A stretch of DNA of 64,000 nucleotides, taken from positions 1-64,000 of the forward strand of contig NZ_JAJFCK010000002.1 in NCBI RefSeq assembly GCF_020709055.1, given 5' to 3'. The notes beneath the pieces are model-generated. The model worked only from the letters and a program-made list of their open reading frames with translations. It did no database searches and was not told the DNA's origin. A program made the translations under genes and the position numbers. This stretch comes from Ruminococcus callidus. GTDB lineage: Bacteria > Bacillota > Clostridia > Oscillospirales > Ruminococcaceae. The stretch's first letter is position 1. Each line of letters starts with the position of its first letter. Below, one piece after another: positions 1 to 64,000 of the stretch.

Positions 1-2
1 GT

Positions 3-173
3 GCCGGTCTGGGCGTATGGGGCGTTGTAAACCTGATCGAAGGCTATGGTAACGACAACCCCGGTGCGAAGTCACAGGGCATGAAACAGCTTATGGCTGG
101 TTTGGCATTGATTCTGCTGGGCATCGTCATGATTCCGGTTCTGGTCGGCATGATGAACATTACCACCGGTTAA
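3..173 (+). CDS. Maff2 family mobile element protein, C-terminal part
   Basis: The reading frame is open at the window edge and ends with TAA at 171-173, so only the last 56 residues are seen. They contain a Gly-rich start, a charged loop (EGYGNDNPGAK) and a hydrophobic segment (LMAGLALILLGIVMIPVLV). This matches Maff2, a small two-helix membrane protein encoded just before the VirB6/PrgI/VirB4 genes in Firmicutes conjugative elements and often thought to be pilin-like. The role is inferred from family and position. Its base composition is richer in GC than the genes that follow. Confidence 0.75.
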   Translation, partial: AGLGVWGVVNLIEGYGNDNPGAKSQGMKQLMAGLALILLGIVMIPVLVGMMNITTG

Positions 174-203
174 TTTTACTGTGATGGTAAATCACTCAAA
201 GGA

Positions 204-242
204 GGAACAGAGCATGAAAATAATGTCCTCTGTTCCTTTTTT
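204..242 (+). terminator. Intrinsic terminator inside the conjugation operon
   Basis: A 9-bp perfect stem (GGAACAGAG at 204-212 with CTCTGTTCC at 228-236) is followed by six T. It lies between Maff2 and the VirB6-like gene, so it could let Maff2 be made in excess over the channel proteins. Confidence 0.65.
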
Positions 243-252
243 GGCATTATGA
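214..252 (+). CDS. Possible 12-residue leader peptide overlapping the terminator
   Basis: An ATG at 214 sits 8 nt after a strong AAAGGAGG (198-205) and opens a 12-codon frame (MKIMSSVPFLAL) that ends at TGA 250-252. The frame covers the loop and the 3' arm of the terminator hairpin, and its ribosome site is immediately 5' of the stem. A ribosome here would disturb the hairpin. Only the arrangement supports this; the peptide may not be made. Confidence 0.25.
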   Translation: MKIMSSVPFLAL

Positions 253-279
253 AAAATTATTCAAAAAAGGAGGGATTTC

Positions 280-1200
280 ATGGGCGTTGTTTCTGATTTT
301 GTGGATGGCATTGAAAGTGCTGTCAAGGACTTTCTAAACGATGCTGTCACACAAACATTGAAAACAACATTCGAGCTGCTCCAAGGCGGATTGGATACCA
401 GTAAAGCAGATGGCATTGGCGGAATGTTTCAGCAATTTCTTAGTGTTCATCCTGCAACCTTTACGGGCGGCGGAAGCACTGGTGCAACTGCTATCTGGAC
501 AACAATTGAAAAGGTTTGCAATGATGCAGTAGTACCTGTTGCTGGCATGGTATTTGCAATTGTCGTCATAAATGACTTAATGCAAATGGTCATGAACAAC
601 AATAACTTCAAGGACATAGATGACAGTATTTTTGTTCGCTGGATATTGAAAGTAGTTTGCGGAGTGCTTTTAATCTCTAACACATACTATATCGCCTCCG
701 GCTTTTTTGCATTTGGTACAAAAGCGACCGCAACAGCTATGACAACACTACTCGGCACAAATGCTTTTAGCGGCAATATCTCAGTTGCATCTGATTACGG
801 TATCGGAATGCTCATTGTCCTACTGTTATTGTCGCTGATTATCTTAGTAGGCGTCTTTGTTATGCTTGCAGTCATTGTAGTTGTACTAGCATCACGTATG
901 ATAGAAATTTTTATGTACCTCGGAATTTCCCCTCTCCCAATGGCTACGATGATGGGAGGACAATGGTCAGAAGTAGGAAAGAACTGGTTTCGAGGACTTG
1001 TTGCACTGGCTTTTCAGGGCTTATTCATTATCCTTGCCTTAGGGATATTCTCCACAATGTTTACGAATGCCCTTGCAAAGTTATCTTCCGGAGGCTCTGC
1101 AATCATGCAGATGGCAATCTTATTGGGGTATACCCTCGCTTTGATCTTTACCATTCTGCGGTCTGGTGCAATATCCAAATCTGTTTTTAACGCTCATTAA
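280..1200 (+). CDS. VirB6/TrbL-like conjugal transfer membrane protein (CD1112 type)
   Basis: A 306-residue polytopic membrane protein. A soluble amphipathic N-terminus (about residues 1-75) is followed by at least five hydrophobic segments: near 85-105, 128-145, 175-215, 240-260 and 275-295. Length, segment order and position between Maff2 and PrgI match the CD1112-type VirB6/TrbL proteins of Firmicutes ICEs, which form the inner-membrane channel of the type IV secretion apparatus. The start has AAAGGAGGG about 6 nt upstream. The family call rests on overall resemblance, as there is no catalytic motif. Confidence 0.75.
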   Translation: MGVVSDFVDGIESAVKDFLNDAVTQTLKTTFELLQGGLDTSKADGIGGMFQQFLSVHPATFTGGGSTGATAIWTTIEKVCNDAVVPVAGMVFAIVVINDLMQMVMNNNNFKDIDDSIFVRWILKVVCGVLLISNTYYIASGFFAFGTKATATAMTTLLGTNAFSGNISVASDYGIGMLIVLLLLSLIILVGVFVMLAVIVVVLASRMIEIFMYLGISPLPMATMMGGQWSEVGKNWFRGLVALAFQGLFIILALGIFSTMFTNALAKLSSGGSAIMQMAILLGYTLALIFTILRSGAISKSVFNAH

Positions 1201-1260
1201 CTTTTATCTTTTCCCTACTGTGACTGTAGAGAAAGTGATGTGCAAAAAGGAGGTGACAAC

Positions 1261-1710
1261 TTGGCACAATATGTTCCCATTCCCAAAGACTTATCTGAAA
1301 TCAAGCAAAAGTTCATTGCCGGACTTACAAAACGACAATCTATTTGCTTTGGAATTGGCTTTGCAATCGGAATTCCTGCTTTTTTTCTTGTGCGATCATT
1401 TGTAGGGTTGGGCGGCGGTATTGTTACTGGCGGCATTCTTGCCTCACCTGCTATTTTCTGTGGACTATACAGCAAAAACGGACTGCATCTGGAACAGCAA
1501 GTGAAATTGACGCTTGACTTCTTTCGCAGCCCCAGAAAACGAACCTATCAATCTGAAAATGTTTACCAACAAATCAAAGATGCAATAGAATATCAGCACT
1601 TACGCACAGTTTTGCGATATAACACGTATGAAATTCCAAAAAGAAAGGGAGGCAATCACCGTGCAAAAAAACAAAAAGCAGAAAAAGAACTCCAAAGCAC
1701 CAACGCATAA
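1261..1710 (+). CDS. PrgI family conjugation protein
   Basis: A 149-residue protein with an N-terminal VPIPKDLSEIK segment, two closely spaced transmembrane helices (about residues 35-70, with a Gly-rich turn) and a basic C-terminal tail. This is typical of PrgI, a small membrane partner of the VirB4 ATPase. I chose the TTG at 1261 because AGGAGGTG (1248-1255) lies 5-7 nt before it; the upstream GTG at 1240 would read through its own ribosome site. The last 50 bases overlap the VirB4 gene, which suggests translational coupling. Confidence 0.75.
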   Translation: MAQYVPIPKDLSEIKQKFIAGLTKRQSICFGIGFAIGIPAFFLVRSFVGLGGGIVTGGILASPAIFCGLYSKNGLHLEQQVKLTLDFFRSPRKRTYQSENVYQQIKDAIEYQHLRTVLRYNTYEIPKRKGGNHRAKKQKAEKELQSTNA

Positions 1711-4096
1711 AGCCGTTCCGGCAACGCCGTTGACAAAACAAGAGAGAAAAGCAATAGAAGCCAGAATGGCAAAATTGAAAAGCAGCAAGAAAAGCAGTAC
1801 ACAAAAGACAATTCCTTATCTGGAAATGTTTCAGGACGGTACTTGCCAGATAACAAATTCCACTTACTCGAAAACCATACAGTTTTTTGACATCAATTAT
1901 CGACTTGCTACTTTTGACGAAAAGAATTTTATCTTCTCCAAGTATTGTGATCTCTTAAATTATTTCGATAACACTGTAAAATTCCAATTGACATTTGAAA
2001 ATCAAAACACTGATGTCGATGAACTTCTGAAAATGTTGGAAATTCCGGAACAAACTGACGACTTCAACGATATTCGGCAAGAATACTCCGCTATGTTGAA
2101 AAGCCAATTGATTTCCGGTTCAAACGGTCGTGTGCTTCGAAAGTTTTTGACATTTACAGTAGAAGCTAGCTCGCTGCACAACGCCCGTTTGAAATTGGAC
2201 AGTATCGCAGCAGAGGTACAAAACATTCTGCGTTCCATGGGCGTTGCAAGTACAATTTTAGATGGCAAAGAACGATTAGAAGTGCTCTACCGTTCATTGA
2301 ATCCGTTTTCAGATGACCCCTTCCTTTTCGATTGGAAATATCGAATTAAGTCTGGTGCATCTACCAAGGATTTTATTGCACCTACCAGTCTTAGGTTTGT
2401 AAAATCAAATTTTGAAATCGGAGAAAATGGATTTGGTTCAGTTTATTCTATCAACTTGCTTGCCGGAGAACTGTCTGATGAGGTTTTATATGACTATCTT
2501 TCCAATGACGATCTGATATGCGTCAATCTCCATGTAGAGCCTTACGATCAAATTGCAGCATTGAAATTTATCAAAGGCAAGCTTTCCGACGTGGAAAAGA
2601 TGAAAATTGACGAACAGAAAAAAGCAACGCAATCTGGATATGATCCGAATATCCTGCCGCCGTCTGTTAAGCTTTATATCGATCAGCTGGAAAAAATGCT
2701 GGACGACTTAAATAGCAAGAATGAACGTCTGTTCCACATCACTTTAACCATTCGGGCATATGCAGAATCCAAAAAGAAAATGAAACTTCAACAGGATTTG
2801 CTAAAACGAATTACGCAGAAAAACAGCTGCAAATTGTTTTCATTGGACTATGAGCAAGAACAAGGTCTTTGCTCCAGTTTGCCGTTGGGTTATAACAATG
2901 TCAAAGTGAATCGTGTATTGACAACTTCGGCTATTGCTGTATTTGTGCCATTCACGACACAGGAGTTGTTTCAGGGTACTGACGCTTCATATTATGGCTT
3001 AAATTCACTTTCGCAGAATATGATTATGGGAAATCGAAAATTACTGAAAAATCCAAATGGATTGATTCTTGGAACGCCGGGTTCTGGTAAGTCTTTTTCT
3101 GTAAAACGTGAGATTTTAGATACATTCCTAAAAACAACAGACGACATTATCATCTGTGACCCAGAAGCCGAATATTACCCTCTGGTACAAGCTCTTGACG
3201 GACAGCTGATTAAAATTTCTACAAGTTCTCAACAGCACATCAATCCTATGGATATTGTCTGGGACAATGAAGAAGACGACGAAAATCCAATTGCAGTAAA
3301 ATCCGACTTTTTGATTTCTCTTATGGAATTGATTGTTGGCGGCAAATATGGACTAACCGCAGAAGAACGTTCTATTGTCGATCAATGTGTGAGAAATATC
3401 TATAACCACTTTCTTTCTCATAATCCTTCTAAGGAAACCATGCCGATTTTAGAAGATCTTCTCAAAGAACTGCGTGAAAATGGCGGAGATATTGCAAAGC
3501 GTGTTGCAAATTCGCTAGAGATGTACGTTACGGGATCACAAAACGTGTTTAACCACCGTACAACTGTGGACTTAAATAACCGCATCATTTGTTTTGACAT
3601 TAAGCAGCTCGGCAATCAGCTAAGAAAAGTCGGTATGCTGATTGTACAAGATCAAGTATGGAACAGAGTTTCCTTGAACCGTGGAAACAAATCAACTCGA
3701 TATTACATCGATGAATTTCACTTGCTCTTGAAAGAAGAACAAACTGCAAAATATTCTGTAGAAATGTGGAAACGTTTCCGAAAATGGGGCGGTATTCCTA
3801 CAGGCATTACACAGAATATCAAGGACTTGCTGCAATCACAGGAAATTGAAAATATTTTCGATAACAGTGACTTCATTTATATGTTGAATCAGGCTGCCGG
3901 CGACAGAGATATTCTTGCAGAAAAGCTGCATATCTCTGACCAGCAGTTAAAATATGTTACAAATGCCGGACGTGGACAGGGACTTATTTTCTTTGGGGAT
4001 ACAATCCTACCCTTCGTAGACAGATTCCCAAGAGATACAAAGATGTATCAGCTTATGACAACAGATCCAGCCGATCTTGCAAACAAAGTTTCATAA
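1661..4096 (+). CDS. VirB4-like conjugal transfer ATPase
   Basis: An 811-residue ATPase that powers type IV secretion. The N-terminal half is the VirB4 assembly domain. The C-terminal half has the Walker A motif GTPGSGKSFS near residue 470, a second conserved block IICDPEAEYYPL near 500, the Walker B motif YYIDEFHLLL near 682, and the downstream GGIPTGITQN segment typical of the VirB4/TraC group. The GTG at 1661 is preferred because AAAGGGAGG (1644-1652) is 8 nt upstream; a longer frame from ATG 1628 lacks such a site. The basic Lys-rich start (about 50 residues) is probably unstructured. It overlaps prgI and is followed within 30 nt by the CD1108-type gene. Confidence 0.9.
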   Translation: MQKNKKQKKNSKAPTHKAVPATPLTKQERKAIEARMAKLKSSKKSSTQKTIPYLEMFQDGTCQITNSTYSKTIQFFDINYRLATFDEKNFIFSKYCDLLNYFDNTVKFQLTFENQNTDVDELLKMLEIPEQTDDFNDIRQEYSAMLKSQLISGSNGRVLRKFLTFTVEASSLHNARLKLDSIAAEVQNILRSMGVASTILDGKERLEVLYRSLNPFSDDPFLFDWKYRIKSGASTKDFIAPTSLRFVKSNFEIGENGFGSVYSINLLAGELSDEVLYDYLSNDDLICVNLHVEPYDQIAALKFIKGKLSDVEKMKIDEQKKATQSGYDPNILPPSVKLYIDQLEKMLDDLNSKNERLFHITLTIRAYAESKKKMKLQQDLLKRITQKNSCKLFSLDYEQEQGLCSSLPLGYNNVKVNRVLTTSAIAVFVPFTTQELFQGTDASYYGLNSLSQNMIMGNRKLLKNPNGLILGTPGSGKSFSVKREILDTFLKTTDDIIICDPEAEYYPLVQALDGQLIKISTSSQQHINPMDIVWDNEEDDENPIAVKSDFLISLMELIVGGKYGLTAEERSIVDQCVRNIYNHFLSHNPSKETMPILEDLLKELRENGGDIAKRVANSLEMYVTGSQNVFNHRTTVDLNNRIICFDIKQLGNQLRKVGMLIVQDQVWNRVSLNRGNKSTRYYIDEFHLLLKEEQTAKYSVEMWKRFRKWGGIPTGITQNIKDLLQSQEIENIFDNSDFIYMLNQAAGDRDILAEKLHISDQQLKYVTNAGRGQGLIFFGDTILPFVDRFPRDTKMYQLMTTDPADLANKVS

Positions 4097-4126
4097 CTCA
4101 ATTTAGTGTCAAAGGTGGTGAAAAAA

Positions 4127-7100
4127 ATGAGAATGCACAAACGTAGGCAAGTAGGATTTCAATCTGGGAGAGATTTTCAGCTACAGGAAAAAAAGCACGT
4201 CCATGTTCATTTTTCTCAGCAAGTGGACGACTCCGGAAAGCTAAAAACAGGTGTACAAATTACACGCCAGCAAAATCAAGAAATTGGGAAATATCACGGC
4301 GTTTTTCATCGTGCTGCTTCTATACAGCATCACATCACCGGAGATGTTCCTAAGATTTTCCCTGACAATACCGTTGTATCTGCTGCAAAGAATGCCATGA
4401 AATTTACAGGACATACTGTTCTAGCAGCGGAAAATGCTGTGATTCGTCGAAAAGACCCAGCTCATGCAGATAATCGGCATTGGCATTTGCAATTTCAACG
4501 TATGCAAGATTCTACTGGAAATCAGCATACACAAGTTCATTTCATCCGAAAAGAAAATGAAAACCTCGGAAACACACATGGCTTATTCCATCGTGCAGCT
4601 TCCTTGCAGCATCGTATTACCGGAGATACTCCTAAGATCTTCTCTGATAGTGCTGCTGTATCTGCTGCGAAGAATGCCATGAAGTTTACAGGACACACCA
4701 TTCTGGCAGCTGAAAATGCTGTACTGCGACGTACTAGACCAGAATACGCTGATAACCGACATTGGCATCTGCAATTTCAACGCAATGCAGACAGCAGCGG
4801 AAAATTGCATACACAGGCGAGGTTTGTTCGTATAGAAAATCCTACAGTCGGTGAATATCACGGTGTATTACATCGCATTAACTCTATGCATCACCGTATC
4901 ACTGGTGATACGCCAACGATACTGCCTGATTCAGTTGCCTTTCAAACTGCAAAAAAAGCACTTCGATTTACAGGACATACAGCATTAGCTGTAGAAAACG
5001 CTTTTATACGGCGTTTTGATGCTGGTCATGCTGATAATCGACATTGGCAATTGCAATTGAAACGAACACAAGATCAAAATGGTGGATTTCACACTAAAAT
5101 GCACTTTGTGCGTACAGATGTTCCGCAATTGCAAAAAAGTCGTGGTGTGATACATAAAGCAGTCTCATTCCGTCACCGTATTTCCGGTGATATTCCATCT
5201 CTGACTAAACATCTGCAATCTCAACAACCAAAGACAAAGAAAGCTATTGTTGCAAAGGCAGCTGCACAAGGTGCGTGGGCAGATGTAAAATTAACTGCAA
5301 AAGCAGGAATAAATACTGCATTAGCCGCTGAAACCACAGCCTTAACAATCAAAGATATTGGCTGGTGTGAAGTCAAGCGTAAAATCGCTTATAAATATCA
5401 ACGTGACGTTTCCAATGTAGATGATGCAAATCACGGTCTTCTTGCCAGCGGCAAAATTGTAAAGGATGCAGTTGTTGGATTCCAGCGATTTCAGCGGCAA
5501 AAAGTTACTCTAAAGCAAGAACGTCAACGACTTGTACAGAAAAAGCAGCATACAATGCTGCTTGCGGAAAAAACAAATCAAAGCTTACAAAAGAGTGTTC
5601 ATCGCCAAATAGAAAAGAAAGCTGAATTTATCAGCCGGAAAAAAGATTTCCGCATATCCAAAAAGAATGGCACAGTTACGCCGCTTCAAAAAACTGCATT
5701 AAAAAGGCGAAAACAAGTCTATCGTTTTGAGAAAAAGAAGTATCAGAAATTCAAGCGTACTACTTACAGGATTCAGAAAAAAGAAACCAAGGCTTATTTC
5801 CTGCAAAAGAAGATCGTAAAATTCAGCAAGCCTAAACCGCTTATTTTTATGCCGATTAGCTATGCTGGAGCCCGTGCCAAATCTAGCAGCTGGCAAAAAG
5901 CTGTCAGTGCAGATGCTGACAATGATTTTATGCGATTAGCAGATGCCGGTGTTCGCACGGCAAGACGCTTTCAAAAATCACCCGCCCAAAAGACAAAAAA
6001 GGCACAGAAAAATCAAAAATCCCTACAGAAAAAATCCAGTCAAACGCAAGTCAAGTTAAAGCAGCAGGAAAGCAAATTAAAGCAATCCAGCAGCAAACAG
6101 CAGCAAAGAAAAAAGAAAGCGAACCACAAGAAAAGAACAAAAAAGAAAAGTAGTTTAAAAGAACGTTTTCGTCGTGGATTCCATAAGGGAATTGAAGAAG
6201 CCGCCAAAAAATTTATGATTCCTGCTTTACCTGTTTTATTCGGTGGTCTCATCTTTCTGGTTATTCTTGTACTGATTTTTGGTGTCTTTGCAAATTCCGG
6301 CTTTATTATGGGTACATATGCCGCTTTGGACGATTCTCTCTCCAAATCAGAAATGGTATACACCAATTTTGCAAATAACATGAATAAAAAGGTGCTTGCT
6401 GTTGGAAATGAATCTCTATGGAAAATAGGATTAAATCAACTGGGTGTTTCTTTGGAAATCACAGAGAATTATGATGACACTCCTACTGAATTCATCTTTG
6501 GACAATCCGCTGTATTTCCTGACACTCCGGCATATGATTTCAATCCCAATCAGTTGTGGAGTTTTCTCTGTGCTTATTATTATGACTTTGACGCATCAGA
6601 GAAAGCAAAAGATAACGAAGAAGATTTTGATGTACCTTACTGGGAATATGACTCCGACACTTACAAAATTATAAAAAAGCTATTTGAGTTGGAGTACACT
6701 TTTGATTACCGGTACGATAACGCATCCAGCTGGAGTGAATTAGGTACATACACATACGATTGGAAATTCCATTATGTGACTGGAAGTGGAACCGAAAATG
6801 GCTATCCTTACATCGATTTCAAAGCCATTCCAAATGACTTAAAAGACTTTGCAAAAGTAAAATCAAACCGCATTTATTACAATGCCGAAAATGGTGAAAT
6901 TCTAAATGCCAGAAAAAAATACAAAGCAACCGGCTGGTACTTACAAGATCAACGCTACAATGTGATTGATCCTTCCGGAAATGAATTGCCTTCATTCTAC
7001 ACACAAGATACAAACGCATTTCAGTATGATTACTCTTATACCGGTGGATATGGACGCTTCTATACATTTGAAAGATCAACCTATTGGATTCCCAGCAGCA

Positions 7101-8014
7101 AAAAAACATCTGATCCTGCCTTTTGTCCTACTGTTGCCCCCTATGACGTTGCCTTCTTCAAATTAAATAACAGTACAGATGTGTCTATCAAAAATGGTTT
7201 TTCTGGCTATTTGGGCTATAAAAGTGCTATGGAAAATAAGAATCTAATTACAGATGACTGGAATCGTCATTACGCCTATAATTCTTGGGCAAAATTGAAT
7301 GCAGAAGCTGGTGGCTTTTTGGGATATGGTTTCTGTACCTATTATCAAAAATACGAGTGGGTAAAAAATTGCACACTGTACTATACAGTGCATCAAAATT
7401 ACACATTTGACGAAGCGATCAGAAAAATTCTAAGCGAGCAATCAGATGCCGCAGATCGAATTGCTTATTATGAACTTCTTTGTGGCTCCGGTAGTACTGG
7501 TTCTACTACCAATCTATTGGGCAATCATCAAACATTTCCATCCCCTGTAGATGGTGGCATTGTTGATTTAATTAGCGGCAATTGGATTTACAATGGCTAT
7601 GGATATGATATGCACGGTTGGAATCAGGAACACTGCTCTATCAATCAGCATAACGGATTAGATATTATTCGCAATTCCGGAAGCAACGTATACGCCATGG
7701 TATCTGGAAAAATTACAGATTATGACCCTGATACGCATTCTCTTACCATTGTTTCTTCTAAAAAGGTAGACCTGTGGTACGATAAAGAGCGAAAAGTAAA
7801 AATCCTATACAGCAACGTCAAACTAAAAAGTGGCTTGAATAATGGGGACGTTTTAAGTGCCGGAGAAAAAATAGGCACTTCTACCAGCGACCGAAACTGC
7901 GTTACTACCAAAAATGAAAAAGCAGTCTACGACTATGTTCACGTTCAAGTATACATTAGCTATGACTGGAACAGCTATGAAATGGCTGACCCAAGACTCC
8001 TTATCAATTATTAA
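4127..8014 (+). CDS. CD1108-type membrane protein with C-terminal M23-like peptidase domain
   Basis: A protein of about 1,295 residues. Residues 20-400 hold four tandem 94-residue units (separate entry). Residues 400-690 are highly basic coiled coil. One transmembrane helix (VLFGGLIFLVILVLIFGVFA) lies near 705-725. A large Tyr-rich outer domain follows, and the C-terminus resembles an M23/LytM fold (NQHNGLDIIRNSGSNVYAMV, then DYVHVQVYISYD). The usual second catalytic His/Asp pattern is not complete, so activity is uncertain. In related ICEs the protein follows VirB4 and probably opens the cell wall for the conjugation channel. ATG 4127 follows AAAGGTGG by 8 nt; a GTG at 4106 is an alternative. 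Confidence 0.7.
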   Translation: MRMHKRRQVGFQSGRDFQLQEKKHVHVHFSQQVDDSGKLKTGVQITRQQNQEIGKYHGVFHRAASIQHHITGDVPKIFPDNTVVSAAKNAMKFTGHTVLAAENAVIRRKDPAHADNRHWHLQFQRMQDSTGNQHTQVHFIRKENENLGNTHGLFHRAASLQHRITGDTPKIFSDSAAVSAAKNAMKFTGHTILAAENAVLRRTRPEYADNRHWHLQFQRNADSSGKLHTQARFVRIENPTVGEYHGVLHRINSMHHRITGDTPTILPDSVAFQTAKKALRFTGHTALAVENAFIRRFDAGHADNRHWQLQLKRTQDQNGGFHTKMHFVRTDVPQLQKSRGVIHKAVSFRHRISGDIPSLTKHLQSQQPKTKKAIVAKAAAQGAWADVKLTAKAGINTALAAETTALTIKDIGWCEVKRKIAYKYQRDVSNVDDANHGLLASGKIVKDAVVGFQRFQRQKVTLKQERQRLVQKKQHTMLLAEKTNQSLQKSVHRQIEKKAEFISRKKDFRISKKNGTVTPLQKTALKRRKQVYRFEKKKYQKFKRTTYRIQKKETKAYFLQKKIVKFSKPKPLIFMPISYAGARAKSSSWQKAVSADADNDFMRLADAGVRTARRFQKSPAQKTKKAQKNQKSLQKKSSQTQVKLKQQESKLKQSSSKQQQRKKKANHKKRTKKKSSLKERFRRGFHKGIEEAAKKFMIPALPVLFGGLIFLVILVLIFGVFANSGFIMGTYAALDDSLSKSEMVYTNFANNMNKKVLAVGNESLWKIGLNQLGVSLEITENYDDTPTEFIFGQSAVFPDTPAYDFNPNQLWSFLCAYYYDFDASEKAKDNEEDFDVPYWEYDSDTYKIIKKLFELEYTFDYRYDNASSWSELGTYTYDWKFHYVTGSGTENGYPYIDFKAIPNDLKDFAKVKSNRIYYNAENGEILNARKKYKATGWYLQDQRYNVIDPSGNELPSFYTQDTNAFQYDYSYTGGYGRFYTFERSTYWIPSSKKTSDPAFCPTVAPYDVAFFKLNNSTDVSIKNGFSGYLGYKSAMENKNLITDDWNRHYAYNSWAKLNAEAGGFLGYGFCTYYQKYEWVKNCTLYYTVHQNYTFDEAIRKILSEQSDAADRIAYYELLCGSGSTGSTTNLLGNHQTFPSPVDGGIVDLISGNWIYNGYGYDMHGWNQEHCSINQHNGLDIIRNSGSNVYAMVSGKITDYDPDTHSLTIVSSKKVDLWYDKERKVKILYSNVKLKSGLNNGDVLSAGEKIGTSTSDRNCVTTKNEKAVYDYVHVQVYISYDWNSYEMADPRLLINY
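4196..5323 (+). repeat. Four tandem 282-bp (94-codon) repeats in the CD1108-type gene
   Basis: The motif NRHWHLQFQR recurs with start codons for the preceding Asp at 4469, 4751 and 5033, exactly 282 bases apart. A diverged first copy (HVHVHFSQQ) sits 282 bases earlier. Each unit also has a FHRAAS-like segment, an ITGDTPKI segment and a FTGHT-LAAENA segment. Copies 2 and 3 are the most alike; the flanking ones are more diverged. Confidence 0.9.
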
Positions 8015-8033
8015 AACGGAAAGGCAATTTGAT

Positions 8034-8363
8034 ATGAAAGAAACTACAAAAAGGAAATTGAAGCGGCTGCATCAAAAACTGAATGAGCTGGAAGAACGCA
8101 TGAAAAAAGATGCAATTGATAAACGAGCTATTCAGAAGCAGATTCAAGACATTGAAAGCACTGAAATTTTTAATATGATTCGAAAGGGTGGATTATCCTT
8201 AGAAGTTGTTTGTGATGATCTGGAACTAGGAAAGAAGTTGCGTGAATCCGGCATAACAGCATCAGAAATTGCAGAAATGATTACATCGGAATCAAATGCA
8301 GAAACAACCGCTATGAAAGAAACAAGCACAACCCAAAATGAGAAAGAGAGGAATTTCGAATGA
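8034..8363 (+). CDS. DUF4315-like coiled-coil protein
   Basis: A 109-residue protein. Residues 1-45 form a charged coiled coil ([19 protein letters not shown]), followed by an [16 protein letters not shown] segment like the conserved tail of DUF4315, and an acidic Thr-rich end. DUF4315 genes are standard between the CD1108-type and DUF4366 genes of such ICEs. No biochemical role is known to me. ATG 8034 was chosen because GGAAAGG lies upstream and the longer frame would overlap the previous gene by 100 bases. Its TGA overlaps the next ATG (ATGA). Confidence 0.6.
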
Positions 8364-9133
8364 AAAGAAAATGGATTGCAGCACTTGCTGCACTGACAAT
8401 GGCATTGCCTTTTCCCATGAGCATTTCTGCTTCTGCGGTAAATGAGGATATTCCTGCACAAACTGATGAAAGCATGATGGGACAAGAAGAAAGCAGCAAT
8501 ACCGATGCAGCACAAGAATCTGCGGATCAAATTCTGGGAGAAATTCTTGACTCCAACACAGCAACCGGAAATGCAGATGGCAACTCTGATTCGTCTCAGA
8601 TTGATTATGAAAATGATCCCTACTATGATACCGAAGGAAATGCATCACTGATCGAGAATCAGAAGATTATCTATGATTCTGATGAGATGCAGTTTATCTC
8701 TGTAACCACAAAAAATGGAAATGTATTCTACATCTTGATCGACTATACCGCTGCAAAGGAAAACGGCGGTGAAAATGTTGTTTATTTTCTGAACAAGGTA
8801 GATGATTATGATTTATATACTCTGCTGAACGATGGAAATAATTCAGATAATTCGGTAGAGGACTACGAAAAACAGAACGGCACTGCATTTGGCAAGACCA
8901 CATCTTCTATTGATGAATCCGAAAATGCAGTAGAAACAACTACTTCCACCGCTGCTGCTTCGTCAAGTTCGAAATCAGGAAACAAAAATATGATGATTAT
9001 TCTTTGCGTGGTAGTTGTTATCGGTGCTGGTGCTGCAATTTTCTTCTTTAAGTTCAAAAAGAAAAAGTCTACCGTTCCAAATGATGATCTGGACTTTGAT
9101 GAGTACGATGAAGATGAGGATGGTGACGAATAA
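8360..9133 (+). CDS. DUF4366 (CD1107-type) membrane-anchored extracytoplasmic protein
   Basis: A 257-residue protein with a clear signal peptide (Lys-rich start, hydrophobic core to about residue 25, ASA-like cleavage). It has an acidic Ser/Asn-rich region, a folded segment (about 95-165: [20 protein letters not shown] and [17 protein letters not shown]), a Ser/Thr linker, a transmembrane helix (about 208-230) and an acidic cytoplasmic tail. The folded part is typical of DUF4366, a conserved ICE surface protein probably attached to the transfer apparatus. The start overlaps the previous stop. Confidence 0.75.
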
Positions 9134-9136
9134 GCT

Positions 9137-9289
9137 ATGAAAAAAGTTATTGTAGGTGGAATGATTGCAGTTGCAGTAATGGGTGTACTCTTTGCTCTCT
9201 CCATCAAGGGAGAAATTGATGCCCAGAAACATCCTGTATACATCAATGAAGCACGATTTCAGAACAGCCGCAATCAGAAAAAAGCGTGA
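9137..9289 (+). CDS. Small single-helix membrane peptide
   Basis: A 50-residue frame begins 3 nt after the DUF4366 stop. It has a Lys-Lys start, one hydrophobic helix (VIVGGMIAVAVMGVLFALSI) and a polar basic tail ending in RNQKKA. No strong ribosome site is seen, so translation is probably coupled to the upstream gene. Its own stop sits next to the SD of topB. The function is unknown; position suggests an accessory of the conjugation complex. Confidence 0.55.
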   Translation: MKKVIVGGMIAVAVMGVLFALSIKGEIDAQKHPVYINEARFQNSRNQKKA

Positions 9290-9303
9290 AAGGAGGAATT
9301 GCT

Positions 9304-11385
9304 ATGCAGCTGGTGATTGCAGAAAAGCCCAGTGTAGGACGATCAGTCGCTTCTGTAATAGGAGCAACTGAAAAGAAAGATGGCTATTTGGAAGGAAACG
9401 GGTATATTGTTACATGGTGCATTGGTCATCTGGTACAACTTGCAAGCCCAGATAAGTACGATTCCAAATACGGTACTAAAATTTCAGAATGGAGTTTTTC
9501 AACGCTCCCGATTCTTCCTGAACACTGGAAATTTGTTGTTTCCTCAACAACAAAACAACAGTTTCAAGTAATTCAGGAACTCATGCAGGATTCTCGTGTA
9601 GATGAAATCATTTGTGCTACAGATGCCGGACGAGAAGGTGAATGCATTTTCCGCTATGTTTATGAAAAAATCGGCTGCACAAAACCTTGTAAACGCCTTT
9701 GGATTTCTTCAATGGAGGATAAAGCAATCCGTGAGGGATTTTCAAATCTTCGTCCTGACAGTGACTATGACAACTTATATGCAGCTGGACTTTGTCGGGC
9801 AAAGGCAGACTGGCTTGTTGGATTAAATAGCACACGTCTTTTTACTTGCCGTTATGGAACATTGCTTTCGATTGGGCGAGTACAAACGCCTACGCTTGCT
9901 ATGATCGTACAACGTGACTATGATGTAAAACATTTCGTTAAACAGAAATTCTTTACTGTAGAGTTGGACTGCGGCACATTTGTTGCATCGTCAGAACGAA
10001 TTGACGAAGAAGAATCAGCAAAAAACATTGCAGAATCTTGCAGTGGAAAAACAGCTACAATTTCAGAAATCAAAAAAGAAATCAAAACTGTAAATCCGCC
10101 GAAACTTTACGATCTAACCACGTTGCAACGTGAAGCAAATCGTCAGTACGGCTATACAGCACAACAAGCCTTAGACTATACGCAGTCTTTATATGAACAG
10201 AAGTTGGTTACCTACCCTCGAACCGATAGCCAGTATCTAACGGAAGATATGGAACAAACCGCAGCTGATCTGATACAAACGATTTGCAATACCATATCAT
10301 GCTGTCAGGGATTATCTATTCCAGAACCAAATGTAAAACGCTGCATCAATAATTCTAAAGTCTCAGATCACCATGCAATTATTCCAACAGCAGAAATTGC
10401 ACATAAAAAATTAGCAGATCTTCCTGATGGCGAAAGAAATATTCTCAACCTGATTGCAGCAAAATTGATTCTTGCAACAGCTGATCCACATCGGTATGAA
10501 GCAACTAAAGTTTCAGTTATCTGTGAAAACCACAATTTTTCTGCAACCGGCAAAGCAATTTTAAATGCTGGCTGGAAAGCCTTTGAAATTGCAATAAAAG
10601 AAATGCTGAAAAGCAATGAGGACACTGTAAAATCTGGAGATGAAAAAACACTGCCGCCTCTCGAAAAAGGACAGGTATTTGAAAATGTAACTTCTTCTGT
10701 TATAGAGCATTATACCAGTCCTCCAAAGCCATATACAGAAGATACACTGCTAAAAGCAATGGAAACCGCAGGAAATCATAATTATGATGAAAATGCTGAT
10801 GTAGAGAAAAAAGGACTTGGTACTCCTGCCACTCGTGCTGCAATTTTGGAAACGCTGGTAAAACGAGCATACATTGAGCGAAAGAAGAAACAGATCTTCC
10901 CAACTGCAAAGGGCATTAGTTTAATCGCAGTCGTTCCAGATGAGGTAAAATCTGCACAGCTGACCGCAGACTGGGAAACTCAGCTGCAAGAGATAGAACG
11001 TGGTCAATGCAATCCAGATGATTTTATGCATGAAATCGTCTCATTTGTAAGTGACATTTCTGGAAAATACAACGAAAAAGCTGAAAATGCTGCTTTTCAG
11101 GCACAGCGAACAGTGATTGGAAAATGCCCAAAGTGCGGAAAGAATGTTGTCGAATGGAAAAAGTCTTTTTCTTGTGAGAATGATAAAGAAAAATGCGGAT
11201 TTATCATATGGAAGTCCATTTGCAACAAAATCATTTCTGCAACACAAACAAAAAAATTACTTGAAAAAGGGAAAACCGATCTAATCAAAGGATTTAAAAG
11301 CAAAGCCGGCAACGAATTTGATGCCTATCTCATCTTAAAAGATGACAAAACCACCGGTTTTGAATTTCCTCCACGAAAGAAGTAA
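9304..11385 (+). CDS. topB: DNA topoisomerase III (type IA)
   Basis: A 693-residue type IA topoisomerase. The Toprim domain opens the protein (LVIAEKPSVGRSVA) and carries ATDAGREGE near residue 105. The catalytic tyrosine is Y304 in TYPRTDSQYL. The GLGTPATRAAILETL block is typical of the family. A C-terminal zinc ribbon has the pattern CPKCG then C...C near residues 608-640. The enzyme relaxes single-stranded or decatenated DNA; ICE copies probably assist transfer or replication of the circular form. ATG 9304 is preceded by AAAGGAGG at the correct distance. It overlaps no neighbour but is packed 14 nt behind the small peptide. Confidence 0.95.
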   Translation: MQLVIAEKPSVGRSVASVIGATEKKDGYLEGNGYIVTWCIGHLVQLASPDKYDSKYGTKISEWSFSTLPILPEHWKFVVSSTTKQQFQVIQELMQDSRVDEIICATDAGREGECIFRYVYEKIGCTKPCKRLWISSMEDKAIREGFSNLRPDSDYDNLYAAGLCRAKADWLVGLNSTRLFTCRYGTLLSIGRVQTPTLAMIVQRDYDVKHFVKQKFFTVELDCGTFVASSERIDEEESAKNIAESCSGKTATISEIKKEIKTVNPPKLYDLTTLQREANRQYGYTAQQALDYTQSLYEQKLVTYPRTDSQYLTEDMEQTAADLIQTICNTISCCQGLSIPEPNVKRCINNSKVSDHHAIIPTAEIAHKKLADLPDGERNILNLIAAKLILATADPHRYEATKVSVICENHNFSATGKAILNAGWKAFEIAIKEMLKSNEDTVKSGDEKTLPPLEKGQVFENVTSSVIEHYTSPPKPYTEDTLLKAMETAGNHNYDENADVEKKGLGTPATRAAILETLVKRAYIERKKKQIFPTAKGISLIAVVPDEVKSAQLTADWETQLQEIERGQCNPDDFMHEIVSFVSDISGKYNEKAENAAFQAQRTVIGKCPKCGKNVVEWKKSFSCENDKEKCGFIIWKSICNKIISATQTKKLLEKGKTDLIKGFKSKAGNEFDAYLILKDDKTTGFEFPPRKK

Positions 11386-11389
11386 TTCT

Positions 11390-12229
11390 ATGTTTGAAAA
11401 ATTTGTAGGCACTTACATTTCCGCACTTCTCGTCACTTCATCTGTTTCACCATCTACAGAACCAGTTACAATACAGCCACATCCAGACACGTCCATTCAT
11501 TGCGTTTCTGATTTGCAAGTTTCTCCAGTTTCCGTTTCATGCTTAAAAGTGACATGGACAGCAGAGCAGAACCGTGATTATACGGTTACCTGTACCATTT
11601 TAGATTCCGACATCGCATACGTTGATAATATGTGCTTTGTTTTTAAATCGAATTCTCTCTGCTATATTACTGGATTACGGGAAGGGACTTCCTATTCAAT
11701 TGATGTGATTCCAATTGCTAAAGAAGGAGAAACATCGGAAATGCAATCCACTTGTGCATATGCCAAAACGGAACAAGTAGAAGTGATTGAAAATTTCCCG
11801 TATGAAAATGGTTGGACAAATTGCTTTGCATACGAAAATGCTGCTGGATTAACTAGGAATCCTTCTTGGTCTGCAATACGGGGATGTATTCCTGACCCGA
11901 TTACAGACACTGGAATTATGCGTGATGAATACGGAGATTACTGTGTTGCAATGGGCACAAAATACGGATATTGCAACGACAGATTTCTGATTACTCTGGA
12001 AAATGGGATTCAATTTACCGTTAAAATTTGCGATAGCAAGGGGGATGTTCCCTATCATCATTTTGGTGGTACAGGAAAATGTGTTATAGAATTTATTCAT
12101 GGCAACGGACAACTTCCAAATTGTGTTGCTTTTACCGGAAACTACGGCTGCTTTTCTTGGAATGGTCTTGACTTTGATAACATTCGATCTATACAAAAAA
12201 TCAACTACGGCAATCCCATTAGCTATTGA
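11390..12229 (+). CDS. Fibronectin type III-like ICE protein of unknown role
   Basis: A 279-residue protein. After a weakly hydrophobic start (ISALLVTSSVS), residues 40-125 resemble a fibronectin type III fold (VSCLKVTWTAEQNRDYTVT, then YITGLREGTSYSIDVIPI). The C-terminal 140 residues hold several cysteines and a GDYCVAMGTKYGYCNDRF segment reminiscent of secreted beta-barrel domains. It may be exported, although the signal peptide is poor. ATG 11390 is 2 nt after the topB stop. I do not recognise the C-terminal domain. Confidence 0.5.
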   Translation: MFEKFVGTYISALLVTSSVSPSTEPVTIQPHPDTSIHCVSDLQVSPVSVSCLKVTWTAEQNRDYTVTCTILDSDIAYVDNMCFVFKSNSLCYITGLREGTSYSIDVIPIAKEGETSEMQSTCAYAKTEQVEVIENFPYENGWTNCFAYENAAGLTRNPSWSAIRGCIPDPITDTGIMRDEYGDYCVAMGTKYGYCNDRFLITLENGIQFTVKICDSKGDVPYHHFGGTGKCVIEFIHGNGQLPNCVAFTGNYGCFSWNGLDFDNIRSIQKINYGNPISY

Positions 12230-12244
12230 TGAAAGGAGCGACAT

Positions 12245-13981
12245 ATGACTACTGTCGGCAATATCGACTATAAAAAAATCGAAAATCGTCAATTTGTCAC
12301 TGTCGATACAGACAAAGCCGCTGACATTATTTCTGAATTGACGCAAAAGCAAGTGCCTTTTTCGGGAAGATATGATGATTCTCGATTGACATTACATTTT
12401 TCCCAAAAGGACTGGGACATTGTACAAAATGCTCTTTCTGGAGCTGCACGTCCGCATGAAAACGATACTTCAAAAGCCCAGCAAGAATTAGATGACTTGC
12501 AGCAACAATTAAAAAGGGCTTTGGAACGTCAAAAAGAATTGGAAGAACAGGCTGCAAAAGTGCAGCAAAGTCAAGACAAGGCAGAATACACCGAATCAAG
12601 CGTATTTTCAGGGCAACCACAACCTGATCAACTTCTCCCGATCTTACAAGCAAAAGCAATCCAACACACTGAAAAATTAGACGCACTTTCCGAAAAAAGG
12701 ACTGCATTAGAGAATAAAATTCAAACCAATCAAGGCAAAATCGATAGATTTTCAGATAAGATACAACGACTTATTGATACCAATCAGATGCTCCACAGTT
12801 TATTTCAAAATGCGAAAGTTCCCGGCATCAAAACTATGGCAGAAGCTGCGATTCATCGCAACGAACAAAAGATCATAAAAATTCAAGAAAATCGAATTCC
12901 GAAACTACAAACCAAAATACAAGAGCAATCTAAAAAGATTGAGAAGATCGACAGGAAAAGCGACATTACCCAATGTAAACTTGACAGATGCCGTTGTATT
13001 AACCAAATTATCAAAAGTTTCGGTATTTCTGACAATGCCGATAGACGACAAGCCTTTTCGCAAGCAATGGATGGGCTACATCAAACCACAATACAGCGAT
13101 TGTCCTATAAATTAGATTCTTGTCAGCAGAAGATCTCTCTACTGTCTCAAAAATACATGGCAACAGACAGTGCGGCTGATAAATTGAAAATCCATCAAAA
13201 AATCAATACTCTAAAAGAGCGAAAACAAAAAATCACTGCAAAGCTGGACAAATTTCACAGTGTGACATTGCCCTATACCAAACAATCCGGCACTACCATT
13301 GACCATGTTATTTCAGGAACTGAACAGCAATTAAAAGAAGCTGCGGAGACTGGTAAAATAAATATGCCTGTATTTGCAGAAAAAATATGCGTAGATAATG
13401 CTGATCTTCTGCCTGAAATAGCTCTTTCTGTACCCATAGAAAAGCCCGATCAGTCTCTTATCCCTGAAATTGCAGATCTTCTAAATATGTCTGTGTCTGA
13501 GGTGGAAAGCAAACCATTGGATATTCAGGTAATGTTAAAAGACACATATACTGCTAATTACTTTTCCGATCCCTCTACTTTACAAGAAACGCTTACTTAC
13601 ATTATCAATCCCAATTATGAAACAAACCGTGATTTGCAAGAGCATCAAGAAAAAGATAAAATGTCTCCTGCTGTTGCTGCGAAAGAAGCGGATTCTGATT
13701 ACAGAAAGCATGAACATTCACAGGAAATGCCTCTCGGAAAAACAGCTGCAACTGCAAGTAGTGTTGCTCAAAGCCACCTTCGTTCTGTAGAAGAATTGAC
13801 AGAAACCAATGCAAATATGATCGATGGAATCCTCAACAATGACAAACCAGAACCGGAGTTTGAGAAACCTCAAAAAGCAGAATTTTCTTTTTCCAGAAAC
13901 AGCATGAAAGCTTTAGCAGCAAAGGTTCATGATACTCCGTCCAGTCCCCCTGAAAAGCAGAGAGATGAACTGAAAAAGTAA
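12245..13981 (+). CDS. Coiled-coil ICE protein with an SFSGR-type module
   Basis: A 578-residue, probably cytoplasmic protein. Residues 10-80 form a small module with ADIISELTQKQVPFSGRYDD, closely related to modules at the start of the next, giant protein. Residues 80-260 are long coiled coil rich in Gln and Lys. The rest is polar, with an NPNYETNRDLQEHQ segment also echoed in the next protein. A good ribosome site (AAAGGAG) precedes ATG 12245. It is probably co-transcribed with the helicase gene 27 nt downstream and may be its partner. No enzymatic motif is seen. Confidence 0.5.
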   Translation: MTTVGNIDYKKIENRQFVTVDTDKAADIISELTQKQVPFSGRYDDSRLTLHFSQKDWDIVQNALSGAARPHENDTSKAQQELDDLQQQLKRALERQKELEEQAAKVQQSQDKAEYTESSVFSGQPQPDQLLPILQAKAIQHTEKLDALSEKRTALENKIQTNQGKIDRFSDKIQRLIDTNQMLHSLFQNAKVPGIKTMAEAAIHRNEQKIIKIQENRIPKLQTKIQEQSKKIEKIDRKSDITQCKLDRCRCINQIIKSFGISDNADRRQAFSQAMDGLHQTTIQRLSYKLDSCQQKISLLSQKYMATDSAADKLKIHQKINTLKERKQKITAKLDKFHSVTLPYTKQSGTTIDHVISGTEQQLKEAAETGKINMPVFAEKICVDNADLLPEIALSVPIEKPDQSLIPEIADLLNMSVSEVESKPLDIQVMLKDTYTANYFSDPSTLQETLTYIINPNYETNRDLQEHQEKDKMSPAVAAKEADSDYRKHEHSQEMPLGKTAATASSVAQSHLRSVEELTETNANMIDGILNNDKPEPEFEKPQKAEFSFSRNSMKALAAKVHDTPSSPPEKQRDELKK

Positions 13982-14008
13982 TGGAATTATAAGAGAAAAG
14001 GAGAAACG

Positions 14009-17000
14009 ATGAAATACTACGGCAATCAAATCTGGAATGCAGCAACGCCAAGTATTCGAAAAGCTACGCTTTTAATGGACGAAGCTGCCTTTCGTATTTT
14101 ACAACAGCAGCTGGAACAATATCGATTAAACTATTATGCAGCCGAGAAAAACGGCAAAGTGAAAATGGTCATTAACTATAATGATTCTCACGATATTCAA
14201 AAATTGATTGGCAAAAAAACAGCTTCTCAAATTCATTGGTTTCCAAAATCAAGACATTATGTACCACCGGCTTTTAACATTATTGGAAATACCAAGTATC
14301 AAGAATTATCTCAAAAGAGTTATATTCGAGGTAACACAGACCTTGTTCTTCAAGTTGCCAAGCAATTAGAAGAACAAGGTATTTCTTTTTCAGGGAGAAT
14401 CTACAATCAAAATAGAGCTACCCTCACTGTACAGGATAAGGATCAAGAAAAGGTTCTTCGTTTCTATCATGATATTTCAGAAAAAAGAGCTGCACAGTAT
14501 CAAGATGCTGCTGCATTAGAAACTGTTGACATCTCCCTTCCCAATTTACCGCAACAAACATTTGACGAGATCCTCCCCTATCTAAAACAAACAGATATTT
14601 CATTCTCAGCACGTGCGGAAAAAGATCATTGCATTTTTTCCATTTCTCAAAAAGATACCGGTATCTTCTATCAAGCCTTAGTACAAGCAAAATCTCGTTC
14701 TGAATTTCATAAAAGTTTAAAAGAACTTGGATTTACAGAACAACAAGATGCATTTTTAGAGCCTTTTTCTGTTTTTCTTGCCACACAGGAAGCAGAAGGA
14801 AAATTAACATTAGATTATACAGCATATCTCAATCCAAATTACAGCAATCAACAATTACAAATGGTTTGTGACCTTTTTCAAGAGTATCACAAACAGTCCA
14901 TTACAGAACAAATTTCTGCGGACAATCCAGTATTGCAGAAATTACAACAACAAAAATCTCAATTTGACGCAGAAATCACCCTAAACAGCATTATTGGGAA
15001 CAATCCCTTTCAGCCAGAACAAAAGAATGCTCTAATCGCTGCCATTCAAATCGGCATTCCTCATGAATTATTGAAAAAAATCGATAACACTTATTCAGCA
15101 GAAACGATCAATGACTTCATACAAGTATATCAGACCTATGATATGCAAAAAATACAATCTTTTTTGGATTCACATCAGCCTGAAACTGACAGTCACTCAC
15201 AGGCACGGGAAAAAAATTCGCTTACTAAAGCATTTGATGAAATCAAAGAACGATTTGCACAAACTGAACAACAGGCTCTGTTTTTGGATCGCCTTGAAAA
15301 ATTTGTAGAGAAGAATCATATTACAAATAACATAATTTCTTCTGCTTTTGAAAAATCGCATGGTTTCCGTTCTGCATACGGCAATGAAAAATTACTAAGC
15401 AGTCGTATCTTTTTCGGGAGATTGCATCCAGTTTCAGAAGCAATTGAACATGCTGTTTCCAATAAAACAACTGTGATTCAGACCGAACCACAAAAAGCAG
15501 AACCAAAACCTACTGCTGAAAAAGAACCATCGTCTGTCACACAGGAAGACTTCGATGTACTTCGCACACTAGAACCTCGAAAAAGTATTTTGAATCTTAC
15601 CGAGGACGAACTTACTGCAATTCCAACATGGAAAGAGCGATTTCAAAAAGAATTGGCTGAAAAATCCCCTTTTTATCGATTGGAACAAGGAGAATGGAGA
15701 GATCAGGAAGCAACACAAATACCAATTCTTTCAATTCCTAGCCACGATGCAGATTTTCAAAGTGTCCGTGCCGATATAAAAAGCAGAAATATCGAACGAG
15801 GTTCTTTTACCAATACAGATACCGGCTGGACAATTCAAGTTAGCCGTAATGGATTAGAAGATTCCGTAAAATACGGACACCAACATCATGATAATGCTGT
15901 GTATGATATGCTTTACCAACTTCCCAAACTTGTTGAAGAAAGCATTTTCCTTGACAGCACTATTTCAGAAAAAAACAATAAAAATAAAGCAAACAACACA
16001 GCCTTTATGCACAAGCTATACGCTGTTTGCAAAATAGATGATCAGCCCTATCTTGCCAAATTAACCATAGAAGAATTTGCAGATGGGCAAAAAGATACAT
16101 TGAAAAGAATGTATAATGTTCAGGATATAAAAATAGAGCCACTTAGGCTCCTAGAGTTCACTGATAAACAGCTAGCTCGTTCAGTCCTAAATGACTCCAC
16201 TATTAGTATAGCAGATTTATTTACTGTTGTCAAGGAATTTGACCACGATTTCTACTTAAACCGTACTCCGCAAAAGGCTTCGGAACATACAATTCAAGCC
16301 GAGCCTAATATTCCTGTTCCAGATGAAATTACACCGGATTCCTCTATAGAAGAAAGCACGCCTCCGCCTATAGAAAAAAACACAGATTCCATTGAGGAGG
16401 ATACAGCTAGCCATTCTCAAAAATCAGAAGTAGCTTCATCGCCTGAAAAAGAGAAAAATTTCACTATCACTAATGAATCACTTGGCGAAGGCGGTTTAAA
16501 ATCAAAATTCAAGAACAATATCACTGCCGTGAAAACCTTAAAAACTCTGGAGCAAGAAAATCGTTCTGCGACAGATGCAGAAAAAGAAATCCTTTCAAAA
16601 TACGTCGGTTGGGGTGGAATTCCGCAAGCTTTTGATAAGAATAATGAATCTTGGAGTACAGAGTATACACAGCTAAAGGAATTACTTACGCATCAGGAAT
16701 ACAGACAAGCGAATGCTTCTGTTTTGGACGCATTTTATACTTCTCCTGTGGTAATTGATGGCATCTATGAAGCACTTGAAAATTTCGGTTTTCAAGGCGG
16801 AAATGTATTGGAACCAGCAATGGGTGTCGGAAACTTCTTCGGACGTATGCCGGAAGAAATGCAAAAAAATTCTCGGCTTTATGGTGTCGAGATCGACAGC
16901 ATATCCGGCAGAATCGCCCAGAAACTCTACCCCGATGCTGACATTGCAATACAAGGATTTGAAAAAAACAATTTTCAAAATGGATGCTTTGATGTTGCTG

Positions 17001-20000
17001 TAGGAAATGTCCCCTTTGGAGAGTTGAGTTTCAAAGATGACAAACATGGTACAACAAAACTGCACGACTATTTCTTTTCCGAAACACTGGACAAAGTAAA
17101 AGACGGCGGTATTGTGGCATTTGTAACATCAGCTGGAACGCTGGATAAACGTGATGAATCCACCAGAAAGGCATTAGCGGAAAAAGCAGACTTTATTGGA
17201 GCAATTCGCTTACCGGGTGGTAAAAATGGGGCATTTAAAAGCAATGCTGGCACAGAAGTCACAACCGATATTATCTTTTTGCAGAAAAACGAGCATAAAG
17301 TTCCCGATCCAGAAAAAGAAACTTGGATTTCTATTGGCGAAACGGATGAAAGTTTGCCAATCAATCGATATTTTGCCGAAAATCCTAACATGGTGCTTGG
17401 GACTGTTGTAGAAGGAAATAAGCTATATGGCAGCGGAACCATGGTTATAGCTGAAGATGGTGTTGATCTAAAAGAACAGATCTCACAGGCTGTATCACAA
17501 TTGTCAGCTACAATTTCGGATACAAGAACAAAAGAAGTATATGCAAAATCAGCAGACAGTACTGCTATCGAAATTCCATCTGTTCTTCGAAATTATAGCT
17601 TTTTTGCAGATGACAAAAGCGGAGAAATCTACTACAAAAAGCCTGATCAGGCGATTCGCTGGAATGGAAATGATTCTCCTTCCAAAAAGAAACGTATGGA
17701 AGCCTTTCTCACGCTTCGAGATGTTACAAGAGGAATTTTGCAGGCACAAGAAGAAAATTGCTCTGACACGGTTCTAACGGCATTACAGGGCAAATTAAAT
17801 CAGTCTTATGACACGTTCTATGAAAGCTTTGGCTTACTTCACAGTTCCTATAACACATCACAACTTTCAGATGATGTTTCCTTTCCCTTAGTTTGTGCAC
17901 TAGAGAGCAAATTTGAAAAAGAAAAGCTTATTGCAAAATCAGACCTCTTTACAAAACGCACCATTCAGCCGCCCAAACCAATTGAACACGTTGATACACC
18001 GCAAGAAGCTCTTGCATTATCAATGGCTGAAAAAGCGTGTGTTGACTTTGATTATATGCAAAAGCTGACTGACATTCCCAAGGAAGATATTGTATCAGCA
18101 CTGACGTTAGCAAAAAGCATTTATCCTGTTCCAGAATGCTCTGACGATGAGAAGATCATCTATCAAGAAGCATCTGAATATTTATCTGGTGATATTCGAA
18201 AAAAGTTAGATAATGCAATAGAAGCCGCAAAAAGCAATCCACTCTTTGAAGCAAACATTTCTGCATTGCAAGAAGTAATGCCTGAGCCCCTAAAAGCAGG
18301 CGATATTGATGTAAAAATCGGTGCTACATGGGTGGATCCCAAATATTATCAGCAATTTCTGTACGAAACACTGCATACGCCGCAATCGCTTCAGGCATCT
18401 GAGAGAGATTCGTGGATGAGAAAACTATTTGGAAAGAAATCCATTGCAATAGAATTTGCCGAAAATCAATGGCACATTTCTAATAAAGGGTCTGACCGTT
18501 CCGTAAGTGCTACACAAACTTACGGTACATCCAGTAAAAATGCTTATGAAATCATGGAGAACCTCTTAAATCTCCGTGAGACAAAAGTCTACAAGTCGGT
18601 GGGATACGGAGAAGAAAAGAAAAGCGTTTTAGATTTAGATGCCACAAGAGCAGCACAACGAAAAGCACAAAAAATAGAAGAATCCTTTGAATCATGGATT
18701 TTTCAAGATCCACAACGACGTGCAGATCTAGTAGACACCTACAATCGCAAATTTAATGCAATACGACCGAGAGAATATGACGGTTCTCACTTAACATTTC
18801 CGGGCATGAATGCTGGCATTCAGTTACACGGACATCAAAAAAATGCAATTGCCCATGCAATTTACGGCGGAAATACACTTTTTGCACACAGTGTCGGTGC
18901 TGGAAAAACCTTTGAAATGATTGCAACGGCAATGGAATCCAAACGTCTAGGCTTATGTAACAAATCACTTTTTGTAGTTCCAAATCATTTAACAGGACAA
19001 ATCGGCGACGACTTCCTAAAGCTTTATCCCAATGCCAATATTCTCGTGACCACCAAAAAAGATTTTGAGAAAAAGAATCGACAAGAACTTTTTGCAAGAA
19101 TTGCCTCTGGAAATTTTGATGCAGTTATAATAGGACACTCTCAACTGAAACATATTCCCCTTTCTCAAGAACGCCAAGAAAGACAACTTGAAGAACAAAT
19201 TCAGGATATTCTCTCCAGCATAGAACAACTGAAACATGAAAATGGTGATAGTTTTCAAGTAAAAGCTATGGAACGCACCAGAAAATCATTGCAAAAACAA
19301 ATTGAAACGCTAAAAGTAAAAAAACAAGATGATGTTATTCCATTTGAACAGCTGGGCGTAGACCGCATTTTCGTCGATGAAGCCCACGAATTTAAAAATT
19401 TATTCTGTGCGACAAAACTTCAAAATGTTGCTGGTATATCAAATTCTGCATCTCAAAAAGCATTAGATCTTTTTCAAAAGTGTCGGTACATGGATGAAAA
19501 AACAGGCGGCAGAGGCATTGTTTTTGCAACTGGCACACCTGTATCAAACTCTGTCACTGAACTACATACAATGATGCGTTATCTCCAGTATGATTTTTTG
19601 CAGGAAAAAGGACTACATCATTTTGATAGCTGGGTTTCGACTTTCGGCAAGCAAAAAACCGATTGGGAACTTGCTCCGGCAGGAAATAAATTCAAGCAGC
19701 GTACCAGAATCGCAAGCTATGCAAATATGCCTGAACTTACTAGTATGTTTAAGCAGTGTGCTGATGTAAAAACAGCGGATATGCTGCACTTAAATGTTCC
19801 AGAGTGTGAAATGCACATTGTCAATGTAGAGCCTACAGAACTTCAGCAAAAACTTGTTACAGAGTTGGCTGACAGAGCTGATGATATACAAGGTGGAGCT
19901 GTGGATCCGGAAGTAGATAATATGCTTCGCATTACCGGCGATGGGAGAAAAGTTGGTTTAGACCCCCGTTTGATTAATCCTGATTTTGAGGATAATCCTC

Positions 20001-21427
20001 AAACAAAATTAAATCAGTGCATAGATAATGTATACCGTATTCACCAAGAAACCGCATCAGACAAGCTTACCCAAATCATTTTTTGTGATTTAGGTGTTCC
20101 AAGAGGAAAGCCGGCAAAAACAGCAAAATCCCAATCTGATGAAGAAGAAATTATATCTGATTCCTTAGAAGAAAGCGGTGATTTCTGCATCTATGATGAC
20201 ATTAAGAAAAAGCTTATGGAAAGAGGAATTCCAGAAAAGGAAATTGCTTTTATTCACGATGCACCAACGGAAAAAGCAAAATCAGAACTTTTTGAAAAGG
20301 TTCGATGCGGCGATGTACGAGTGTTGATTGGTAGTACCGCCAAAATGGGAACTGGTACAAATGTTCAAGATCGCCTTGTTGCACTTCATGATCTTGATAT
20401 ACCATGGCGACCAGCTGATCTGGAGCAACGTCGTGGAAGAATGGTTCGGCAAGGAAATATCAACAAACAAGTACACCTATACCGCTATGTTACCAAGGGA
20501 ACATTCGATGCCTATAGCTATCAGACGTTGGAGGCAAAACAACGATTTATCAGCCAGATTATCACTTCTAAAACACCAGCTCGTACTTGCGAAGATGTTG
20601 ACCAACAAGCATTGTCCTACAGTGAAATCAAGGCTCTATGCACTGGTGACGAACGGATCAAGGAACTTATGGTGCTTGAATCCGAAGTCAAAGAATTAAA
20701 GTCCATGCAGTCTGAGTATCAAAATGTACACTATGATATGCAAGATAAACTTCAACGCTACCCTCAAACAAAGCAGCAGCTTGAATCTAGTATAGATGCT
20801 ATGAAAAAAGATTTGGAGCATTGCAAAAGTCTTCCGATTGATGAAAATACACATCTGCCAGCATTCAAAATAACGCTAGACGGAACAACGTATACAGATC
20901 GCACCGAAGCTGGAAAAGCATTAGAAAGCGTGTGCTGCAAGCTGATCGGCGAATCTAACAAACCTTTGCCAATTGGCGAATTACATGGTTTTCCAATCAC
21001 AATACGATTTGCACCAGATCAGAATTGCCTACAGGCAACATTGCAAGGTTCAAAGCCATACACAACAAACTTTTCCGTTTCTTTCCCAACAAATCTAAAG
21101 CATCTGGAAAGCCTGTTATTTTCATTAGATCAAAAAATTGCAGCAGCTCAAAACGCTCTAAACCAATTGAATTTAGATGCCAAAGAAGCTGAAAAAATTC
21201 TTGCTGAACCGTTTGCATCTGGAGATATTCTTCGAGAAAAGTCGGAACGTTTAACCACACTTCGAGATGATTTGAATCAAGAAGCAATGGAAGCTGCAAA
21301 AAGCGGAAATAAACCACAACGAACATTTTATTTTGAAATGGCAAAATTAAAGAAAAATGCAAGAACAATTTCAAAATCCACTTTGGAAAAAGCAGAAGGA
21401 AAGAAAAAGGCGGAATTTCTGGAATAA
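14009..21427 (+). CDS. Giant N6-methylase/SNF2-like helicase of the ICE
   Basis: A 2,472-residue protein of a type common in Firmicutes and Bacteroidota ICEs. The N-terminal 400 residues carry repeated small modules (GISFSGRIYN, DISFSARAEK). A methyltransferase-like domain has VLEPAMGVGNFFGR near residue 932 and NVPFGE near 1000, in place of the NPPF motif of N6-adenine methylases. The helicase part has SVGAGKTFEM near 1630 (motif I), VDEAHEFKNL near 1790 (DEAH box) and EQRRGRMVRQGN near 2140 (motif VI). The C-terminus is coiled coil. The probable role is DNA processing or protection from restriction during transfer; this is inference from the domains. Confidence 0.85.
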   Translation: MKYYGNQIWNAATPSIRKATLLMDEAAFRILQQQLEQYRLNYYAAEKNGKVKMVINYNDSHDIQKLIGKKTASQIHWFPKSRHYVPPAFNIIGNTKYQELSQKSYIRGNTDLVLQVAKQLEEQGISFSGRIYNQNRATLTVQDKDQEKVLRFYHDISEKRAAQYQDAAALETVDISLPNLPQQTFDEILPYLKQTDISFSARAEKDHCIFSISQKDTGIFYQALVQAKSRSEFHKSLKELGFTEQQDAFLEPFSVFLATQEAEGKLTLDYTAYLNPNYSNQQLQMVCDLFQEYHKQSITEQISADNPVLQKLQQQKSQFDAEITLNSIIGNNPFQPEQKNALIAAIQIGIPHELLKKIDNTYSAETINDFIQVYQTYDMQKIQSFLDSHQPETDSHSQAREKNSLTKAFDEIKERFAQTEQQALFLDRLEKFVEKNHITNNIISSAFEKSHGFRSAYGNEKLLSSRIFFGRLHPVSEAIEHAVSNKTTVIQTEPQKAEPKPTAEKEPSSVTQEDFDVLRTLEPRKSILNLTEDELTAIPTWKERFQKELAEKSPFYRLEQGEWRDQEATQIPILSIPSHDADFQSVRADIKSRNIERGSFTNTDTGWTIQVSRNGLEDSVKYGHQHHDNAVYDMLYQLPKLVEESIFLDSTISEKNNKNKANNTAFMHKLYAVCKIDDQPYLAKLTIEEFADGQKDTLKRMYNVQDIKIEPLRLLEFTDKQLARSVLNDSTISIADLFTVVKEFDHDFYLNRTPQKASEHTIQAEPNIPVPDEITPDSSIEESTPPPIEKNTDSIEEDTASHSQKSEVASSPEKEKNFTITNESLGEGGLKSKFKNNITAVKTLKTLEQENRSATDAEKEILSKYVGWGGIPQAFDKNNESWSTEYTQLKELLTHQEYRQANASVLDAFYTSPVVIDGIYEALENFGFQGGNVLEPAMGVGNFFGRMPEEMQKNSRLYGVEIDSISGRIAQKLYPDADIAIQGFEKNNFQNGCFDVAVGNVPFGELSFKDDKHGTTKLHDYFFSETLDKVKDGGIVAFVTSAGTLDKRDESTRKALAEKADFIGAIRLPGGKNGAFKSNAGTEVTTDIIFLQKNEHKVPDPEKETWISIGETDESLPINRYFAENPNMVLGTVVEGNKLYGSGTMVIAEDGVDLKEQISQAVSQLSATISDTRTKEVYAKSADSTAIEIPSVLRNYSFFADDKSGEIYYKKPDQAIRWNGNDSPSKKKRMEAFLTLRDVTRGILQAQEENCSDTVLTALQGKLNQSYDTFYESFGLLHSSYNTSQLSDDVSFPLVCALESKFEKEKLIAKSDLFTKRTIQPPKPIEHVDTPQEALALSMAEKACVDFDYMQKLTDIPKEDIVSALTLAKSIYPVPECSDDEKIIYQEASEYLSGDIRKKLDNAIEAAKSNPLFEANISALQEVMPEPLKAGDIDVKIGATWVDPKYYQQFLYETLHTPQSLQASERDSWMRKLFGKKSIAIEFAENQWHISNKGSDRSVSATQTYGTSSKNAYEIMENLLNLRETKVYKSVGYGEEKKSVLDLDATRAAQRKAQKIEESFESWIFQDPQRRADLVDTYNRKFNAIRPREYDGSHLTFPGMNAGIQLHGHQKNAIAHAIYGGNTLFAHSVGAGKTFEMIATAMESKRLGLCNKSLFVVPNHLTGQIGDDFLKLYPNANILVTTKKDFEKKNRQELFARIASGNFDAVIIGHSQLKHIPLSQERQERQLEEQIQDILSSIEQLKHENGDSFQVKAMERTRKSLQKQIETLKVKKQDDVIPFEQLGVDRIFVDEAHEFKNLFCATKLQNVAGISNSASQKALDLFQKCRYMDEKTGGRGIVFATGTPVSNSVTELHTMMRYLQYDFLQEKGLHHFDSWVSTFGKQKTDWELAPAGNKFKQRTRIASYANMPELTSMFKQCADVKTADMLHLNVPECEMHIVNVEPTELQQKLVTELADRADDIQGGAVDPEVDNMLRITGDGRKVGLDPRLINPDFEDNPQTKLNQCIDNVYRIHQETASDKLTQIIFCDLGVPRGKPAKTAKSQSDEEEIISDSLEESGDFCIYDDIKKKLMERGIPEKEIAFIHDAPTEKAKSELFEKVRCGDVRVLIGSTAKMGTGTNVQDRLVALHDLDIPWRPADLEQRRGRMVRQGNINKQVHLYRYVTKGTFDAYSYQTLEAKQRFISQIITSKTPARTCEDVDQQALSYSEIKALCTGDERIKELMVLESEVKELKSMQSEYQNVHYDMQDKLQRYPQTKQQLESSIDAMKKDLEHCKSLPIDENTHLPAFKITLDGTTYTDRTEAGKALESVCCKLIGESNKPLPIGELHGFPITIRFAPDQNCLQATLQGSKPYTTNFSVSFPTNLKHLESLLFSLDQKIAAAQNALNQLNLDAKEAEKILAEPFASGDILREKSERLTTLRDDLNQEAMEAAKSGNKPQRTFYFEMAKLKKNARTISKSTLEKAEGKKKAEFLE

Positions 21428-21466
21428 TAATCTCAGCATTGCTCGATCGATTTTTTCAAAAAGTTC

Positions 21467-21495
21467 TTGACAAACGGCATGATTTCGGGTATAAT
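21467..21495 (+). promoter_or_regulatory. Promoter of antitoxin RNA cassette 1
   Basis: A perfect sigma-A consensus: TTGACA at 21467-21472, 17-nt spacer, TATAAT at 21490-21495. The start of transcription should be near 21502. Confidence 0.9.
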
Positions 21496-21550
21496 AATAA
21501 TGAAGATAAGCTTTGACTTATCATATGAAGGCATCACGCCTTTGTAAAAA

Positions 21551-21652
21551 GCAGTGAGTCCTACTGTGAGTGGAACCGATAAGAGCAGTGAGTCCTACTG
21601 TGAGTGGAACCGATAAGAGCGGTGAGTCCTACCGTAAGTGGAAGCGATTAAA
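21551..21652 (+). repeat. Three 34-nt direct repeats, cassette 1
   Basis: Copies start at 21551, 21585 and 21619. Each has a stem NNGT/ACNN around the loop GAGTCCT, then an AGTGGA segment. Copy 3 changes CAGT/ACTG to CGGT/ACCG on both arms, a compensatory pair of changes. The 3' part of the loop (TCC) is complementary to GGA downstream, which is compatible with an H-type pseudoknot. Confidence 0.9.
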
Positions 21653-21654
21653 AA

Positions 21655-21682
21655 GGCTGCGGATACGTCCACAGCCTTTTTT
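21655..21682 (+). terminator. Terminator of antitoxin cassette 1
   Basis: The stem GGCTGCGGA / TCCACAGCC, with one C-A mismatch and loop TACG, is followed by six T. Confidence 0.85.
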
Positions 21683-21700
21683 ATTTATATCAGAAAAGTC

Positions 21701-21729
21701 TTGACAAATGCTAAGGCTTTGAGTATAAT
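21701..21729 (+). promoter_or_regulatory. Promoter of antitoxin RNA cassette 2 and toxN
   Basis: TTGACA at 21701-21706, 17-nt spacer, TATAAT at 21724-21729. Same strength and geometry as the cassette 1 promoter. It is the nearest promoter to toxN, which is presumably reached by read-through of the cassette 2 terminator. Confidence 0.9.
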
Positions 21730-21783
21730 AAAAACGGAGATAAGTTTCGACTTATTGTATGAAGGTTCTTTGCCTTTGTAAAA

Positions 21784-21885
21784 GTAGTGGACCCTACTAT
21801 GAGTGGGAGTTTTAAAAGCGGTGGACCCTACTGCAAGTGGGAGTTTTAAAAGCAGTGGACCCTACTGTGAGTGGGAGTTTTAAAA
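21784..21885 (+). repeat. Three 34-nt direct repeats, cassette 2
   Basis: Copies start at 21784, 21818 and 21852. The stems are TAGT/ACTA, GCGGT/ACTGC and GCAGT/ACTGT, all pairing around the loop GGACCCT, followed by AGTGGG. The loop CCC pairs with the downstream GGG, where cassette 1 has TCC and GGA, so this second pairing also co-varies between the cassettes. Confidence 0.92.
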
Positions 21886-21889
21886 ATCA

Positions 21890-21921
21890 AAGCTGCGATA
21901 AGAATATTATCGCAGCTTTTT
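21890..21921 (+). terminator. Terminator between antitoxin RNA 2 and toxN
   Basis: A perfect 12-bp stem, AAGCTGCGATAA / TTATCGCAGCTT, with a 5-nt loop and a T run. In characterised type III loci a terminator in this place keeps antitoxin RNA in excess over toxin mRNA. Confidence 0.9.
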
Positions 21922-21945
21922 CATTAGAAATAAAAAGGAGAAAAA

Positions 21946-22614
21946 ATGGAACAAAAACGACTACGGCTATACAAATTAGATATGAAATACATCCGTGATC
22001 TCGCTAAAAAAGATGATAATGTTCATTCCGTTTCACCACAAGTCGGAAAAGATAATCGTCCATTTGTGGGAATTATCATTGTATGCGACAATAAGAAATA
22101 CTGCATACCTCTGAGTTCACCAAAGCCAAAACATCAAAAAATGAAAAATGACATAGATTTTATGAAAATAAATGTTGATGGAAAATTACTAGGCGTCCTT
22201 AACCTCAATAACATGATTCCAGTTGATGAAAGATTTCTTAAGCCTGTTGAGCTACGCATTACCCGACAAGATTCTCCAGAAAGTACCCATTATAAAAAAA
22301 TGGCAGTAAAACAGCTGAACTGGTGTCAGCAAAATCAAGATTTAATTGTTGCAAAAGCAAATAAACTGTATCATCTAGTTACCGATACGCCGGATAAAAT
22401 GCGTATGGTCACTAAACGTTGCTGTGATTTCAAAAAGCTTGAAGCTGTTCTGGAGAAGAAATTGCTCTCTCATCAAGAGCAACATGAACAGCCTTCAAAG
22501 CCGTCTTCTTTTACATTTTCTAGCAAGCAGAGAAAACAAGTTCAGTCTGCTGTGCAGCAGAAAGAATCAGATAAACCTCACACTCAGGATAAGAAAAGAA
22601 AACCATCACTATGA
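21946..22614 (+). CDS. toxN: ToxN/AbiQ-family type III toxin (endoribonuclease)
   Basis: A 222-residue protein of the ToxN family. Seen in order: an N-terminal strand with MKYIRDL, FVGIIIVCDNKKYCIPLSSPK (residues 40-60, SSPK at the position of the TSPK active-site loop), GVLNLNNMIPV (83-93), YKKMAVKQLNWCQQN (116-130), KANKLYHLV and CCDFKKLE (159-166). Family members are sequence-specific RNases held inactive by repeat RNA and act in plasmid maintenance and abortive phage infection. Residues after about 175 form a Lys/Gln-rich tail not usual in the roughly 170-residue ToxN. AAAAAGGAG lies 5 nt before ATG. The class (ToxIN, CptIN, TenpIN) is not settled by eye. Confidence 0.88.
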   Translation: MEQKRLRLYKLDMKYIRDLAKKDDNVHSVSPQVGKDNRPFVGIIIVCDNKKYCIPLSSPKPKHQKMKNDIDFMKINVDGKLLGVLNLNNMIPVDERFLKPVELRITRQDSPESTHYKKMAVKQLNWCQQNQDLIVAKANKLYHLVTDTPDKMRMVTKRCCDFKKLEAVLEKKLLSHQEQHEQPSKPSSFTFSSKQRKQVQSAVQQKESDKPHTQDKKRKPSL

Positions 22615-22709
22615 CGTTAAAAGTTCAATTCAAAGCCGAGCCATAAAAAACAATTCCAATCAACTCACTCAAGGATATACTAACTTAAAAATTTAATCTA
22701 TAAACAAAT

Positions 22710-22756
22710 ATGGAGTACATTCTTCAATTAATTAGAAGACCATGTACTCCATTTTT
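22710..22756 (+). terminator. Terminator of toxN, possibly bidirectional
   Basis: An 11-bp stem, ATGGAGTACAT (22710-22720) with ATGTACTCCAT (22742-22752), with an inner TCTTC/GAAGA pairing, is followed by T residues. It separates the forward toxin unit from the convergent Thoeris genes. Confidence 0.85.
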
Positions 22757-22952
22757 ATTTGAGAAAGTATTATCAATTACGCTTAATAGAATTATCTATT
22801 TCGTATTTTTTTCACAAACACCGATATCCAATATCGCTTGTTTAGCTAATGTGTATAAAGTGCTGTTTTTAAAATTGATGGTTTAAACAATTTTGCATAT
22901 ACTCATTTAATTCAAATCATCTAAGAATTACAGTGAATCATAATTCCTATTG
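22757..22952. other. AT-rich intergenic spacer
   Basis: Nothing beyond AT-rich sequence is seen between the toxN terminator and the stop of the macro-domain gene. No reading frame with a ribosome site and no clear hairpin. Confidence 0.5.
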
Positions 22953-23936
22953 TCATTGTGTTATCACGTTTTCCTTGTTGCTTATTGGATTACCCTCAGT
23001 TTTTGATGCAGTAATATGTTTTTGATTTTCACCAAAAAATGCACATTGCCAATCCATGTAATTACAAAGATTTTCCCAAGTAACATTTGCTTCGGAAAGG
23101 GCGGCAGGATACAAGTAAATTGTCATTTTCTTTGATACAAACTCGTCCTGAGATTTAGAGGCAAAAGAAAAAAGTGTTTCGTGTACAACATCTTCAAGAG
23201 TTCCATCTTTTAGCCCCGCTCTACCAGTCCCAATTACTGGTATTGCAATAGGTTCTGTATGTCCTTCTCTTGCAAGAAAATCCCAAAGTCCAACCAAAGC
23301 CTTCGTCACATTTTCCATAGTTACATTTTGTGGCTTACCTGTTTTGCTTACATCCGCTACGGCAAGAAAATAGAAATGCTGTCCTTTTATTGTAACTTTT
23401 GCCACTGTTCCAATATCGTATCGATTACAATTCGTTTTTTTTCTATCACTTAATTTTTCGTATTGACTGGGAAAATACTCGTCAAGAGATCTTTTGATTG
23501 CTGCATCTAACTCAGAAAAATCTGTACCATAATGCTTTCTTTGAAATTGACCTTGTATGCTTTTTATACTTATAAAGTCTCCGCTCATTGTAGTGTCAAA
23601 TGTGGTGTTGGTAGGAATAACTACTGCAGAATCCTTCAATGTAAGTATGTCGCCTATGCAAAAAGACAGGAGCGTATCTTTTGATCCCAAGTAAGCAGAA
23701 TGAGATAACGGCTCCTTATGTAAAAGGATTGCAATGAGCACAACGACCAATAGAAATGACTTTAAATGATTTCTAAAAAAAATCATCAATATGGTACTAT
23801 CAAATAAAGCTTGTTCAATTTCACACAAAGAATAGTATCCACCTAATATTGCAAACATCTTCGATAAAAAATCTATCGGCTTCCGTTTTAACGGAATTAT
23901 AATACTATTATTAATCTTAAATGCCAAGTTCTTCAT
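22953..23936 (-). CDS. Membrane-anchored macro-domain protein (type II Thoeris effector, ThsA-like)
   Basis: A protein of about 327 residues. Two hydrophobic segments lie near residues 22-38 and 57-73 (SFLLVVVLIAILL). A macro domain follows from about 85: GDILTLKDSAVVIPTN is its first nucleotide-binding loop, and IPVIGTGRAGL its glycine-rich second loop near 245. This membrane-plus-macro layout with a TIR gene immediately upstream is that of type II Thoeris, in which the TIR enzyme makes an ADP-ribose-type signal (His-ADPR) that triggers the macro protein. The start is uncertain: ATG 23936 overlaps the TIR gene by 20 bases; ATG 23948 and longer forms are possible. Read on the minus strand in an operon with the TIR gene. 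Confidence 0.75.
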   Translation of the reverse strand: MKNLAFKINNSIIIPLKRKPIDFLSKMFAILGGYYSLCEIEQALFDSTILMIFFRNHLKSFLLVVVLIAILLHKEPLSHSAYLGSKDTLLSFCIGDILTLKDSAVVIPTNTTFDTTMSGDFISIKSIQGQFQRKHYGTDFSELDAAIKRSLDEYFPSQYEKLSDRKKTNCNRYDIGTVAKVTIKGQHFYFLAVADVSKTGKPQNVTMENVTKALVGLWDFLAREGHTEPIAIPVIGTGRAGLKDGTLEDVVHETLFSFASKSQDEFVSKKMTIYLYPAALSEANVTWENLCNYMDWQCAFFGENQKHITASKTEGNPISNKENVITQ

Positions 23937-24417
23937 AAACACTATCATCGTAGTAATATGCTCCTGTTTTGCCTTCTCTATGGAATTGCTCAAATGTGAA
24001 TGGCCAATTTTCTAAAGCATATTGAAGTATTTTTGAATTAAAACTAATGTGAATAGCTAACGAATCTCTTATTAATGCAGGACAATACTCCCGATCTAAA
24101 CTTCGCTTTCCATTTAGATTGACAACAATACAGGGAATTTCTCTTTTAATTGCTTGTTCAATTTCCCATCTTACATACTTATACAAGTATTTTGTATGTT
24201 CCCCCACTAGGAGCACAAACACTTTCGTGTTTCTAAATCGTTCTTGAAGACCAGCCTTGATGGAAGCTTCGCTTTTATCATAGATATTGTTTATGTCATG
24301 AGCATCATAAAAGTTAAAAGATGAATGATCGTTCTGTTTCCACGCTTTCATCAAATAATAATATCGAAGATCATTATCTGCGTCCATAGAAACATATACC
24401 TTATTTCTGTATGCCAT
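23917..24417 (-). CDS. TIR-domain NADase (DUF1863/ThsB-like, type II Thoeris sensor)
   Basis: A 166-residue single-domain protein. The N-terminal strand KVYVSMDADND matches the TIR-like MTH538/DUF1863 pattern. KVFVLLVGEHTKYLYKYVRW is followed by the likely catalytic glutamate E85 (WEIEQAIKREIPCIVV), in the helix where ThsB proteins carry theirs. ThsB senses phage and turns NAD into a signal nucleotide. GAAAGGAAA precedes the ATG. Transcription should start from the TTGACT/TATAAT promoter just upstream on this strand. Specificity for the His-ADPR product is inferred from the macro-domain partner. Confidence 0.82.
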   Translation of the reverse strand: MAYRNKVYVSMDADNDLRYYYLMKAWKQNDHSSFNFYDAHDINNIYDKSEASIKAGLQERFRNTKVFVLLVGEHTKYLYKYVRWEIEQAIKREIPCIVVNLNGKRSLDREYCPALIRDSLAIHISFNSKILQYALENWPFTFEQFHREGKTGAYYYDDSVYEELGI

Positions 24418-24555
24418 TTTGATTTTCCTTTCTTATTCAATGAATTAAATTTGCTTTTTTGAAGCTGAAAAAATTCTCATGAAACAAAGTGAGGAAATAT
24501 CAGTAATATTGTTATTGATAGTTCAACTTCAGAAAACACAAACTTATTTTATTTT

Positions 24556-24585
24556 ATTATAGCAGATAACACACCCAAAAGTCAA
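24556..24585 (-). promoter_or_regulatory. Promoter of the Thoeris operon
   Basis: Read on the minus strand: TTGACT (24585-24580), 18-nt spacer, TATAAT (24561-24556). It starts just past the stop of the upstream minus-strand gene, giving the defence pair its own transcription. Confidence 0.7.
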
Positions 24586-24592
24586 GTGTTAC

Positions 24593-25021
24593 TCAAACAT
24601 AAATCACAGCCGGATACATTAGTTCTTCTGCTCGTGCCTTAAAATTTTCCAGCAATCCAGCTTTCTTCAAAAAATCTCCATTGGCTGTTGTTAACAGAAA
24701 CTCTGAATCCGTTTGTTCCCACAAAATTATTTGATCCCATACTACCTTTACTGCTTTTTGCTGAATTCTCATCAGATGCAGATATAATGTTCCATCATTC
24801 AGCATTTGTTCTAACTGCTCTGGACGTTCGTCCATTAAAAAGCCAAGCCGTTTTGCTGCATAGTTTCCTTCAAAGTCCAGCTCTCGATATTGTTTCCGTT
24901 TCGGACTGTAGTACAGTAACTTAAAATCACGATTTATCCCCGGATATTCTTCCAAACGCCATTTGGGAACATACCGTTCTGTTTCTGTATCATATACCAT
25001 TGTTATAGAATCCACTGTCAA
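24593..25021 (-). CDS. TnpV-like transposon/ICE protein
   Basis: A 142-residue protein. The C-terminal 90 residues (RLGFLMDERPEQLEQMLNDG, then LHLMRIQQKA, ending ENFKARAEELMYPAVIYV) have the spacing of the TnpV family found in Tn4451-type and ICE regions. The function of TnpV is unknown. The start may be TTG 25021, which touches the TGA of the preceding gene and has AGGAAGG just upstream, or ATG 25000. It belongs to the same minus-strand unit as the next two genes. Confidence 0.45.
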   Translation of the reverse strand: MTVDSITMVYDTETERYVPKWRLEEYPGINRDFKLLYYSPKRKQYRELDFEGNYAAKRLGFLMDERPEQLEQMLNDGTLYLHLMRIQQKAVKVVWDQIILWEQTDSEFLLTTANGDFLKKAGLLENFKARAEELMYPAVIYV

Positions 25022-25363
25022 TCATCCTTCCTGTTTTTCTGCAATAATTCGCATCAATTCCTGCCGTAGCATTTCTTCTGTTGTTTCCGGCAAATCACTT
25101 GCAAACTCATATGCTCCGATCAGCTGCTCTATACAAGCCTCTCCACACCGTTTCAGCTCGTCTTTTGGAATACCTGTCAGATTAGACACACACCCCAACA
25201 AATAGGCGTTGTAGCCATTCTCAATGATTTTGTGCAATCGGTGATACTCCTTAAATTCCAATGCAAACACCAATTCTACATGACATTCTTCAGACAGTTT
25301 TGATAGAGTGCTCACGTCCCAACCAGTCATTTGCGAAACAAGCTGCATATCGTCTAACTTCAT
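25022..25363 (-). CDS. Hypothetical ICE protein
   Basis: A 113-residue protein, probably all helical and acidic (MKLDDMQLVSQMTGWDVSTL, later LRQELMRIIAEKQEG). No family recognised. It directly abuts the TnpV-like gene (stop and start adjacent), so the two are probably translated together. Confidence 0.5.
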   Translation of the reverse strand: MKLDDMQLVSQMTGWDVSTLSKLSEECHVELVFALEFKEYHRLHKIIENGYNAYLLGCVSNLTGIPKDELKRCGEACIEQLIGAYEFASDLPETTEEMLRQELMRIIAEKQEG

Positions 25364-25380
25364 TTTCGCTGCTCCTATAC

Positions 25381-26280
25381 TTACGATTTTTTCTTATTTT
25401 TCCAATAGTAGAATGCAGCACCACCAGCTCCGCCAACAATAACAGCTACAGCTGCTACAACAAAACGCATAGATGTGCCGTTTGCAGTTGTTTCCTCTGC
25501 CGACTCTGTTGTTGCATCAGTAGTATTTTCAGAAAGATTATCTTCACTATAATATCCATCACCACTTGGATTTACATGATCTACAGTTGCATTATCATCA
25601 TCACCATGATATGTTTTATTTTTTTCTGTATCATTAGAAGATCCTGTTCTACTGGAAAAACTATCTGCTGCACTCTCCTGTCCGAGATTGTCCTCTTCCT
25701 CTGAATCACCGTCCAACATCATAATATCTTCGTTTTCATCGTAGATGCCATAGTCTTCCGGAGACATATTTTCATACGGTTCATTCAAATATGTAAACTG
25801 ATACAATTTGTCATAGCTTTCTGTCATGTTTCCGGCTGCATCACAAAGCTGCCACGTGTCACCAGCATCTACAAATGTGTATGTTCCGGTATCTCGTACC
25901 AGTTCCCATACACCGTTTTCCTCATCAGCATCTTCATTGGCATAGGGTCCGGTATATTCCAACCAATCCAACCAAGCTTCATGAAAGTCATCCATTTTTC
26001 TATCTGATGTAATGTCAACATCGTCCAAAGAGTTACTGTATGAAGGTCCGTGATCATTATAATATTCCATAAATTCGTCCATTTTAGAATATTGATATGC
26101 TACCATTGGATAATTCTCAATACCACCCAGCTTCATAGATGGAGAAGTGAAGTTTTCCCAACTATACTCCAACAAAGCAACCTTTAACGTCTGCCGATCA
26201 GCTTCTGCATTTACTGTAAGCTGCATCGATGCGATTGCACATACACTGCTGAAAATTACAGCCCATTTTCTTATTTTCAT
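25381..26280 (-). CDS. Secreted, membrane-anchored acidic protein
   Basis: A 299-residue protein with an N-terminal signal peptide (Lys/Arg start, hydrophobic core, cleavage near VNA). A soluble domain rich in Trp and Tyr spans about 30-170 (FHEAWLDWLEYTGPY, GTYTFVDAGDTWQLCD). A long acidic Ser/Asn/Thr linker precedes a C-terminal transmembrane helix (VVAAVAVIVGGAGGAAFYYW) and a basic tail. The layout resembles the DUF4366 protein at 8.4-9.1 kb, although the domains differ. It could be an ICE surface or exclusion protein; that is only a guess from topology. Confidence 0.5.
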   Translation of the reverse strand: MKIRKWAVIFSSVCAIASMQLTVNAEADRQTLKVALLEYSWENFTSPSMKLGGIENYPMVAYQYSKMDEFMEYYNDHGPSYSNSLDDVDITSDRKMDDFHEAWLDWLEYTGPYANEDADEENGVWELVRDTGTYTFVDAGDTWQLCDAAGNMTESYDKLYQFTYLNEPYENMSPEDYGIYDENEDIMMLDGDSEEEDNLGQESAADSFSSRTGSSNDTEKNKTYHGDDDNATVDHVNPSGDGYYSEDNLSENTTDATTESAEETTANGTSMRFVVAAVAVIVGGAGGAAFYYWKNKKKS

Positions 26281-26383
26281 ATACTTTTTACTCCTTTTTG
26301 TTTCAATTTACTTGTTTCTACTCGCATTATACCAGAATATCAATTAAAATTCAATCCTATTCTGCTTGATTCCAAAAATAATA

Positions 26384-27349
26384 TTAAACTCTTTGTTTGC
26401 TTTCGTCGATGTTTGTCGAAAAATAGAAAGCCAGTGCCTTAGAAATCACATCTTCGATTTCCTCCGTTGCTGTTCCCTCCGGAAAATACCGGCTATAAGT
26501 CTTATAAGAGACACGCACGGCTTTTCGTTTGGGAGCATCAGACATACCACTCACGATTTCATGTACTTTTTCTTTTGTGAGTGTTCCTGCTGCGTTCCGA
26601 AGTTGTTTTGCAATCTTCATATCAATTTTGAAATTCTTCGCTTGTTCAAAAACAATACGCTGTTCTTCTTCTGACAAGAAGGAAAGTTCTACACCACTTC
26701 TAACGGCAAGCACTTTACTATCGATCCATTCTTTTAGATCATCATTCAACTTATTGATTCTGATTAGTTGTACAACGAATGTTCTGCAAAGTCCGTAGTC
26801 AGATGCAATGTTCTTTGCCGTATCGACCCCTTCATTTGACTTTTGACGCAATGCGTCAAAAGTTGCGACAGACTCACCATTTAGAATTTTCAGCTCTTTA
26901 ATAATATCATTTCGCTTCCCTTGGGAAAACATTTCATGATGCCGTTGTGCAATTACAGCAGCTTGCTCACTGACTTTCAGATTATTGAAACCACGCTGTA
27001 TGATGTTGCTCTCAATCACATACATCTCAGCTTCTTCCGCCGTCAGTCCTGTCTTCACAATTGCCGGAACTGTAGCTTTTCCAATGCTTTTCGCACAATT
27101 CCAACGATTATGCCCGATCAATATCTCATATTTCTGTACTGATGTTGACAACGGCTGTACGATTAGCGGAGTTAAAATCCCGTTTTGACGAATGCTTTCC
27201 TCCATATCCTCCTTTCGTTCTCCGGTATAAAGTTGGAATTTATGATTGTGATAGGGAATCAAGTTTTCAACGGGAATCTGTTGAATCTTATTTTCACTTC
27301 CTTCTTCAAAAGTTCCAAGCATCGTTTGCAAATCAAACGCAGCTGTCAT
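26384..27349 (-). CDS. parB: ParB/Spo0J-family partition protein
   Basis: A 321-residue protein. The ParB nuclease-like N-terminal domain is clear (ENLIPYHNHKFQLYTGERKE, ILTPLIVQPL, YEILIGHNRWNCAKSIG, ESNIIQRGFNNL). A helix-turn-helix region follows (IASDYGLCRTFVVQLIRIN). ParB binds parS-like sites and works with ParA in DNA segregation; in ICEs it stabilises the circular form. ATG 27349 is 8 nt after GGGAGG; a GTG at 27358 would overlap that site. It overlaps the upstream gene by 17 bases. ParA lies about 2.4 kb upstream in the same direction. Confidence 0.88.
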   Translation of the reverse strand: MTAAFDLQTMLGTFEEGSENKIQQIPVENLIPYHNHKFQLYTGERKEDMEESIRQNGILTPLIVQPLSTSVQKYEILIGHNRWNCAKSIGKATVPAIVKTGLTAEEAEMYVIESNIIQRGFNNLKVSEQAAVIAQRHHEMFSQGKRNDIIKELKILNGESVATFDALRQKSNEGVDTAKNIASDYGLCRTFVVQLIRINKLNDDLKEWIDSKVLAVRSGVELSFLSEEEQRIVFEQAKNFKIDMKIAKQLRNAAGTLTKEKVHEIVSGMSDAPKRKAVRVSYKTYSRYFPEGTATEEIEDVISKALAFYFSTNIDESKQRV

Positions 27350-27683
27350 CACCCACACCTCCCTCTATGCAATTCCAATAAGAATCCGCAGAATCAAATC
27401 CCCAAATAGCATAATCGCAAGTGTTGATCTCTTTCCATAAGGATTCACTTGTATTCGGAAATTGCTCCATCCAATCACAAAGCAGCCAGTCTTTCACATC
27501 AACATAGTCAAAACGTTCTAAATCAATACCATTACCACCTCGAAAAGCCGCATCTTGCACGTTTTGCATCACGAACAACATTTGCTCTAATGCCTTTGCA
27601 TATCGCTGTTCTTCTGATACTTCTGGATTCTGATGAAAAGCAGACATACAACGAAGCATTTTTTTCAAATCTTCAAATCTCAT
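27333..27683 (-). CDS. Hypothetical ICE protein
   Basis: A 116-residue protein with several Trp and Cys residues (DVKDWLLCDWMEQFPNTSES, YAIWGFDSADSYWNC). ATG 27683 has AAGGAGAAAG just upstream; the longer frame has none. The 3' end overlaps parB. No known family recognised. Confidence 0.5.
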   Translation of the reverse strand: MRFEDLKKMLRCMSAFHQNPEVSEEQRYAKALEQMLFVMQNVQDAAFRGGNGIDLERFDYVDVKDWLLCDWMEQFPNTSESLWKEINTCDYAIWGFDSADSYWNCIEGGVGDDSCV

Positions 27684-27736
27684 ATTCTTTCTCCTTGTAA
27701 TAGTTTCTTTTGATGACATCTTGCGTTCTGTGGCTT

Positions 27737-28435
27737 TTATTCCATACCAGAAATCATAAATCTAACGCTTTTCTCATAAATGTCACCAAGAACAATCAGA
27801 TCAGAAAAATTGAATGGATAATCTCTAAGTGCATCTTTATGTTTCTTATCACTTAATATAAAATCAGCCTTGCAGCATAGAAACTCATCGGGAATTTGCT
27901 CGCCAGAACAAATTCCTAAGTTATGTAAAACAATTCTGCTAAGCTGCATCTGCATATTAGCGATAATCGGATTATTATTTACATTATCAAAGATCGCAAG
28001 CAGCTTATCCCAACCACGTTCACTTATATTTGCAGTTGTTCTACATGATTGCCTTTCAACAAACTTTTTCTCATATCCACAAAGGAAAAGAATGCTGCAA
28101 TTGGCGAATACGGCTATCTCATTCAGATATTCATCCTTTAAGGGGCTACCTACCTCTAAGGAAATAGTTCTTGCTGAAGTCAACTCATTTCCCCACAACT
28201 CCTGACTTACCACAGCACCTACACCATTATCACTATGTTCTTCTCCCAAAAGAAACCCAACTGTACACTCAAGCTTTTGAGAAATTTGAATGAGCACTGC
28301 ATAACTAGGATTCCCACCATGTTTCCAGTTGGTCACATTACTTTTACTCAATCCCAGATCTGCAACTAGAGAACTGGGCGAATATCCTTTTTCTTTGCAG
28401 CGTGTTTTGAACGCATTATAATCCACAAATCTCAC
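27737..28435 (-). CDS. XRE-family transcriptional regulator
   Basis: A 232-residue protein. An N-terminal helix-turn-helix of Cro/C1 type spans residues 8-65 (YSPSSLVADLGLSKSNVTNW, then QISQKLECTVGFLLGE). The C-terminal 160 residues are a sensor or dimerisation domain that I do not recognise. It overlaps the upstream XRE gene by 4 bases (ATGA), so the two regulators are made together and probably control ICE genes. Confidence 0.75.
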   Translation of the reverse strand: MRFVDYNAFKTRCKEKGYSPSSLVADLGLSKSNVTNWKHGGNPSYAVLIQISQKLECTVGFLLGEEHSDNGVGAVVSQELWGNELTSARTISLEVGSPLKDEYLNEIAVFANCSILFLCGYEKKFVERQSCRTTANISERGWDKLLAIFDNVNNNPIIANMQMQLSRIVLHNLGICSGEQIPDEFLCCKADFILSDKKHKDALRDYPFNFSDLIVLGDIYEKSVRFMISGME

Positions 28436-29346
28436 TCCTCATTTTCTGAAAACCGGTATCTCCAAAAGTCATACATATTTCTTGTAATCTTATGAAATCG
28501 AATTTCTTCCTGCTTTTCCCACCACAATTTCAATAAACTCTGTAGTTCATTATCTTCAAACTGTAAAAGAAACTTCCCGTCTTCCTTTTTAATCTTTATC
28601 CCATGAATGTCTTCCAATGCAAACAGCAGCTGCATGGTGTCGGCTATATCTGAAACACAAAAAGCTTGTAATGAAACCTGCAAAACACTTGCAAGTTTCT
28701 TTTTCAATTGCATATTGGGATTTCTGGATCCCTGTTCATACTGTGCCACTCGCACACCGGCAGTATTTTCACCAAATTCAATCGCCATACCTAATTCAGC
28801 TTGTGTCAAGCCTTGCATTTGGCGAATTTTACGAATACGGTTTCCAAGTACATTTTTTCCACTATGCCTTTGTAAGTTTAATGCAGCCTTTTCTACATTC
28901 TCATCTTCATGAAGATAGTAATATCTCATCCACTGCTCTATTCCCGGATACATTTTTTCTATGACAGTAAAAAGAAAACAATCCATTTCTTCAATGTTTT
29001 GAATATCCTGATATTTTTTTGTTTTCCCCTCATTCCATTCATGCCAAATCAAATTCAATTCATCTGCGAGTGGAACCAGCAGATGCTGATTTACTGCATA
29101 TAAAATCTCATTGTACATTTCGCTATAAGTCATAACGGGTTCTTTATCGATCTCCCCCATTTTGCTGAATAAAGGCTGCTCTGCCCATTTCAATTCTCGA
29201 ATTACATCGATTATGAAACCGCCTATTGCAATCAACTGTTTCCATTCAGGAAGATCTCCATCCAAATACAACTGAATCGACTTCAATTTTCTGACTAGAT
29301 TCTCATTTTGTCCATTCTTGTTGATGTATTCCTTCGTAAATTCCAT
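28432..29346 (-). CDS. XRE-family regulator with long N-terminal domain
   Basis: A 304-residue protein. Residues 1-160 are helical with no recognised family. An XRE helix-turn-helix lies at about 165-230 (NRIRKIRQMQGLTQAELGMA, VAQYEQGSRNPNMQLKKKLA), followed by about 70 residues that may bind a partner or ligand. A DNA-binding domain in the middle of the chain is unusual for simple repressors. It is in operon with the downstream XRE gene. Confidence 0.7.
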   Translation of the reverse strand: MEFTKEYINKNGQNENLVRKLKSIQLYLDGDLPEWKQLIAIGGFIIDVIRELKWAEQPLFSKMGEIDKEPVMTYSEMYNEILYAVNQHLLVPLADELNLIWHEWNEGKTKKYQDIQNIEEMDCFLFTVIEKMYPGIEQWMRYYYLHEDENVEKAALNLQRHSGKNVLGNRIRKIRQMQGLTQAELGMAIEFGENTAGVRVAQYEQGSRNPNMQLKKKLASVLQVSLQAFCVSDIADTMQLLFALEDIHGIKIKKEDGKFLLQFEDNELQSLLKLWWEKQEEIRFHKITRNMYDFWRYRFSENEE

Positions 29347-29365
29347 GTTTTCTCCTACCTATAAA

Positions 29366-29758
29366 TCAAATCTCTGATGGTGCTACCCTGTGCAGCAATT
29401 TCATTCTCTCCTTTTTGATTTCACTGATTGTGAGATCTGCTTTTATCAGTAAATCCATACAAGCCCACAACAGCCGTTTGGTATCAAAATCTTGTTCGCA
29501 TTCAAAAGTATACGCACTGATCATGCCGTCTTTATCCAATTCCATATGAATGCCCTCTACAAGCTGCTGGACAAAAATCTGTATCTCATTTTCATAGCTA
29601 TTTCGCAAAAAGCATCTCTGAAAACAATCTTCGTCTGTTTCTGAAAAGGCAGATGTCCGAAGAAATCCAAATGCCAAATCATTGTTGCTATCTTTTAGAT
29701 ACCATTTCTCGCCATTCTTCTTTTCGTCATAAGTCTTAATTCTGATTTGTTTCATCAT
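29366..29758 (-). CDS. Hypothetical ICE protein coupled to parA
   Basis: A 130-residue protein with mixed alpha/beta character ([20 protein letters not shown] at the start, [15 protein letters not shown] near the end). Its start overlaps the parA stop by 4 bases, so expression is tied to ParA. No family recognised. Confidence 0.5.
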
Positions 29759-30555
29759 CTGCCCCCCCTAATTCCCTGTAAGTCATCATACTGTATGATC
29801 TCCTCTGCAAGAGCAGCATATTCTGCTCCCAACTTTGTACGTACAGCAATCATGTTTCCAGCAGCTGCCGCTTTTGCAGCTTCCACACTGTTGTGAATAA
29901 CAGTATGAAACAATACATCCTCGTATTGCTGTCCCATTTGCCACATAACTTCTCGACTGATCGTTGTCCGGTCATTTACCATCGTCGGCAAAATCCCTCT
30001 CATACGCAGCGTAGGATTTACCATAGAGCGAATTTGCTGATAGAGGTTCATAAGAGAACGCAATCCGTCCATTGCAAATTTTTGTGACTGCACAGGAACA
30101 ATCATTTCATCAGCTGCAACCAATGCATTGATAAGAAGAATCCCCAAAGAGGGAAGACAATCCACCAACACATAATCGTACTTCTCTACCACCTCCGGCA
30201 AAAGAATACGCTTTAAGACGCTTTCTCGTGCAAAAGCCGGTATCATTCTCATTTCAGCACTTGCAAGATTTATATCAGAAGGAATATAGTCGATGTGATA
30301 TTTCACATTGCAATAGATGCCTTGCTGCACCTGTAGAGGCGTCACCATACTTTGTTCGATTACTTCAAGAATCAAATCTGTAATCATCACATCGCCAATT
30401 TCAAATCCAAGATAAGCTGTCAAATTTGCCTGTGGATCTAAGTCTACCAACAGTACCTCTTTCTTTTTGGCTGCCAATGCTGCCGCAAGGTTAAACGTCG
30501 TAGTTGTTTTTCCTACACCGCCCTTCTGATTACAAATCGCAATTATCTTTCCCAT
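29755..30555 (-). CDS. parA: ParA-family partition ATPase
   Basis: A 266-residue Walker-type ATPase. The deviant Walker A KGGVGKTT is at residues 10-17, the A' motif [17 protein letters not shown] follows near 35-50, and the Walker [16 protein letters not shown] lies near 125. It lacks an N-terminal regulatory domain. With ParB it positions or segregates the element. An iteron-like array and a small zinc-ribbon gene lie immediately upstream. Confidence 0.92.
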
Positions 30556-30570
30556 AAATACACACTCCTT

Positions 30571-30834
30571 TTAGTTCACCATGTTCCGAAGCATTTGAAT
30601 CTGCATTCGCAGCTCTGTTACTTCATCCTGCAAGTTTTCAGCTGTCTTCTTGGCTTGCTCCAACTCACGCCGTTTTTTGTCACGATACCTTTTCGAACGA
30701 ATCCGACTATTTTGACGATCAGTCAGTTTTTTACACTCTGAACAGTACTGCTTCGAAATCAACGCAAAATAATCTGTATCATAGACATTTCCGATCTCTT
30801 TGCCGCAAATTTTACAGCGTTTTAATTCTAACAT
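30571..30834 (-). CDS. Small zinc-ribbon coiled-coil protein
   Basis: An 87-residue protein. A CKICG...CSEC pair (Cys at 8, 11, 32, 35) should bind zinc. It is followed by a very basic segment (RQNSRIRSKRYRDKKRRELE) and a C-terminal leucine-zipper-like coil. The layout is that of a small dimeric DNA-binding protein, perhaps an adaptor or regulator of the par operon. AGAAAGGAG lies before the ATG. It is the first gene after the repeat array at 30,856-30,990, which is a natural candidate binding site. Confidence 0.55.
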   Translation of the reverse strand: MLELKRCKICGKEIGNVYDTDYFALISKQYCSECKKLTDRQNSRIRSKRYRDKKRRELEQAKKTAENLQDEVTELRMQIQMLRNMVN

Positions 30835-30855
30835 TGCAAACTCCTTTCTGTTTCC

Positions 30856-30990
30856 GTTGCATCACGCAAACATTCTAAAAACGATTGCGTTCGTCACGGA
30901 TACATCTGTTTCAGTTCGTCACGAAATCATTCCAAAAGCCTTTTCATTCGTCACGCAAACGTTTTTTTCTCCCCGTTTGTGTGACGAACA
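30856..30990. repeat. Iteron-like array upstream of the par operon
   Basis: Four direct copies of a motif near TTCGTCACGNAANCATT have their TCACG cores at 30862, 30894, 30919 and 30951 (spacings 32, 25, 32). An inverted copy (GTGACGAAC) is at 30981-30989. The array fills the gap between two minus-strand genes. It may be a partition site for ParB, an operator, or a replication iteron set. Confidence 0.75.
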
Positions 30991-30997
30991 GTCCGAT

Positions 30998-31351
30998 TTA
31001 GCCGCTTTTCAAAAGTCTCCGAAGGAGAGTTCTTTGACGAGTTCGCTCATGCATTAAAAATTGAATCAATTCGCCGCAAGTAGTGTTCTCGGAAAAATCT
31101 CCATCTAACCATAATTCCAACTCTTTTTCTTCACCATTACAATCAAACCATTGCAATGTCAGCACACCCTCACGATTTCCTCGACGATACATCTGCATAT
31201 CCGTAATCATATCTTCCAAACTTTGAATATCCTCATTAACCATAGACATCTGTTCTACTCTTTTTTGTGCTGCAACATAATCAAAGTATCCGAATTCCGA
31301 ATCACGCTCTTCCGATAAAAGTCGATGTGCCAATTGGCGTAACAATCCCAT
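30998..31351 (-). CDS. Hypothetical ICE protein
   Basis: A 117-residue, mostly helical protein with basic ends (MGLLRQLAHRLLSEERDSEF, RTRQRTLLRRLLKSG) and a middle beta segment (VLTLQWFDCNGEEKELELWL). No family recognised. It sits between ssb and the repeat array in the minus-strand ICE operon. Confidence 0.5.
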   Translation of the reverse strand: MGLLRQLAHRLLSEERDSEFGYFDYVAAQKRVEQMSMVNEDIQSLEDMITDMQMYRRGNREGVLTLQWFDCNGEEKELELWLDGDFSENTTCGELIQFLMHERTRQRTLLRRLLKSG

Positions 31352-31381
31352 TTTCTCACCTCATGTAAAAATCAGTTTCTA

Positions 31382-31825
31382 CTAAAACGGAACTTCTTCG
31401 TCTGAAAGAATTTCTTCAAACTCGGATAAATCAAGATCTGAACTCCAACCATTTTCCTCTGGGTGTTCTGCCGTATCCTGTATTGCAGAATGCTCCGTTT
31501 CTTTCATGTACTGCTTTGATTTTTCTCCTGTAAAATAGATATTTTCCGCCAGCACTTCCATCGTAAAACATCGCTTTCCGTCTTTTTCATATGATCTTGT
31601 CCGAAGCATTCCTTCCAGTGCAATCATACTGCCCTTTCTGAACCACTCCCACAAAAACTTCGCCCTATTGTTCCATGCCACACAGCGGATAAAATCAACC
31701 TGTTCTTTCTTTTTTCGCTCACAGGCGATTACTACATTACAAACACATTTCTGCGTTTCCGCATCGATCATATGCAGTTCTGGATCAGCGGTCAAACGTC
31801 CCATTAACACAACATGATTTAGCAT
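31382..31825 (-). CDS. ssb: Single-stranded DNA-binding protein
   Basis: A 147-residue SSB. The OB fold begins MLNHVVLMGRLTADPEL and runs to about residue 110 (FIRCVAWNNRAKFLWEWFRK, GSMIALEGMLRTRSY). An acidic linker leads to the C-terminal tip DEEVPF, which recruits partner proteins. ICE-encoded SSB coats the transferred strand and supports replication in the recipient. Confidence 0.92.
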   Translation of the reverse strand: MLNHVVLMGRLTADPELHMIDAETQKCVCNVVIACERKKKEQVDFIRCVAWNNRAKFLWEWFRKGSMIALEGMLRTRSYEKDGKRCFTMEVLAENIYFTGEKSKQYMKETEHSAIQDTAEHPEENGWSSDLDLSEFEEILSDEEVPF

Positions 31826-31851
31826 TTACTATCATACCTTTCTACTCATAT

Positions 31852-32124
31852 CTACTCATAAATTTCAACTTCAGTTACCCAACTCAACAACTGGATCCCA
31901 TCCTCTGTTAATGAATACTGTTGGGTGTCGTTTGCTGTCATCAATCCCAGATACAAAAGTTCCTGTAAAGCAACTACATTACTTTCATCTCTACAGATGC
32001 AATTTTGATGAATCTGAAAAGACTTGTACTTCCACCCACGCAAACGGGTTCCATTAAAAGAAATTGTACGTTTCATCAACTCGATCTGTTCGAATGTGAT
32101 ATTGCAATAATCCCGATACCGCAT
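31852..32124 (-). CDS. Hypothetical ICE protein
   Basis: A 90-residue protein with a predicted winged-helix-like end (VALQELLYLGLMTANDTQQY, SLTEDGIQLLSW). It lies between relaxase and ssb. The function is unknown; a small DNA-binding role is possible from the C-terminal pattern. Confidence 0.45.
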   Translation of the reverse strand: MRYRDYCNITFEQIELMKRTISFNGTRLRGWKYKSFQIHQNCICRDESNVVALQELLYLGLMTANDTQQYSLTEDGIQLLSWVTEVEIYE

Positions 32125-32144
32125 AAACTTTCTCCAACCCCTCT

Positions 32145-33530
32145 TTAATACAATTCATCATCTTTCTTCTGCTGATTCTCCTGCACTTGCTGCTGACTGT
32201 GAAGATATTCCTCAATAGTAGTACGTGCATAATCCAATTCTTTTAACTCGGCTACTACTTGACGAAATACTCCATTTTGAACATTTCTCTGTTCTATCAG
32301 CTTATCTCGCTCCTGTGAAAGCCGTTCCAAACTTGGAATCTTCCGGTCTGGGAATCGTTCCAAAAGAGCCGATTTAGCATCTGAAAACTGTTGCAGCTCT
32401 TGCTTGTGCTCCTTTTCATACTTTTTTCGGAATGTAGCACTCTGATACGCATCATAAAACGGCTTGTACTTTTTGTATTTCTTCACAAGCTTTATTGTAT
32501 CTGTCACAGTTTCAATCTGACGTTGCAGCTTGTTCAGATCTCCTACTAACTGCACACGCTGCCCATATGTCAAAATAGACCGTTGTTCTAATTCTTCTTG
32601 AGTTGCAATTCCTTTTTCTGTGAGGTAATTCAGAATCTTAGAAGCCTCTTTCATATTCTGAATTTCAGCCCATCTTGACAATCCCTTTGCCTGTTGAAAC
32701 TTCTCCGCAGAAGTATCATACAAACGAGTCTTCTGCGTGGACGTTGTTCGTCCAGTTCGCAGTAACTGATAATTGTCAATTCGCTTTCGAATTTGTTTTT
32801 CCTCATAATACCAGCCCAGTGTTCGAGAACGACAAAATCGCTTCATACCCTCTAAGCAATATTTCAAAGAAATCACATTCTCCGGACGATAAACTACATT
32901 CACATCTTGTTGCTTTAGCTGATAAAGGAAATCATCGAAACCAGTGCAGTTCATGATTGCAGCATCAATCTTATCTTTTAGTTTTGCTTTCCATGAACGG
33001 TTCTGTCGAGCCATGTCCCATTCATAATGACTCTTACCTTTTCCTTGTTTCGGATTTTCAATTACATTCAAACCATATTCTCTGCACAAAGCATCACTGA
33101 TTTCCTGCAATCTTTCCTTTTCGTGCCCACCTCGATTCTCTTGATATTCGAAGCTTCGAAAGGTTTCCATATTGGTATTGCAAAAGATAATATGATTATG
33201 AATGTGATCCTTATCAATGTGCGTTGCAAGCACATATTGATAATCATCATGCAAAAAGCTTTTTACAAGTTTTCTGCCAATTTCCATTGCTTCATCAGGT
33301 GTGATTTCATCGGGCAAAAAAGATTGTATCATATGCTTGGCAAGCACATCTCCTCGACCAGTTCCCATGCTTCTGGTTTCCATAAAATCTTCTGCAATTA
33401 AATTTGCCTGAAATGGTGCACAGCAAAATGTTTCAATCAATCTGCCTTGTTCAGTTTTTTCAGGTTTCATGATGTAGGCAATTGCTTTTGACAGCGTAGA
33501 ACGGATTGAATGGATTTTAGTGACCGCCAT
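32145..33530 (-). CDS. Relaxase (MobA/VirD2-like)
   Basis: A 461-residue relaxase. The N-terminal domain carries a candidate catalytic Tyr19 (AIAYIMKPEK) and the metal-binding histidine triad in HIDKDHIHNHI (H104, H109, H111 and H113). The C-terminal 200 residues are a long coiled coil. It nicks oriT and pilots the strand to the recipient. It begins inside mobC (64-base overlap) with GAGGAAAT before its ATG, so both are translated together. Confidence 0.93.
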   Translation of the reverse strand: MAVTKIHSIRSTLSKAIAYIMKPEKTEQGRLIETFCCAPFQANLIAEDFMETRSMGTGRGDVLAKHMIQSFLPDEITPDEAMEIGRKLVKSFLHDDYQYVLATHIDKDHIHNHIIFCNTNMETFRSFEYQENRGGHEKERLQEISDALCREYGLNVIENPKQGKGKSHYEWDMARQNRSWKAKLKDKIDAAIMNCTGFDDFLYQLKQQDVNVVYRPENVISLKYCLEGMKRFCRSRTLGWYYEEKQIRKRIDNYQLLRTGRTTSTQKTRLYDTSAEKFQQAKGLSRWAEIQNMKEASKILNYLTEKGIATQEELEQRSILTYGQRVQLVGDLNKLQRQIETVTDTIKLVKKYKKYKPFYDAYQSATFRKKYEKEHKQELQQFSDAKSALLERFPDRKIPSLERLSQERDKLIEQRNVQNGVFRQVVAELKELDYARTTIEEYLHSQQQVQENQQKKDDELY

Positions 33531-33826
33531 ATTTCCTCATACCTTTCTTGCAATTCCACAAAATCCTCCTTGTACAGAATTCCACTTTGATTCACTCGAA
33601 TTGCAATTTGGTTTACATTGTTCCCGATACGCTGTAAACTTTGCTGCAAGTCTTTCAGCAAAGCCGAATCATAACGAATGATCATTCCCGTAATTGCCAT
33701 TTTGCGAAGATAATCAGACATCGTAGAGCAACCAGAACATTGCAATTTCTGCATGATGTATGCATATTCTTCTTGCGTAACACGGCACTTAATGCAAACT
33801 GTTCGATTTCCAGAAAAATCCGACAT
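33467..33826 (-). CDS. mobC: MobC-like relaxosome accessory protein
   Basis: A 119-residue protein. A ribbon-helix-helix-like start (NRTVCIKCRVTQEEYAYIM, SDYLRKMAI) is followed by the MobC core LQSLQRIGNNVNQIAIRVNQ, the family hallmark. MobC proteins bind oriT and help the relaxase open the strands. A strong GAAAGGAGGTGAT precedes the ATG. The oriT-like hairpin cluster begins about 110 bases upstream. Confidence 0.87.
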   Translation of the reverse strand: MSDFSGNRTVCIKCRVTQEEYAYIMQKLQCSGCSTMSDYLRKMAITGMIIRYDSALLKDLQQSLQRIGNNVNQIAIRVNQSGILYKEDFVELQERYEEIWRSLKSIQSVLRCQKQLPTS

Positions 33827-33938
33827 GATATATCACCTCCTTTCTTTCAAACAAGGTGTTTTTGGTTTTGGGCTTTTGGAATAAAAGCTGTGATATTCTA
33901 TTTTTCACGAAGTGCGAAAAATGCAAAAATGGGGTTTT

Positions 33939-34058
33939 AGGGGTATCCCTTAACAAGCATGATTTTCGAAGAAAATCGCTATTTGTGGCACAAATAGCTT
34001 GCTTGCTACTCTGGGGAACGCCCTACGGGTGTTCCAGCCACCCACGGGCTCTGCCCGT
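33939..34058. other. Candidate origin of transfer (oriT)
   Basis: Five inverted repeats lie side by side: AGGGG/TCCCT (33939-33951), GATTTTC/GAAAATC (33961-33977), GCTATTTGTG/CACAAATAGC (33978-33998), GGAACGCCC/GGGTGTTCC (34015-34035) and ACGGGC/GCCCGT (34044-34058). The cluster is non-coding and directly upstream of mobC and the relaxase gene, the usual place for oriT. The nick site is not identified. Confidence 0.65.
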
Positions 34059-34600
34059 TAAGATTAGGGAACCAATCCGCTAAAAAGGATACTCTCTGCC
34101 CAGCAAGCAAATTGTTGCGTGACAACAAAAATGCAGATAGAGCACACAACAATATGAGCTGTTTCAGGGAAAAGAAGATTTCCTGATAAAAAGGCTGTTT
34201 GTCAAAAATGCACCCTCACTATATATACCGAATCCAACAAGCAAGTTATCGGTACTTTTTTCAGAAAATCTCAAAAATTGTAGAAATACACAAAAAGAAT
34301 TTTTTAGGATTGTAGATATAGCACAAAACAAAAAAGAGCCATTCTCAAATAAGAATGACTCTTTCAAAAAGATATAGAAAAAAAGAAAATGGACTCCAGA
34401 AAAAATCCAGAGTCCATAATCTGTGCGGCAGCGGCATCTTCATTGCATCAGATACCTGTCAATCATTTTGCAGAAAAAAGCAAAAGAACGGATAGAATCC
34501 GAGGAAATTGCTGATTCTCCGTCATTTTGGGACAGAAAGGGAGCAATATCAACGCTTTTTCTAAAAAATGTGCCTAATATTCTCAAATATCACAAAGTTT
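34059..34600. other. Non-coding ICE end region with several hairpins
   Basis: No convincing gene. Short hairpins are present: TACCGA/TCGGTA followed by T (34226-34261), AAGAG...CTCTT near 34330-34365, and GGACTC/GAGTCC near 34393-34417, which look like terminators. The AT-rich composition of the ICE continues up to about here. Confidence 0.5.
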
Positions 34601-34603
34601 TGC

Positions 34604-34632
34604 TTGACATCATAACTGAAATGTGATACAAT
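34604..34632 (+). promoter_or_regulatory. Promoter of an unidentified small RNA
   Basis: TTGACA (34604-34609), 17-nt spacer, TACAAT (34627-34632). Confidence 0.75.
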
Positions 34633-34638
34633 GATAAA

Positions 34639-34852
34639 CAAAAGAGCACCCCCACAGGGTATAGTTGCGTTGACGCACAACTATACCCTTACGCCAGACA
34701 GAAGACCTAACCCGTATTCTGTACTGACTTGTGAGAATGCTGTTCATGTATCCGTTTTGTAAGTGGCTGTCCGGTCACTCAAAATGCGATGCTTTGAATA
34801 GATTTTTGCGAGCCTGTCCAGAGTACCATTCTGGCAGGCTTGCTCTTTTTTT
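34639..34852 (+). ncRNA. Unidentified structured small RNA
   Basis: A unit of about 210 nt bounded by a good promoter and an intrinsic terminator, without a plausible reading frame. Near its 5' end is a long hairpin, GGGTATAGTT / AACTATACCC, capped by GCG-TTGA-CGC with a 2-nt bulge (about 34659-34690). The last hairpin is the terminator. I could not match it with confidence to 6S, SRP, tmRNA or a T-box by eye. Confidence 0.55.
34808..34852 (+). terminator. Terminator of the unidentified small RNA
   Basis: The stem GCGAGCCTG / CAGGCTTGC continues as CCAGA / TCTGG around a 7-nt loop and is followed by seven T. Confidence 0.85.
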
Positions 34853-35067
34853 AAACAATCCCAAACAATCAAACATCTTATATCAGCATTTTTTGCTGAC
34901 GGTACTTTCTGTGCATTCGTTCAAACCGTTATCATCAAACGAATTGGTTTGGACTCAGCCGCTGCAAAGTAGTGAGGATGTTGCCGTTCGGTGGTATGTG
35001 AAGCGTTCTATTCAGACGCTTTACACCATTTTTTATGATACACAGTCTTTCGACTGATTGATTTCAA

Positions 35068-35137
35068 AAAGAACATTCAGGCAAATGAGTAACTGTTCCT
35101 TTTCCTCCCAGTTTCTTCACTTGCTTGAATGTTCTTT
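35068..35137 (-). terminator. Terminator downstream of tRNA-fMet
   Basis: A long stem, AAAGAACATTCA (35068-35079) with TGAATGTTCTTT (35126-35137), extended by GCAA/TTGC. Read on the minus strand it ends in a T run just after the tRNA. Confidence 0.65.
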
Positions 35138-35143
35138 TCATTT

Positions 35144-35220
<77 letters not shown>

Positions 35221-35251
35221 ATATTTACTGTCTCCTCATGGCGACTAGTAT

Positions 35252-35280
35252 AGTATACCACAGTTTCCGCCGAATGTCAA
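35252..35280 (-). promoter_or_regulatory. Promoter of tRNA-fMet
   Basis: Minus strand: TTGACA (35280-35275), 17-nt spacer, TATACT (35257-35252). Confidence 0.85.
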
Positions 35281-35435
35281 TCAGATTTCTCAAAAACAAT
35301 GTTTTTTTAAGTTGCGAGAACTTTTTTATTAGATAAGAAAGTGATATACGCAAATCAATGCAGCTAAAAGCGATTTCCGCTCACTATTTCGATACACCAG
35401 CCCCGCCACTGCCCCTTACCGCACATTTCGAGCAC

Positions 35436-35471
35436 AAAAAAGAGCACCCATGCCGTCCCGCACAGGTGCTC
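35436..35471 (-). terminator. Terminator of the metal-transport operon
   Basis: Minus strand: the stem GAGCACC / GGTGCTC, with extra inner pairing, is followed by six T. Confidence 0.75.
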
Positions 35472-35502
35472 CGGAATCCATACGATTCTATTCCATCACG
35501 TT

Positions 35503-37359
35503 TTACTTCTGCCGCATTGCACGAGTGGCGTTCAGGATGGCGATCACAGAAACGCCAACATCTGCAAACACCGCCCAGCCGATGCCGGCCAGACCGCAGG
35601 CACCCAGCACCAGAATCACTGCCTTCACGCCCAAGGCGAACACAATGTTTTCCCGTGCCAGACGCATGGTCTTCCTGGCAACTCGCACGGCAAACGCCAG
35701 CTTCGAGGGCTTATCGTCCAGAATGACCAGATCGGCAGCGGCAATCGCTGCGTCCGAGCCAAGACCGCCCATGGCAACGCCCACATCAGACTGTGCCAGC
35801 ACCGGCGCATCGTTCATGCCGTCACCCACAAAGACCAGTGTTCTGCCGCTGGACAGCTTCTCCCGATACTGCTGCATATAGGAAACCTTGTCTGCCGGAA
35901 GGCACTTTGCGTGCACCTCATCCAGCTGCAATGCCTCACCCACAGCCTTTGCCGTCAATTCGCTGTCACCGGTCAGCATTGCCAGACAATCGATGCCGGA
36001 ACGGCGCAGCTCCCGCACTGCCTCGGCGGAATCCGGCTTGATGGCATCGGCGATGAGCAGATAGCCGGCATACACGCCATCCACGGCAACATGCACTGCC
36101 GTGCCTATCTGCCGGGGCACCAGCGGTTCCAGCCCAGCCTCCTGCAAATACGCTGCATTACCGGCGAGCACTTTCTTTCCGTCCACCAGCGCCGAAACAC
36201 CATGGCCGGCGGATTCCTGAATGTCCTGCACACGAGAGGTGTCCAGTTCCTTTCCGTATGCCTCACGCAGTGACTGCCCGATGGGGTGGTTGGAAGCGGA
36301 CTCTGCCAGTGCTGCCAGCTCCAGCTGCTCCGCCTCGGAGATGCCCACGGCGTTCTGCTGGGTCACATGGAACTTGCCCTCTGTCAGTGTGCCGGTCTTA
36401 TCCATGACCACAATTTCCGCATGGGAGAGTGCCTCCAGATAGTTGCTGCCCTTGACCAAAACGCCCTGTTTGGAGGCGCAGCCAATGCCGCCGAAAAAGC
36501 TGAGGGGAACGGAAATGACCAGTGCGCACGGGCAGGAGATAATCAGGAATGTCAGTGCACGATAGATCCACTCGCTCCACGCCTGACCGGTAATCAGCGG
36601 GGGAAGCACTGCCAGAATCACCGCAGCGATGACCACACAGGGGGTATAGTAGCGTGCAAACTTGGTGATAAACTGCTCGGTCTTTGCCTTGCTGGAGGCG
36701 GAACTCTCCACCATCTCCATAATTTTTGCTGCTGTGGACTCCGAAGCCGGTTTCGTCACAGTCAGCTCAATGGCACCGCTCAGGTTCACGCAGCCGCTGA
36801 ACACCTCGTCGCCCTCTTTGACAGATGCCGGCATGGATTCTCCGGTGAGTGCAGCGGTATCCAGTGTGGTGTGTCCCTGAAATACCACGGCATCCAGCGG
36901 GATCTTCTCGCCGGCACGCACCAGAATGTGTTCGCCGACTTCTACCTCGTCCACCAGAACGGTTTCCGGCTTTCCGTCCCGCAGCACTGTTGCCTCATCC
37001 GGACAGAGATCCAGCAGATCCGAAACTGCCTGCCGGGAACGACCCACCGCCATCTGTTCAAACCACGTTCCGATCTGGTAGAACAGAATGACTTCCACTG
37101 CTTCGGGATATTCTCCGATGGCAAACGCCGCCACGGATGCCACTGCCATCAGGAAATTTTCATCGAAAATCTGACCATGTGCGATGTTCCGGCCGGCTTT
37201 ATAGATGACATCCCATCCCGCCTCCGCATAAACAGCGAGAAAGAGAATCAGTTCCCCCCACCATGGCAGATCGACCACATGCTTTATCACCACGGCCACG
37301 GCAAACAGCACCGCACCCACAATGATCTTCACCAATAAGTTTCGCTGTCTTTTTGTCAT
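35503..37359 (-). CDS. Heavy-metal P1B-type ATPase (Zn/Cd/Pb type)
   Basis: A 618-residue membrane pump. Motifs: TGES in the actuator domain, SCPCALVI (C276, C278) in the metal-binding membrane helix, the phosphorylation site D320 in DKTGTLT, SNHPIG, AGHGVSA, MLTGDS and GDGMNDAPVLAQSDV. The CPC motif and the C-terminal pair of helices fit the zinc/cadmium/lead exporters. It has no N-terminal HMA domain; that domain is a separate gene just upstream. ATG 37359 follows GAGGAGG; the longer frame has no such site. Transcribed with the HMA gene from the promoter-operator at 37.7 kb. Confidence 0.9.
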   Translation of the reverse strand: MTKRQRNLLVKIIVGAVLFAVAVVIKHVVDLPWWGELILFLAVYAEAGWDVIYKAGRNIAHGQIFDENFLMAVASVAAFAIGEYPEAVEVILFYQIGTWFEQMAVGRSRQAVSDLLDLCPDEATVLRDGKPETVLVDEVEVGEHILVRAGEKIPLDAVVFQGHTTLDTAALTGESMPASVKEGDEVFSGCVNLSGAIELTVTKPASESTAAKIMEMVESSASSKAKTEQFITKFARYYTPCVVIAAVILAVLPPLITGQAWSEWIYRALTFLIISCPCALVISVPLSFFGGIGCASKQGVLVKGSNYLEALSHAEIVVMDKTGTLTEGKFHVTQQNAVGISEAEQLELAALAESASNHPIGQSLREAYGKELDTSRVQDIQESAGHGVSALVDGKKVLAGNAAYLQEAGLEPLVPRQIGTAVHVAVDGVYAGYLLIADAIKPDSAEAVRELRRSGIDCLAMLTGDSELTAKAVGEALQLDEVHAKCLPADKVSYMQQYREKLSSGRTLVFVGDGMNDAPVLAQSDVGVAMGGLGSDAAIAAADLVILDDKPSKLAFAVRVARKTMRLARENIVFALGVKAVILVLGACGLAGIGWAVFADVGVSVIAILNATRAMRQK

Positions 37360-37455
37360 ACAGATTCCTCCTCGCCTGTTATGCTGCAAAAAAAGACAAA
37401 GCGCCCGTTCCGCATTCTCTTACAATACGGAACAGACACTCTTCTGCTCCGTTCA

Positions 37456-37677
37456 TTACCTGACGATCAGATCGCAGTCCGGCTCTACCCGATGGATGCA
37501 CTTCTGCACTTCCTTGAGCACCTTCGGCAGGTCTGCTTCCTCTGCCTCCAGCGTCAGCTTCTGGGTCATGAAGCTAACAGTAGCAGACTGCACGCCATCC
37601 AGCTTCTGAATGGCAGCCTCCATTTTTGCAGCGCAGTTTGCGCAGTCCAGATTCTCCAAACGATATACCTTTTTCAT
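37456..37677 (-). CDS. HMA-domain metal chaperone
   Basis: A 73-residue ferredoxin-like heavy-metal-associated domain. The metal site is LDCANC (C12, C15), a DCxxC form that is frequent with Zn/Cd ATPases and differs from the MxCxxC of copper carriers. It probably hands metal to the ATPase encoded 96 nt downstream, or acts as its detached N-terminal domain. CAGGAGGAATT lies before ATG 37677. Confidence 0.85.
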   Translation of the reverse strand: MKKVYRLENLDCANCAAKMEAAIQKLDGVQSATVSFMTQKLTLEAEEADLPKVLKEVQKCIHRVEPDCDLIVR

Positions 37678-37699
37678 CACAATTCCTCCTGATATTTTC

Positions 37700-37752
37700 A
37701 TATGAACGATTGTTCATGTGTTCATTATACGAAATATCCGGCGGAATGTCAA
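37700..37752 (-). promoter_or_regulatory. Metal-responsive promoter with ArsR/SmtB-like operator
   Basis: Minus strand: TTGACA (37752-37747), 17-nt spacer, TATAAT (37729-37724). An imperfect palindrome, ATATGAAC-GATT-GTTCATGT (37700-37719), covers the start region, and an extra half site TGAAC overlaps the -10 box. This resembles ArsR/SmtB operators (CadC, CzrA type). No such regulator gene is in the window. Confidence 0.65.
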
Positions 37753-37826
37753 GCGTTTTTCGGAAGAAAACAATGATTTTCCCAAAAACAAATTTTCCAA
37801 AGAAAATTCGGAGGAAAGCAGAAAAA

Positions 37827-37856
37827 AAGAACGCATTCCGTCCGGAATACGTTCTT
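37827..37856 (-). terminator. Terminator of the GH95-GH26 operon
   Basis: The stem AAGAACGCATTCCG / CGGAATACGTTCTT, with one mismatch, is followed on the minus strand by a T run. Confidence 0.8.
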
Positions 37857-37893
37857 GTCTCAAATCTATGGCAAAAGAAATAGAATCCAGTGA

Positions 37894-39462
37894 TTAGGGC
37901 TGATAATCGCCCCGCACCAGTGCGCCCTCCGAGTGGTAGACCGAGAGCAGCGCATCGTTGCTGGTGTACTCGCCCAGATACGGCGCATACCACAATCCGA
38001 AGAACGACCACACCGCATTGTCACGGAACATGGCGTTCATGTCGGGGACGGTACTGCACTCGCTGAGCGCCAGAAGTTTTCCGCCGGTCATATTCCGCAG
38101 CGCCACATACTGTTCGTACCGGCTGCCGTACGCCTCCGTCTTGTCCTTGACATAGACATCCAGTGAGGCGATATCGTACTGGGATTTGTTCACCTGATAG
38201 CTGCTGCTCTGTCCGTTCCAGATCCAGAGGAGGTTGTTCAGCTGGTGGTACTCCGTCATGCGGGTGTACATCAGTTCCCACAGCCAGCGGTAGGCATCCG
38301 CACCGGAAGCCCCCCACCAGAACCAGTCGCCGCCCGCCTCCATAAGCGGCCGCCACAGTACAGGCACATCCGCATCCGCCAGCTTTTTCAGCTGTTCCGA
38401 AACGGCGTCGATGTCCTGAATCATGGCATAGCAGCCCTCACTAATCTCGCCGGATGCCGCCATCTGCGAAAGCTGGGCATCTGTCGCCGTCGCAATGTCC
38501 TTGTCTGTCACGGCAGCGGAGAGATCGAACGTGGTGTCCTTGGCGTAGATGGAGGCGTTTCCGGCAGGCGCATTCCAGTACCATGAGAGTCCCGCAATAC
38601 CGCCCTCCTGCGCCCATGCAAGACTGTCCTCCACGGCGGTCGCCTGCGCAGCGTTTCCGCCGTTGCGGGAGTAGTTCTGCATATCAGCAAACCGGATGAG
38701 AGGATATGCGCCGGTCACCTGATAGATCTGTTCCAGCTCCCTGTTGGTGCTGTCCGAGACGTACTGTCCGGTGACGATCTTCCTGCCATAGCTGTCTGCG
38801 AGAAATTTCAGCAGCGCTTTGGCAGATGCCGAGGCGTGGGGATTCACCGGTGTCTGCGAAATAGCAGCGTCCTCATCGTACAGGCTGGTGTTGTTCACCA
38901 GTTCCACGCAGTCAATATCCACAATTCCGCTCACCGGCTCGATTTCCAGCTTGCATTTGCCCTTGGAGAGGAAGATGCCCTGTACCGTTGCACGGACAAA
39001 GTTCTCGTTCTCCTCGGCTTTCAGGGTGTACACCGGCTCGCCGTTGGCGAGAATGCGGCAGGTGGACGGCGTATCCGCACCCAGCACCACGGTAATGTCA
39101 TAGTGCTGCGTCGCCGGAATATCCGCCTCCAGCTCCAATGTGCTCCCGTTCTCCGCATTCAGTCCGCTGAGGTAGCCCGTTCCGGAATATCCCAGACGGG
39201 GTACGATGGACACGGAGCATCCCGTGGGAATAGAACCGTCCTCCGCCTCCAGGGTAATGTCCGCCTCCTCCCGTGTGATCTCCGGCACTTGCAGCGCCAC
39301 GGATTCGTGGGAGGGCTGTTCGGCGGCCGTCGCCACGGGAACGAGCGGGGTCGTCTCCGTGGCAGCGATCAGTTCCGGCATGGTGTCCTGTTCAATTTTT
39401 GCACAGCCGGTGAGCAGCATTGCCGCTGCCGCTGCCACGCTGAAAATTCGCCATTTGTTCAT
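37894..39462 (-). CDS. GH26 beta-mannanase lipoprotein with CBM35-like domain
   Basis: A 522-residue protein. A lipoprotein signal ends in LLTGC (Cys near 20). Residues 60-190 resemble a CBM35 (LEAEDGSIPTGCS, GYSGTGYLSGL, DIDCVELVN). The GH26 domain covers the rest: the acid/base Glu is E375 in WRPLMEAGGDWFWWG and the nucleophile E468 in LLALSECST. GH26 enzymes usually have His before the acid/base Glu (RPLHE); here it is Met374. The enzyme likely cleaves beta-mannan at the cell surface. ATG 39462 follows CAGGAGA. Second gene of an operon with GH95. Confidence 0.85.
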   Translation of the reverse strand: MNKWRIFSVAAAAAMLLTGCAKIEQDTMPELIAATETTPLVPVATAAEQPSHESVALQVPEITREEADITLEAEDGSIPTGCSVSIVPRLGYSGTGYLSGLNAENGSTLELEADIPATQHYDITVVLGADTPSTCRILANGEPVYTLKAEENENFVRATVQGIFLSKGKCKLEIEPVSGIVDIDCVELVNNTSLYDEDAAISQTPVNPHASASAKALLKFLADSYGRKIVTGQYVSDSTNRELEQIYQVTGAYPLIRFADMQNYSRNGGNAAQATAVEDSLAWAQEGGIAGLSWYWNAPAGNASIYAKDTTFDLSAAVTDKDIATATDAQLSQMAASGEISEGCYAMIQDIDAVSEQLKKLADADVPVLWRPLMEAGGDWFWWGASGADAYRWLWELMYTRMTEYHQLNNLLWIWNGQSSSYQVNKSQYDIASLDVYVKDKTEAYGSRYEQYVALRNMTGGKLLALSECSTVPDMNAMFRDNAVWSFFGLWYAPYLGEYTSNDALLSVYHSEGALVRGDYQP

Positions 39463-39492
39463 GTTCTTTTCTCCTGTATTCAAAGGGAACGG

Positions 39493-41814
39493 TCACGCCC
39501 TGATGCGATAGGAACCCCCAGTCTCTGTGGGGAATGTGAGCAGTGTGCCGTCCACACGGGCATCCACCGAGCCGGCATCGCTGCTGACGCTGATGACCGT
39601 ATTAGCACGGACTGTGCAGGGGTTGCCGCAGAGCGAGCGAATCGAAGCCGACTCCAGTTTCCCGCCGTGCCAGATGATGTCCACCTCAAAACCGCCTCTT
39701 GCCCGCAGCCCGAAGATGCTGCCGTCCGGCCACGCCTCCGGCAGCGCCGGCAGAAGGTGAATCTCTCCGCAGTGGCTTTGCAGCAGGCATTCCGCAATGG
39801 CAGCCGTACCGCCGAAATTGCCGTCGATCTGGAACGGCGGATGGGAGTCCAGCAGGTTGGGATTGGTAGACCACGCCAGCAGCTGCTGCAAGTTCTCGTA
39901 TGCCATACCGCTGTCCAGCAGACGTGCCCACATGTTGATGATCCAGGCACGGCTCCAGCCCGTGTGTCCGCCGCCATGGATCAGTCGGCGAATCAGGGTG
40001 GCACGTGCTGCCTTGCCAAGCTCCGGCGTGTGGTTGGGCGAGATGAGGTCTGCCGGATAGAGAGCAAACAGATGGGAGATGTGGCGGTGGCCGATCTCCA
40101 CTTCCTCATAATCCTTTGCCCACTCCTGAATCTGTCCGTACTTGCCAGTTTTCAGCGGCGGCAGTTTTTTCAGAAGTTCCGCCAGCTGTGCTGCAAATGC
40201 CTCGTCCCGTCCCAGCAGCTGACTGCTCCGGATCACATCACGGAACAGCACACGGAGAATCTCGGTGTCCATGGTCGGCCCACTGCAAAGGCTGCCCTTT
40301 GCGCCGCTCTCTGTTTGATAGGTATTTTCCGGCGAAACGGACGGACAGGTCACCAGTTCGCCGTTTTCATTTTCAATGAGGTAGTCCACGAAAAACAGAG
40401 CAGCCTCCCGCATCGCCTCATAGTGCTGGTCGAGGAACGCCAAATCCTGCGTAAACTCGTAGTGCTCGAAAATGTGCAGGCAGAGCCATGCTGCCCCCAT
40501 GGGCCAGATGGTCGCCGGCATCCACAGATCCTGCGGAGCGGTGTCGCCCCAGATGTCGGTGTTGTGGTGGCAGACAAAACCACGGCAGCCGTACATCGCC
40601 TGCGCCGTTTCGTGACCGGACGGGCGCATCCGCTCGATGAGGTCGAACAGCGGCAGGTGGCACTCCGACAGATTGCACACCTCCGCCGGCCAGTAGTTCA
40701 TCTGGGTGTTGATATTGATGGTATAGCGGCAGCCCCACGCCGGCCACATGTCCTGATTCCAGATTCCCTGCAGGTTCATGGGCTGTGTTCCGGGACGGCT
40801 GGCGGAGAGCATGAGGTATCTGCCGTAATTAAAGTACAGCACTGCCAGCTTGCTGTCGTGGATCTGAAGCTTGCACTCTTTGTGGTCGCCCTCATCTCCG
40901 TGCAGCCGCTTCAGGCGCTCGTCTGTGGGCAGCGCACTGCCGCCCTCACTGTTGTCCGGCAGCGTAAAGCGCACCCGCCGGAACTTCTCCTGATAGTCCG
41001 AAAGATGGCGGTAAAGCAGTTCTTCATAGCTGCAATCCGCTGCATAAGAGGCATCCAGCTTTGCCGCATCTTCGTAGGACTCGCCGTGATAGAAGCTGGT
41101 TCCCACGCTCAGAAGCAGCGTTGCCTCATTGGCGTTGGCAATCACCAGCGAACCGCCCACCGTCCGGATGCTTCCGCCCTCTGCGGTGCCAGTGAGTGCA
41201 GCGGCAAAGAAAATGCCGTCCCGGCTTCCGGTGCCGCCGGTGTAGAGAATCATATTCTCATAGTCGGTGCAGGGTCGATTGTCGTCGTAGTAGTCATCCC
41301 GTCCGTCCAGACTGGCACGGAGGGAGATCATGCCGGGCTTGCTGGCTGCGATATGGATGACCAGCACCCGATCCGGCACCGACACGAACATCTCCCGCAC
41401 ATAGGTCACATCGTCTGCGGTGAAGCGCACCGTTGCCAGCGCCTCTTCCAGATCCAGCGCACGCTGGTACTGCTTTGCCTTGCCGGAAAATTTCATGTGC
41501 AGATTCAGATCGCCCAGCGGCATGTAGTGGCGGGAATTGGGCGTCACGCCCTGCATCTTCTGAAATGCGACGGTCTCCGCCTCCTGAATTTTTTCCTCCC
41601 GCAGCAGAGCACGGACTTCTTCTAGACCCTCCCGTGCGTCAGGATTGTTCCGGTTCCGCTTTCCGCCGGACCAGACAGAATCCTCGTTGAGTTTCAGCAC
41701 CTCGTCTGCTGTTCCGCCAAATACCATGGCACCGATTCTGCCGTTTCCGATCGGCAGTGCATGGTCAAAATCTTCTGCCGGCTTTGTATACCAAAGCATA
41801 GTTTCTGCATCCAT
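39493..41814 (-). CDS. GH95 alpha-L-fucosidase or alpha-L-galactosidase
   Basis: A 773-residue enzyme without a signal peptide, so probably cytoplasmic. The start ([25 protein letters not shown], [10 protein letters not shown]) is the GH95 N-terminal beta-domain. [19 protein letters not shown] in the centre holds the family's catalytic Asn residues, and [12 protein letters not shown] precedes it. It removes alpha-linked L-fucose or L-galactose from side chains, such as those of xyloglucan; which sugar cannot be told by eye. ATG 41814 follows GGAGGA. The GH26 gene starts 30 nt after its stop. Confidence 0.88.
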
Positions 41815-41880
41815 TTGCGCTCCTCCGTTTCCCCTCGGCACATTTCCCTGCTCTGAAAGTCGTTCTCCTCGTTACACAAA

Positions 41881-41906
41881 GAAAGCGCCGATGAAATCAG
41901 CGCTTC
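41881..41906 (-). terminator. Terminator of RNase P RNA
   Basis: Minus strand: GAAGCGCTGAT / ATCGGCGCTTTC stem with one mismatch, followed by a short T-rich stretch. Confidence 0.7.
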
Positions 41907-41909
41907 TCC

Positions 41910-42255
41910 TTATGACCAGACCTATAAGCCGAGTTCTGTCGTGTGTGATAATTTATCTAGCCTGCAAGTCGCCTCACAGTTCAAGCCGCCATTACGCCGC
42001 TGCCCACCGGACCGATGTTGCGGCAGTGCGTACCAATAGGCGTTGCATCGGATAAGGTTTACATAGCAGTGCAGTCTCCTGCACTCTGGTGCGCTCTTAC
42101 CGCACCTTTCCACCCTTACCGTACCGAAGTACGGCGGTATCTCTCTGTTGCACTAGCTCTAGAGTCGCCTCCGGCTGCCGTTAGCAGCTATCCCGTCCTA
42201 TGATGCTCGGACTTTCCTCATGGCAAACGCCACGCTATCACACAGCCTGCTCATA
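41910..42255 (-). ncRNA. rnpB: RNase P RNA
   Basis: About 345 nt on the minus strand. Diagnostic blocks are GAGGAAAGTCCGAGC near the 5' end, GGTAAGGGTGGAAAGGTGCG in the middle, and ACAGAACTCGGCTTATAGGT at the 3' end, with the GATAGC/GCTGC pairings of a class A RNA. It is the catalytic part of the tRNA 5'-processing enzyme. Confidence 0.95.
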
Positions 42256-42263
42256 ATGGTATT

Positions 42264-42292
42264 ATTATAGCCGATTTTCTGCGGTTTGTCAA
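42264..42292 (-). promoter_or_regulatory. Promoter of RNase P RNA
   Basis: Minus strand: TTGACA (42292-42287), 17-nt spacer, TATAAT (42269-42264), about 10 nt before the RNA 5' end. Confidence 0.9.
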
Positions 42293-42464
42293 GAGCCAAA
42301 CGCCGTCTGTTTTGCGGGAAATCCGTCTGATGCAGGAATTTTTCCGTCTTTTCTGAAAAACAGAGAAAGGATACGAAATTTTTGTGCAGAAATCCGGCAG
42401 CACAGGGAATTTTTTCTTCTGCGGGAAGCGGCGATGGATTTTCCCGAAAACCGCTGGTTTTTTC

Positions 42465-42493
42465 TTGACAAAAATAGGGGAACATAGTATAAT
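42465..42493 (+). promoter_or_regulatory. Promoter of the acyl-CoA synthetase gene
   Basis: TTGACA (42465-42470), 17-nt spacer, TATAAT (42488-42493). The leader of about 110 nt before the ATG has no obvious conserved structure. Between this and the rnpB promoter nothing else is seen. Confidence 0.9.
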
Positions 42494-42610
42494 AAAAAAT
42501 AGCTGCTGTCATTTTTTTGTCGGCAGCAGAAACTTCTTTCACTGAGAAAGCTGCGGAAAAATTCCGCTTCGTGAAAAATAACTTAAATTTAGGAAAAGAG
42601 GCACTCGCTC

Positions 42611-44281
42611 ATGTTACTCGACAAATACCTGCCACGTATCGATTTCGACAGCTATGAGGACTTCAAAGCCAACTACCGTGTCAACGTTCCGGCCGACTTC
42701 AACTTCGGATTTGACATTGTGGACGAATGGGCAAAACAGGAGCCGGAAAAGAAGGCTCTGGTCTGGTGCGACGATGAGGGCGGCGACCGCACCTTCACCT
42801 TCACCGACATCTCCCGCCTGTCCAATCAGGCAGCCAACTACTTCACAAGCCTTGGCATCCGGAAAGGCACTGTTGTGATGCTGATCCTGCGCCGCCGCTG
42901 GGAGTACTGGGTATGCGCTGTGGCACTGCACAAGATCGGCGCAATCCTGATCCCCGGCTCGCTGCAGCTGGCAAAGAAAGACCTGATCTACCGTGGAAAC
43001 AGCGCAAAGATCCACACCATGATCTGCGTAGATGACAACTATGTCATCGAACAGGTTGACCATGCGCAGCCGTCCGTTCCCAGCATCCAGCACAAGATCA
43101 TCGTGGGCAAGAGCCGTGAGGGCTGGCGCAATTTCCACGAGGAAGTTGCCGCATTTCCGGAAACCTTTGCACGCCCTACCGGCGACGCTGCCACCAAGGT
43201 AAGCGACACCATGATCGTCTACTTCACTTCCGGCACCACCGGCGACCCGAAGATGGTGCAGCACGATTTCTCCCACCCGCTGGGACACATCGTCACCGCA
43301 AAGTACTGGCAGCAGGTACAGGAGAACAAGCTCCACATGAGCGTTTCCGATTCCGGCTGGGCAAAGTTCGGCTGGGGCAAAATCTACGGCCAGTGGATCT
43401 GCGGTGCTGTGATCTTCGCCTATGACATGGCAAAGTTCGTCCCCACTCATCTGCTCCAGAAAATGCAGGACTACAAACTCACCACATTCTGCGCACCGCC
43501 TACCATGTACCGCTTTATGCTGCAGGAGGACGTGGCATCCTATGATCTGTCCAGCATCCAGAATTTCTCCACCGCTGGCGAGCCGCTGAACCCCGAGGTA
43601 TTCTACCAGTGGCAGAAGCTGACCGGCAAGGAGATTCGGGAGGGCTTCGGTCAGACCGAGGGCACCGTTCTGCTGGCAAACTTCCCGTGGATCACGCCCA
43701 AGCCCGGCTCTACCGGCAAGCCCTCTCCGCTGTACGACATCACCCTGTTACAAGACGACGGCACACCGGCTCCGGACGGCGAACACGGTGCGCTGGTAAT
43801 GCAGAACCTGAAAAAAGCATGGCCCACCGGTCTGTTTGTGGGATACTACCAGAACCCCGAAATGACACAGGAGATTCTGGGCAGCGGCAGCTACTGCCCC
43901 CACGATGTGTTCGAACGTGACAAGGACGGCTACTATTGGTTCGTAGGACGCAATGACGATGTTATCAAGTGCTCCGGCTACCGCATCGGCCCGTTCGAGG
44001 TAGAAAGTGCCCTCATCGAGCATCCGGCAGTCGTTGAGTGTGCCATCACCGCTGCACCGGATCCCATCCGTGGACAGGTTGTCAAGGCAACCGTTGTTCT
44101 GGCAAAGGGCTATACCCCCAGTCCGGAGCTGACCAAGGAACTGCAAAACCACGTAAAGCACACCACAGCCCCCTACAAGTACCCCCGTATCATCGAGTAC
44201 GTGGACGAGCTGCCGAAAACACTGGGCGGCAAGATCAAGCGTGCGCAGATCCGCAAGGCAGACGAGACTGCGCAGAACTGA
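42611..44281 (+). CDS. AMP-forming acyl-CoA synthetase
   Basis: A 556-residue adenylate-forming enzyme. Motifs: the P-loop YFTSGTTGDPKMV near 210, the GEPLNPE region, REGFGQTEGT near 345, the hinge YWFVGRNDDVIKCSGYRIGP near 445-465, and the C-terminal catalytic Lys in PKTLGGKIKR. SGWAKFGWGKIYG places it with the medium-chain acyl-CoA synthetase (ACSM-like) group and not with acetyl-CoA synthetase proper. It activates a carboxylic acid to its CoA ester; the substrate is unknown. Single-gene transcription unit. Confidence 0.88.
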   Translation: MLLDKYLPRIDFDSYEDFKANYRVNVPADFNFGFDIVDEWAKQEPEKKALVWCDDEGGDRTFTFTDISRLSNQAANYFTSLGIRKGTVVMLILRRRWEYWVCAVALHKIGAILIPGSLQLAKKDLIYRGNSAKIHTMICVDDNYVIEQVDHAQPSVPSIQHKIIVGKSREGWRNFHEEVAAFPETFARPTGDAATKVSDTMIVYFTSGTTGDPKMVQHDFSHPLGHIVTAKYWQQVQENKLHMSVSDSGWAKFGWGKIYGQWICGAVIFAYDMAKFVPTHLLQKMQDYKLTTFCAPPTMYRFMLQEDVASYDLSSIQNFSTAGEPLNPEVFYQWQKLTGKEIREGFGQTEGTVLLANFPWITPKPGSTGKPSPLYDITLLQDDGTPAPDGEHGALVMQNLKKAWPTGLFVGYYQNPEMTQEILGSGSYCPHDVFERDKDGYYWFVGRNDDVIKCSGYRIGPFEVESALIEHPAVVECAITAAPDPIRGQVVKATVVLAKGYTPSPELTKELQNHVKHTTAPYKYPRIIEYVDELPKTLGGKIKRAQIRKADETAQN

Positions 44282-44311
44282 GAACCCGTTTCCATATAAA
44301 TATGATATTCG

Positions 44312-44345
44312 AGCACCGTACAGCATCTGCTGTGCGGTGCTTTTT
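44312..44345 (+). terminator. Terminator of the acyl-CoA synthetase gene
   Basis: The stem AGCACCGTACAGCA / TGCTGTGCGGTGCT, with one mismatch, is followed by five T. Confidence 0.9.
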
Positions 44346-44398
44346 GCGACTTCTTCTCATATCATTATAGAAAATTTACTAGTTTCACATCTGATTTG

Positions 44399-44427
44399 TT
44401 GCTTTTTCTGTTGAGAAGTGCTATAAT
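44399..44427 (+). promoter_or_regulatory. Promoter of the CAP-dockerin gene
   Basis: TTGCTT (44399-44404), 17-nt spacer, TATAAT (44422-44427). Confidence 0.7.
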
Positions 44428-44471
44428 AGATGTGAAAGGGCTTTTTTAGGGCTTCGGCTCTCTACATACTG

Positions 44472-44500
44472 ACAAGCATGCGGGGATATATCATGCTTGT
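44472..44500 (+). promoter_or_regulatory. Hairpin just before the CAP-dockerin ribosome site
   Basis: The 9-bp arms ACAAGCATG and CATGCTTGT enclose an 11-nt loop and end 2 nt before the GAAGGAGG site. It may stabilise the mRNA or tune translation. Confidence 0.5.
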
Positions 44501-44518
44501 TGAAGGAGGATGGTTTAT

Positions 44519-45442
44519 ATGAAACGACAGCTCAAATATATCTGCTGTGTCGTTCTCACAATTTGTTTATTTTGCACCGCATTTTCCCCGCTTTCTTTCA
44601 CAGCTTCTGCTGCGCTGAATGCAGATTCCGCCGATCTCTCCGGCTATCCGGAGAAGGTCGCATCCCTGGTGAACGAGTTCCGCTCGGAAAACGGGCTGAA
44701 ACCGCTCAAGCTGGCGCCAGTCATGCTGAAAGCATCTGCCATTCGGGCAGAGGAACAGCGCACACTCTACGGACATATCCGCCCATCCGGAAAGGGCTGG
44801 AGTACGATTTTGGACGATGTGGGACTGAACAGCAACTGCTACGCCGGCGAGAATGTCGCCGCAGGATACGAAACCCCAGACGAAGTCATGGAGGGCTGGA
44901 AAAACTCTCCGGGGCACCGTGCCGCCATGCTAGGCGAACACTACCAGTACATCGGAGTGGGGGTTATCTATGTGGAAAATGATCCGGAATACTACTTCTA
45001 TTATTGGCAAATGTTGCTGATCTCTTCGGACACGCCGCTGAACGGCGCACGATATCCTGCGTCCTACGAGAGCATTACCACGCCGCCTGTGACGCTAAAC
45101 ACCACAGCGGCAACGACGGTCACAACCACAACGACCACAACCGCAACGACCGCCACAACAACGCTCATTAAAACCGCCGACAAGCTCATCAAGGGCGATG
45201 CCGACCGGGACGGAAAAATCACCATGAACGATGCTGCGCTGGTGCTGCAATACTATTCCAAGCACGCCTCCGGCGACACGTCTTTCCGGCTTTGCAGCGA
45301 TGCCTCGCTGGAATCAGCACTGCTGAAAATGGCGGATGTCAACAATGACGGCGGCATCACGTTGGACGATGCGTTTGCAATTCTCCAATACAATTCCCTC
45401 ACCTCTGTCGGCAGCACGCCGGACTGGAACAGTCTTTCATAA
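44519..45442 (+). CDS. Secreted CAP (SCP/PR1)-domain protein with dockerin
   Basis: A 307-residue secreted protein. It has a signal peptide to about residue 33 (TASA), then a CAP domain with LVNEFRSENGLKPLKL, the GHIRP segment (His), YAGENVA and WKNSPGHRAAM (Glu and His of the CAP cleft) from about 45 to 180. A Thr linker and a C-terminal dockerin with two EF-hand-like loops (GDADRDGKITMNDA and ADVNNDGGITLDDA) follow. The dockerin should attach it to a cohesin scaffold. CAP proteins have varied, often unknown, extracellular roles. ATG 44519 is 9 nt after AAGGAGG; ATG 44510 is too close to it. Confidence 0.88.
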   Translation: MKRQLKYICCVVLTICLFCTAFSPLSFTASAALNADSADLSGYPEKVASLVNEFRSENGLKPLKLAPVMLKASAIRAEEQRTLYGHIRPSGKGWSTILDDVGLNSNCYAGENVAAGYETPDEVMEGWKNSPGHRAAMLGEHYQYIGVGVIYVENDPEYYFYYWQMLLISSDTPLNGARYPASYESITTPPVTLNTTAATTVTTTTTTTATTATTTLIKTADKLIKGDADRDGKITMNDAALVLQYYSKHASGDTSFRLCSDASLESALLKMADVNNDGGITLDDAFAILQYNSLTSVGSTPDWNSLS

Positions 45443-45460
45443 AACTTCATAAAATCAAAG

Positions 45461-45495
45461 AAACGGTTTGTACGCTCCTGTACAAACCGTTTTTT
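45461..45495. terminator. Bidirectional terminator
   Basis: A 13-bp stem, AAACGGTTTGTAC / GTACAAACCGTTT, with T (forward) and A (reverse) runs, between the convergent CAP-dockerin and histidine kinase genes. Confidence 0.9.
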
Positions 45496-45498
45496 CGT

Positions 45499-46686
45499 TC
45501 ACTGCAATGGCAGCAGGATGGTGATTTCCGTACCCTTTCCCAGTTCGCTGCGCAGGGAAATGGTGCCGTTGTGATAATCCACGATGTGCTTCACAATGGA
45601 CAGCCCCAATCCCGTTCCGCCACGCTGTTTCGAGCGGCTCTTATCCACTCGATAGAATCGTTCGAAGATACGGCTCTGGGCGTTGATGGGAATGCCGATG
45701 CCGTTGTCCGCCACGACGATTTTCGCCTGATGCTCCAATTTTTCGATAGATACCCGCACCATGCCGCCGGGGTTGTTGTACTTGATGGCGTTGTCGATGA
45801 GGTTGATGAACAGCTCCCGCATATACCCGTCGTTGCTGTTGAGGATCAGGCAGTCCCCTTTCAGCTCCACATGGATGTCGTTCTGCTGCACCCGTGCCTC
45901 CAGAATCTGGAGGGCATCCTGTGCCGCGGTGCGAAGCTCCACCGGTGTCCGGAGTTCCTCCGTGTGTTCCTCGATCTCGGAGAGCCGGATGATATCGTTG
46001 ATGAGGAAGAGCAGCCGCTCGCTCTCCCGCTCGATCATAGAGCCGTATTTCAGCACGTCCTCTTTCCTGGTAATCATGCCGCTCCCGAACATCTCGCCGA
46101 AGCCCTTGATGGTGGTCAGGGGGGTTTTCAGCTCATGGGACACATTGGCGGTAAACTCCTGCCGCATCTTCTCCGCTTTAACGCTGTAGGTCACATCCAC
46201 CAGCAGCACGATCGTTCCGAAAATACCGCCCATCTCCACCCGATGGATATAGGCACGGATGTACTTTTCCTCCAGCTTCAGCAGGTGGCGCACCGGCGGA
46301 TTCTGTCCGGTCTTGGACTGGCGCAGCGCCTGTAGGAAGTCCTGATTGTCCGTCAGAATAAAGATGGACTTGTTCTCCCACTCGCCGTCCGCAATGCGCA
46401 GCTGCGCCACCGCCGTGCGGTTCGCCAGCTGGATCTTGTCGGAGTCATCCAGAATCAGGATGCCCTCCACCATGTGTTCCTGAATCAATCCGATGATGTC
46501 CCGTTCATGGCAGAGTTCCCGCCGGATCGCCGTCAGTTCCTGCTTTTCCCGTTTCAGCGCCTTGTGATCGGTTCGCTGCTGCTTTTGCATTTTGTCCCGC
46601 ATCCGCAGAAGCAGCACCAGCAAAACCAGATCTGCCGCCACTGCCGCAAACAGCAGCAGCCAAAGAATCCATCCCATCTGCATCAT
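45499..46686 (-). CDS. PhoR-like sensor histidine kinase
   Basis: A 395-residue membrane kinase. One N-terminal transmembrane helix (about 5-28) is followed by a PAS-like domain (about 60-165: EHMVEGILILDDSDKIQLAN). The phosphorylated His184 lies in FTANVSHELKTPLTT. The ATP domain has NAIKYNN, DNGIGI and GGTGLGLSIVKHI. There is no large extracellular sensor, so it probably senses through the membrane or the PAS domain. Its start overlaps the response regulator stop by 4 bases. The signal is unknown; phosphate or envelope stress is typical for relatives. Confidence 0.9.
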   Translation of the reverse strand: MMQMGWILWLLLFAAVAADLVLLVLLLRMRDKMQKQQRTDHKALKREKQELTAIRRELCHERDIIGLIQEHMVEGILILDDSDKIQLANRTAVAQLRIADGEWENKSIFILTDNQDFLQALRQSKTGQNPPVRHLLKLEEKYIRAYIHRVEMGGIFGTIVLLVDVTYSVKAEKMRQEFTANVSHELKTPLTTIKGFGEMFGSGMITRKEDVLKYGSMIERESERLLFLINDIIRLSEIEEHTEELRTPVELRTAAQDALQILEARVQQNDIHVELKGDCLILNSNDGYMRELFINLIDNAIKYNNPGGMVRVSIEKLEHQAKIVVADNGIGIPINAQSRIFERFYRVDKSRSKQRGGTGLGLSIVKHIVDYHNGTISLRSELGKGTEITILLPLQ

Positions 46687-47369
46687 CCTCCGATCTTATA
46701 CCCGTATCCGCGCACCGTTCCGATGAGATTCCGGCATTCCGCTGCCTCCAGCTTCTGCCGCAGCGTCTTGATGTGAGCATCCACAGTACGGGTTTCGCCC
46801 TCGTACTGAAAGCCCCACACCTCCTCCAACAGCCGGTCACGGGAAACCGCTGTCCCCCGATTCCGCATGAGATACGCCAGCAGCTCGAACTCCTTATAGG
46901 TCAGGACGATTTCCGTGCTTTCATAAGACGCTGTCCGGCGATCCAGATCCAGCAGCAGTCCCTGACAGGAGAGCTGTCCCTGCTTTTGCGCCGTCTTTCC
47001 GCCGCTCCGCCGGAGCACCGCTTTCACACGGGACAGCAACTCCATAATACCGAAGGGCTTTGTGATATAGTCGTCTGCGCCGTTTTCCAGACTGGTCACC
47101 TTGTCGATCTCTGTGGACTTGGCGGAGAGCATGATGACCGGCAGCACCGCCGTATCCTCCTCCGCCTTAAGCCGCTTCAGAATCGCATTGCCGTCCAGAT
47201 CGGGCAGCATGATGTCCAGCAGCACCAGAGAGGGCAGCTCCTTTTGCAGCCGGTGAAAAAAATCCCTGCCGTTCGGAAATCCCTCCACAGTGTACCCGCC
47301 GGATTGCAGCGCACAGGTAATCAGCTCCCGTATCCCATTGTCATCCTCTACGCAATAAATCAGCGCCAC
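46683..47369 (-). CDS. OmpR/PhoB-family response regulator
   Basis: A 228-residue regulator. The receiver domain has the acidic pocket ED (8-10), the phosphorylation site D52 in LVLLDIMLPDLDG, the conserved Ser of MLSAKS and Lys of ITKPFG. A winged-helix DNA-binding domain follows (about 130-228: VLTYKEFELLAYLMRNRGTA, RTVDAHIKTLRQKLE). It forms the two-component pair with the downstream kinase. The start overlaps the uridine phosphorylase gene by 10 bases. Confidence 0.93.
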   Translation of the reverse strand: MALIYCVEDDNGIRELITCALQSGGYTVEGFPNGRDFFHRLQKELPSLVLLDIMLPDLDGNAILKRLKAEEDTAVLPVIMLSAKSTEIDKVTSLENGADDYITKPFGIMELLSRVKAVLRRSGGKTAQKQGQLSCQGLLLDLDRRTASYESTEIVLTYKEFELLAYLMRNRGTAVSRDRLLEEVWGFQYEGETRTVDAHIKTLRQKLEAAECRNLIGTVRGYGYKIGG

Positions 47370-48151
47370 GACTCGTTCTCCTTTTCCCCCGATTTCTTCT
47401 CCCGCAGGATCTGCCGACGCATGGCATCCACCGCCACGGCAATGGCATTGGTCATATCATCCGCCGCATGTGCGCTGTCCCGCACGACCTGCTCCCGCTC
47501 CTGATTCCAGATCATCTGGAGCACGGTGGCGCAGCGCACATGGCGCACTGCTGCCGTAATGAACAGCGCCGCCGACTCCATCTCGGAGGCAAGAGCGCCG
47601 CCCTCTTTCCACGCCTGCCAGTTGTCCAGCAGCTTCTGCCGCACCGGCATGGTCTGAGGCGAGTGCTGCCCATAGAACGAATCCTTGCACTGCACCACGC
47701 CGGTTCGATACCGGCAGCCACGTTCCGCAGCAGCAGCCGTCAGACTGCACAGCAGGTCAAAGTCCGGCACTGCCGGAAACTCCAGCGGCAGATACTCCCG
47801 TGTCGTCCCCTCCATGCGGATGGCGCCGGTGGGGAGGATCAGCGTTCCCGGGATCAGCTCCGGCTGCATCCCGCCGCAAGTGCCGATCCGTATCATGGTA
47901 TGCGCACCGAGGGCAACGCATTCCTCCATGGCGATGACCGCAGACGGCCCGCCGATTCCCGTGGAGATCACGCTCACCGGCACACCCTCCAGCGCTCCGG
48001 TATACGTGGTAAACTCCCGCTTCTGCGCCACTTTCCGGCTGTGTTCCAGATGCGCTGCGATCTCCGGCACACGATCCGGGTCACCGGTGAGCAGCACATA
48101 CTTTCCGATCTCTCCGGCTGCACAATTGATATGAAATTGCCGATCTTCCAT
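47360..48151 (-). CDS. udp: Nucleoside phosphorylase (uridine phosphorylase-like)
   Basis: A 263-residue phosphorylase of the PNP/UDP family. Motifs: LLTGDPDRVPEIA near 20-30, STGIGGPSAVIAMEE near 65-80, IGTCGGMQPEL near 93, and the C-terminal EMESAALFITA that contacts ribose. It cleaves nucleosides with phosphate to a base and ribose-1-phosphate; uridine is the best guess from the overall pattern. ATG 48151 follows GAGGAGG by 8 nt. It leads the operon with the two-component genes, an unusual pairing that may be only coincidental co-transcription. Confidence 0.85.
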   Translation of the reverse strand: MEDRQFHINCAAGEIGKYVLLTGDPDRVPEIAAHLEHSRKVAQKREFTTYTGALEGVPVSVISTGIGGPSAVIAMEECVALGAHTMIRIGTCGGMQPELIPGTLILPTGAIRMEGTTREYLPLEFPAVPDFDLLCSLTAAAAERGCRYRTGVVQCKDSFYGQHSPQTMPVRQKLLDNWQAWKEGGALASEMESAALFITAAVRHVRCATVLQMIWNQEREQVVRDSAHAADDMTNAIAVAVDAMRRQILREKKSGEKENESWR

Positions 48152-48209
48152 TTTTTCTGCCTCCTCTTCTTCCAAAACCGTTGTTTTTCCCGCATTTTCC
48201 GCCATTATC

Positions 48210-48238
48210 TTGACAATTCCCCGAAATTCTGCTATGAT
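48210..48238 (+). promoter_or_regulatory. Promoter of the DUF4190-like gene
   Basis: TTGACA (48210-48215), 17-nt spacer, TATGAT (48233-48238), divergent from the uridine phosphorylase operon. Confidence 0.8.
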
Positions 48239-48276
48239 ATTGGTAATTGAAAACTCGTACTATGGAGGAACGTTTC

Positions 48277-48666
48277 ATGCAGCAGTCCCCGTTTCCAAAG
48301 CAGTCCCCGGAACCGCATCATCATCGGGACACCACCGCTCTGATTTTCGGCATTGTCTCCCTCTTGTTTTTCCGCCTTCCGATTCTTCCGGTGGGCATGG
48401 GAATTGCCGCCGTCATCTTTGCCAGGAAGTCGAAAACGGACTCCTGCACCAACCATGGCATCGCCCTCAGCGGCGCCATTACCGGCACGGTGGGCATCTG
48501 CCTCGGCAGCATCAGCACCATTTACTGGGGATACTGTCTGGTTTCCCTTTTGATTCTGCTGTATCACCGCACAGAGATGGTTCCCCACGAGCCGGAATTC
48601 CCCGGCTTCCACGAATACAACGGACAGCCGGCTTGCCTGCGCTACTGGCTGCAGCAAATCTTTTAA
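48277..48666 (+). CDS. DUF4190-like small membrane protein
   Basis: A 129-residue protein. After a Pro/His-rich start, the pair of hydrophobic helices separated by a short basic turn (TALIFGIVSLLFFRLPILPV, RKSKTDSCTNHGIALSGAIT, then GTVGICLGSISTIYWGYC) matches DUF4190. No function known. ATG 48277 follows TGGAGGAA. It ends 34 bases before the fold-back repeat. Confidence 0.65.
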   Translation: MQQSPFPKQSPEPHHHRDTTALIFGIVSLLFFRLPILPVGMGIAAVIFARKSKTDSCTNHGIALSGAITGTVGICLGSISTIYWGYCLVSLLILLYHRTEMVPHEPEFPGFHEYNGQPACLRYWLQQIF

Positions 48667-48700
48667 AAGCATACGCAGACGCTGACGCACACAGGTTTTT

Positions 48701-48863
48701 AGAACCCGTCTTCACAAGCGTATACAAGTGTCTTTTCGGCAAATTTTGCTGCATACTGCGTAAAAAATACTTGCCGGGCGACAGCCCGCCTGCGTATTTT
48801 TGCCTTGTCTGCAACAAAATTATGCTCGAAAATCCACATATATTTCTTGTGAAGACAGGTTCT
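48701..48863. repeat. 163-bp fold-back (MITE-like) palindromic element
   Basis: Terminal inverted repeats of 18 bp (AGAACCCGTCTTCACAAG at 48701-48718 and its complement at 48846-48863, one mismatch). The inner sequence also pairs in register: TTTTCG/CGAAAA, AATTTTG/CAAAATT, AAAAATAC/GTATTTTT and CGGGC/GCCCG at the centre. The flanks suggest a possible TTA duplication; the right-hand TTA is the stop codon (TAA) of the lipid kinase gene. It carries no gene. Confidence 0.7.
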
Positions 48864-49858
48864 TAATCCTGATCTTCCGGCGGCTGCATCGATTCCTCCG
48901 GAGGCGGCATGACCACAGCAAGCCCGCCATCCGGATTTTCTTCTGCCTGTTTGCGGCGGACAGGGTCGATCCAGAACTGCACCGCCTTCTGGTTGTTCAC
49001 GATCCGGTTCACCCGTTCTGTTCCGCCATATTCCCCGTCGATGGTCCACGAAACCGGCTCCTCGTCCAGATTGGTGACCTTGAGTTTAGACGTGCGGAAG
49101 TAGTGGAGATAGGGCTTCGCCGGCCCGATCTGAATCTTGGAGAACGCTGCCACAAGCTGCTGGAACTGCGCCAGACTGGAGGGCTTGTGAATCAGCGTTA
49201 CCTCAAACAATCCGTCATCCCAGCGCACCTCCGACAGTGCCAGAAAGCGTGCCACGGAGGAGGAATTGGTGACCATGCCGTACAGAAATTCGTCCTCGAT
49301 GACACCGCCGTCATACTCGATGCGCATCCGGCAGGCTCGGATACGGGAGAGCTTGGAGAGTCCGTTCAGGATATAGGCGGCGTGCCCCAGCACATTTTTG
49401 AACTGCTGCGAAGTCTGGTAGGAAATTTCCGTAAATGCGCCGAATGCTGCCACATAGGTGAAATACTTGTCGTTGAATCCGCCGATGTCACAGGGCAGTG
49501 CCTCGCCGTGAATGATGCAGTCCACCGCCTCCTCCGGATCCTTGGGAATGCCCAAGCCTCGAGCGAAATCATTGGTGGAGCCAAAGGGAATGTACCCGAT
49601 GGGGCACTGGTTTTCGCTAAGCATATAGCCCTGTATCACTTCATTCAGCGTTCCGTCTCCGCCGGAGCACACCAGGATGTCGTACAATCCGCTGTCGCAG
49701 ACCTGCTTCGCCTGCGCAATGGCATCGCCACGCTCCTGCGTGGGATGAACCGTCACCTCAAATCCCGCTGCCGTAAAGCGGTCGATCATCATCGCCAGAT
49801 GAGAACCGATGGAGGCTCTTCCGGAATGCAGGTTGCAAATAAAGTAAATCTTTTTCAA
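48863..49858 (-). CDS. Diacylglycerol/lipid kinase family protein (YegS/BmrU type)
   Basis: A 331-residue cytoplasmic kinase. The start MKKIYFICNLHSGRAS, the nucleotide motif SGGDGTLNEVI (65-75) and PIGYIPFGSTNDFARGLGI (86-105) are characteristic. The C-terminal part has the usual beta sandwich (SWTIDGEYGG near 280). It phosphorylates a lipid such as diacylglycerol in membrane recycling. Its stop codon lies at the edge of the fold-back repeat, whose insertion may have changed the C-terminus. Confidence 0.85.
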   Translation of the reverse strand: MKKIYFICNLHSGRASIGSHLAMMIDRFTAAGFEVTVHPTQERGDAIAQAKQVCDSGLYDILVCSGGDGTLNEVIQGYMLSENQCPIGYIPFGSTNDFARGLGIPKDPEEAVDCIIHGEALPCDIGGFNDKYFTYVAAFGAFTEISYQTSQQFKNVLGHAAYILNGLSKLSRIRACRMRIEYDGGVIEDEFLYGMVTNSSSVARFLALSEVRWDDGLFEVTLIHKPSSLAQFQQLVAAFSKIQIGPAKPYLHYFRTSKLKVTNLDEEPVSWTIDGEYGGTERVNRIVNNQKAVQFWIDPVRRKQAEENPDGGLAVVMPPPEESMQPPEDQD

Positions 49859-50001
49859 AAAAGTCGCCGTCCTTTCTTCTGCGTGCGCCCGACGGGAACA
49901 CGCCTGCTCTGAAATCGTTTCACGGAATAGATACAGTTAGTATATCATAATCAGCGAGAAAATGCAAGCGGCGGAAACCTGCCGAACTGCTGATGCACTG
50001 C

Positions 50002-51645
50002 TCAGGATTCCGATAAAAATGCCGAGAACTGCCGAAACGCCGTGGGCAGAGAGAGCTCCTGTGCGATCTCCTCCGCCGTCCGCCAGACAAATGCCTCTGC
50101 CGGTGTCTGACAGGTCATCAGCACGCCTTTCATCTTCCACTCCACATGGGTGAAAATATGGCTGCGCTCCGTGGTTCGCACCACCTCCACCGGCTGGCAG
50201 CCCCACGCCGCCGCCTGTGCCACAGCAGCGTCCGTCTCTAAAATTCCGGCCGCATTGGGATACTCCCACAGTCCGGAAAGCAAGCCCTTTTCCTGCCGTT
50301 TCCGCACGGCATATTTGCCATCGCAGCAGAGCAGAAATACGGTATACGACTCCTTCCGGCGTGCCTTCTTTTCAATGCGCTGGGGCAGCCGGAGAACATC
50401 GCCGTTGCGACGGGCCATACAAAGCGATGCCAGCGGACAGACATCGCACAGAGGCTTTCCGTTGGGCAGACAGACTGTTGCGCCGATCTCCATGAGCGCC
50501 TGCGTCAGCGTCCCGCAGTGCCCCGCCTGATACACCTCGGTCAGCACCTGCGTCACCGCCGCCTTTTGTTCCGGCCGGTCGATCTCACAGAACGTGTCCG
50601 TCACACGTGCCGTCACACGCAGGACATTCCCGTCCACTGCCGGTGTCGGCAGGTCAAAGCAAATGGAACAGATAGCGCCGGCGGTATAATCCCCCACGCC
50701 GGGGAGTGCCCGCACCTCTTTCCACGTGCGGGGAAACTGTCCCTGATACTGCTCCGCCAGCTGCACCGCAGCCCGCCGGAGGTTCGCTGCACGGCTGTAG
50801 TAGCCCAGCCCCTCCCAGCACTTGTTGACCTGCTCCTGCGACGATTCCGCCAGTGCCTGCACTGTGGGAAACTGCGCCAGAAACCGCTGGTAGTAGCCTT
50901 TCACCGCCTCCACACGAGTCTGCTGCAACATGATCTCCGACAGCCAGACCCGATACGGCTCCCGATTCTGCCGCCAGGGCAGTTCCCGTGCATGGCTGGG
51001 ATACCACGCCAGCAGCGGCGGCGCAATGGCACGCAGCACCTGTTCCTGACGCCGGGCACAGCGGCGCATCCGCTCCGCCAGCTTCTCATAAATGGGAATC
51101 ATCTGCGGTTCCCGGCACAGCTCCCGCAGCTGCGCCATGGGAATCCAGCGCACCGCCTGATTCTCGTCCGGCTTCACCTGAAGCTTCTCCTTTTTGCTGG
51201 CGATGAGTCCATAGGTGATGTTATAATGCACATGCGCCGGCACGGAAACGCCGTGCTTCCGATGGGCTTTCACGGGCAGGACATCCACCGAGAGAATCTC
51301 GCCGGACTGGGCATAGGGCTTCCGGATTCCGGTCTCCTCCTTTGCCTCCCGCACTGCCACCGCCAGAAAGTCATTGACGCCGTCGGCGTGACCGCCCGTC
51401 CACGCAAAGGAATCGTAGATGTTGTGGTACACCATCAGCACCTCGGAGAGCGTCGGATCCATCACGAAACCGGAACAGGTGATGTGCCCGTTTTGGCGCT
51501 CCCGATACAGCACACGGCTGCCGTCCTGCCGCACGGCCTGCATCACCTCCTGCAAATCCCGCCGTTCCGAATCCTCCTGCGGCAGGTAGGCAGCAAGGCG
51601 TTCCTGCCAGTCCGGCACATCGATTTCCCGCATCACATTTCTCAT
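50002..51645 (-). CDS. mutY: Nudix domain fused to A/G-specific adenine glycosylase MutY
   Basis: A 547-residue fusion. Residues 30-190 are a Nudix hydrolase domain (GGHADGVNDF...REAKEETGI; the first Glu of the Nudix box is replaced by Asn). Residues 205-470 are MutY: LSEIMLQQTRVE with the catalytic Glu, the helix-hairpin-helix LPGVGDYTAGAI, PAVDGNVLRV with the catalytic Asp, and a 4Fe-4S set CLPNGKPLCDVCPLASLC, whose first spacing is 7 and not 6. The C-terminus is the MutT-like 8-oxoG recognition domain. MutY removes A opposite 8-oxoG. ATG 51645 follows AAGGAGGA. Confidence 0.9.
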   Translation of the reverse strand: MRNVMREIDVPDWQERLAAYLPQEDSERRDLQEVMQAVRQDGSRVLYRERQNGHITCSGFVMDPTLSEVLMVYHNIYDSFAWTGGHADGVNDFLAVAVREAKEETGIRKPYAQSGEILSVDVLPVKAHRKHGVSVPAHVHYNITYGLIASKKEKLQVKPDENQAVRWIPMAQLRELCREPQMIPIYEKLAERMRRCARRQEQVLRAIAPPLLAWYPSHARELPWRQNREPYRVWLSEIMLQQTRVEAVKGYYQRFLAQFPTVQALAESSQEQVNKCWEGLGYYSRAANLRRAAVQLAEQYQGQFPRTWKEVRALPGVGDYTAGAICSICFDLPTPAVDGNVLRVTARVTDTFCEIDRPEQKAAVTQVLTEVYQAGHCGTLTQALMEIGATVCLPNGKPLCDVCPLASLCMARRNGDVLRLPQRIEKKARRKESYTVFLLCCDGKYAVRKRQEKGLLSGLWEYPNAAGILETDAAVAQAAAWGCQPVEVVRTTERSHIFTHVEWKMKGVLMTCQTPAEAFVWRTAEEIAQELSLPTAFRQFSAFLSES

Positions 51646-51706
51646 GGGGCTGTCCTCCTTTTCCGGCAGCACCGCACAAAGCCTGTACAGTGTTTCCTTT
51701 GTTTTT

Positions 51707-51735
51707 ATTATACCGTATTTTCTTCCAAATTGCAA
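51707..51735 (-). promoter_or_regulatory. Promoter of the Nudix-mutY gene
   Basis: Minus strand: TTGCAA (51735-51730), 17-nt spacer, TATAAT (51712-51707). Confidence 0.7.
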
Positions 51736-51736
51736 G

Positions 51737-51778
51737 AAAATGGGGCGGATGCTGCAAAACGCACATCCGCCCCATTTT
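51737..51778 (-). terminator. Terminator of the pectate lyase gene
   Basis: A perfect 15-bp stem (AAAATGGGGCGGATG / CATCCGCCCCATTTT) downstream of the pectate lyase stop on the minus strand. The stem itself supplies the T run. It overlaps the upstream side of the mutY promoter region. Confidence 0.85.
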
Positions 51779-51819
51779 CGAGGTATCTTATGACAGAGTA
51801 GGAGTTGTCAGAAATGAGA

Positions 51820-54800
51820 TCAGCTGGGCTGAACCGGCAGGCTGTTTCTCAGGTGTACGAGGAACTGCAGCAGTGTCATGGAGTCGTCCACGGTGACAAC
51901 GCCATCGGCATAGCACTCCGCATTGATGCGCTGCTTTGCGCCCAGTTCTACGGCACCGCTAATCGCCTTGTTCAGCAGAACGGCATCCGCCAGATCCACA
52001 TCGCCGTCCAGATTGACATCGCCGTACAGAGCGGACGGGTCAACAGAAACGGTGGTCACCGGTGCTGTGGTGGTTTCTTCCGGGGCAGCGGTCGTCTTTT
52101 CGGTGGTCTTGGATGCTGTGCTGTCAGAGGTTGCTGCGGAAGCAGTGGTCTCCGAAGCAGATTCCCTGGTGGTTTCCGAAGTAACCGCTGCGGTCGTGGT
52201 CTCCTCGGTTGCCTTGGTGGTGGCTGTCGTTACCACCGGCGGTGTATCGATCTGCTGGAACTTTGCGCCGAGGATGCTGTAGAGGGCGCTGGATTCCTTG
52301 ACCTGCATGAAGCCGTGGGTGTTGATAGAACCGTCGGAATTTCGCCATGCGGTGTCGAAATCGGTTCCCATCTGCGGGACAGTTACGGCCTCGAAATCAT
52401 CGTCAGAGATAGCTGCGCCCTTTGTGCCGACCTTCGTGTTGTTCTTATTGTCGATTGCTGTTTTCTCGCCGACCTGATAGTAAGCGCCGTTGTAATAAAT
52501 GCTGTTCTGGATCGTTCCACAGAATTTATCGTTTGCCACAACAACACCGGATACACCCAGATTCGATGTGAGATTACCCTTGCTGAAATAGGAGATCACA
52601 TTGGAGAAATCTGCGCCAGGGTCTGTGCAGCGGTAGCAGGCAATGTTGTATTTCTTGTTGCCGCCCAGATTGTTGTTATAGGCGGTGCAGTTAGTCAGGC
52701 TGCCGAGTTTCGGGTTGTTGTTGTCGGTGAAACCGCAGTTCAGGTTCTCGAACGCCAGACAGTTCTTGACGACGTGGGCAGAACCGACACCGCCACCGCC
52801 GAGCTTGAAGCCGTTGCCGTCACAGTTGCCGTAACCCTCGCCGAACTCGGTATAGCCGTTGCGGAATGCCGCACAGTTCTGGATGGTTACCACACCAATG
52901 GGGCCGGTTTCCGTTTTCGCATACAAATCCCAGCCGTCATCGCTGTTGTTATAGGACATACAGCCATCGAACACATTGCCCTCGCCGCAGGTCAGCTTTG
53001 CAGCAAAGCCGTCGGCATTTTCCATGGTTTTATCATCGCAGTTGTTCTTGGAGGTGCAGTTGAGGATCAGGTTGTTGCTGGGCCAGTCTGCAATGGTGGC
53101 AGCGCTGGTGTTGTAGCGGGAGAGCTGCAGACCAGTGTCCTGATTGTCGTTGAATACCATGCGCTCAACGGTGTTGTTGCTACCGGAGAGAAGCATGCCA
53201 TTGTCGGCTGCCTTGGTAATCTCAAAGCCGTAGAAATGCCAGTAGTCGCCGTCCAGCACGATACCGCGCTTGGAGGCATTTGCCTCGCCCTGTCCGGAGA
53301 AGTCAAAGACAACATCGGCGCCGTTATAGGGCTTGATGGTCTTCATGGCGTTTGCCGTACCGCTGTTGGAGCTGTCGATGAGAATCATCTCGGAGAATTT
53401 GTAAGTACCGCCCAGCAGATAGATGGTATGGCCAGCCGTCAGCTTGGAAATGGCGTTGGTGACAGAAGTCGGATCTTTCTCCGAATCGCCGCTGCCCGTT
53501 CCGTTGGGCGAGCAGAAGATGTCCCCTGCTGCCGGCACATCCGGTGTGGTCGGAACTGTCACTCTGCCCGTGGTGGAAACCGTTGTCGCACCGGTGCTGC
53601 TGGCGGTCACGCTGACTGTCGTCTTGGTAGTGGTTGTGGTGTTGCTGACTGCGGTGGTTGCGGTGGTCACGATGGGATCGGAGGTGTTGTCGGTAAAGCC
53701 GCCGCCGATGGCAATGACAGTGGGCTTGTAGTTCACCAGCGCATCTTTCAGTGCCTGATTCACAGCATAGCTTGCATCGTCCACGGAGTTGTCAAACTTC
53801 CACTGGAGATCACCGCCCTGTACGCGTCCGGCCTTGGCAGTAACGATAGCCGGCACATCAGCCGCTGCATCTGCCTTGTAGCTGTACATGATGCTGGAAT
53901 CGGTATCGAAGTTGTTGTAGCCTGTGCCGCCGGAAACCGTCTTGACATCGCCGGGCACTTTTTCGGACGGGTCAGAAACCTCGTATGCATCAAAGGAAGT
54001 GCTGTTCTCGGAATACGGGATATAGCTTTGTGCGCCCTCGATATAGTTGCCGTAAGCCTTGATGATACCGCCGGGTTCGCCGGAGAATGTGCCCTCACCC
54101 AGTGCATCCGTACCCTGTCCGGAACTCATCATCGGGTTCTTACAGTTGCGGAAGTAGTTGTTCTCTGCAAAGGCAGAGGCACCCTTGGTGACGCCGATGC
54201 CGTACTTGGCGTTGCCGTCATAGTAGTTATTATAGCAGTGTACGGAGCATGTGCGGATTCTCGGGTGGCGGGAATCGGAATGATCGTACCAGTTGTGGTG
54301 ATAGGTGATGTAATTGGTCTCCGATTCTGACTTCATACCCTGAAGATTGCACTTGCCGTTGTCCCAGAAATGGTTGTAGGAGTGTGTGACATAGGTGGAA
54401 GTCTTGGTATCCAATGCGCCGTCGCCCTTGGCCTGATCGGCATCCGAACCGGCATCGCCATAGAAGAAGTCGCAGTTGTGCACCCAGATATGATCGTTGC
54501 CCTGCTGCAAGCCGCAGTCATCGCCCTCGCTGCTGTTGCAGTTCATAAAGCCGATGTTGCGCACCTCCACGTTGGAGCAGTTTTTCATGACCAGACCAAA
54601 TCCGTTGAATACGGTGTCCGTACCGATACCCTCAACGGTAATGCCGGCCTTTGCCGTATCGATCATCAGATCGCCCTTAGGCATATCTGCCGGATCGGTG
54701 ATGTTGCCGAGAAACCGCAGACACAGCGGGCGCTTTTCCTTATTTTTCTTATAAGCAGTGATGATATTCTGCACGCCGGTCACATCTGCCGCACCCTTGC

Positions 54801-55368
54801 CTGTGGAATCAATGCTTGCAGTTACGGTATCCTTGTTGGCATCCGTCACATATACAACAATTGCATTTTCTTTCAGCGTGCCGTCCTCGTTATACGCACC
54901 GGAAGACGTGCCTTCCACAAAGCCGAAACCGCTTCGGTCGTGCGCCTCCACATTCAGCGCAGCTGTTTCCCCTGCCTTGGACTCGTCCTCCTTTCCGCCG
55001 ATAACCGGAACAACTTTCAGCTGGTAGCTTCCAGCTGCCAGTCCCGGCACATCCACACGAAAACAGGTGGGGTACTGCCGTACCAGCATATTATCCACCA
55101 GCGTATAACTGCTGCCGGACTTGACATAAACATGGTAATCCGTGGCACCGCTCACAGCGTTCCACTCCGCATAGGCGGATTCCAGTGTGCCCTGCGCAGC
55201 GGTAAAGGTAACGCTGGCAGTGCTCGCCGTTGTCATAATTCCATCCCACGATGCCGCATCCAGCGGTGCAGCATCATAATCCGCAGCCACCGGAAGTGCA
55301 GAAGTTGCTGTCACTGCGGCAAGGACAACCGCAGCCAAACAGCGGTAAAAAGGCTTTCTTCGACTCAT
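51820..55368 (-). CDS. Two-domain pectate lyase (PL1 and PL9) with dockerin
   Basis: A 1,182-residue secreted enzyme. Signal peptide to about 30 (ALPVAA); fibronectin-like segment about 45-135; PL1 pectate lyase about 150-560 (NDHIWVHNCDFFYGD, GALDTKTSTYVTHSYNHFWD, catalytic Arg region DSRHPRIR). A Thr linker leads to a PL9 right-handed beta-helix about 610-1030 (FCSPNGTGSGD, IYLLGGTYKFSE, ENADGFAAKLTCGEGNVFDG, SDDGWDLYAKT). A second Thr linker precedes the C-terminal dockerin (YGDVNLDGDVDLADAVLLNK, YADGVVTVDDS). It cleaves polygalacturonate, and two different lyases on one chain suggest action on variously branched pectin. ATG 55368 follows TGGAGGAA. Confidence 0.9.
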   Translation of the reverse strand: MSRRKPFYRCLAAVVLAAVTATSALPVAADYDAAPLDAASWDGIMTTASTASVTFTAAQGTLESAYAEWNAVSGATDYHVYVKSGSSYTLVDNMLVRQYPTCFRVDVPGLAAGSYQLKVVPVIGGKEDESKAGETAALNVEAHDRSGFGFVEGTSSGAYNEDGTLKENAIVVYVTDANKDTVTASIDSTGKGAADVTGVQNIITAYKKNKEKRPLCLRFLGNITDPADMPKGDLMIDTAKAGITVEGIGTDTVFNGFGLVMKNCSNVEVRNIGFMNCNSSEGDDCGLQQGNDHIWVHNCDFFYGDAGSDADQAKGDGALDTKTSTYVTHSYNHFWDNGKCNLQGMKSESETNYITYHHNWYDHSDSRHPRIRTCSVHCYNNYYDGNAKYGIGVTKGASAFAENNYFRNCKNPMMSSGQGTDALGEGTFSGEPGGIIKAYGNYIEGAQSYIPYSENSTSFDAYEVSDPSEKVPGDVKTVSGGTGYNNFDTDSSIMYSYKADAAADVPAIVTAKAGRVQGGDLQWKFDNSVDDASYAVNQALKDALVNYKPTVIAIGGGFTDNTSDPIVTTATTAVSNTTTTTKTTVSVTASSTGATTVSTTGRVTVPTTPDVPAAGDIFCSPNGTGSGDSEKDPTSVTNAISKLTAGHTIYLLGGTYKFSEMILIDSSNSGTANAMKTIKPYNGADVVFDFSGQGEANASKRGIVLDGDYWHFYGFEITKAADNGMLLSGSNNTVERMVFNDNQDTGLQLSRYNTSAATIADWPSNNLILNCTSKNNCDDKTMENADGFAAKLTCGEGNVFDGCMSYNNSDDGWDLYAKTETGPIGVVTIQNCAAFRNGYTEFGEGYGNCDGNGFKLGGGGVGSAHVVKNCLAFENLNCGFTDNNNPKLGSLTNCTAYNNNLGGNKKYNIACYRCTDPGADFSNVISYFSKGNLTSNLGVSGVVVANDKFCGTIQNSIYYNGAYYQVGEKTAIDNKNNTKVGTKGAAISDDDFEAVTVPQMGTDFDTAWRNSDGSINTHGFMQVKESSALYSILGAKFQQIDTPPVVTTATTKATEETTTAAVTSETTRESASETTASAATSDSTASKTTEKTTAAPEETTTAPVTTVSVDPSALYGDVNLDGDVDLADAVLLNKAISGAVELGAKQRINAECYADGVVTVDDSMTLLQFLVHLRNSLPVQPS

Positions 55369-55519
55369 ACAATTTCCTCCATTCAGCATAATCTTGCTCT
55401 GATCAAATTGTTTTTCCATACCCTTTCCCACGGGCTTACAAGAGCATTTGCCGATTTTTGATTCCGGAAAAGCTTGTCCAGCTGCTGCCTTTCGCATCGC
55501 TGCAAGTTTTTCCATCTTT

Positions 55520-55548
55520 AGTATACGCCTGTTCCATTTTCTTGTCAA
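55520..55548 (-). promoter_or_regulatory. Promoter of the pectate lyase gene
   Basis: Minus strand: TTGACA (55548-55543), 17-nt spacer, TATACT (55525-55520). The 5' leader is about 145 nt. Confidence 0.85.
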
Positions 55549-55752
55549 GTTGAATTTTCCACAATTTCACCGCATGCTGTTTGTACAAAATGCACACTTT
55601 TGCATAAAGTGTCGATTCTTTTTTGTGCATCACAGTGAGCCTTCGAAGGCGGTCTTAGCACCGCCATTTTCTCCTGTTTCTCCGCAAAAAATACAAAGCG
55701 GTAAAAAAATTTACAAATTGCAGATATCTCACCACAAACCCGTCGAAAAGTG
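55549..55752. other. Spacer between divergent promoters
   Basis: No gene. One short hairpin, GGCGGT (55648-55653) with ACCGCC (55660-55665), is followed by ATTTT and might act as a weak terminator. Nothing else noted. Confidence 0.5.
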
Positions 55753-55781
55753 TTGACAAATGCAGCCCATACGATTATAAT
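55753..55781 (+). promoter_or_regulatory. Promoter of the L,D-transpeptidase gene
   Basis: TTGACA (55753-55758), 17-nt spacer, TATAAT (55776-55781). Confidence 0.9.
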
Positions 55782-55787
55782 AGGAAT

Positions 55788-56017
55788 GACGGCCGAATTT
55801 TGACCGCACTCCAGCGGTATTTCATACGGCAATGCTGCCTTGCAGCTCGACAAATGCCAGAGCTTGTTCGAACTGATACGGACAAATCCCACGAGCCAGA
55901 TCATCGGCTCTGAGTTCCGATAGACGACCTCTGAACGCATGGAATTGAAACACCAGAATCTGCGCCAGTGCAGATTCCCAATGCGGCCCGAAGCAATGGG
56001 GGAAAGGAACGATTGAC
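55788..56017 (+). promoter_or_regulatory. Long structured 5' leader of the L,D-transpeptidase mRNA
   Basis: About 230 nt between the predicted transcript start and the TTG start codon. Hairpins visible by eye: ACCGC/GCGGT enclosed by GCCG/CGGC, AGCTC/GAGCT, GAGCC/GGCTC enclosed by GAACT/AGTTC, and an 8-bp GAATCTGC/GCAGATTC at 55956-55977. A regulatory RNA is possible. I looked for the c-di-AMP (ydaO) riboswitch, which often controls wall enzymes, and did not find its conserved blocks. Confidence 0.4.
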
Positions 56018-57817
56018 TTGAACGAAGAGAGAAAATCTGTGCCGCCGTCCGGCAGCACACCCACACACCTGACCAAAGACGAAATGCGGGAGCGCATCAA
56101 AGCATCTCTCGCTGCCAAAGAGGGACTGTCCTCTGACGGCCAGCCGGCACCCGCACCTGCCTATGCCGGCGCAGCAGCGCCAGCCGGCAGTATCCCCGAC
56201 CCGACCCGTTCGGAAAAAGTGCGCCAGATTCAGGACGCTATGACTGCAACCAGAAGCAGCGCCGGTTCCGGCTACGCCCAGCCGCGGCAAAGCGTCCCCC
56301 GCCGGACTGCACCGTCATCCCGTCCGGATTACACCTACCAGAATTACGGCGGATACGGCGAGGAAACCACCCGCAGCCGTTCCGGCGCAGGAACGCACAC
56401 CGTCCGGAACATCAGCATCATCGCCGGCATTGCCGCCGCTGCCATTCTGCTGATCGTCTATTTCACCGGACTGATCCTGTACCACGGGAAATTCCTGCCG
56501 AACACCTACGTCAACAACACCAACATTGCCGGCATGACCGGCGACGAGGCATCTGCCGCCCTGCTGAGCACCGCCCAGAAAACAGGCATCACTTTTGTTC
56601 CCAAGGACGGCGACCCCATCACCTTCCCTGCTGCCTCCTTCGGCGGTACAACAGCCATACCGGACGGCAGTCTGGACGAACCCGCTGAGGAGAGCCACGG
56701 CGCATGGTTCACCAAGCTCTTCTCCAAAAGCGAATACACCGTGAAATTTCAGGAGTCCTACTCTGAGGATGCGCTGGCGAGTCTGATCGCCGCCTATGAC
56801 TGGGGCAGTACCCCGCCGACAGACGCCAAGATCGTCACCAACGGCGACGGCTCCTACTCCATCCAGCCGGAGAGCGACGGCAACATGGTGGACACCGCCG
56901 TCCTCTCCGACTACGCCATTGCGCAGATGCGGGAGGGCAACAGCGTCATTCAGATGGCGGACAGCAACTGCTACAAAAAGGCATCCGTCACCGCAGAGAG
57001 CCTTCAGTCCACACTGGATCTGTACAACAAGATCGGCGCTGCGGACATTACGTTCGACATGACTGACCGGGAAGAGATGATGGATCCGGTGGGCACGGAA
57101 GTGCTGGAACACTCCACCATTCTGGACTGGGTTTCCGTACAGGACGATGAGATCACCGTGGACACCGACAAGGCGACCGCATGGGTACAGGAGAACATCG
57201 CCGACAAGTACGACACCTACGCAGCCGGCTACACCCGCACCTTCAACTCCACCGCAGACGGCACCGTGGAGCTTGCCTTTGGCGCAAACAGCACCTACGG
57301 CTGGCTGACCAATGTGGAACAGACCACGCAGGAACTGGTGGACGCCATCAAGGCAGGCGGTTCCACCACGCTGGAACCGATCTACGACCGTGAGGGCTTC
57401 CGGATGCACTCCCACGCCGGCGTGGACTACACCGGTGCCACCTACATTGAAGTGGACATCTGCCGCCAGCACCTTTGGTTCTACGTCAACGGCTCGCTGT
57501 TTCTGGATACCGACGTGGTAACCGGACTTGCCTCCGACCCCAACCGTCTGACCCCGCCGGGCGTGTTCAAGATTCGCACGAAGATTCCGGGACAGTATCT
57601 GGGCACTTACGAGGTTGAGGGCTATCACACATGGGTGGACTTCTGGATGCCCATTGACAACAACGGCATCGGACTCCACGATCTGGCACGAAGCGCATAC
57701 GGCGGTGATATCTACCTCACCAACGGTTCTCACGGCTGTATCAACCTGCCCTGGGACATGGCGGAGAAGATCTACAACGAAGTCACCATTGAAACACCGG
57801 TTCTGATCGTTCCGTAA
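56018..57817 (+). CDS. Membrane-anchored L,D-transpeptidase (YkuD domain)
   Basis: A 599-residue protein. A Pro/Ala/Ser-rich cytoplasmic region (1-125) precedes one transmembrane helix (about 132-155) and an outer region with two putative peptidoglycan-binding repeats (about 165-440). The C-terminal YkuD domain has the catalytic signature LTNGSHGCINLP (His572, Cys574) after GIGLHD. L,D-transpeptidases make 3-3 cross-links or attach proteins to the wall. The start is TTG 56018 with AAAGGAAC upstream; no ATG fits better. Single-gene unit with its own promoter and terminator. Confidence 0.88.
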   Translation: MNEERKSVPPSGSTPTHLTKDEMRERIKASLAAKEGLSSDGQPAPAPAYAGAAAPAGSIPDPTRSEKVRQIQDAMTATRSSAGSGYAQPRQSVPRRTAPSSRPDYTYQNYGGYGEETTRSRSGAGTHTVRNISIIAGIAAAAILLIVYFTGLILYHGKFLPNTYVNNTNIAGMTGDEASAALLSTAQKTGITFVPKDGDPITFPAASFGGTTAIPDGSLDEPAEESHGAWFTKLFSKSEYTVKFQESYSEDALASLIAAYDWGSTPPTDAKIVTNGDGSYSIQPESDGNMVDTAVLSDYAIAQMREGNSVIQMADSNCYKKASVTAESLQSTLDLYNKIGAADITFDMTDREEMMDPVGTEVLEHSTILDWVSVQDDEITVDTDKATAWVQENIADKYDTYAAGYTRTFNSTADGTVELAFGANSTYGWLTNVEQTTQELVDAIKAGGSTTLEPIYDREGFRMHSHAGVDYTGATYIEVDICRQHLWFYVNGSLFLDTDVVTGLASDPNRLTPPGVFKIRTKIPGQYLGTYEVEGYHTWVDFWMPIDNNGIGLHDLARSAYGGDIYLTNGSHGCINLPWDMAEKIYNEVTIETPVLIVP

Positions 57818-57842
57818 CGCATCAGAATCCCGCACAAAAAGC

Positions 57843-57880
57843 AACGCCCTCCGCAGGGATCATCCTGCGGAGGGCGTTTT
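57843..57880 (+). terminator. Terminator of the L,D-transpeptidase gene
   Basis: A perfect 15-bp stem, AACGCCCTCCGCAGG / CCTGCGGAGGGCGTT, with a T run. Confidence 0.9.
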
Positions 57881-57902
57881 GGTTTGGAATAAAGCGGAAA
57901 GA

Positions 57903-58187
57903 TCAGTCTTCGAAATTAAATTCGTCCTTGAACTTCTCCTTGAAAATTTTGAACACTGCTTCCAGAATGGCGGTGTCCTCGATGGAACGGTATTCCTCCA
58001 TCTCATCATCCAGCTCTGCCAGTTCCAGAATCTCGACTTCGTCGGCATCCTCATCAGCGGGCAGCAGCACCACATATTCCTTTCCCTCATAGGGGATCAA
58101 GTCCAGAAACTCAAACGAGGTGGGATTGCCGTCCTCGTCCTCCAGTTGAATGAGATTGTCCTCAAATTCCAGCTCTTCGTCCTGCAT
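57903..58187 (-). CDS. DUF1292 family protein
   Basis: A 94-residue, strongly acidic protein. The core LIQLEDEDGNPTSFEFLDLI followed by YEGKEYVVLLPADED is the DUF1292 (YrzB-like) signature. Conserved in Firmicutes; role unknown. It lies 24 nt after the DUF2500 gene in the same direction. Confidence 0.85.
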   Translation of the reverse strand: MQDEELEFEDNLIQLEDEDGNPTSFEFLDLIPYEGKEYVVLLPADEDADEVEILELAELDDEMEEYRSIEDTAILEAVFKIFKEKFKDEFNFED

Positions 58188-58211
58188 GGGAACGCTCCTT
58201 TCGTGTCGGTT

Positions 58212-58757
58212 TTATCGTCTGCCGGCAGCAACAGCCGTGCTGACGGTGCTGGTGTGGAATGCCTGCTGATTTTCCGTGACCTCGCCGTCCGCATACTGGA
58301 AGCGAATCAGACGCTCTCCCTGGAACGTCAGCGTTCCCTGCTGGTGAAACGGCATATTGACATACGCCTGCTTGCTGGTCACCAGATGCAGGATGTCGCC
58401 CTTTCTCGTCTTGAAGATCAGCTCATAATACTCGTTGTACAGCTTCAGTGTCCCGCTGGGGTCGATGGTACGGCGGCGTTCGTCCACCTTCTGCACCAGA
58501 ACCGCCTGTTCGGTTCGGGCCGGATTTTTTCCGCGAATCGGTCTGCGCATGGTCTTTTCTCCTGTGATATAGTATTCCCGATTGAATTCCAGCGGCTGAT
58601 GCTTTGCCGTCCGGGGATTCTGTACCAGAATCTGGCTCAGCTTCCGCCGAAACGGACTCTGCCGGGAACCCAGCATGACCACCAGCAGCAGTACCACTGC
58701 AATTGCCACCACGACAATCAGAAAATTGTCGATGGCATCTCCGAATCTACCTGTCAT
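58212..58757 (-). CDS. DUF2500-like membrane-anchored protein
   Basis: A 181-residue protein. An N-terminal transmembrane helix (NFLIVVVAIAVVLLLVVML) precedes a beta-rich domain. The segment YYELIFKTRKGDILHLV...QGTLTFQGERLIRFQ matches the end pattern of DUF2500. No function is known. It is 24 nt after galE in the same direction and may be co-transcribed. Confidence 0.65.
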   Translation of the reverse strand: MTGRFGDAIDNFLIVVVAIAVVLLLVVMLGSRQSPFRRKLSQILVQNPRTAKHQPLEFNREYYITGEKTMRRPIRGKNPARTEQAVLVQKVDERRRTIDPSGTLKLYNEYYELIFKTRKGDILHLVTSKQAYVNMPFHQQGTLTFQGERLIRFQYADGEVTENQQAFHTSTVSTAVAAGRR

Positions 58758-58781
58758 ATGTGCTCCTTCCTGCGGGATGGC

Positions 58782-59792
58782 TTACAACCCCGCCGGATTC
58801 TGTTCTGTAAAGCGCCAGCTGTCCTCGCACATCTTCTGCAAATCAGAAGTTGCCTCCCAGCCCAGCAGCTCCTTTGCCTTTGTGGCATCGGCATACGAGG
58901 TTGCCACATCACCGGCACGGCGTCCGGTGATGCAAACGGGAATCTTCTTTCCGCATGCCTTTTCATAGGCGTGCACCACGTCCAGCACGCTGCTGCCCTT
59001 GCCGGTGCCCAGATTGATGGCCTCGAAGCCATGGTGGTTGACGCCATATGCCAGTGCAGCCACATGACCGCCCGCCAGATCCATGACATGGATGTAGTCT
59101 CGCACGCCGGTGCCGTCCGGTGTGTCGTAGTCGTCGCCGTAGACGCTGACCTTTTCCAGCTTGCCCTGCGCCACCTGTGCCACATAGGGCACCAGATTGT
59201 TGGGGATACCGTTGGGGTTCTCCCCGATCAGACCGCTCTCATGAGCGCCGATGGGGTTGAAGTACCGCAGCGCTACTACACTGAACTGCGGGTCTGCCAC
59301 GCAAATATCCCGCAGCATCTGCTCGATCATCACCTTGGTATAACCATAGGGATTGGTGGCAGAGGTGGGCATATCTTCCTGATAGGGCACGGGGTTGTTG
59401 CAGCCGTATACCGTTGCGCTGGACGAAAAAATCATCGTCCGGCAGCCATACTCCCGCATCACCCGCAGGAGGGACAGCGTACCGCTGATGTTGTTGTGGT
59501 AGTACTCCAGCGGCTTCTGTACTGACTCGCCCACTGCCTTCAGACCGGCGAAGTGGATGACCGCATCGATCTTGTTGTCCTCGAAGATCTGGCGCATGCC
59601 ATCTTCGTCCAGCATGTCGGTGCGATAAAACCGAATGTGTTTGCCGGTGATCATCTCAATTCTTGCGATGGACTCCACCTTGGAGTTCACCAGATTGTCC
59701 ATTACGACTACCGAATAGCCTGCGTTGGTCAGTGCCACGCAGGTATGGCTTCCGATAAAACCGGTGCCGCCGGTTACCAGAATTTTTCCCAT
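58782..59792 (-). CDS. galE: UDP-glucose 4-epimerase
   Basis: A 336-residue NAD-dependent SDR enzyme. The Rossmann motif is TGGTGFIGSH (7-16), the catalytic site Ser123-125 with Y149 and K153 (YGYTK), and the substrate region RYFNPIGAH. ENPNGIPNNLVPYV is typical of GalE. It interconverts UDP-glucose and UDP-galactose. It follows galK by 62 nt, forming part of the Leloir pathway; galT is not in the window. Confidence 0.95.
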   Translation of the reverse strand: MGKILVTGGTGFIGSHTCVALTNAGYSVVVMDNLVNSKVESIARIEMITGKHIRFYRTDMLDEDGMRQIFEDNKIDAVIHFAGLKAVGESVQKPLEYYHNNISGTLSLLRVMREYGCRTMIFSSSATVYGCNNPVPYQEDMPTSATNPYGYTKVMIEQMLRDICVADPQFSVVALRYFNPIGAHESGLIGENPNGIPNNLVPYVAQVAQGKLEKVSVYGDDYDTPDGTGVRDYIHVMDLAGGHVAALAYGVNHHGFEAINLGTGKGSSVLDVVHAYEKACGKKIPVCITGRRAGDVATSYADATKAKELLGWEATSDLQKMCEDSWRFTEQNPAGL

Positions 59793-59854
59793 GATACTAC
59801 GCTTCCTCTCTTAGCGTCTGCGTTGTGTTCTAGCATATCAGACGCTTATTCTGT

Positions 59855-61150
59855 TCAATTTAAAATGACGGTTCCGCCGACAGGGCGAATGCGGAGAATG
59901 TGGCAGCAGCCCTTGCCCAGCGCAGCCTCCATACCCTCCTGAAAACAGGTGAGCAGCACGTCCGGAACAAACGCCTGAATGGTTCCGCCGAATCCGCCGC
60001 CGTGCACCCGAATGGCACCACGTCCGCCCAGCAGTGCCGTTCCCACAGCGAGAGCAATGGAGATGGGCTGTTCCTGCGGTGCAGAACATGGATAGACGTT
60101 TTGCAGCAGACAGTAGGAGGACTCGCCGGAATTCTGCACCAGGCGCAGAAATGCCTCAAAGTCGCCCCGTTCCAGCGCATCGCACTCGCCCTGTGCACGC
60201 CGGTCCTCCCGATAGAAATGGATGGCACGAAGCACCGCCCGATCGCCGCACGCCTTGCGCAGTGCCGGAATTGCCTGCATCACCTGATTTGCCGACACTT
60301 CGGAAAGCACCTGTGCGCCGAAATATTTTGCCACAGCGCGCATCTCTTCCGGAATCGCCGCATACTCTGCCGTCAGGTCGGCATGATTTCCGCCGGTGTC
60401 CACGATACACAGGGCATAGCCCGACGTGGAGAAGTCGAAAGAAACCGGCTCCACCTGCGGTGCGGCAGCGTCTGCGAAGTCAATGGCGACCACACCGCCC
60501 ACAGACGATGCCATCTGATCCATCAGCCCGCACGGCTTCCGGAAATAGACGTTCTCGGCAAACTGTCCGATCTCTGCGATCTCCTCGGCGCTGCACTGGT
60601 TCTCTGCATAAAACGTATTGCAGATATTGCCAAGAAGCACCTCAAATGCTGCGGAGGAGGACAGTCCGGAGCCCTGCATCACCTGTGATTCGGTGTAGGC
60701 ATCGAAGCCTCTTTTCACACTGTAGCCCAGCTGCCGGAAGCGTGCGGCAACGCCACGCACCAGCTCTGCGGAATCCGGCTTTTTGTCCGTCTGCGGCGCA
60801 AGCTCTTCCAGAGAAATGATATCCATAGGAAATCCCTTGCTCTTGACCTGAACCAGATCGTCGTCCCGCATGGCAGCCACGGCGATGATGTCCAGATTGA
60901 CGCTGGCAGCGAGGACGTGTCCCCGCTGGTGATCCGTGTGGTTTCCGCCCAGTTCTGTTCTGCCGGCAGCAGAGAACAGTGCGACTTCCCGCTCCGTGCC
61001 AAACTGCGCTGCAAATGCATCCAGCGCCTGCATCAGCCGTTCCCGATAGGCGGCGAGAATCTCCGCATCCTTTGACGCACAAAGCGCTTCCAGCTTCTCG
61101 TCCAATGCTCCGGATGTCAGCAGCTTCTTTGCCTCTGTAATTGTCTTCAA
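59855..61150 (-). CDS. galK: Galactokinase
   Basis: A 431-residue GHMP kinase. Motifs: the signature GRTELGGNHTDHQRGHV near 80-95, the phosphate loop VMQGSGLSSSAAFEVLLGN near 160-175, and the C-terminal VHGGGFGGTIQAF near 385. It phosphorylates galactose at C1. I chose the TTG at 61150 because AAGGAGGA is 6 nt upstream; the in-frame ATG at 61198 has no ribosome site. The N-terminal extension of about 65 residues before the signature is longer than in classical GalK. Confidence 0.9.
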   Translation of the reverse strand: MKTITEAKKLLTSGALDEKLEALCASKDAEILAAYRERLMQALDAFAAQFGTEREVALFSAAGRTELGGNHTDHQRGHVLAASVNLDIIAVAAMRDDDLVQVKSKGFPMDIISLEELAPQTDKKPDSAELVRGVAARFRQLGYSVKRGFDAYTESQVMQGSGLSSSAAFEVLLGNICNTFYAENQCSAEEIAEIGQFAENVYFRKPCGLMDQMASSVGGVVAIDFADAAAPQVEPVSFDFSTSGYALCIVDTGGNHADLTAEYAAIPEEMRAVAKYFGAQVLSEVSANQVMQAIPALRKACGDRAVLRAIHFYREDRRAQGECDALERGDFEAFLRLVQNSGESSYCLLQNVYPCSAPQEQPISIALAVGTALLGGRGAIRVHGGGFGGTIQAFVPDVLLTCFQEGMEAALGKGCCHILRIRPVGGTVILN

Positions 61151-61210
61151 TGTAACTCCTCCTTCTGTGCAAATGTTCCCGATGTCCATGTTGCCCATGT
61201 ACTACTTCTC

Positions 61211-61239
61211 AGTATAGCCGATTTCACCGAAATTTGCAA
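61211..61239 (-). promoter_or_regulatory. Promoter of galK-galE
   Basis: Minus strand: TTGCAA (61239-61234), 17-nt spacer, TATACT (61216-61211). Confidence 0.75.
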
Positions 61240-61328
61240 TAGAATATGACAACTTTTTTTCGCAATTCGAAAAAAATAAAGTAGAATCCGGAAAAAGCAT
61301 CGCTCTGGCAAGGCTTTTCCTGCAAACA

Positions 61329-61363
61329 AAAACCGGCACGGCGAAACACGCCGTACCGGTTTT
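61329..61363 (-). terminator. Terminator of the scaffoldin-like gene
   Basis: The stem AAAACCGGCACGGCG / CGCCGTACCGGTTTT with one mismatch lies about 60 bases after the stop codon on the minus strand. Confidence 0.8.
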
Positions 61364-61421
61364 GCTGCATACGTAGCAGATGTCATGCAATTGTTGTCAA
61401 ATGCTTTTCCAGCAGTATGGC

Positions 61422-64000
61422 TTAGCCTTCAAACCAAATGGAGTTTTCCAGCGATTTCAGAGAGGTTACAACGTCCGGCCAAGTGGTATCTCTGCCGGCA
61501 GCTCTGTAAGAAACGAACTGGAGGATATTGAACGCATCGTCCATGGACAGTGCCTTTTCGTCCTCGTTCTTACCAAGCTTGGACTCGGTGTCAACATCAG
61601 CCAGGAAGTATGCCAGCTTCTCCAGGTTCTCGTCGGTGCCGTCCGTCAGAGTCGGAGTTCTGCCGGCTGCGCTGTAAGAATAGTACTGGAGCACTTCGAA
61701 GGAGTCATCCATATCGACGTCGCCATCCAGCTGTGCGTCGCCCTTGATGCCGATGTAAACCTTCGGCTTTGCAGCGCCGTCTACATCTTCACCATTGTAT
61801 TTCGGTGTCAGCTCAATTGCGCAGTAAGCCTCGTTCTTGTCATCAAACGCTGCCTTCGGTGTAGCATAATCGAAAGTGATGTCTGCGGTGATATCCGTTG
61901 CTTCGCCGTCCTCGTTTACAGAGAATGCCTTCAGCAGGTCAGCCGCATTGAACGGGCGCTCATCTACAGAGAGATAGAAGCCAGCTTCTGCATTGACCTC
62001 AATGGAGATAGAAGTGGTGGTAACTACCGGAACTTCCTCTGTGGTTGTTGTGGTGCTAACAATCGGTTCTTCTGTTGTCGTAGTGATCTCCGTCGTGGTT
62101 GTGGTGGTTTCTTCAGTGGTTGTGGTGGTCTCTTCGGTTGTGGTGGTCTCTTCGGTTGTGGTAGTTGTTGCTGCGGTAGTGGTGGTTGTGGTTGTGGTAG
62201 TAGTCACACGGGTTGCTCTGGTGTTTGTCGGCTGTGTATAAGTCGGCAGTGTGTTGGTTGTGTGCTGTGTCGTCGTGGTTGTGATTTCTGCGGTGGTTGT
62301 GGTCGTAGCGGTTGTGGTCGTCGACTCTGTGGTCGTTGTGGTCACTTCCTCTGTGGTTGTTGTGGTTGTGGTAGTCGTTTCTTCGGTAGTTGTGGTGGTT
62401 GTTGTGGTAGTCGTTTCTTCAGTGGTAGTGGTAGTGGTTGTGGTGGTAGTGGTGGTGGTAGTTTCCTCAGTGGTGGTAGTTGTTGTGGTAGTGGTGGTAG
62501 CAGAGGTTGTGGTAGTAGTTGTTGTTGTGGTGGTCGTAGAAGTGGTAGTCGGCTGTGCAGTGGTGGTGGTCGTAGAAGTGGTGGTCGGCTGCGCAGTGGT
62601 AGTGGTTGTGGTTGTGGTCGTTGTGGTCGTAGTGGTTGTGGTTGTGGTCGTTGTGGTAGTAGTGGTTACAGCAGAACGATCCTTGACAACGTACAGTGCG
62701 CCGTCCTTCACGCCAACCTGATCCTGGAAGATATCCACGCCTTCTGCCGGTGTGTCATCCAGATACTGGAACCGCTTCAGCTGTACCGGTCTGTCGCCGC
62801 TCCAGCCCGCATCGGTGCCGTACGGTGCCCAGGACAGCGGGAATTCATAGTAGCTGACAACTGTGCCGTCTTCTTCCGTCATGGTCTTGAGTTCCAGACC
62901 AGCTTCTTCTGCGATCTGAATTGCATCCTTCGAAACGGACATATTCAGGGTAACCAGACCATCTTCCTCGCTGGGCATGTGTGCATCAGACTTGTAAGAT
63001 GCAACGAACTGGATCCAGCGATCCTTGTCTTCGCCGGTGCCGTTGCCGTTCTTATAGTCGTTGTACCAGCCGGTATTGCTCAGGTTGTTATCGCCAAAGT
63101 TGAAGTCCAGAACGCCGCCCAGACCAAATGTGAGGTCATAGCTCAGGATCTTGGAGGTCAGCTCCGGAATCTCAACAGTACCGCCGATACCATAGCTGTT
63201 TACACCGCCGGTAACGCTGACCTTCAGTGCAACGTCCTCGCCCGGATCTACGAACTGCTTCGGCAGAACCAGATTGATGGGCTTTTCTTCTTCGTTGGTA
63301 GTCGCAGCGGTAGTTGCAGCGGTGGTTGCTGTGATAGTAGTGACTGTAGTTGCTGCGGTGGATGTGGTAGTTTCTACCGTATCTGCATAAACACGGATGC
63401 TGCCGCTGTGGTAAACCACATCGGTCTTGTGGATATCCATGTTGTCCTCATCCATGAACTGATAGTTCTTCAGGTTTACAGTAACCGGCTTGCCGTCCGG
63501 GCCGTCATAGGTAACGGACTGTGTGCCGTCCGGTGCCCAGTTCAGCGGGAACTCATAGTAGGAGCGGCCGGTTGCCGGATCGGTCTTCTTTTCCAGACCG
63601 GCAGCCTCTGCGATCTCAACCGCATTGTCTGCGATGTCGAAGTCCAGACCGTATACAATGGCATCATCCGAAACGGTTTCCGGAATGGTGGAGCTTGCCC
63701 AGCCATAGTAGATCCAGCGCTGTTCCTGTGTTACAGCCTTGCCCTGCAGATAATCCTTGAAGCCCATGGTATTTTCCTGACCGCCAGCCAGCAGTGCCGA
63801 ACCAGTCAGATTGCCTGCCTGCGCAAAAACGTCCAGCTTCAGAATGCTTGCGGTGATCTCCGGAATATCCAGTGTGAACTGGAAGCCCATGGAAGGTGTT
63901 GCATTCTTGATCTTTACCTGAACAACAGGGTTGTCCTCGTCTGTCTCACGGCCCGGCTCTACATAGACGTCTTCCATTTCTACGACAACGCCCAGACCCT
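61422..64000 (-). CDS. Scaffoldin-like protein: cohesin-like domains, Thr linker, dockerin (5' end missing)
   Basis: At least 859 residues; the frame is still open at the window edge, so the signal peptide and any further domains are outside. Two similar domains of about 180 residues (63,990-63,410 and 63,270-62,690), each with a GFQFTLDIPEIT- or GGTVEIPELT-like segment, an AIQIAEEAGLE helix and YYEFPLSWAP, look like cohesins. A threonine linker of over 200 residues follows, then a short beta module and a C-terminal dockerin (GDAQLDGDVDMDDSFEVLQY, ALSMDDAFNILQFVSY). It probably bridges enzymes and another scaffold in a cellulosome-like complex. Confidence 0.75.
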   Translation of the reverse strand, partial: GLGVVVEMEDVYVEPGRETDEDNPVVQVKIKNATPSMGFQFTLDIPEITASILKLDVFAQAGNLTGSALLAGGQENTMGFKDYLQGKAVTQEQRWIYYGWASSTIPETVSDDAIVYGLDFDIADNAVEIAEAAGLEKKTDPATGRSYYEFPLNWAPDGTQSVTYDGPDGKPVTVNLKNYQFMDEDNMDIHKTDVVYHSGSIRVYADTVETTTSTAATTVTTITATTAATTAATTNEEEKPINLVLPKQFVDPGEDVALKVSVTGGVNSYGIGGTVEIPELTSKILSYDLTFGLGGVLDFNFGDNNLSNTGWYNDYKNGNGTGEDKDRWIQFVASYKSDAHMPSEEDGLVTLNMSVSKDAIQIAEEAGLELKTMTEEDGTVVSYYEFPLSWAPYGTDAGWSGDRPVQLKRFQYLDDTPAEGVDIFQDQVGVKDGALYVVKDRSAVTTTTTTTTTTTTTTTTTTTTTTTTAQPTTTSTTTTTAQPTTTSTTTTTTTTTTTSATTTTTTTTTTEETTTTTTTTTTTTTTEETTTTTTTTTTEETTTTTTTTTEEVTTTTTESTTTTATTTTTAEITTTTTQHTTNTLPTYTQPTNTRATRVTTTTTTTTTTAATTTTTEETTTTEETTTTTEETTTTTTEITTTTEEPIVSTTTTTEEVPVVTTTSISIEVNAEAGFYLSVDERPFNAADLLKAFSVNEDGEATDITADITFDYATPKAAFDDKNEAYCAIELTPKYNGEDVDGAAKPKVYIGIKGDAQLDGDVDMDDSFEVLQYYSYSAAGRTPTLTDGTDENLEKLAYFLADVDTESKLGKNEDEKALSMDDAFNILQFVSYRAAGRDTTWPDVVTSLKSLENSIWFEG
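62018..62670 (-). repeat. Poly-threonine coding repeat
   Basis: A low-complexity tract of ACN codons interrupted by EE, AQPTTTS and single Ala or Glu units. It encodes the flexible, probably glycosylated linker of the scaffoldin-like protein. Such tracts change length easily. Confidence 0.9.

Follow-up and report, generated by a model that had tools for sequence, protein, structure and literature searches.

The 64-kb stretch of Ruminococcus callidus DNA analysed here (the window) carries a type III toxin-antitoxin locus of the ToxIN/AbiQ kind on an ICE-like element. Two antitoxin cassettes of about 235 bp each, an outer (c1) and an inner one (c2), lie upstream of a single 222-aa open reading frame (Table 1). 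Each has an exact promoter, a leader, three 34-nt units and a terminator fold. Both the type of the locus and the presence of two complete, diverged cassettes for one toxin, proposed in an initial annotation made from the sequence, are thus confirmed. The cassettes are identical at 149 of 222 ungapped positions. The two-cassette layout is also present in R. callidus ATCC 27760 (locus L007), which was sequenced separately; this speaks against an assembly artefact.

Table 1. Features of the two-cassette locus, in window coordinates
Feature	Position	Strand	Evidence and remarks
ORF of 2472 aa (SNF2/helicase and methylase-like) of the mobile element, just 5' of c1	14009..21427	+	last 1 kb 98.0% identical in L007
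c1 promoter, TTGACA-N17-TATAAT	21467..21495	+	12/12 match, 17-nt spacer
c1 leader, two hairpins	21505..21542	+	read from sequence; second hairpin present in RNA fold
c1 antitoxin repeats, three 34-nt units, pseudoknot helix 2 UCC/GGA	21550..21651	+	repeat parsing, cassette alignment, model R1
c1 intrinsic terminator	~21650..21683	+	fold of 21641-21690, -18.0 kcal/mol; T-run after stem
c2 promoter, TTGACA-N17-TATAAT	21701..21729	+	12/12 match, 17-nt spacer
c2 leader, two hairpins	21739..21776	+	read from sequence; alignment with c1
c2 antitoxin repeats, three 34-nt units, pseudoknot helix 2 CCC/GGG	21783..21884	+	repeat parsing, cassette alignment, model R1
c2 intrinsic terminator, upstream of toxin gene	~21891..21925	+	fold of 21881-21930, -18.6 kcal/mol
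ToxN/AbiQ-family endoribonuclease toxin gene, 222 aa	21946..22614	+	PF13958, E 1.6e-45; PDB sequence match, E 3.8e-15; AF2 fold match
Toxin C-terminal tail common to R. callidus element L007	22413..22614	+	66/67 residues identical; AF2 confidence low from about residue 182

A consensus scan listed neither terminator on the plus strand, and both are placed by RNA folds. R1, a covariance model of the repeats trained on 47 cassettes (some of them stand-alone), had only two matches in the window, the repeats of c1 and c2 (E 8.5e-27 and 1.7e-25), and both cassettes were among those 47. The comparison with Rfam models that the initial annotation had suggested as a check yielded no credible type III match, either for the whole window at gathering thresholds or for the 541-nt locus at E ≤ 10. 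Sixteen weak matches of the latter, far under their gathering scores, were rejected as chance.

The ToxN-family identity of the protein, on which that annotation depended, is borne out by Pfam (ToxN_toxin), by PADLOC, which assigns it to AbiQ, by the match to solved ToxN sequences in PDB and by structure comparison. NCBIfam gave no match for it at E ≤ 0.001. With the AF2 model (mean pLDDT 81.9), Foldseek found ToxN of B. thuringiensis, P. atrosepticum and E. coli as well as AbiQ (4ato, 2xd0, 7d8o and 4glk; E 7e-11 to 5e-9). The CptN structure 4rmo came fifth, behind these four entries (E 2e-3), so a CptN-type toxin was rejected as the closest relative. The locus shares with CptIN the type III organisation, the occurrence in gut Clostridia and a related fold, but the fold match to CptN is weaker than that to ToxN, and CptIN repeats are longer according to PMC5086642 (cited here and below for its available sections). 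In an alignment counted by hand, T52, S53 and K55 of the P. atrosepticum ToxN active site correspond to S57, S58 and K60 of the window toxin, but G34 and R38 stand in the places of Y29 and K33; the roles of the active-site residues are described in PMC5086642.

As in ToxIN and AbiQ (PMC5086642), a ToxN-family RNase of the same fold is combined with tandem pseudoknot repeats upstream, here two arrays of three 34-nt units, with an intrinsic terminator (an RNA fold) between repeats and toxin, and with a mobile-element setting. The systems in PMC5086642 have one promoter, one array and one toxin, whereas here we find two full antitoxin units, and toxin-less units in relatives. This departure from one promoter and one array per toxin is the variant feature; the layout is not among the search criteria listed in section 7 of that paper.

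A Thoeris pair adjoins the toxin gene on the minus strand (window 22953-24417), consisting of ThsA with a Macro domain, ahead of which a hydrophobic stretch was noted by eye, and of ThsB with a TIR domain. The Thoeris genes beside the toxin are a defence cluster within the element.

Conserved pseudoknots in the repeats

In the alignment of the 47 cassettes, c1 and c2 included, the pseudoknot helix S2 is paired in every cell (100%) for units 1 and 2, and in 95.7% of them for unit 3. Its first pair is U-A, C-G or G-C in 47/47 rows for units 1 and 2. For unit 3, where about six rows stand one column out, it is U-A in 24, C-G in 17 and U-G in 6, the U-G rows appearing to be misaligned by one column. 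The covariation score reached 0.285 against a shuffled mean of 0.151 (0/500 shuffles as high), and slid versions gave at most 0.072. Two other counts did not exceed the shuffles: pairs changed on both sides (7 against 6.1; 183/500 as high) and further pair types (15 against 18.9; 500/500 as high).

In general, both stem 1 and the pseudoknot stem covary across the 47 cassettes. Between c1 and c2 both sides of the helix are altered and the fold is kept, and a toxin-less cassette of genome G012 includes, as read from its sequence, a CUC/GAG unit in which a middle-pair change is compensated. These compensatory changes in both stems, as expected of ToxIN, indicate that the repeats probably fold as H-type pseudoknots.

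U-A and C-G units occur mixed inside single cassettes of one toxin (e.g. L037 and L040), and the helix 2 pair was rejected on this ground as the specificity determinant on its own. It follows that more than this pair must set specificity, and the toxin might be bound by c1 as well as by c2.

A mosaic toxin gene and its sister element

Between the window and L007, the final 1 kb of the flanking gene is 98.0% identical, c1 92.3% and c2 84.7%. Within the toxin gene, identity is 60-71% over codons 1-155 and 96.1% over codons 156-222. The core of the window toxin shares 143/155 residues with toxin P0002 and 144/155 with P0003 (92-93%) against 93/155 (60%) with L007; for the tail, the corresponding values are 25/66, 22/57 and 66/67. 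Judged by sequence, the toxin gene is a mosaic with a sharp breakpoint near codon 157. Toxin tails also recur with different cores elsewhere, as though an element kept its tail and exchanged the core.

For both P0002 and P0003, the called ORF starts 5' of the toxin's own start, within c1-like sequence. That of P0002 begins MEAIKKAADISTAFFI, and the c1 terminator reads VEAIKKAADTSTAFFI; the extension of P0003 reads through a c1-like last repeat and terminator. The c1-like cassettes of these two are thus deduced at the protein level, from the ORF extensions. Among the 16 nearest toxins with parsed cassettes, the units are nearer to c1 in 15, and L007 alone is nearer to c2. There, c1 stands at the same place and is followed by a stretch of about 950 bp, in which two ORFs lie on the minus strand (one of them NikA-like), then by a c2-like cassette of two repeats and the element's own toxin. 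Thus, c1 sits under different toxins in the window and in L007 and, by the types of their repeats, the two elements carry both antitoxins but different toxins.

Since the toxin core is kin to toxins behind c1-like cassettes and c2 resembles the L007 cassette, c1 is probably the kin-matched (cognate) type for the resident toxin, and c2 an additional one, of the type that belongs to the toxin of the sister element. The initial annotation had regarded the outer RNA as a possible spare, and the kinship of the toxin probably inverts these roles. It had also suggested that the antitoxin was duplicated as a whole unit. This finds no support, as the c1 and c2 types accompany different toxins elsewhere, and the origin of c2 as a simple local copy of c1 was rejected because of this kinship. 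The meeting of two modules, with toxin replacement or recombination, would fit better than plain duplication.

Toxin identity correlates with cassette similarity more widely (Mantel r 0.52, 0/2000 permutations as high) in 46 non-redundant pairs read with a strict repeat parser, which missed the c1 of L007 that other listings show. The 46 were kept from 66 paired cassettes by collapsing toxins at least 85% identical, by leaving out redundant loci according to a list made by hand, and by dropping L028 (broken toxin). A loose parser, which mis-phased units and took up many chance repeats, gave r 0.20 (26/2000 as high). The correlation could reflect joint inheritance only.

It is c2, not c1, that holds the canonical position directly 5' of the toxin, where it would be co-transcribed with it. 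Hence c2 might be the working antitoxin and c1 a chance-kept remnant of a module whose toxin was lost, for which tandem modules (as in L062) and a broken second toxin (as in L074) offer possible routes. We consider this unlikely: the resident core shares 92-93% of its residues with toxins that follow c1-like cassettes, and in the window as in L007, c1 keeps exact promoter hexamers, pairing and the terminator stem.

Cassettes in other loci and without a toxin

The layout of two antitoxins for one toxin, initially put forward as new, is not unique. At least two cassettes of this kind are present in 6 (L007, L043, L045, L046, L062 and L074) of the best 80 toxin loci out of 150 confirmed stretches, several of them with short flanks, and toxin-less rows also exist. 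L062 consists of two complete modules, and L046 has a weaker third R1 match (E 1e-9). Additionally, L074 holds a second, broken toxN (4996-5708) that shares its C-terminal tail with the intact copy preceding it, L043 further toxin-less repeat units of about 36, 54 and 41 nt (1570-2250), and L045 a GCTCACC-type array ahead of an ORF with a nucleotidyltransferase domain (2340-2892).

With R1, we found 23 cassettes in 14/396 genomes of the family and 13 in 11/345 genomes of the order, 9 of the latter being new; the two genome sets overlap. Out of the 32 cassettes, 13 have a ToxN ORF directly downstream, 18 do not, and one is cut by a contig end (G350). One paired cassette (G420) precedes a broken toxin. 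For three of the 18 unpaired ones (G001, G383:C42 and G420), a toxin lies farther on behind a second cassette, that of G420 being the broken one, about 1.7 kb away. The cassette of G662 is followed by just 520 nt to the contig end, and a second tandem set, of about 60-nt units of another type, was seen after it (L185); that of G066 is weak (E 6e-8, promoter 10/12).

Contig G383:C2 (L146) holds five consecutive toxin-less cassettes, and G276 (L145) two R1 cassettes that flank a third one, made up of units of about 42 nt. PF13958 had no match in 7 of the 11 checked genomes with stand-alone cassettes (G012, G276, G429, G196, G090, G662 and G066) and matched in G383, G418, G190 and G420.

Exact promoters accompany 14/18 stand-alone and 8/13 paired cassettes, and terminators 16/18 and 11/13, the labels having been assigned by hand from the survey; both features lie outside R1, which misses decayed cassettes and was partly trained on stand-alone ones, so that intactness is overstated. 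For exact promoters the background, counted with the cassettes, was 0.0097 per 175 nt; a terminator was present in 53 of 1600 random windows. These counts show many stand-alone cassettes to be intact at the level of sequence, and decay of others is compatible with the survey. The intact ones may also be remnants too young for decay.

The best paired match of stand-alone cassettes has a similarity of 0.86-1.0, in many cases 0.86-0.90. Given the median of 0.92 for paired cassettes and the mean of 0.86 for toxins 60-70% identical, most of these matches single out no one toxin. The five cassettes of L146 are nearest to those of L074 (0.88), L090 (0.90), the first toxin of L062 (0.92), L058 (0.94, tied with L061) and the second toxin of L062 (0.97). 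The toxins of these five matches are 41-56% identical to one another, a figure independent of unit parsing.

In G012 (L144), of the same genus as the nearest genome, a related element (large gene 66% identical over 1342 aa) has a cassette but lacks ToxN; in the place where ToxN would be (5124-6457), the cassette is followed by a small ORF and by a nucleotidyltransferase gene of AbiEii type. The cassette of G418 precedes rimP, nusA and infB genes, as assigned by Pfam. Zeta toxin genes were noted beside cassettes in L146 (5914-6915) and L046 (2316-3089), and a HipA-like gene in L145 (5789-6943).

In viral contigs, none of 31 candidate stretches was confirmed by tblastn, and one repeat pattern had no exact match. 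Toxin relatives below 60% identity appear in 2 phage and 146 plasmid records, and no cassette DNA was found in the phage and plasmid records searched. Spread by phages or plasmids of the searched collections is therefore not supported.

Possible roles of the additional and stand-alone cassettes

With moderate confidence, we interpret the locus as a ToxIN-type III system with two antitoxin types for one toxin, in which c1 is the cognate antitoxin, c2 that of the sister toxin, and stand-alone cassettes are trans-acting antidotes. Each cassette would be its own transcription unit with a predicted RNA of about 180 nt. ToxIN toxins cleave the repeat precursor and have their active sites occupied by the pseudoknots (PMC5086642); by analogy, ToxN of the window would cut the precursor and single pseudoknots would fill the toxin active sites. 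The toxin mRNA would probably come from read-through of the second terminator. The c1 RNA, made from a separate promoter, would act on the resident toxin (toxin A), and c2 would add immunity to that of the sister element (toxin B). With both antitoxins kept, each element should tolerate the toxin of the other and could take up another toxin core through recombination. Cassettes that stand alone, and rows lacking a toxin, would supply trans-acting antidote RNAs, retained or gathered against the type III toxins of other elements.

The mixing of unit types within single-toxin cassettes and the intact pseudoknots of both c1 and c2 would also suit a simpler arrangement, in which the two RNAs neutralise the same toxin and the second cassette only raises the dose or buffers expression. 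We regard this as rather improbable, as it explains neither why genomes without ToxN have stand-alone cassettes nor why c1 and c2 are kin to different toxins. Moreover, antitoxin specificity is high for the tested pairs described in PMC5086642. That stand-alone cassettes are sponges or regulators, or serve the zeta, AbiEii, HipA or nucleotidyltransferase genes adjoining L046, L144, L145, L146 and L045, is very improbable, for the neighbours differ each time, and the repeats retain a pseudoknot of ToxI type and resemble those of ToxN-paired cassettes with a similarity of 0.86-1.0.

Antitoxin repeats without a toxin have a precedent in the pseudo-ToxI and hijacked ToxI of phage PhiTE. Toxin-less repeats can suppress ToxN there, and a single repeat failed in one assay (PMC3475682, available sections). 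The PhiTE locus is a phage locus with one array, activated by expansion in escape mutants, whereas we observe units of promoter, leader, repeats and terminator in bacterial elements or chromosomes, with several types side by side. The cassettes also resemble anti-addiction modules and orphan antitoxins, in which an antitoxin of the host or an element could blunt an incoming toxin (PMC12548467 and PMC12654330, in their available parts). For type III, the available text of PMC12654330 counts 26 orphan toxins without mention of an orphan antitoxin, and 3096 of its 3099 orphan antitoxins belong to the types that it names.

The ToxIN kind is known, and the multiple and stand-alone antitoxin cassettes appear to be new: no report of them was among the papers listed in searches of open-access literature, an earlier mention in the 2012 classification paper (gks231) being possible. 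The type III searches described in PMC5086642 took toxins as their starting point and thus had no means of revealing stand-alone antitoxins. Antitoxins without toxins would have been missed by any such toxin-first search.

More tentatively than the reading of the locus itself, we propose that gut Clostridia may keep banks of antitoxin units, of several types, up to five in a row and in some genomes without ToxN, as an RNA immunity to the toxins of rival elements. The window and its R. callidus sister, with antitoxins A and B in both and different toxins, would then be a reciprocal-immunity pair. Related genomes hold toxin-less units, either single or up to five in succession, as though they were stockpiling such immunity. 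If stand-alone cassettes neutralise foreign ToxN, they would amount to an RNA antidote repertoire in gut bacteria and their mobile elements, one that would help to decide which elements and abortive-infection systems enter, persist or are lost. What anti-addiction does in nature could thereby be addressed experimentally by means of short RNAs, and for ToxN-ToxI specificity the A/B pair is a natural test case.

The leaders give a hint as to how rows of cassettes arise. Between adjacent cassettes of L074, L046 and L043, leaders are 91-99% identical but units 68-74%. In other adjacent pairs the leaders are 51-84% identical (76% for the window pair), and the median between loci is 68%. This suggests that cassette rows may grow by recombination through the leaders.
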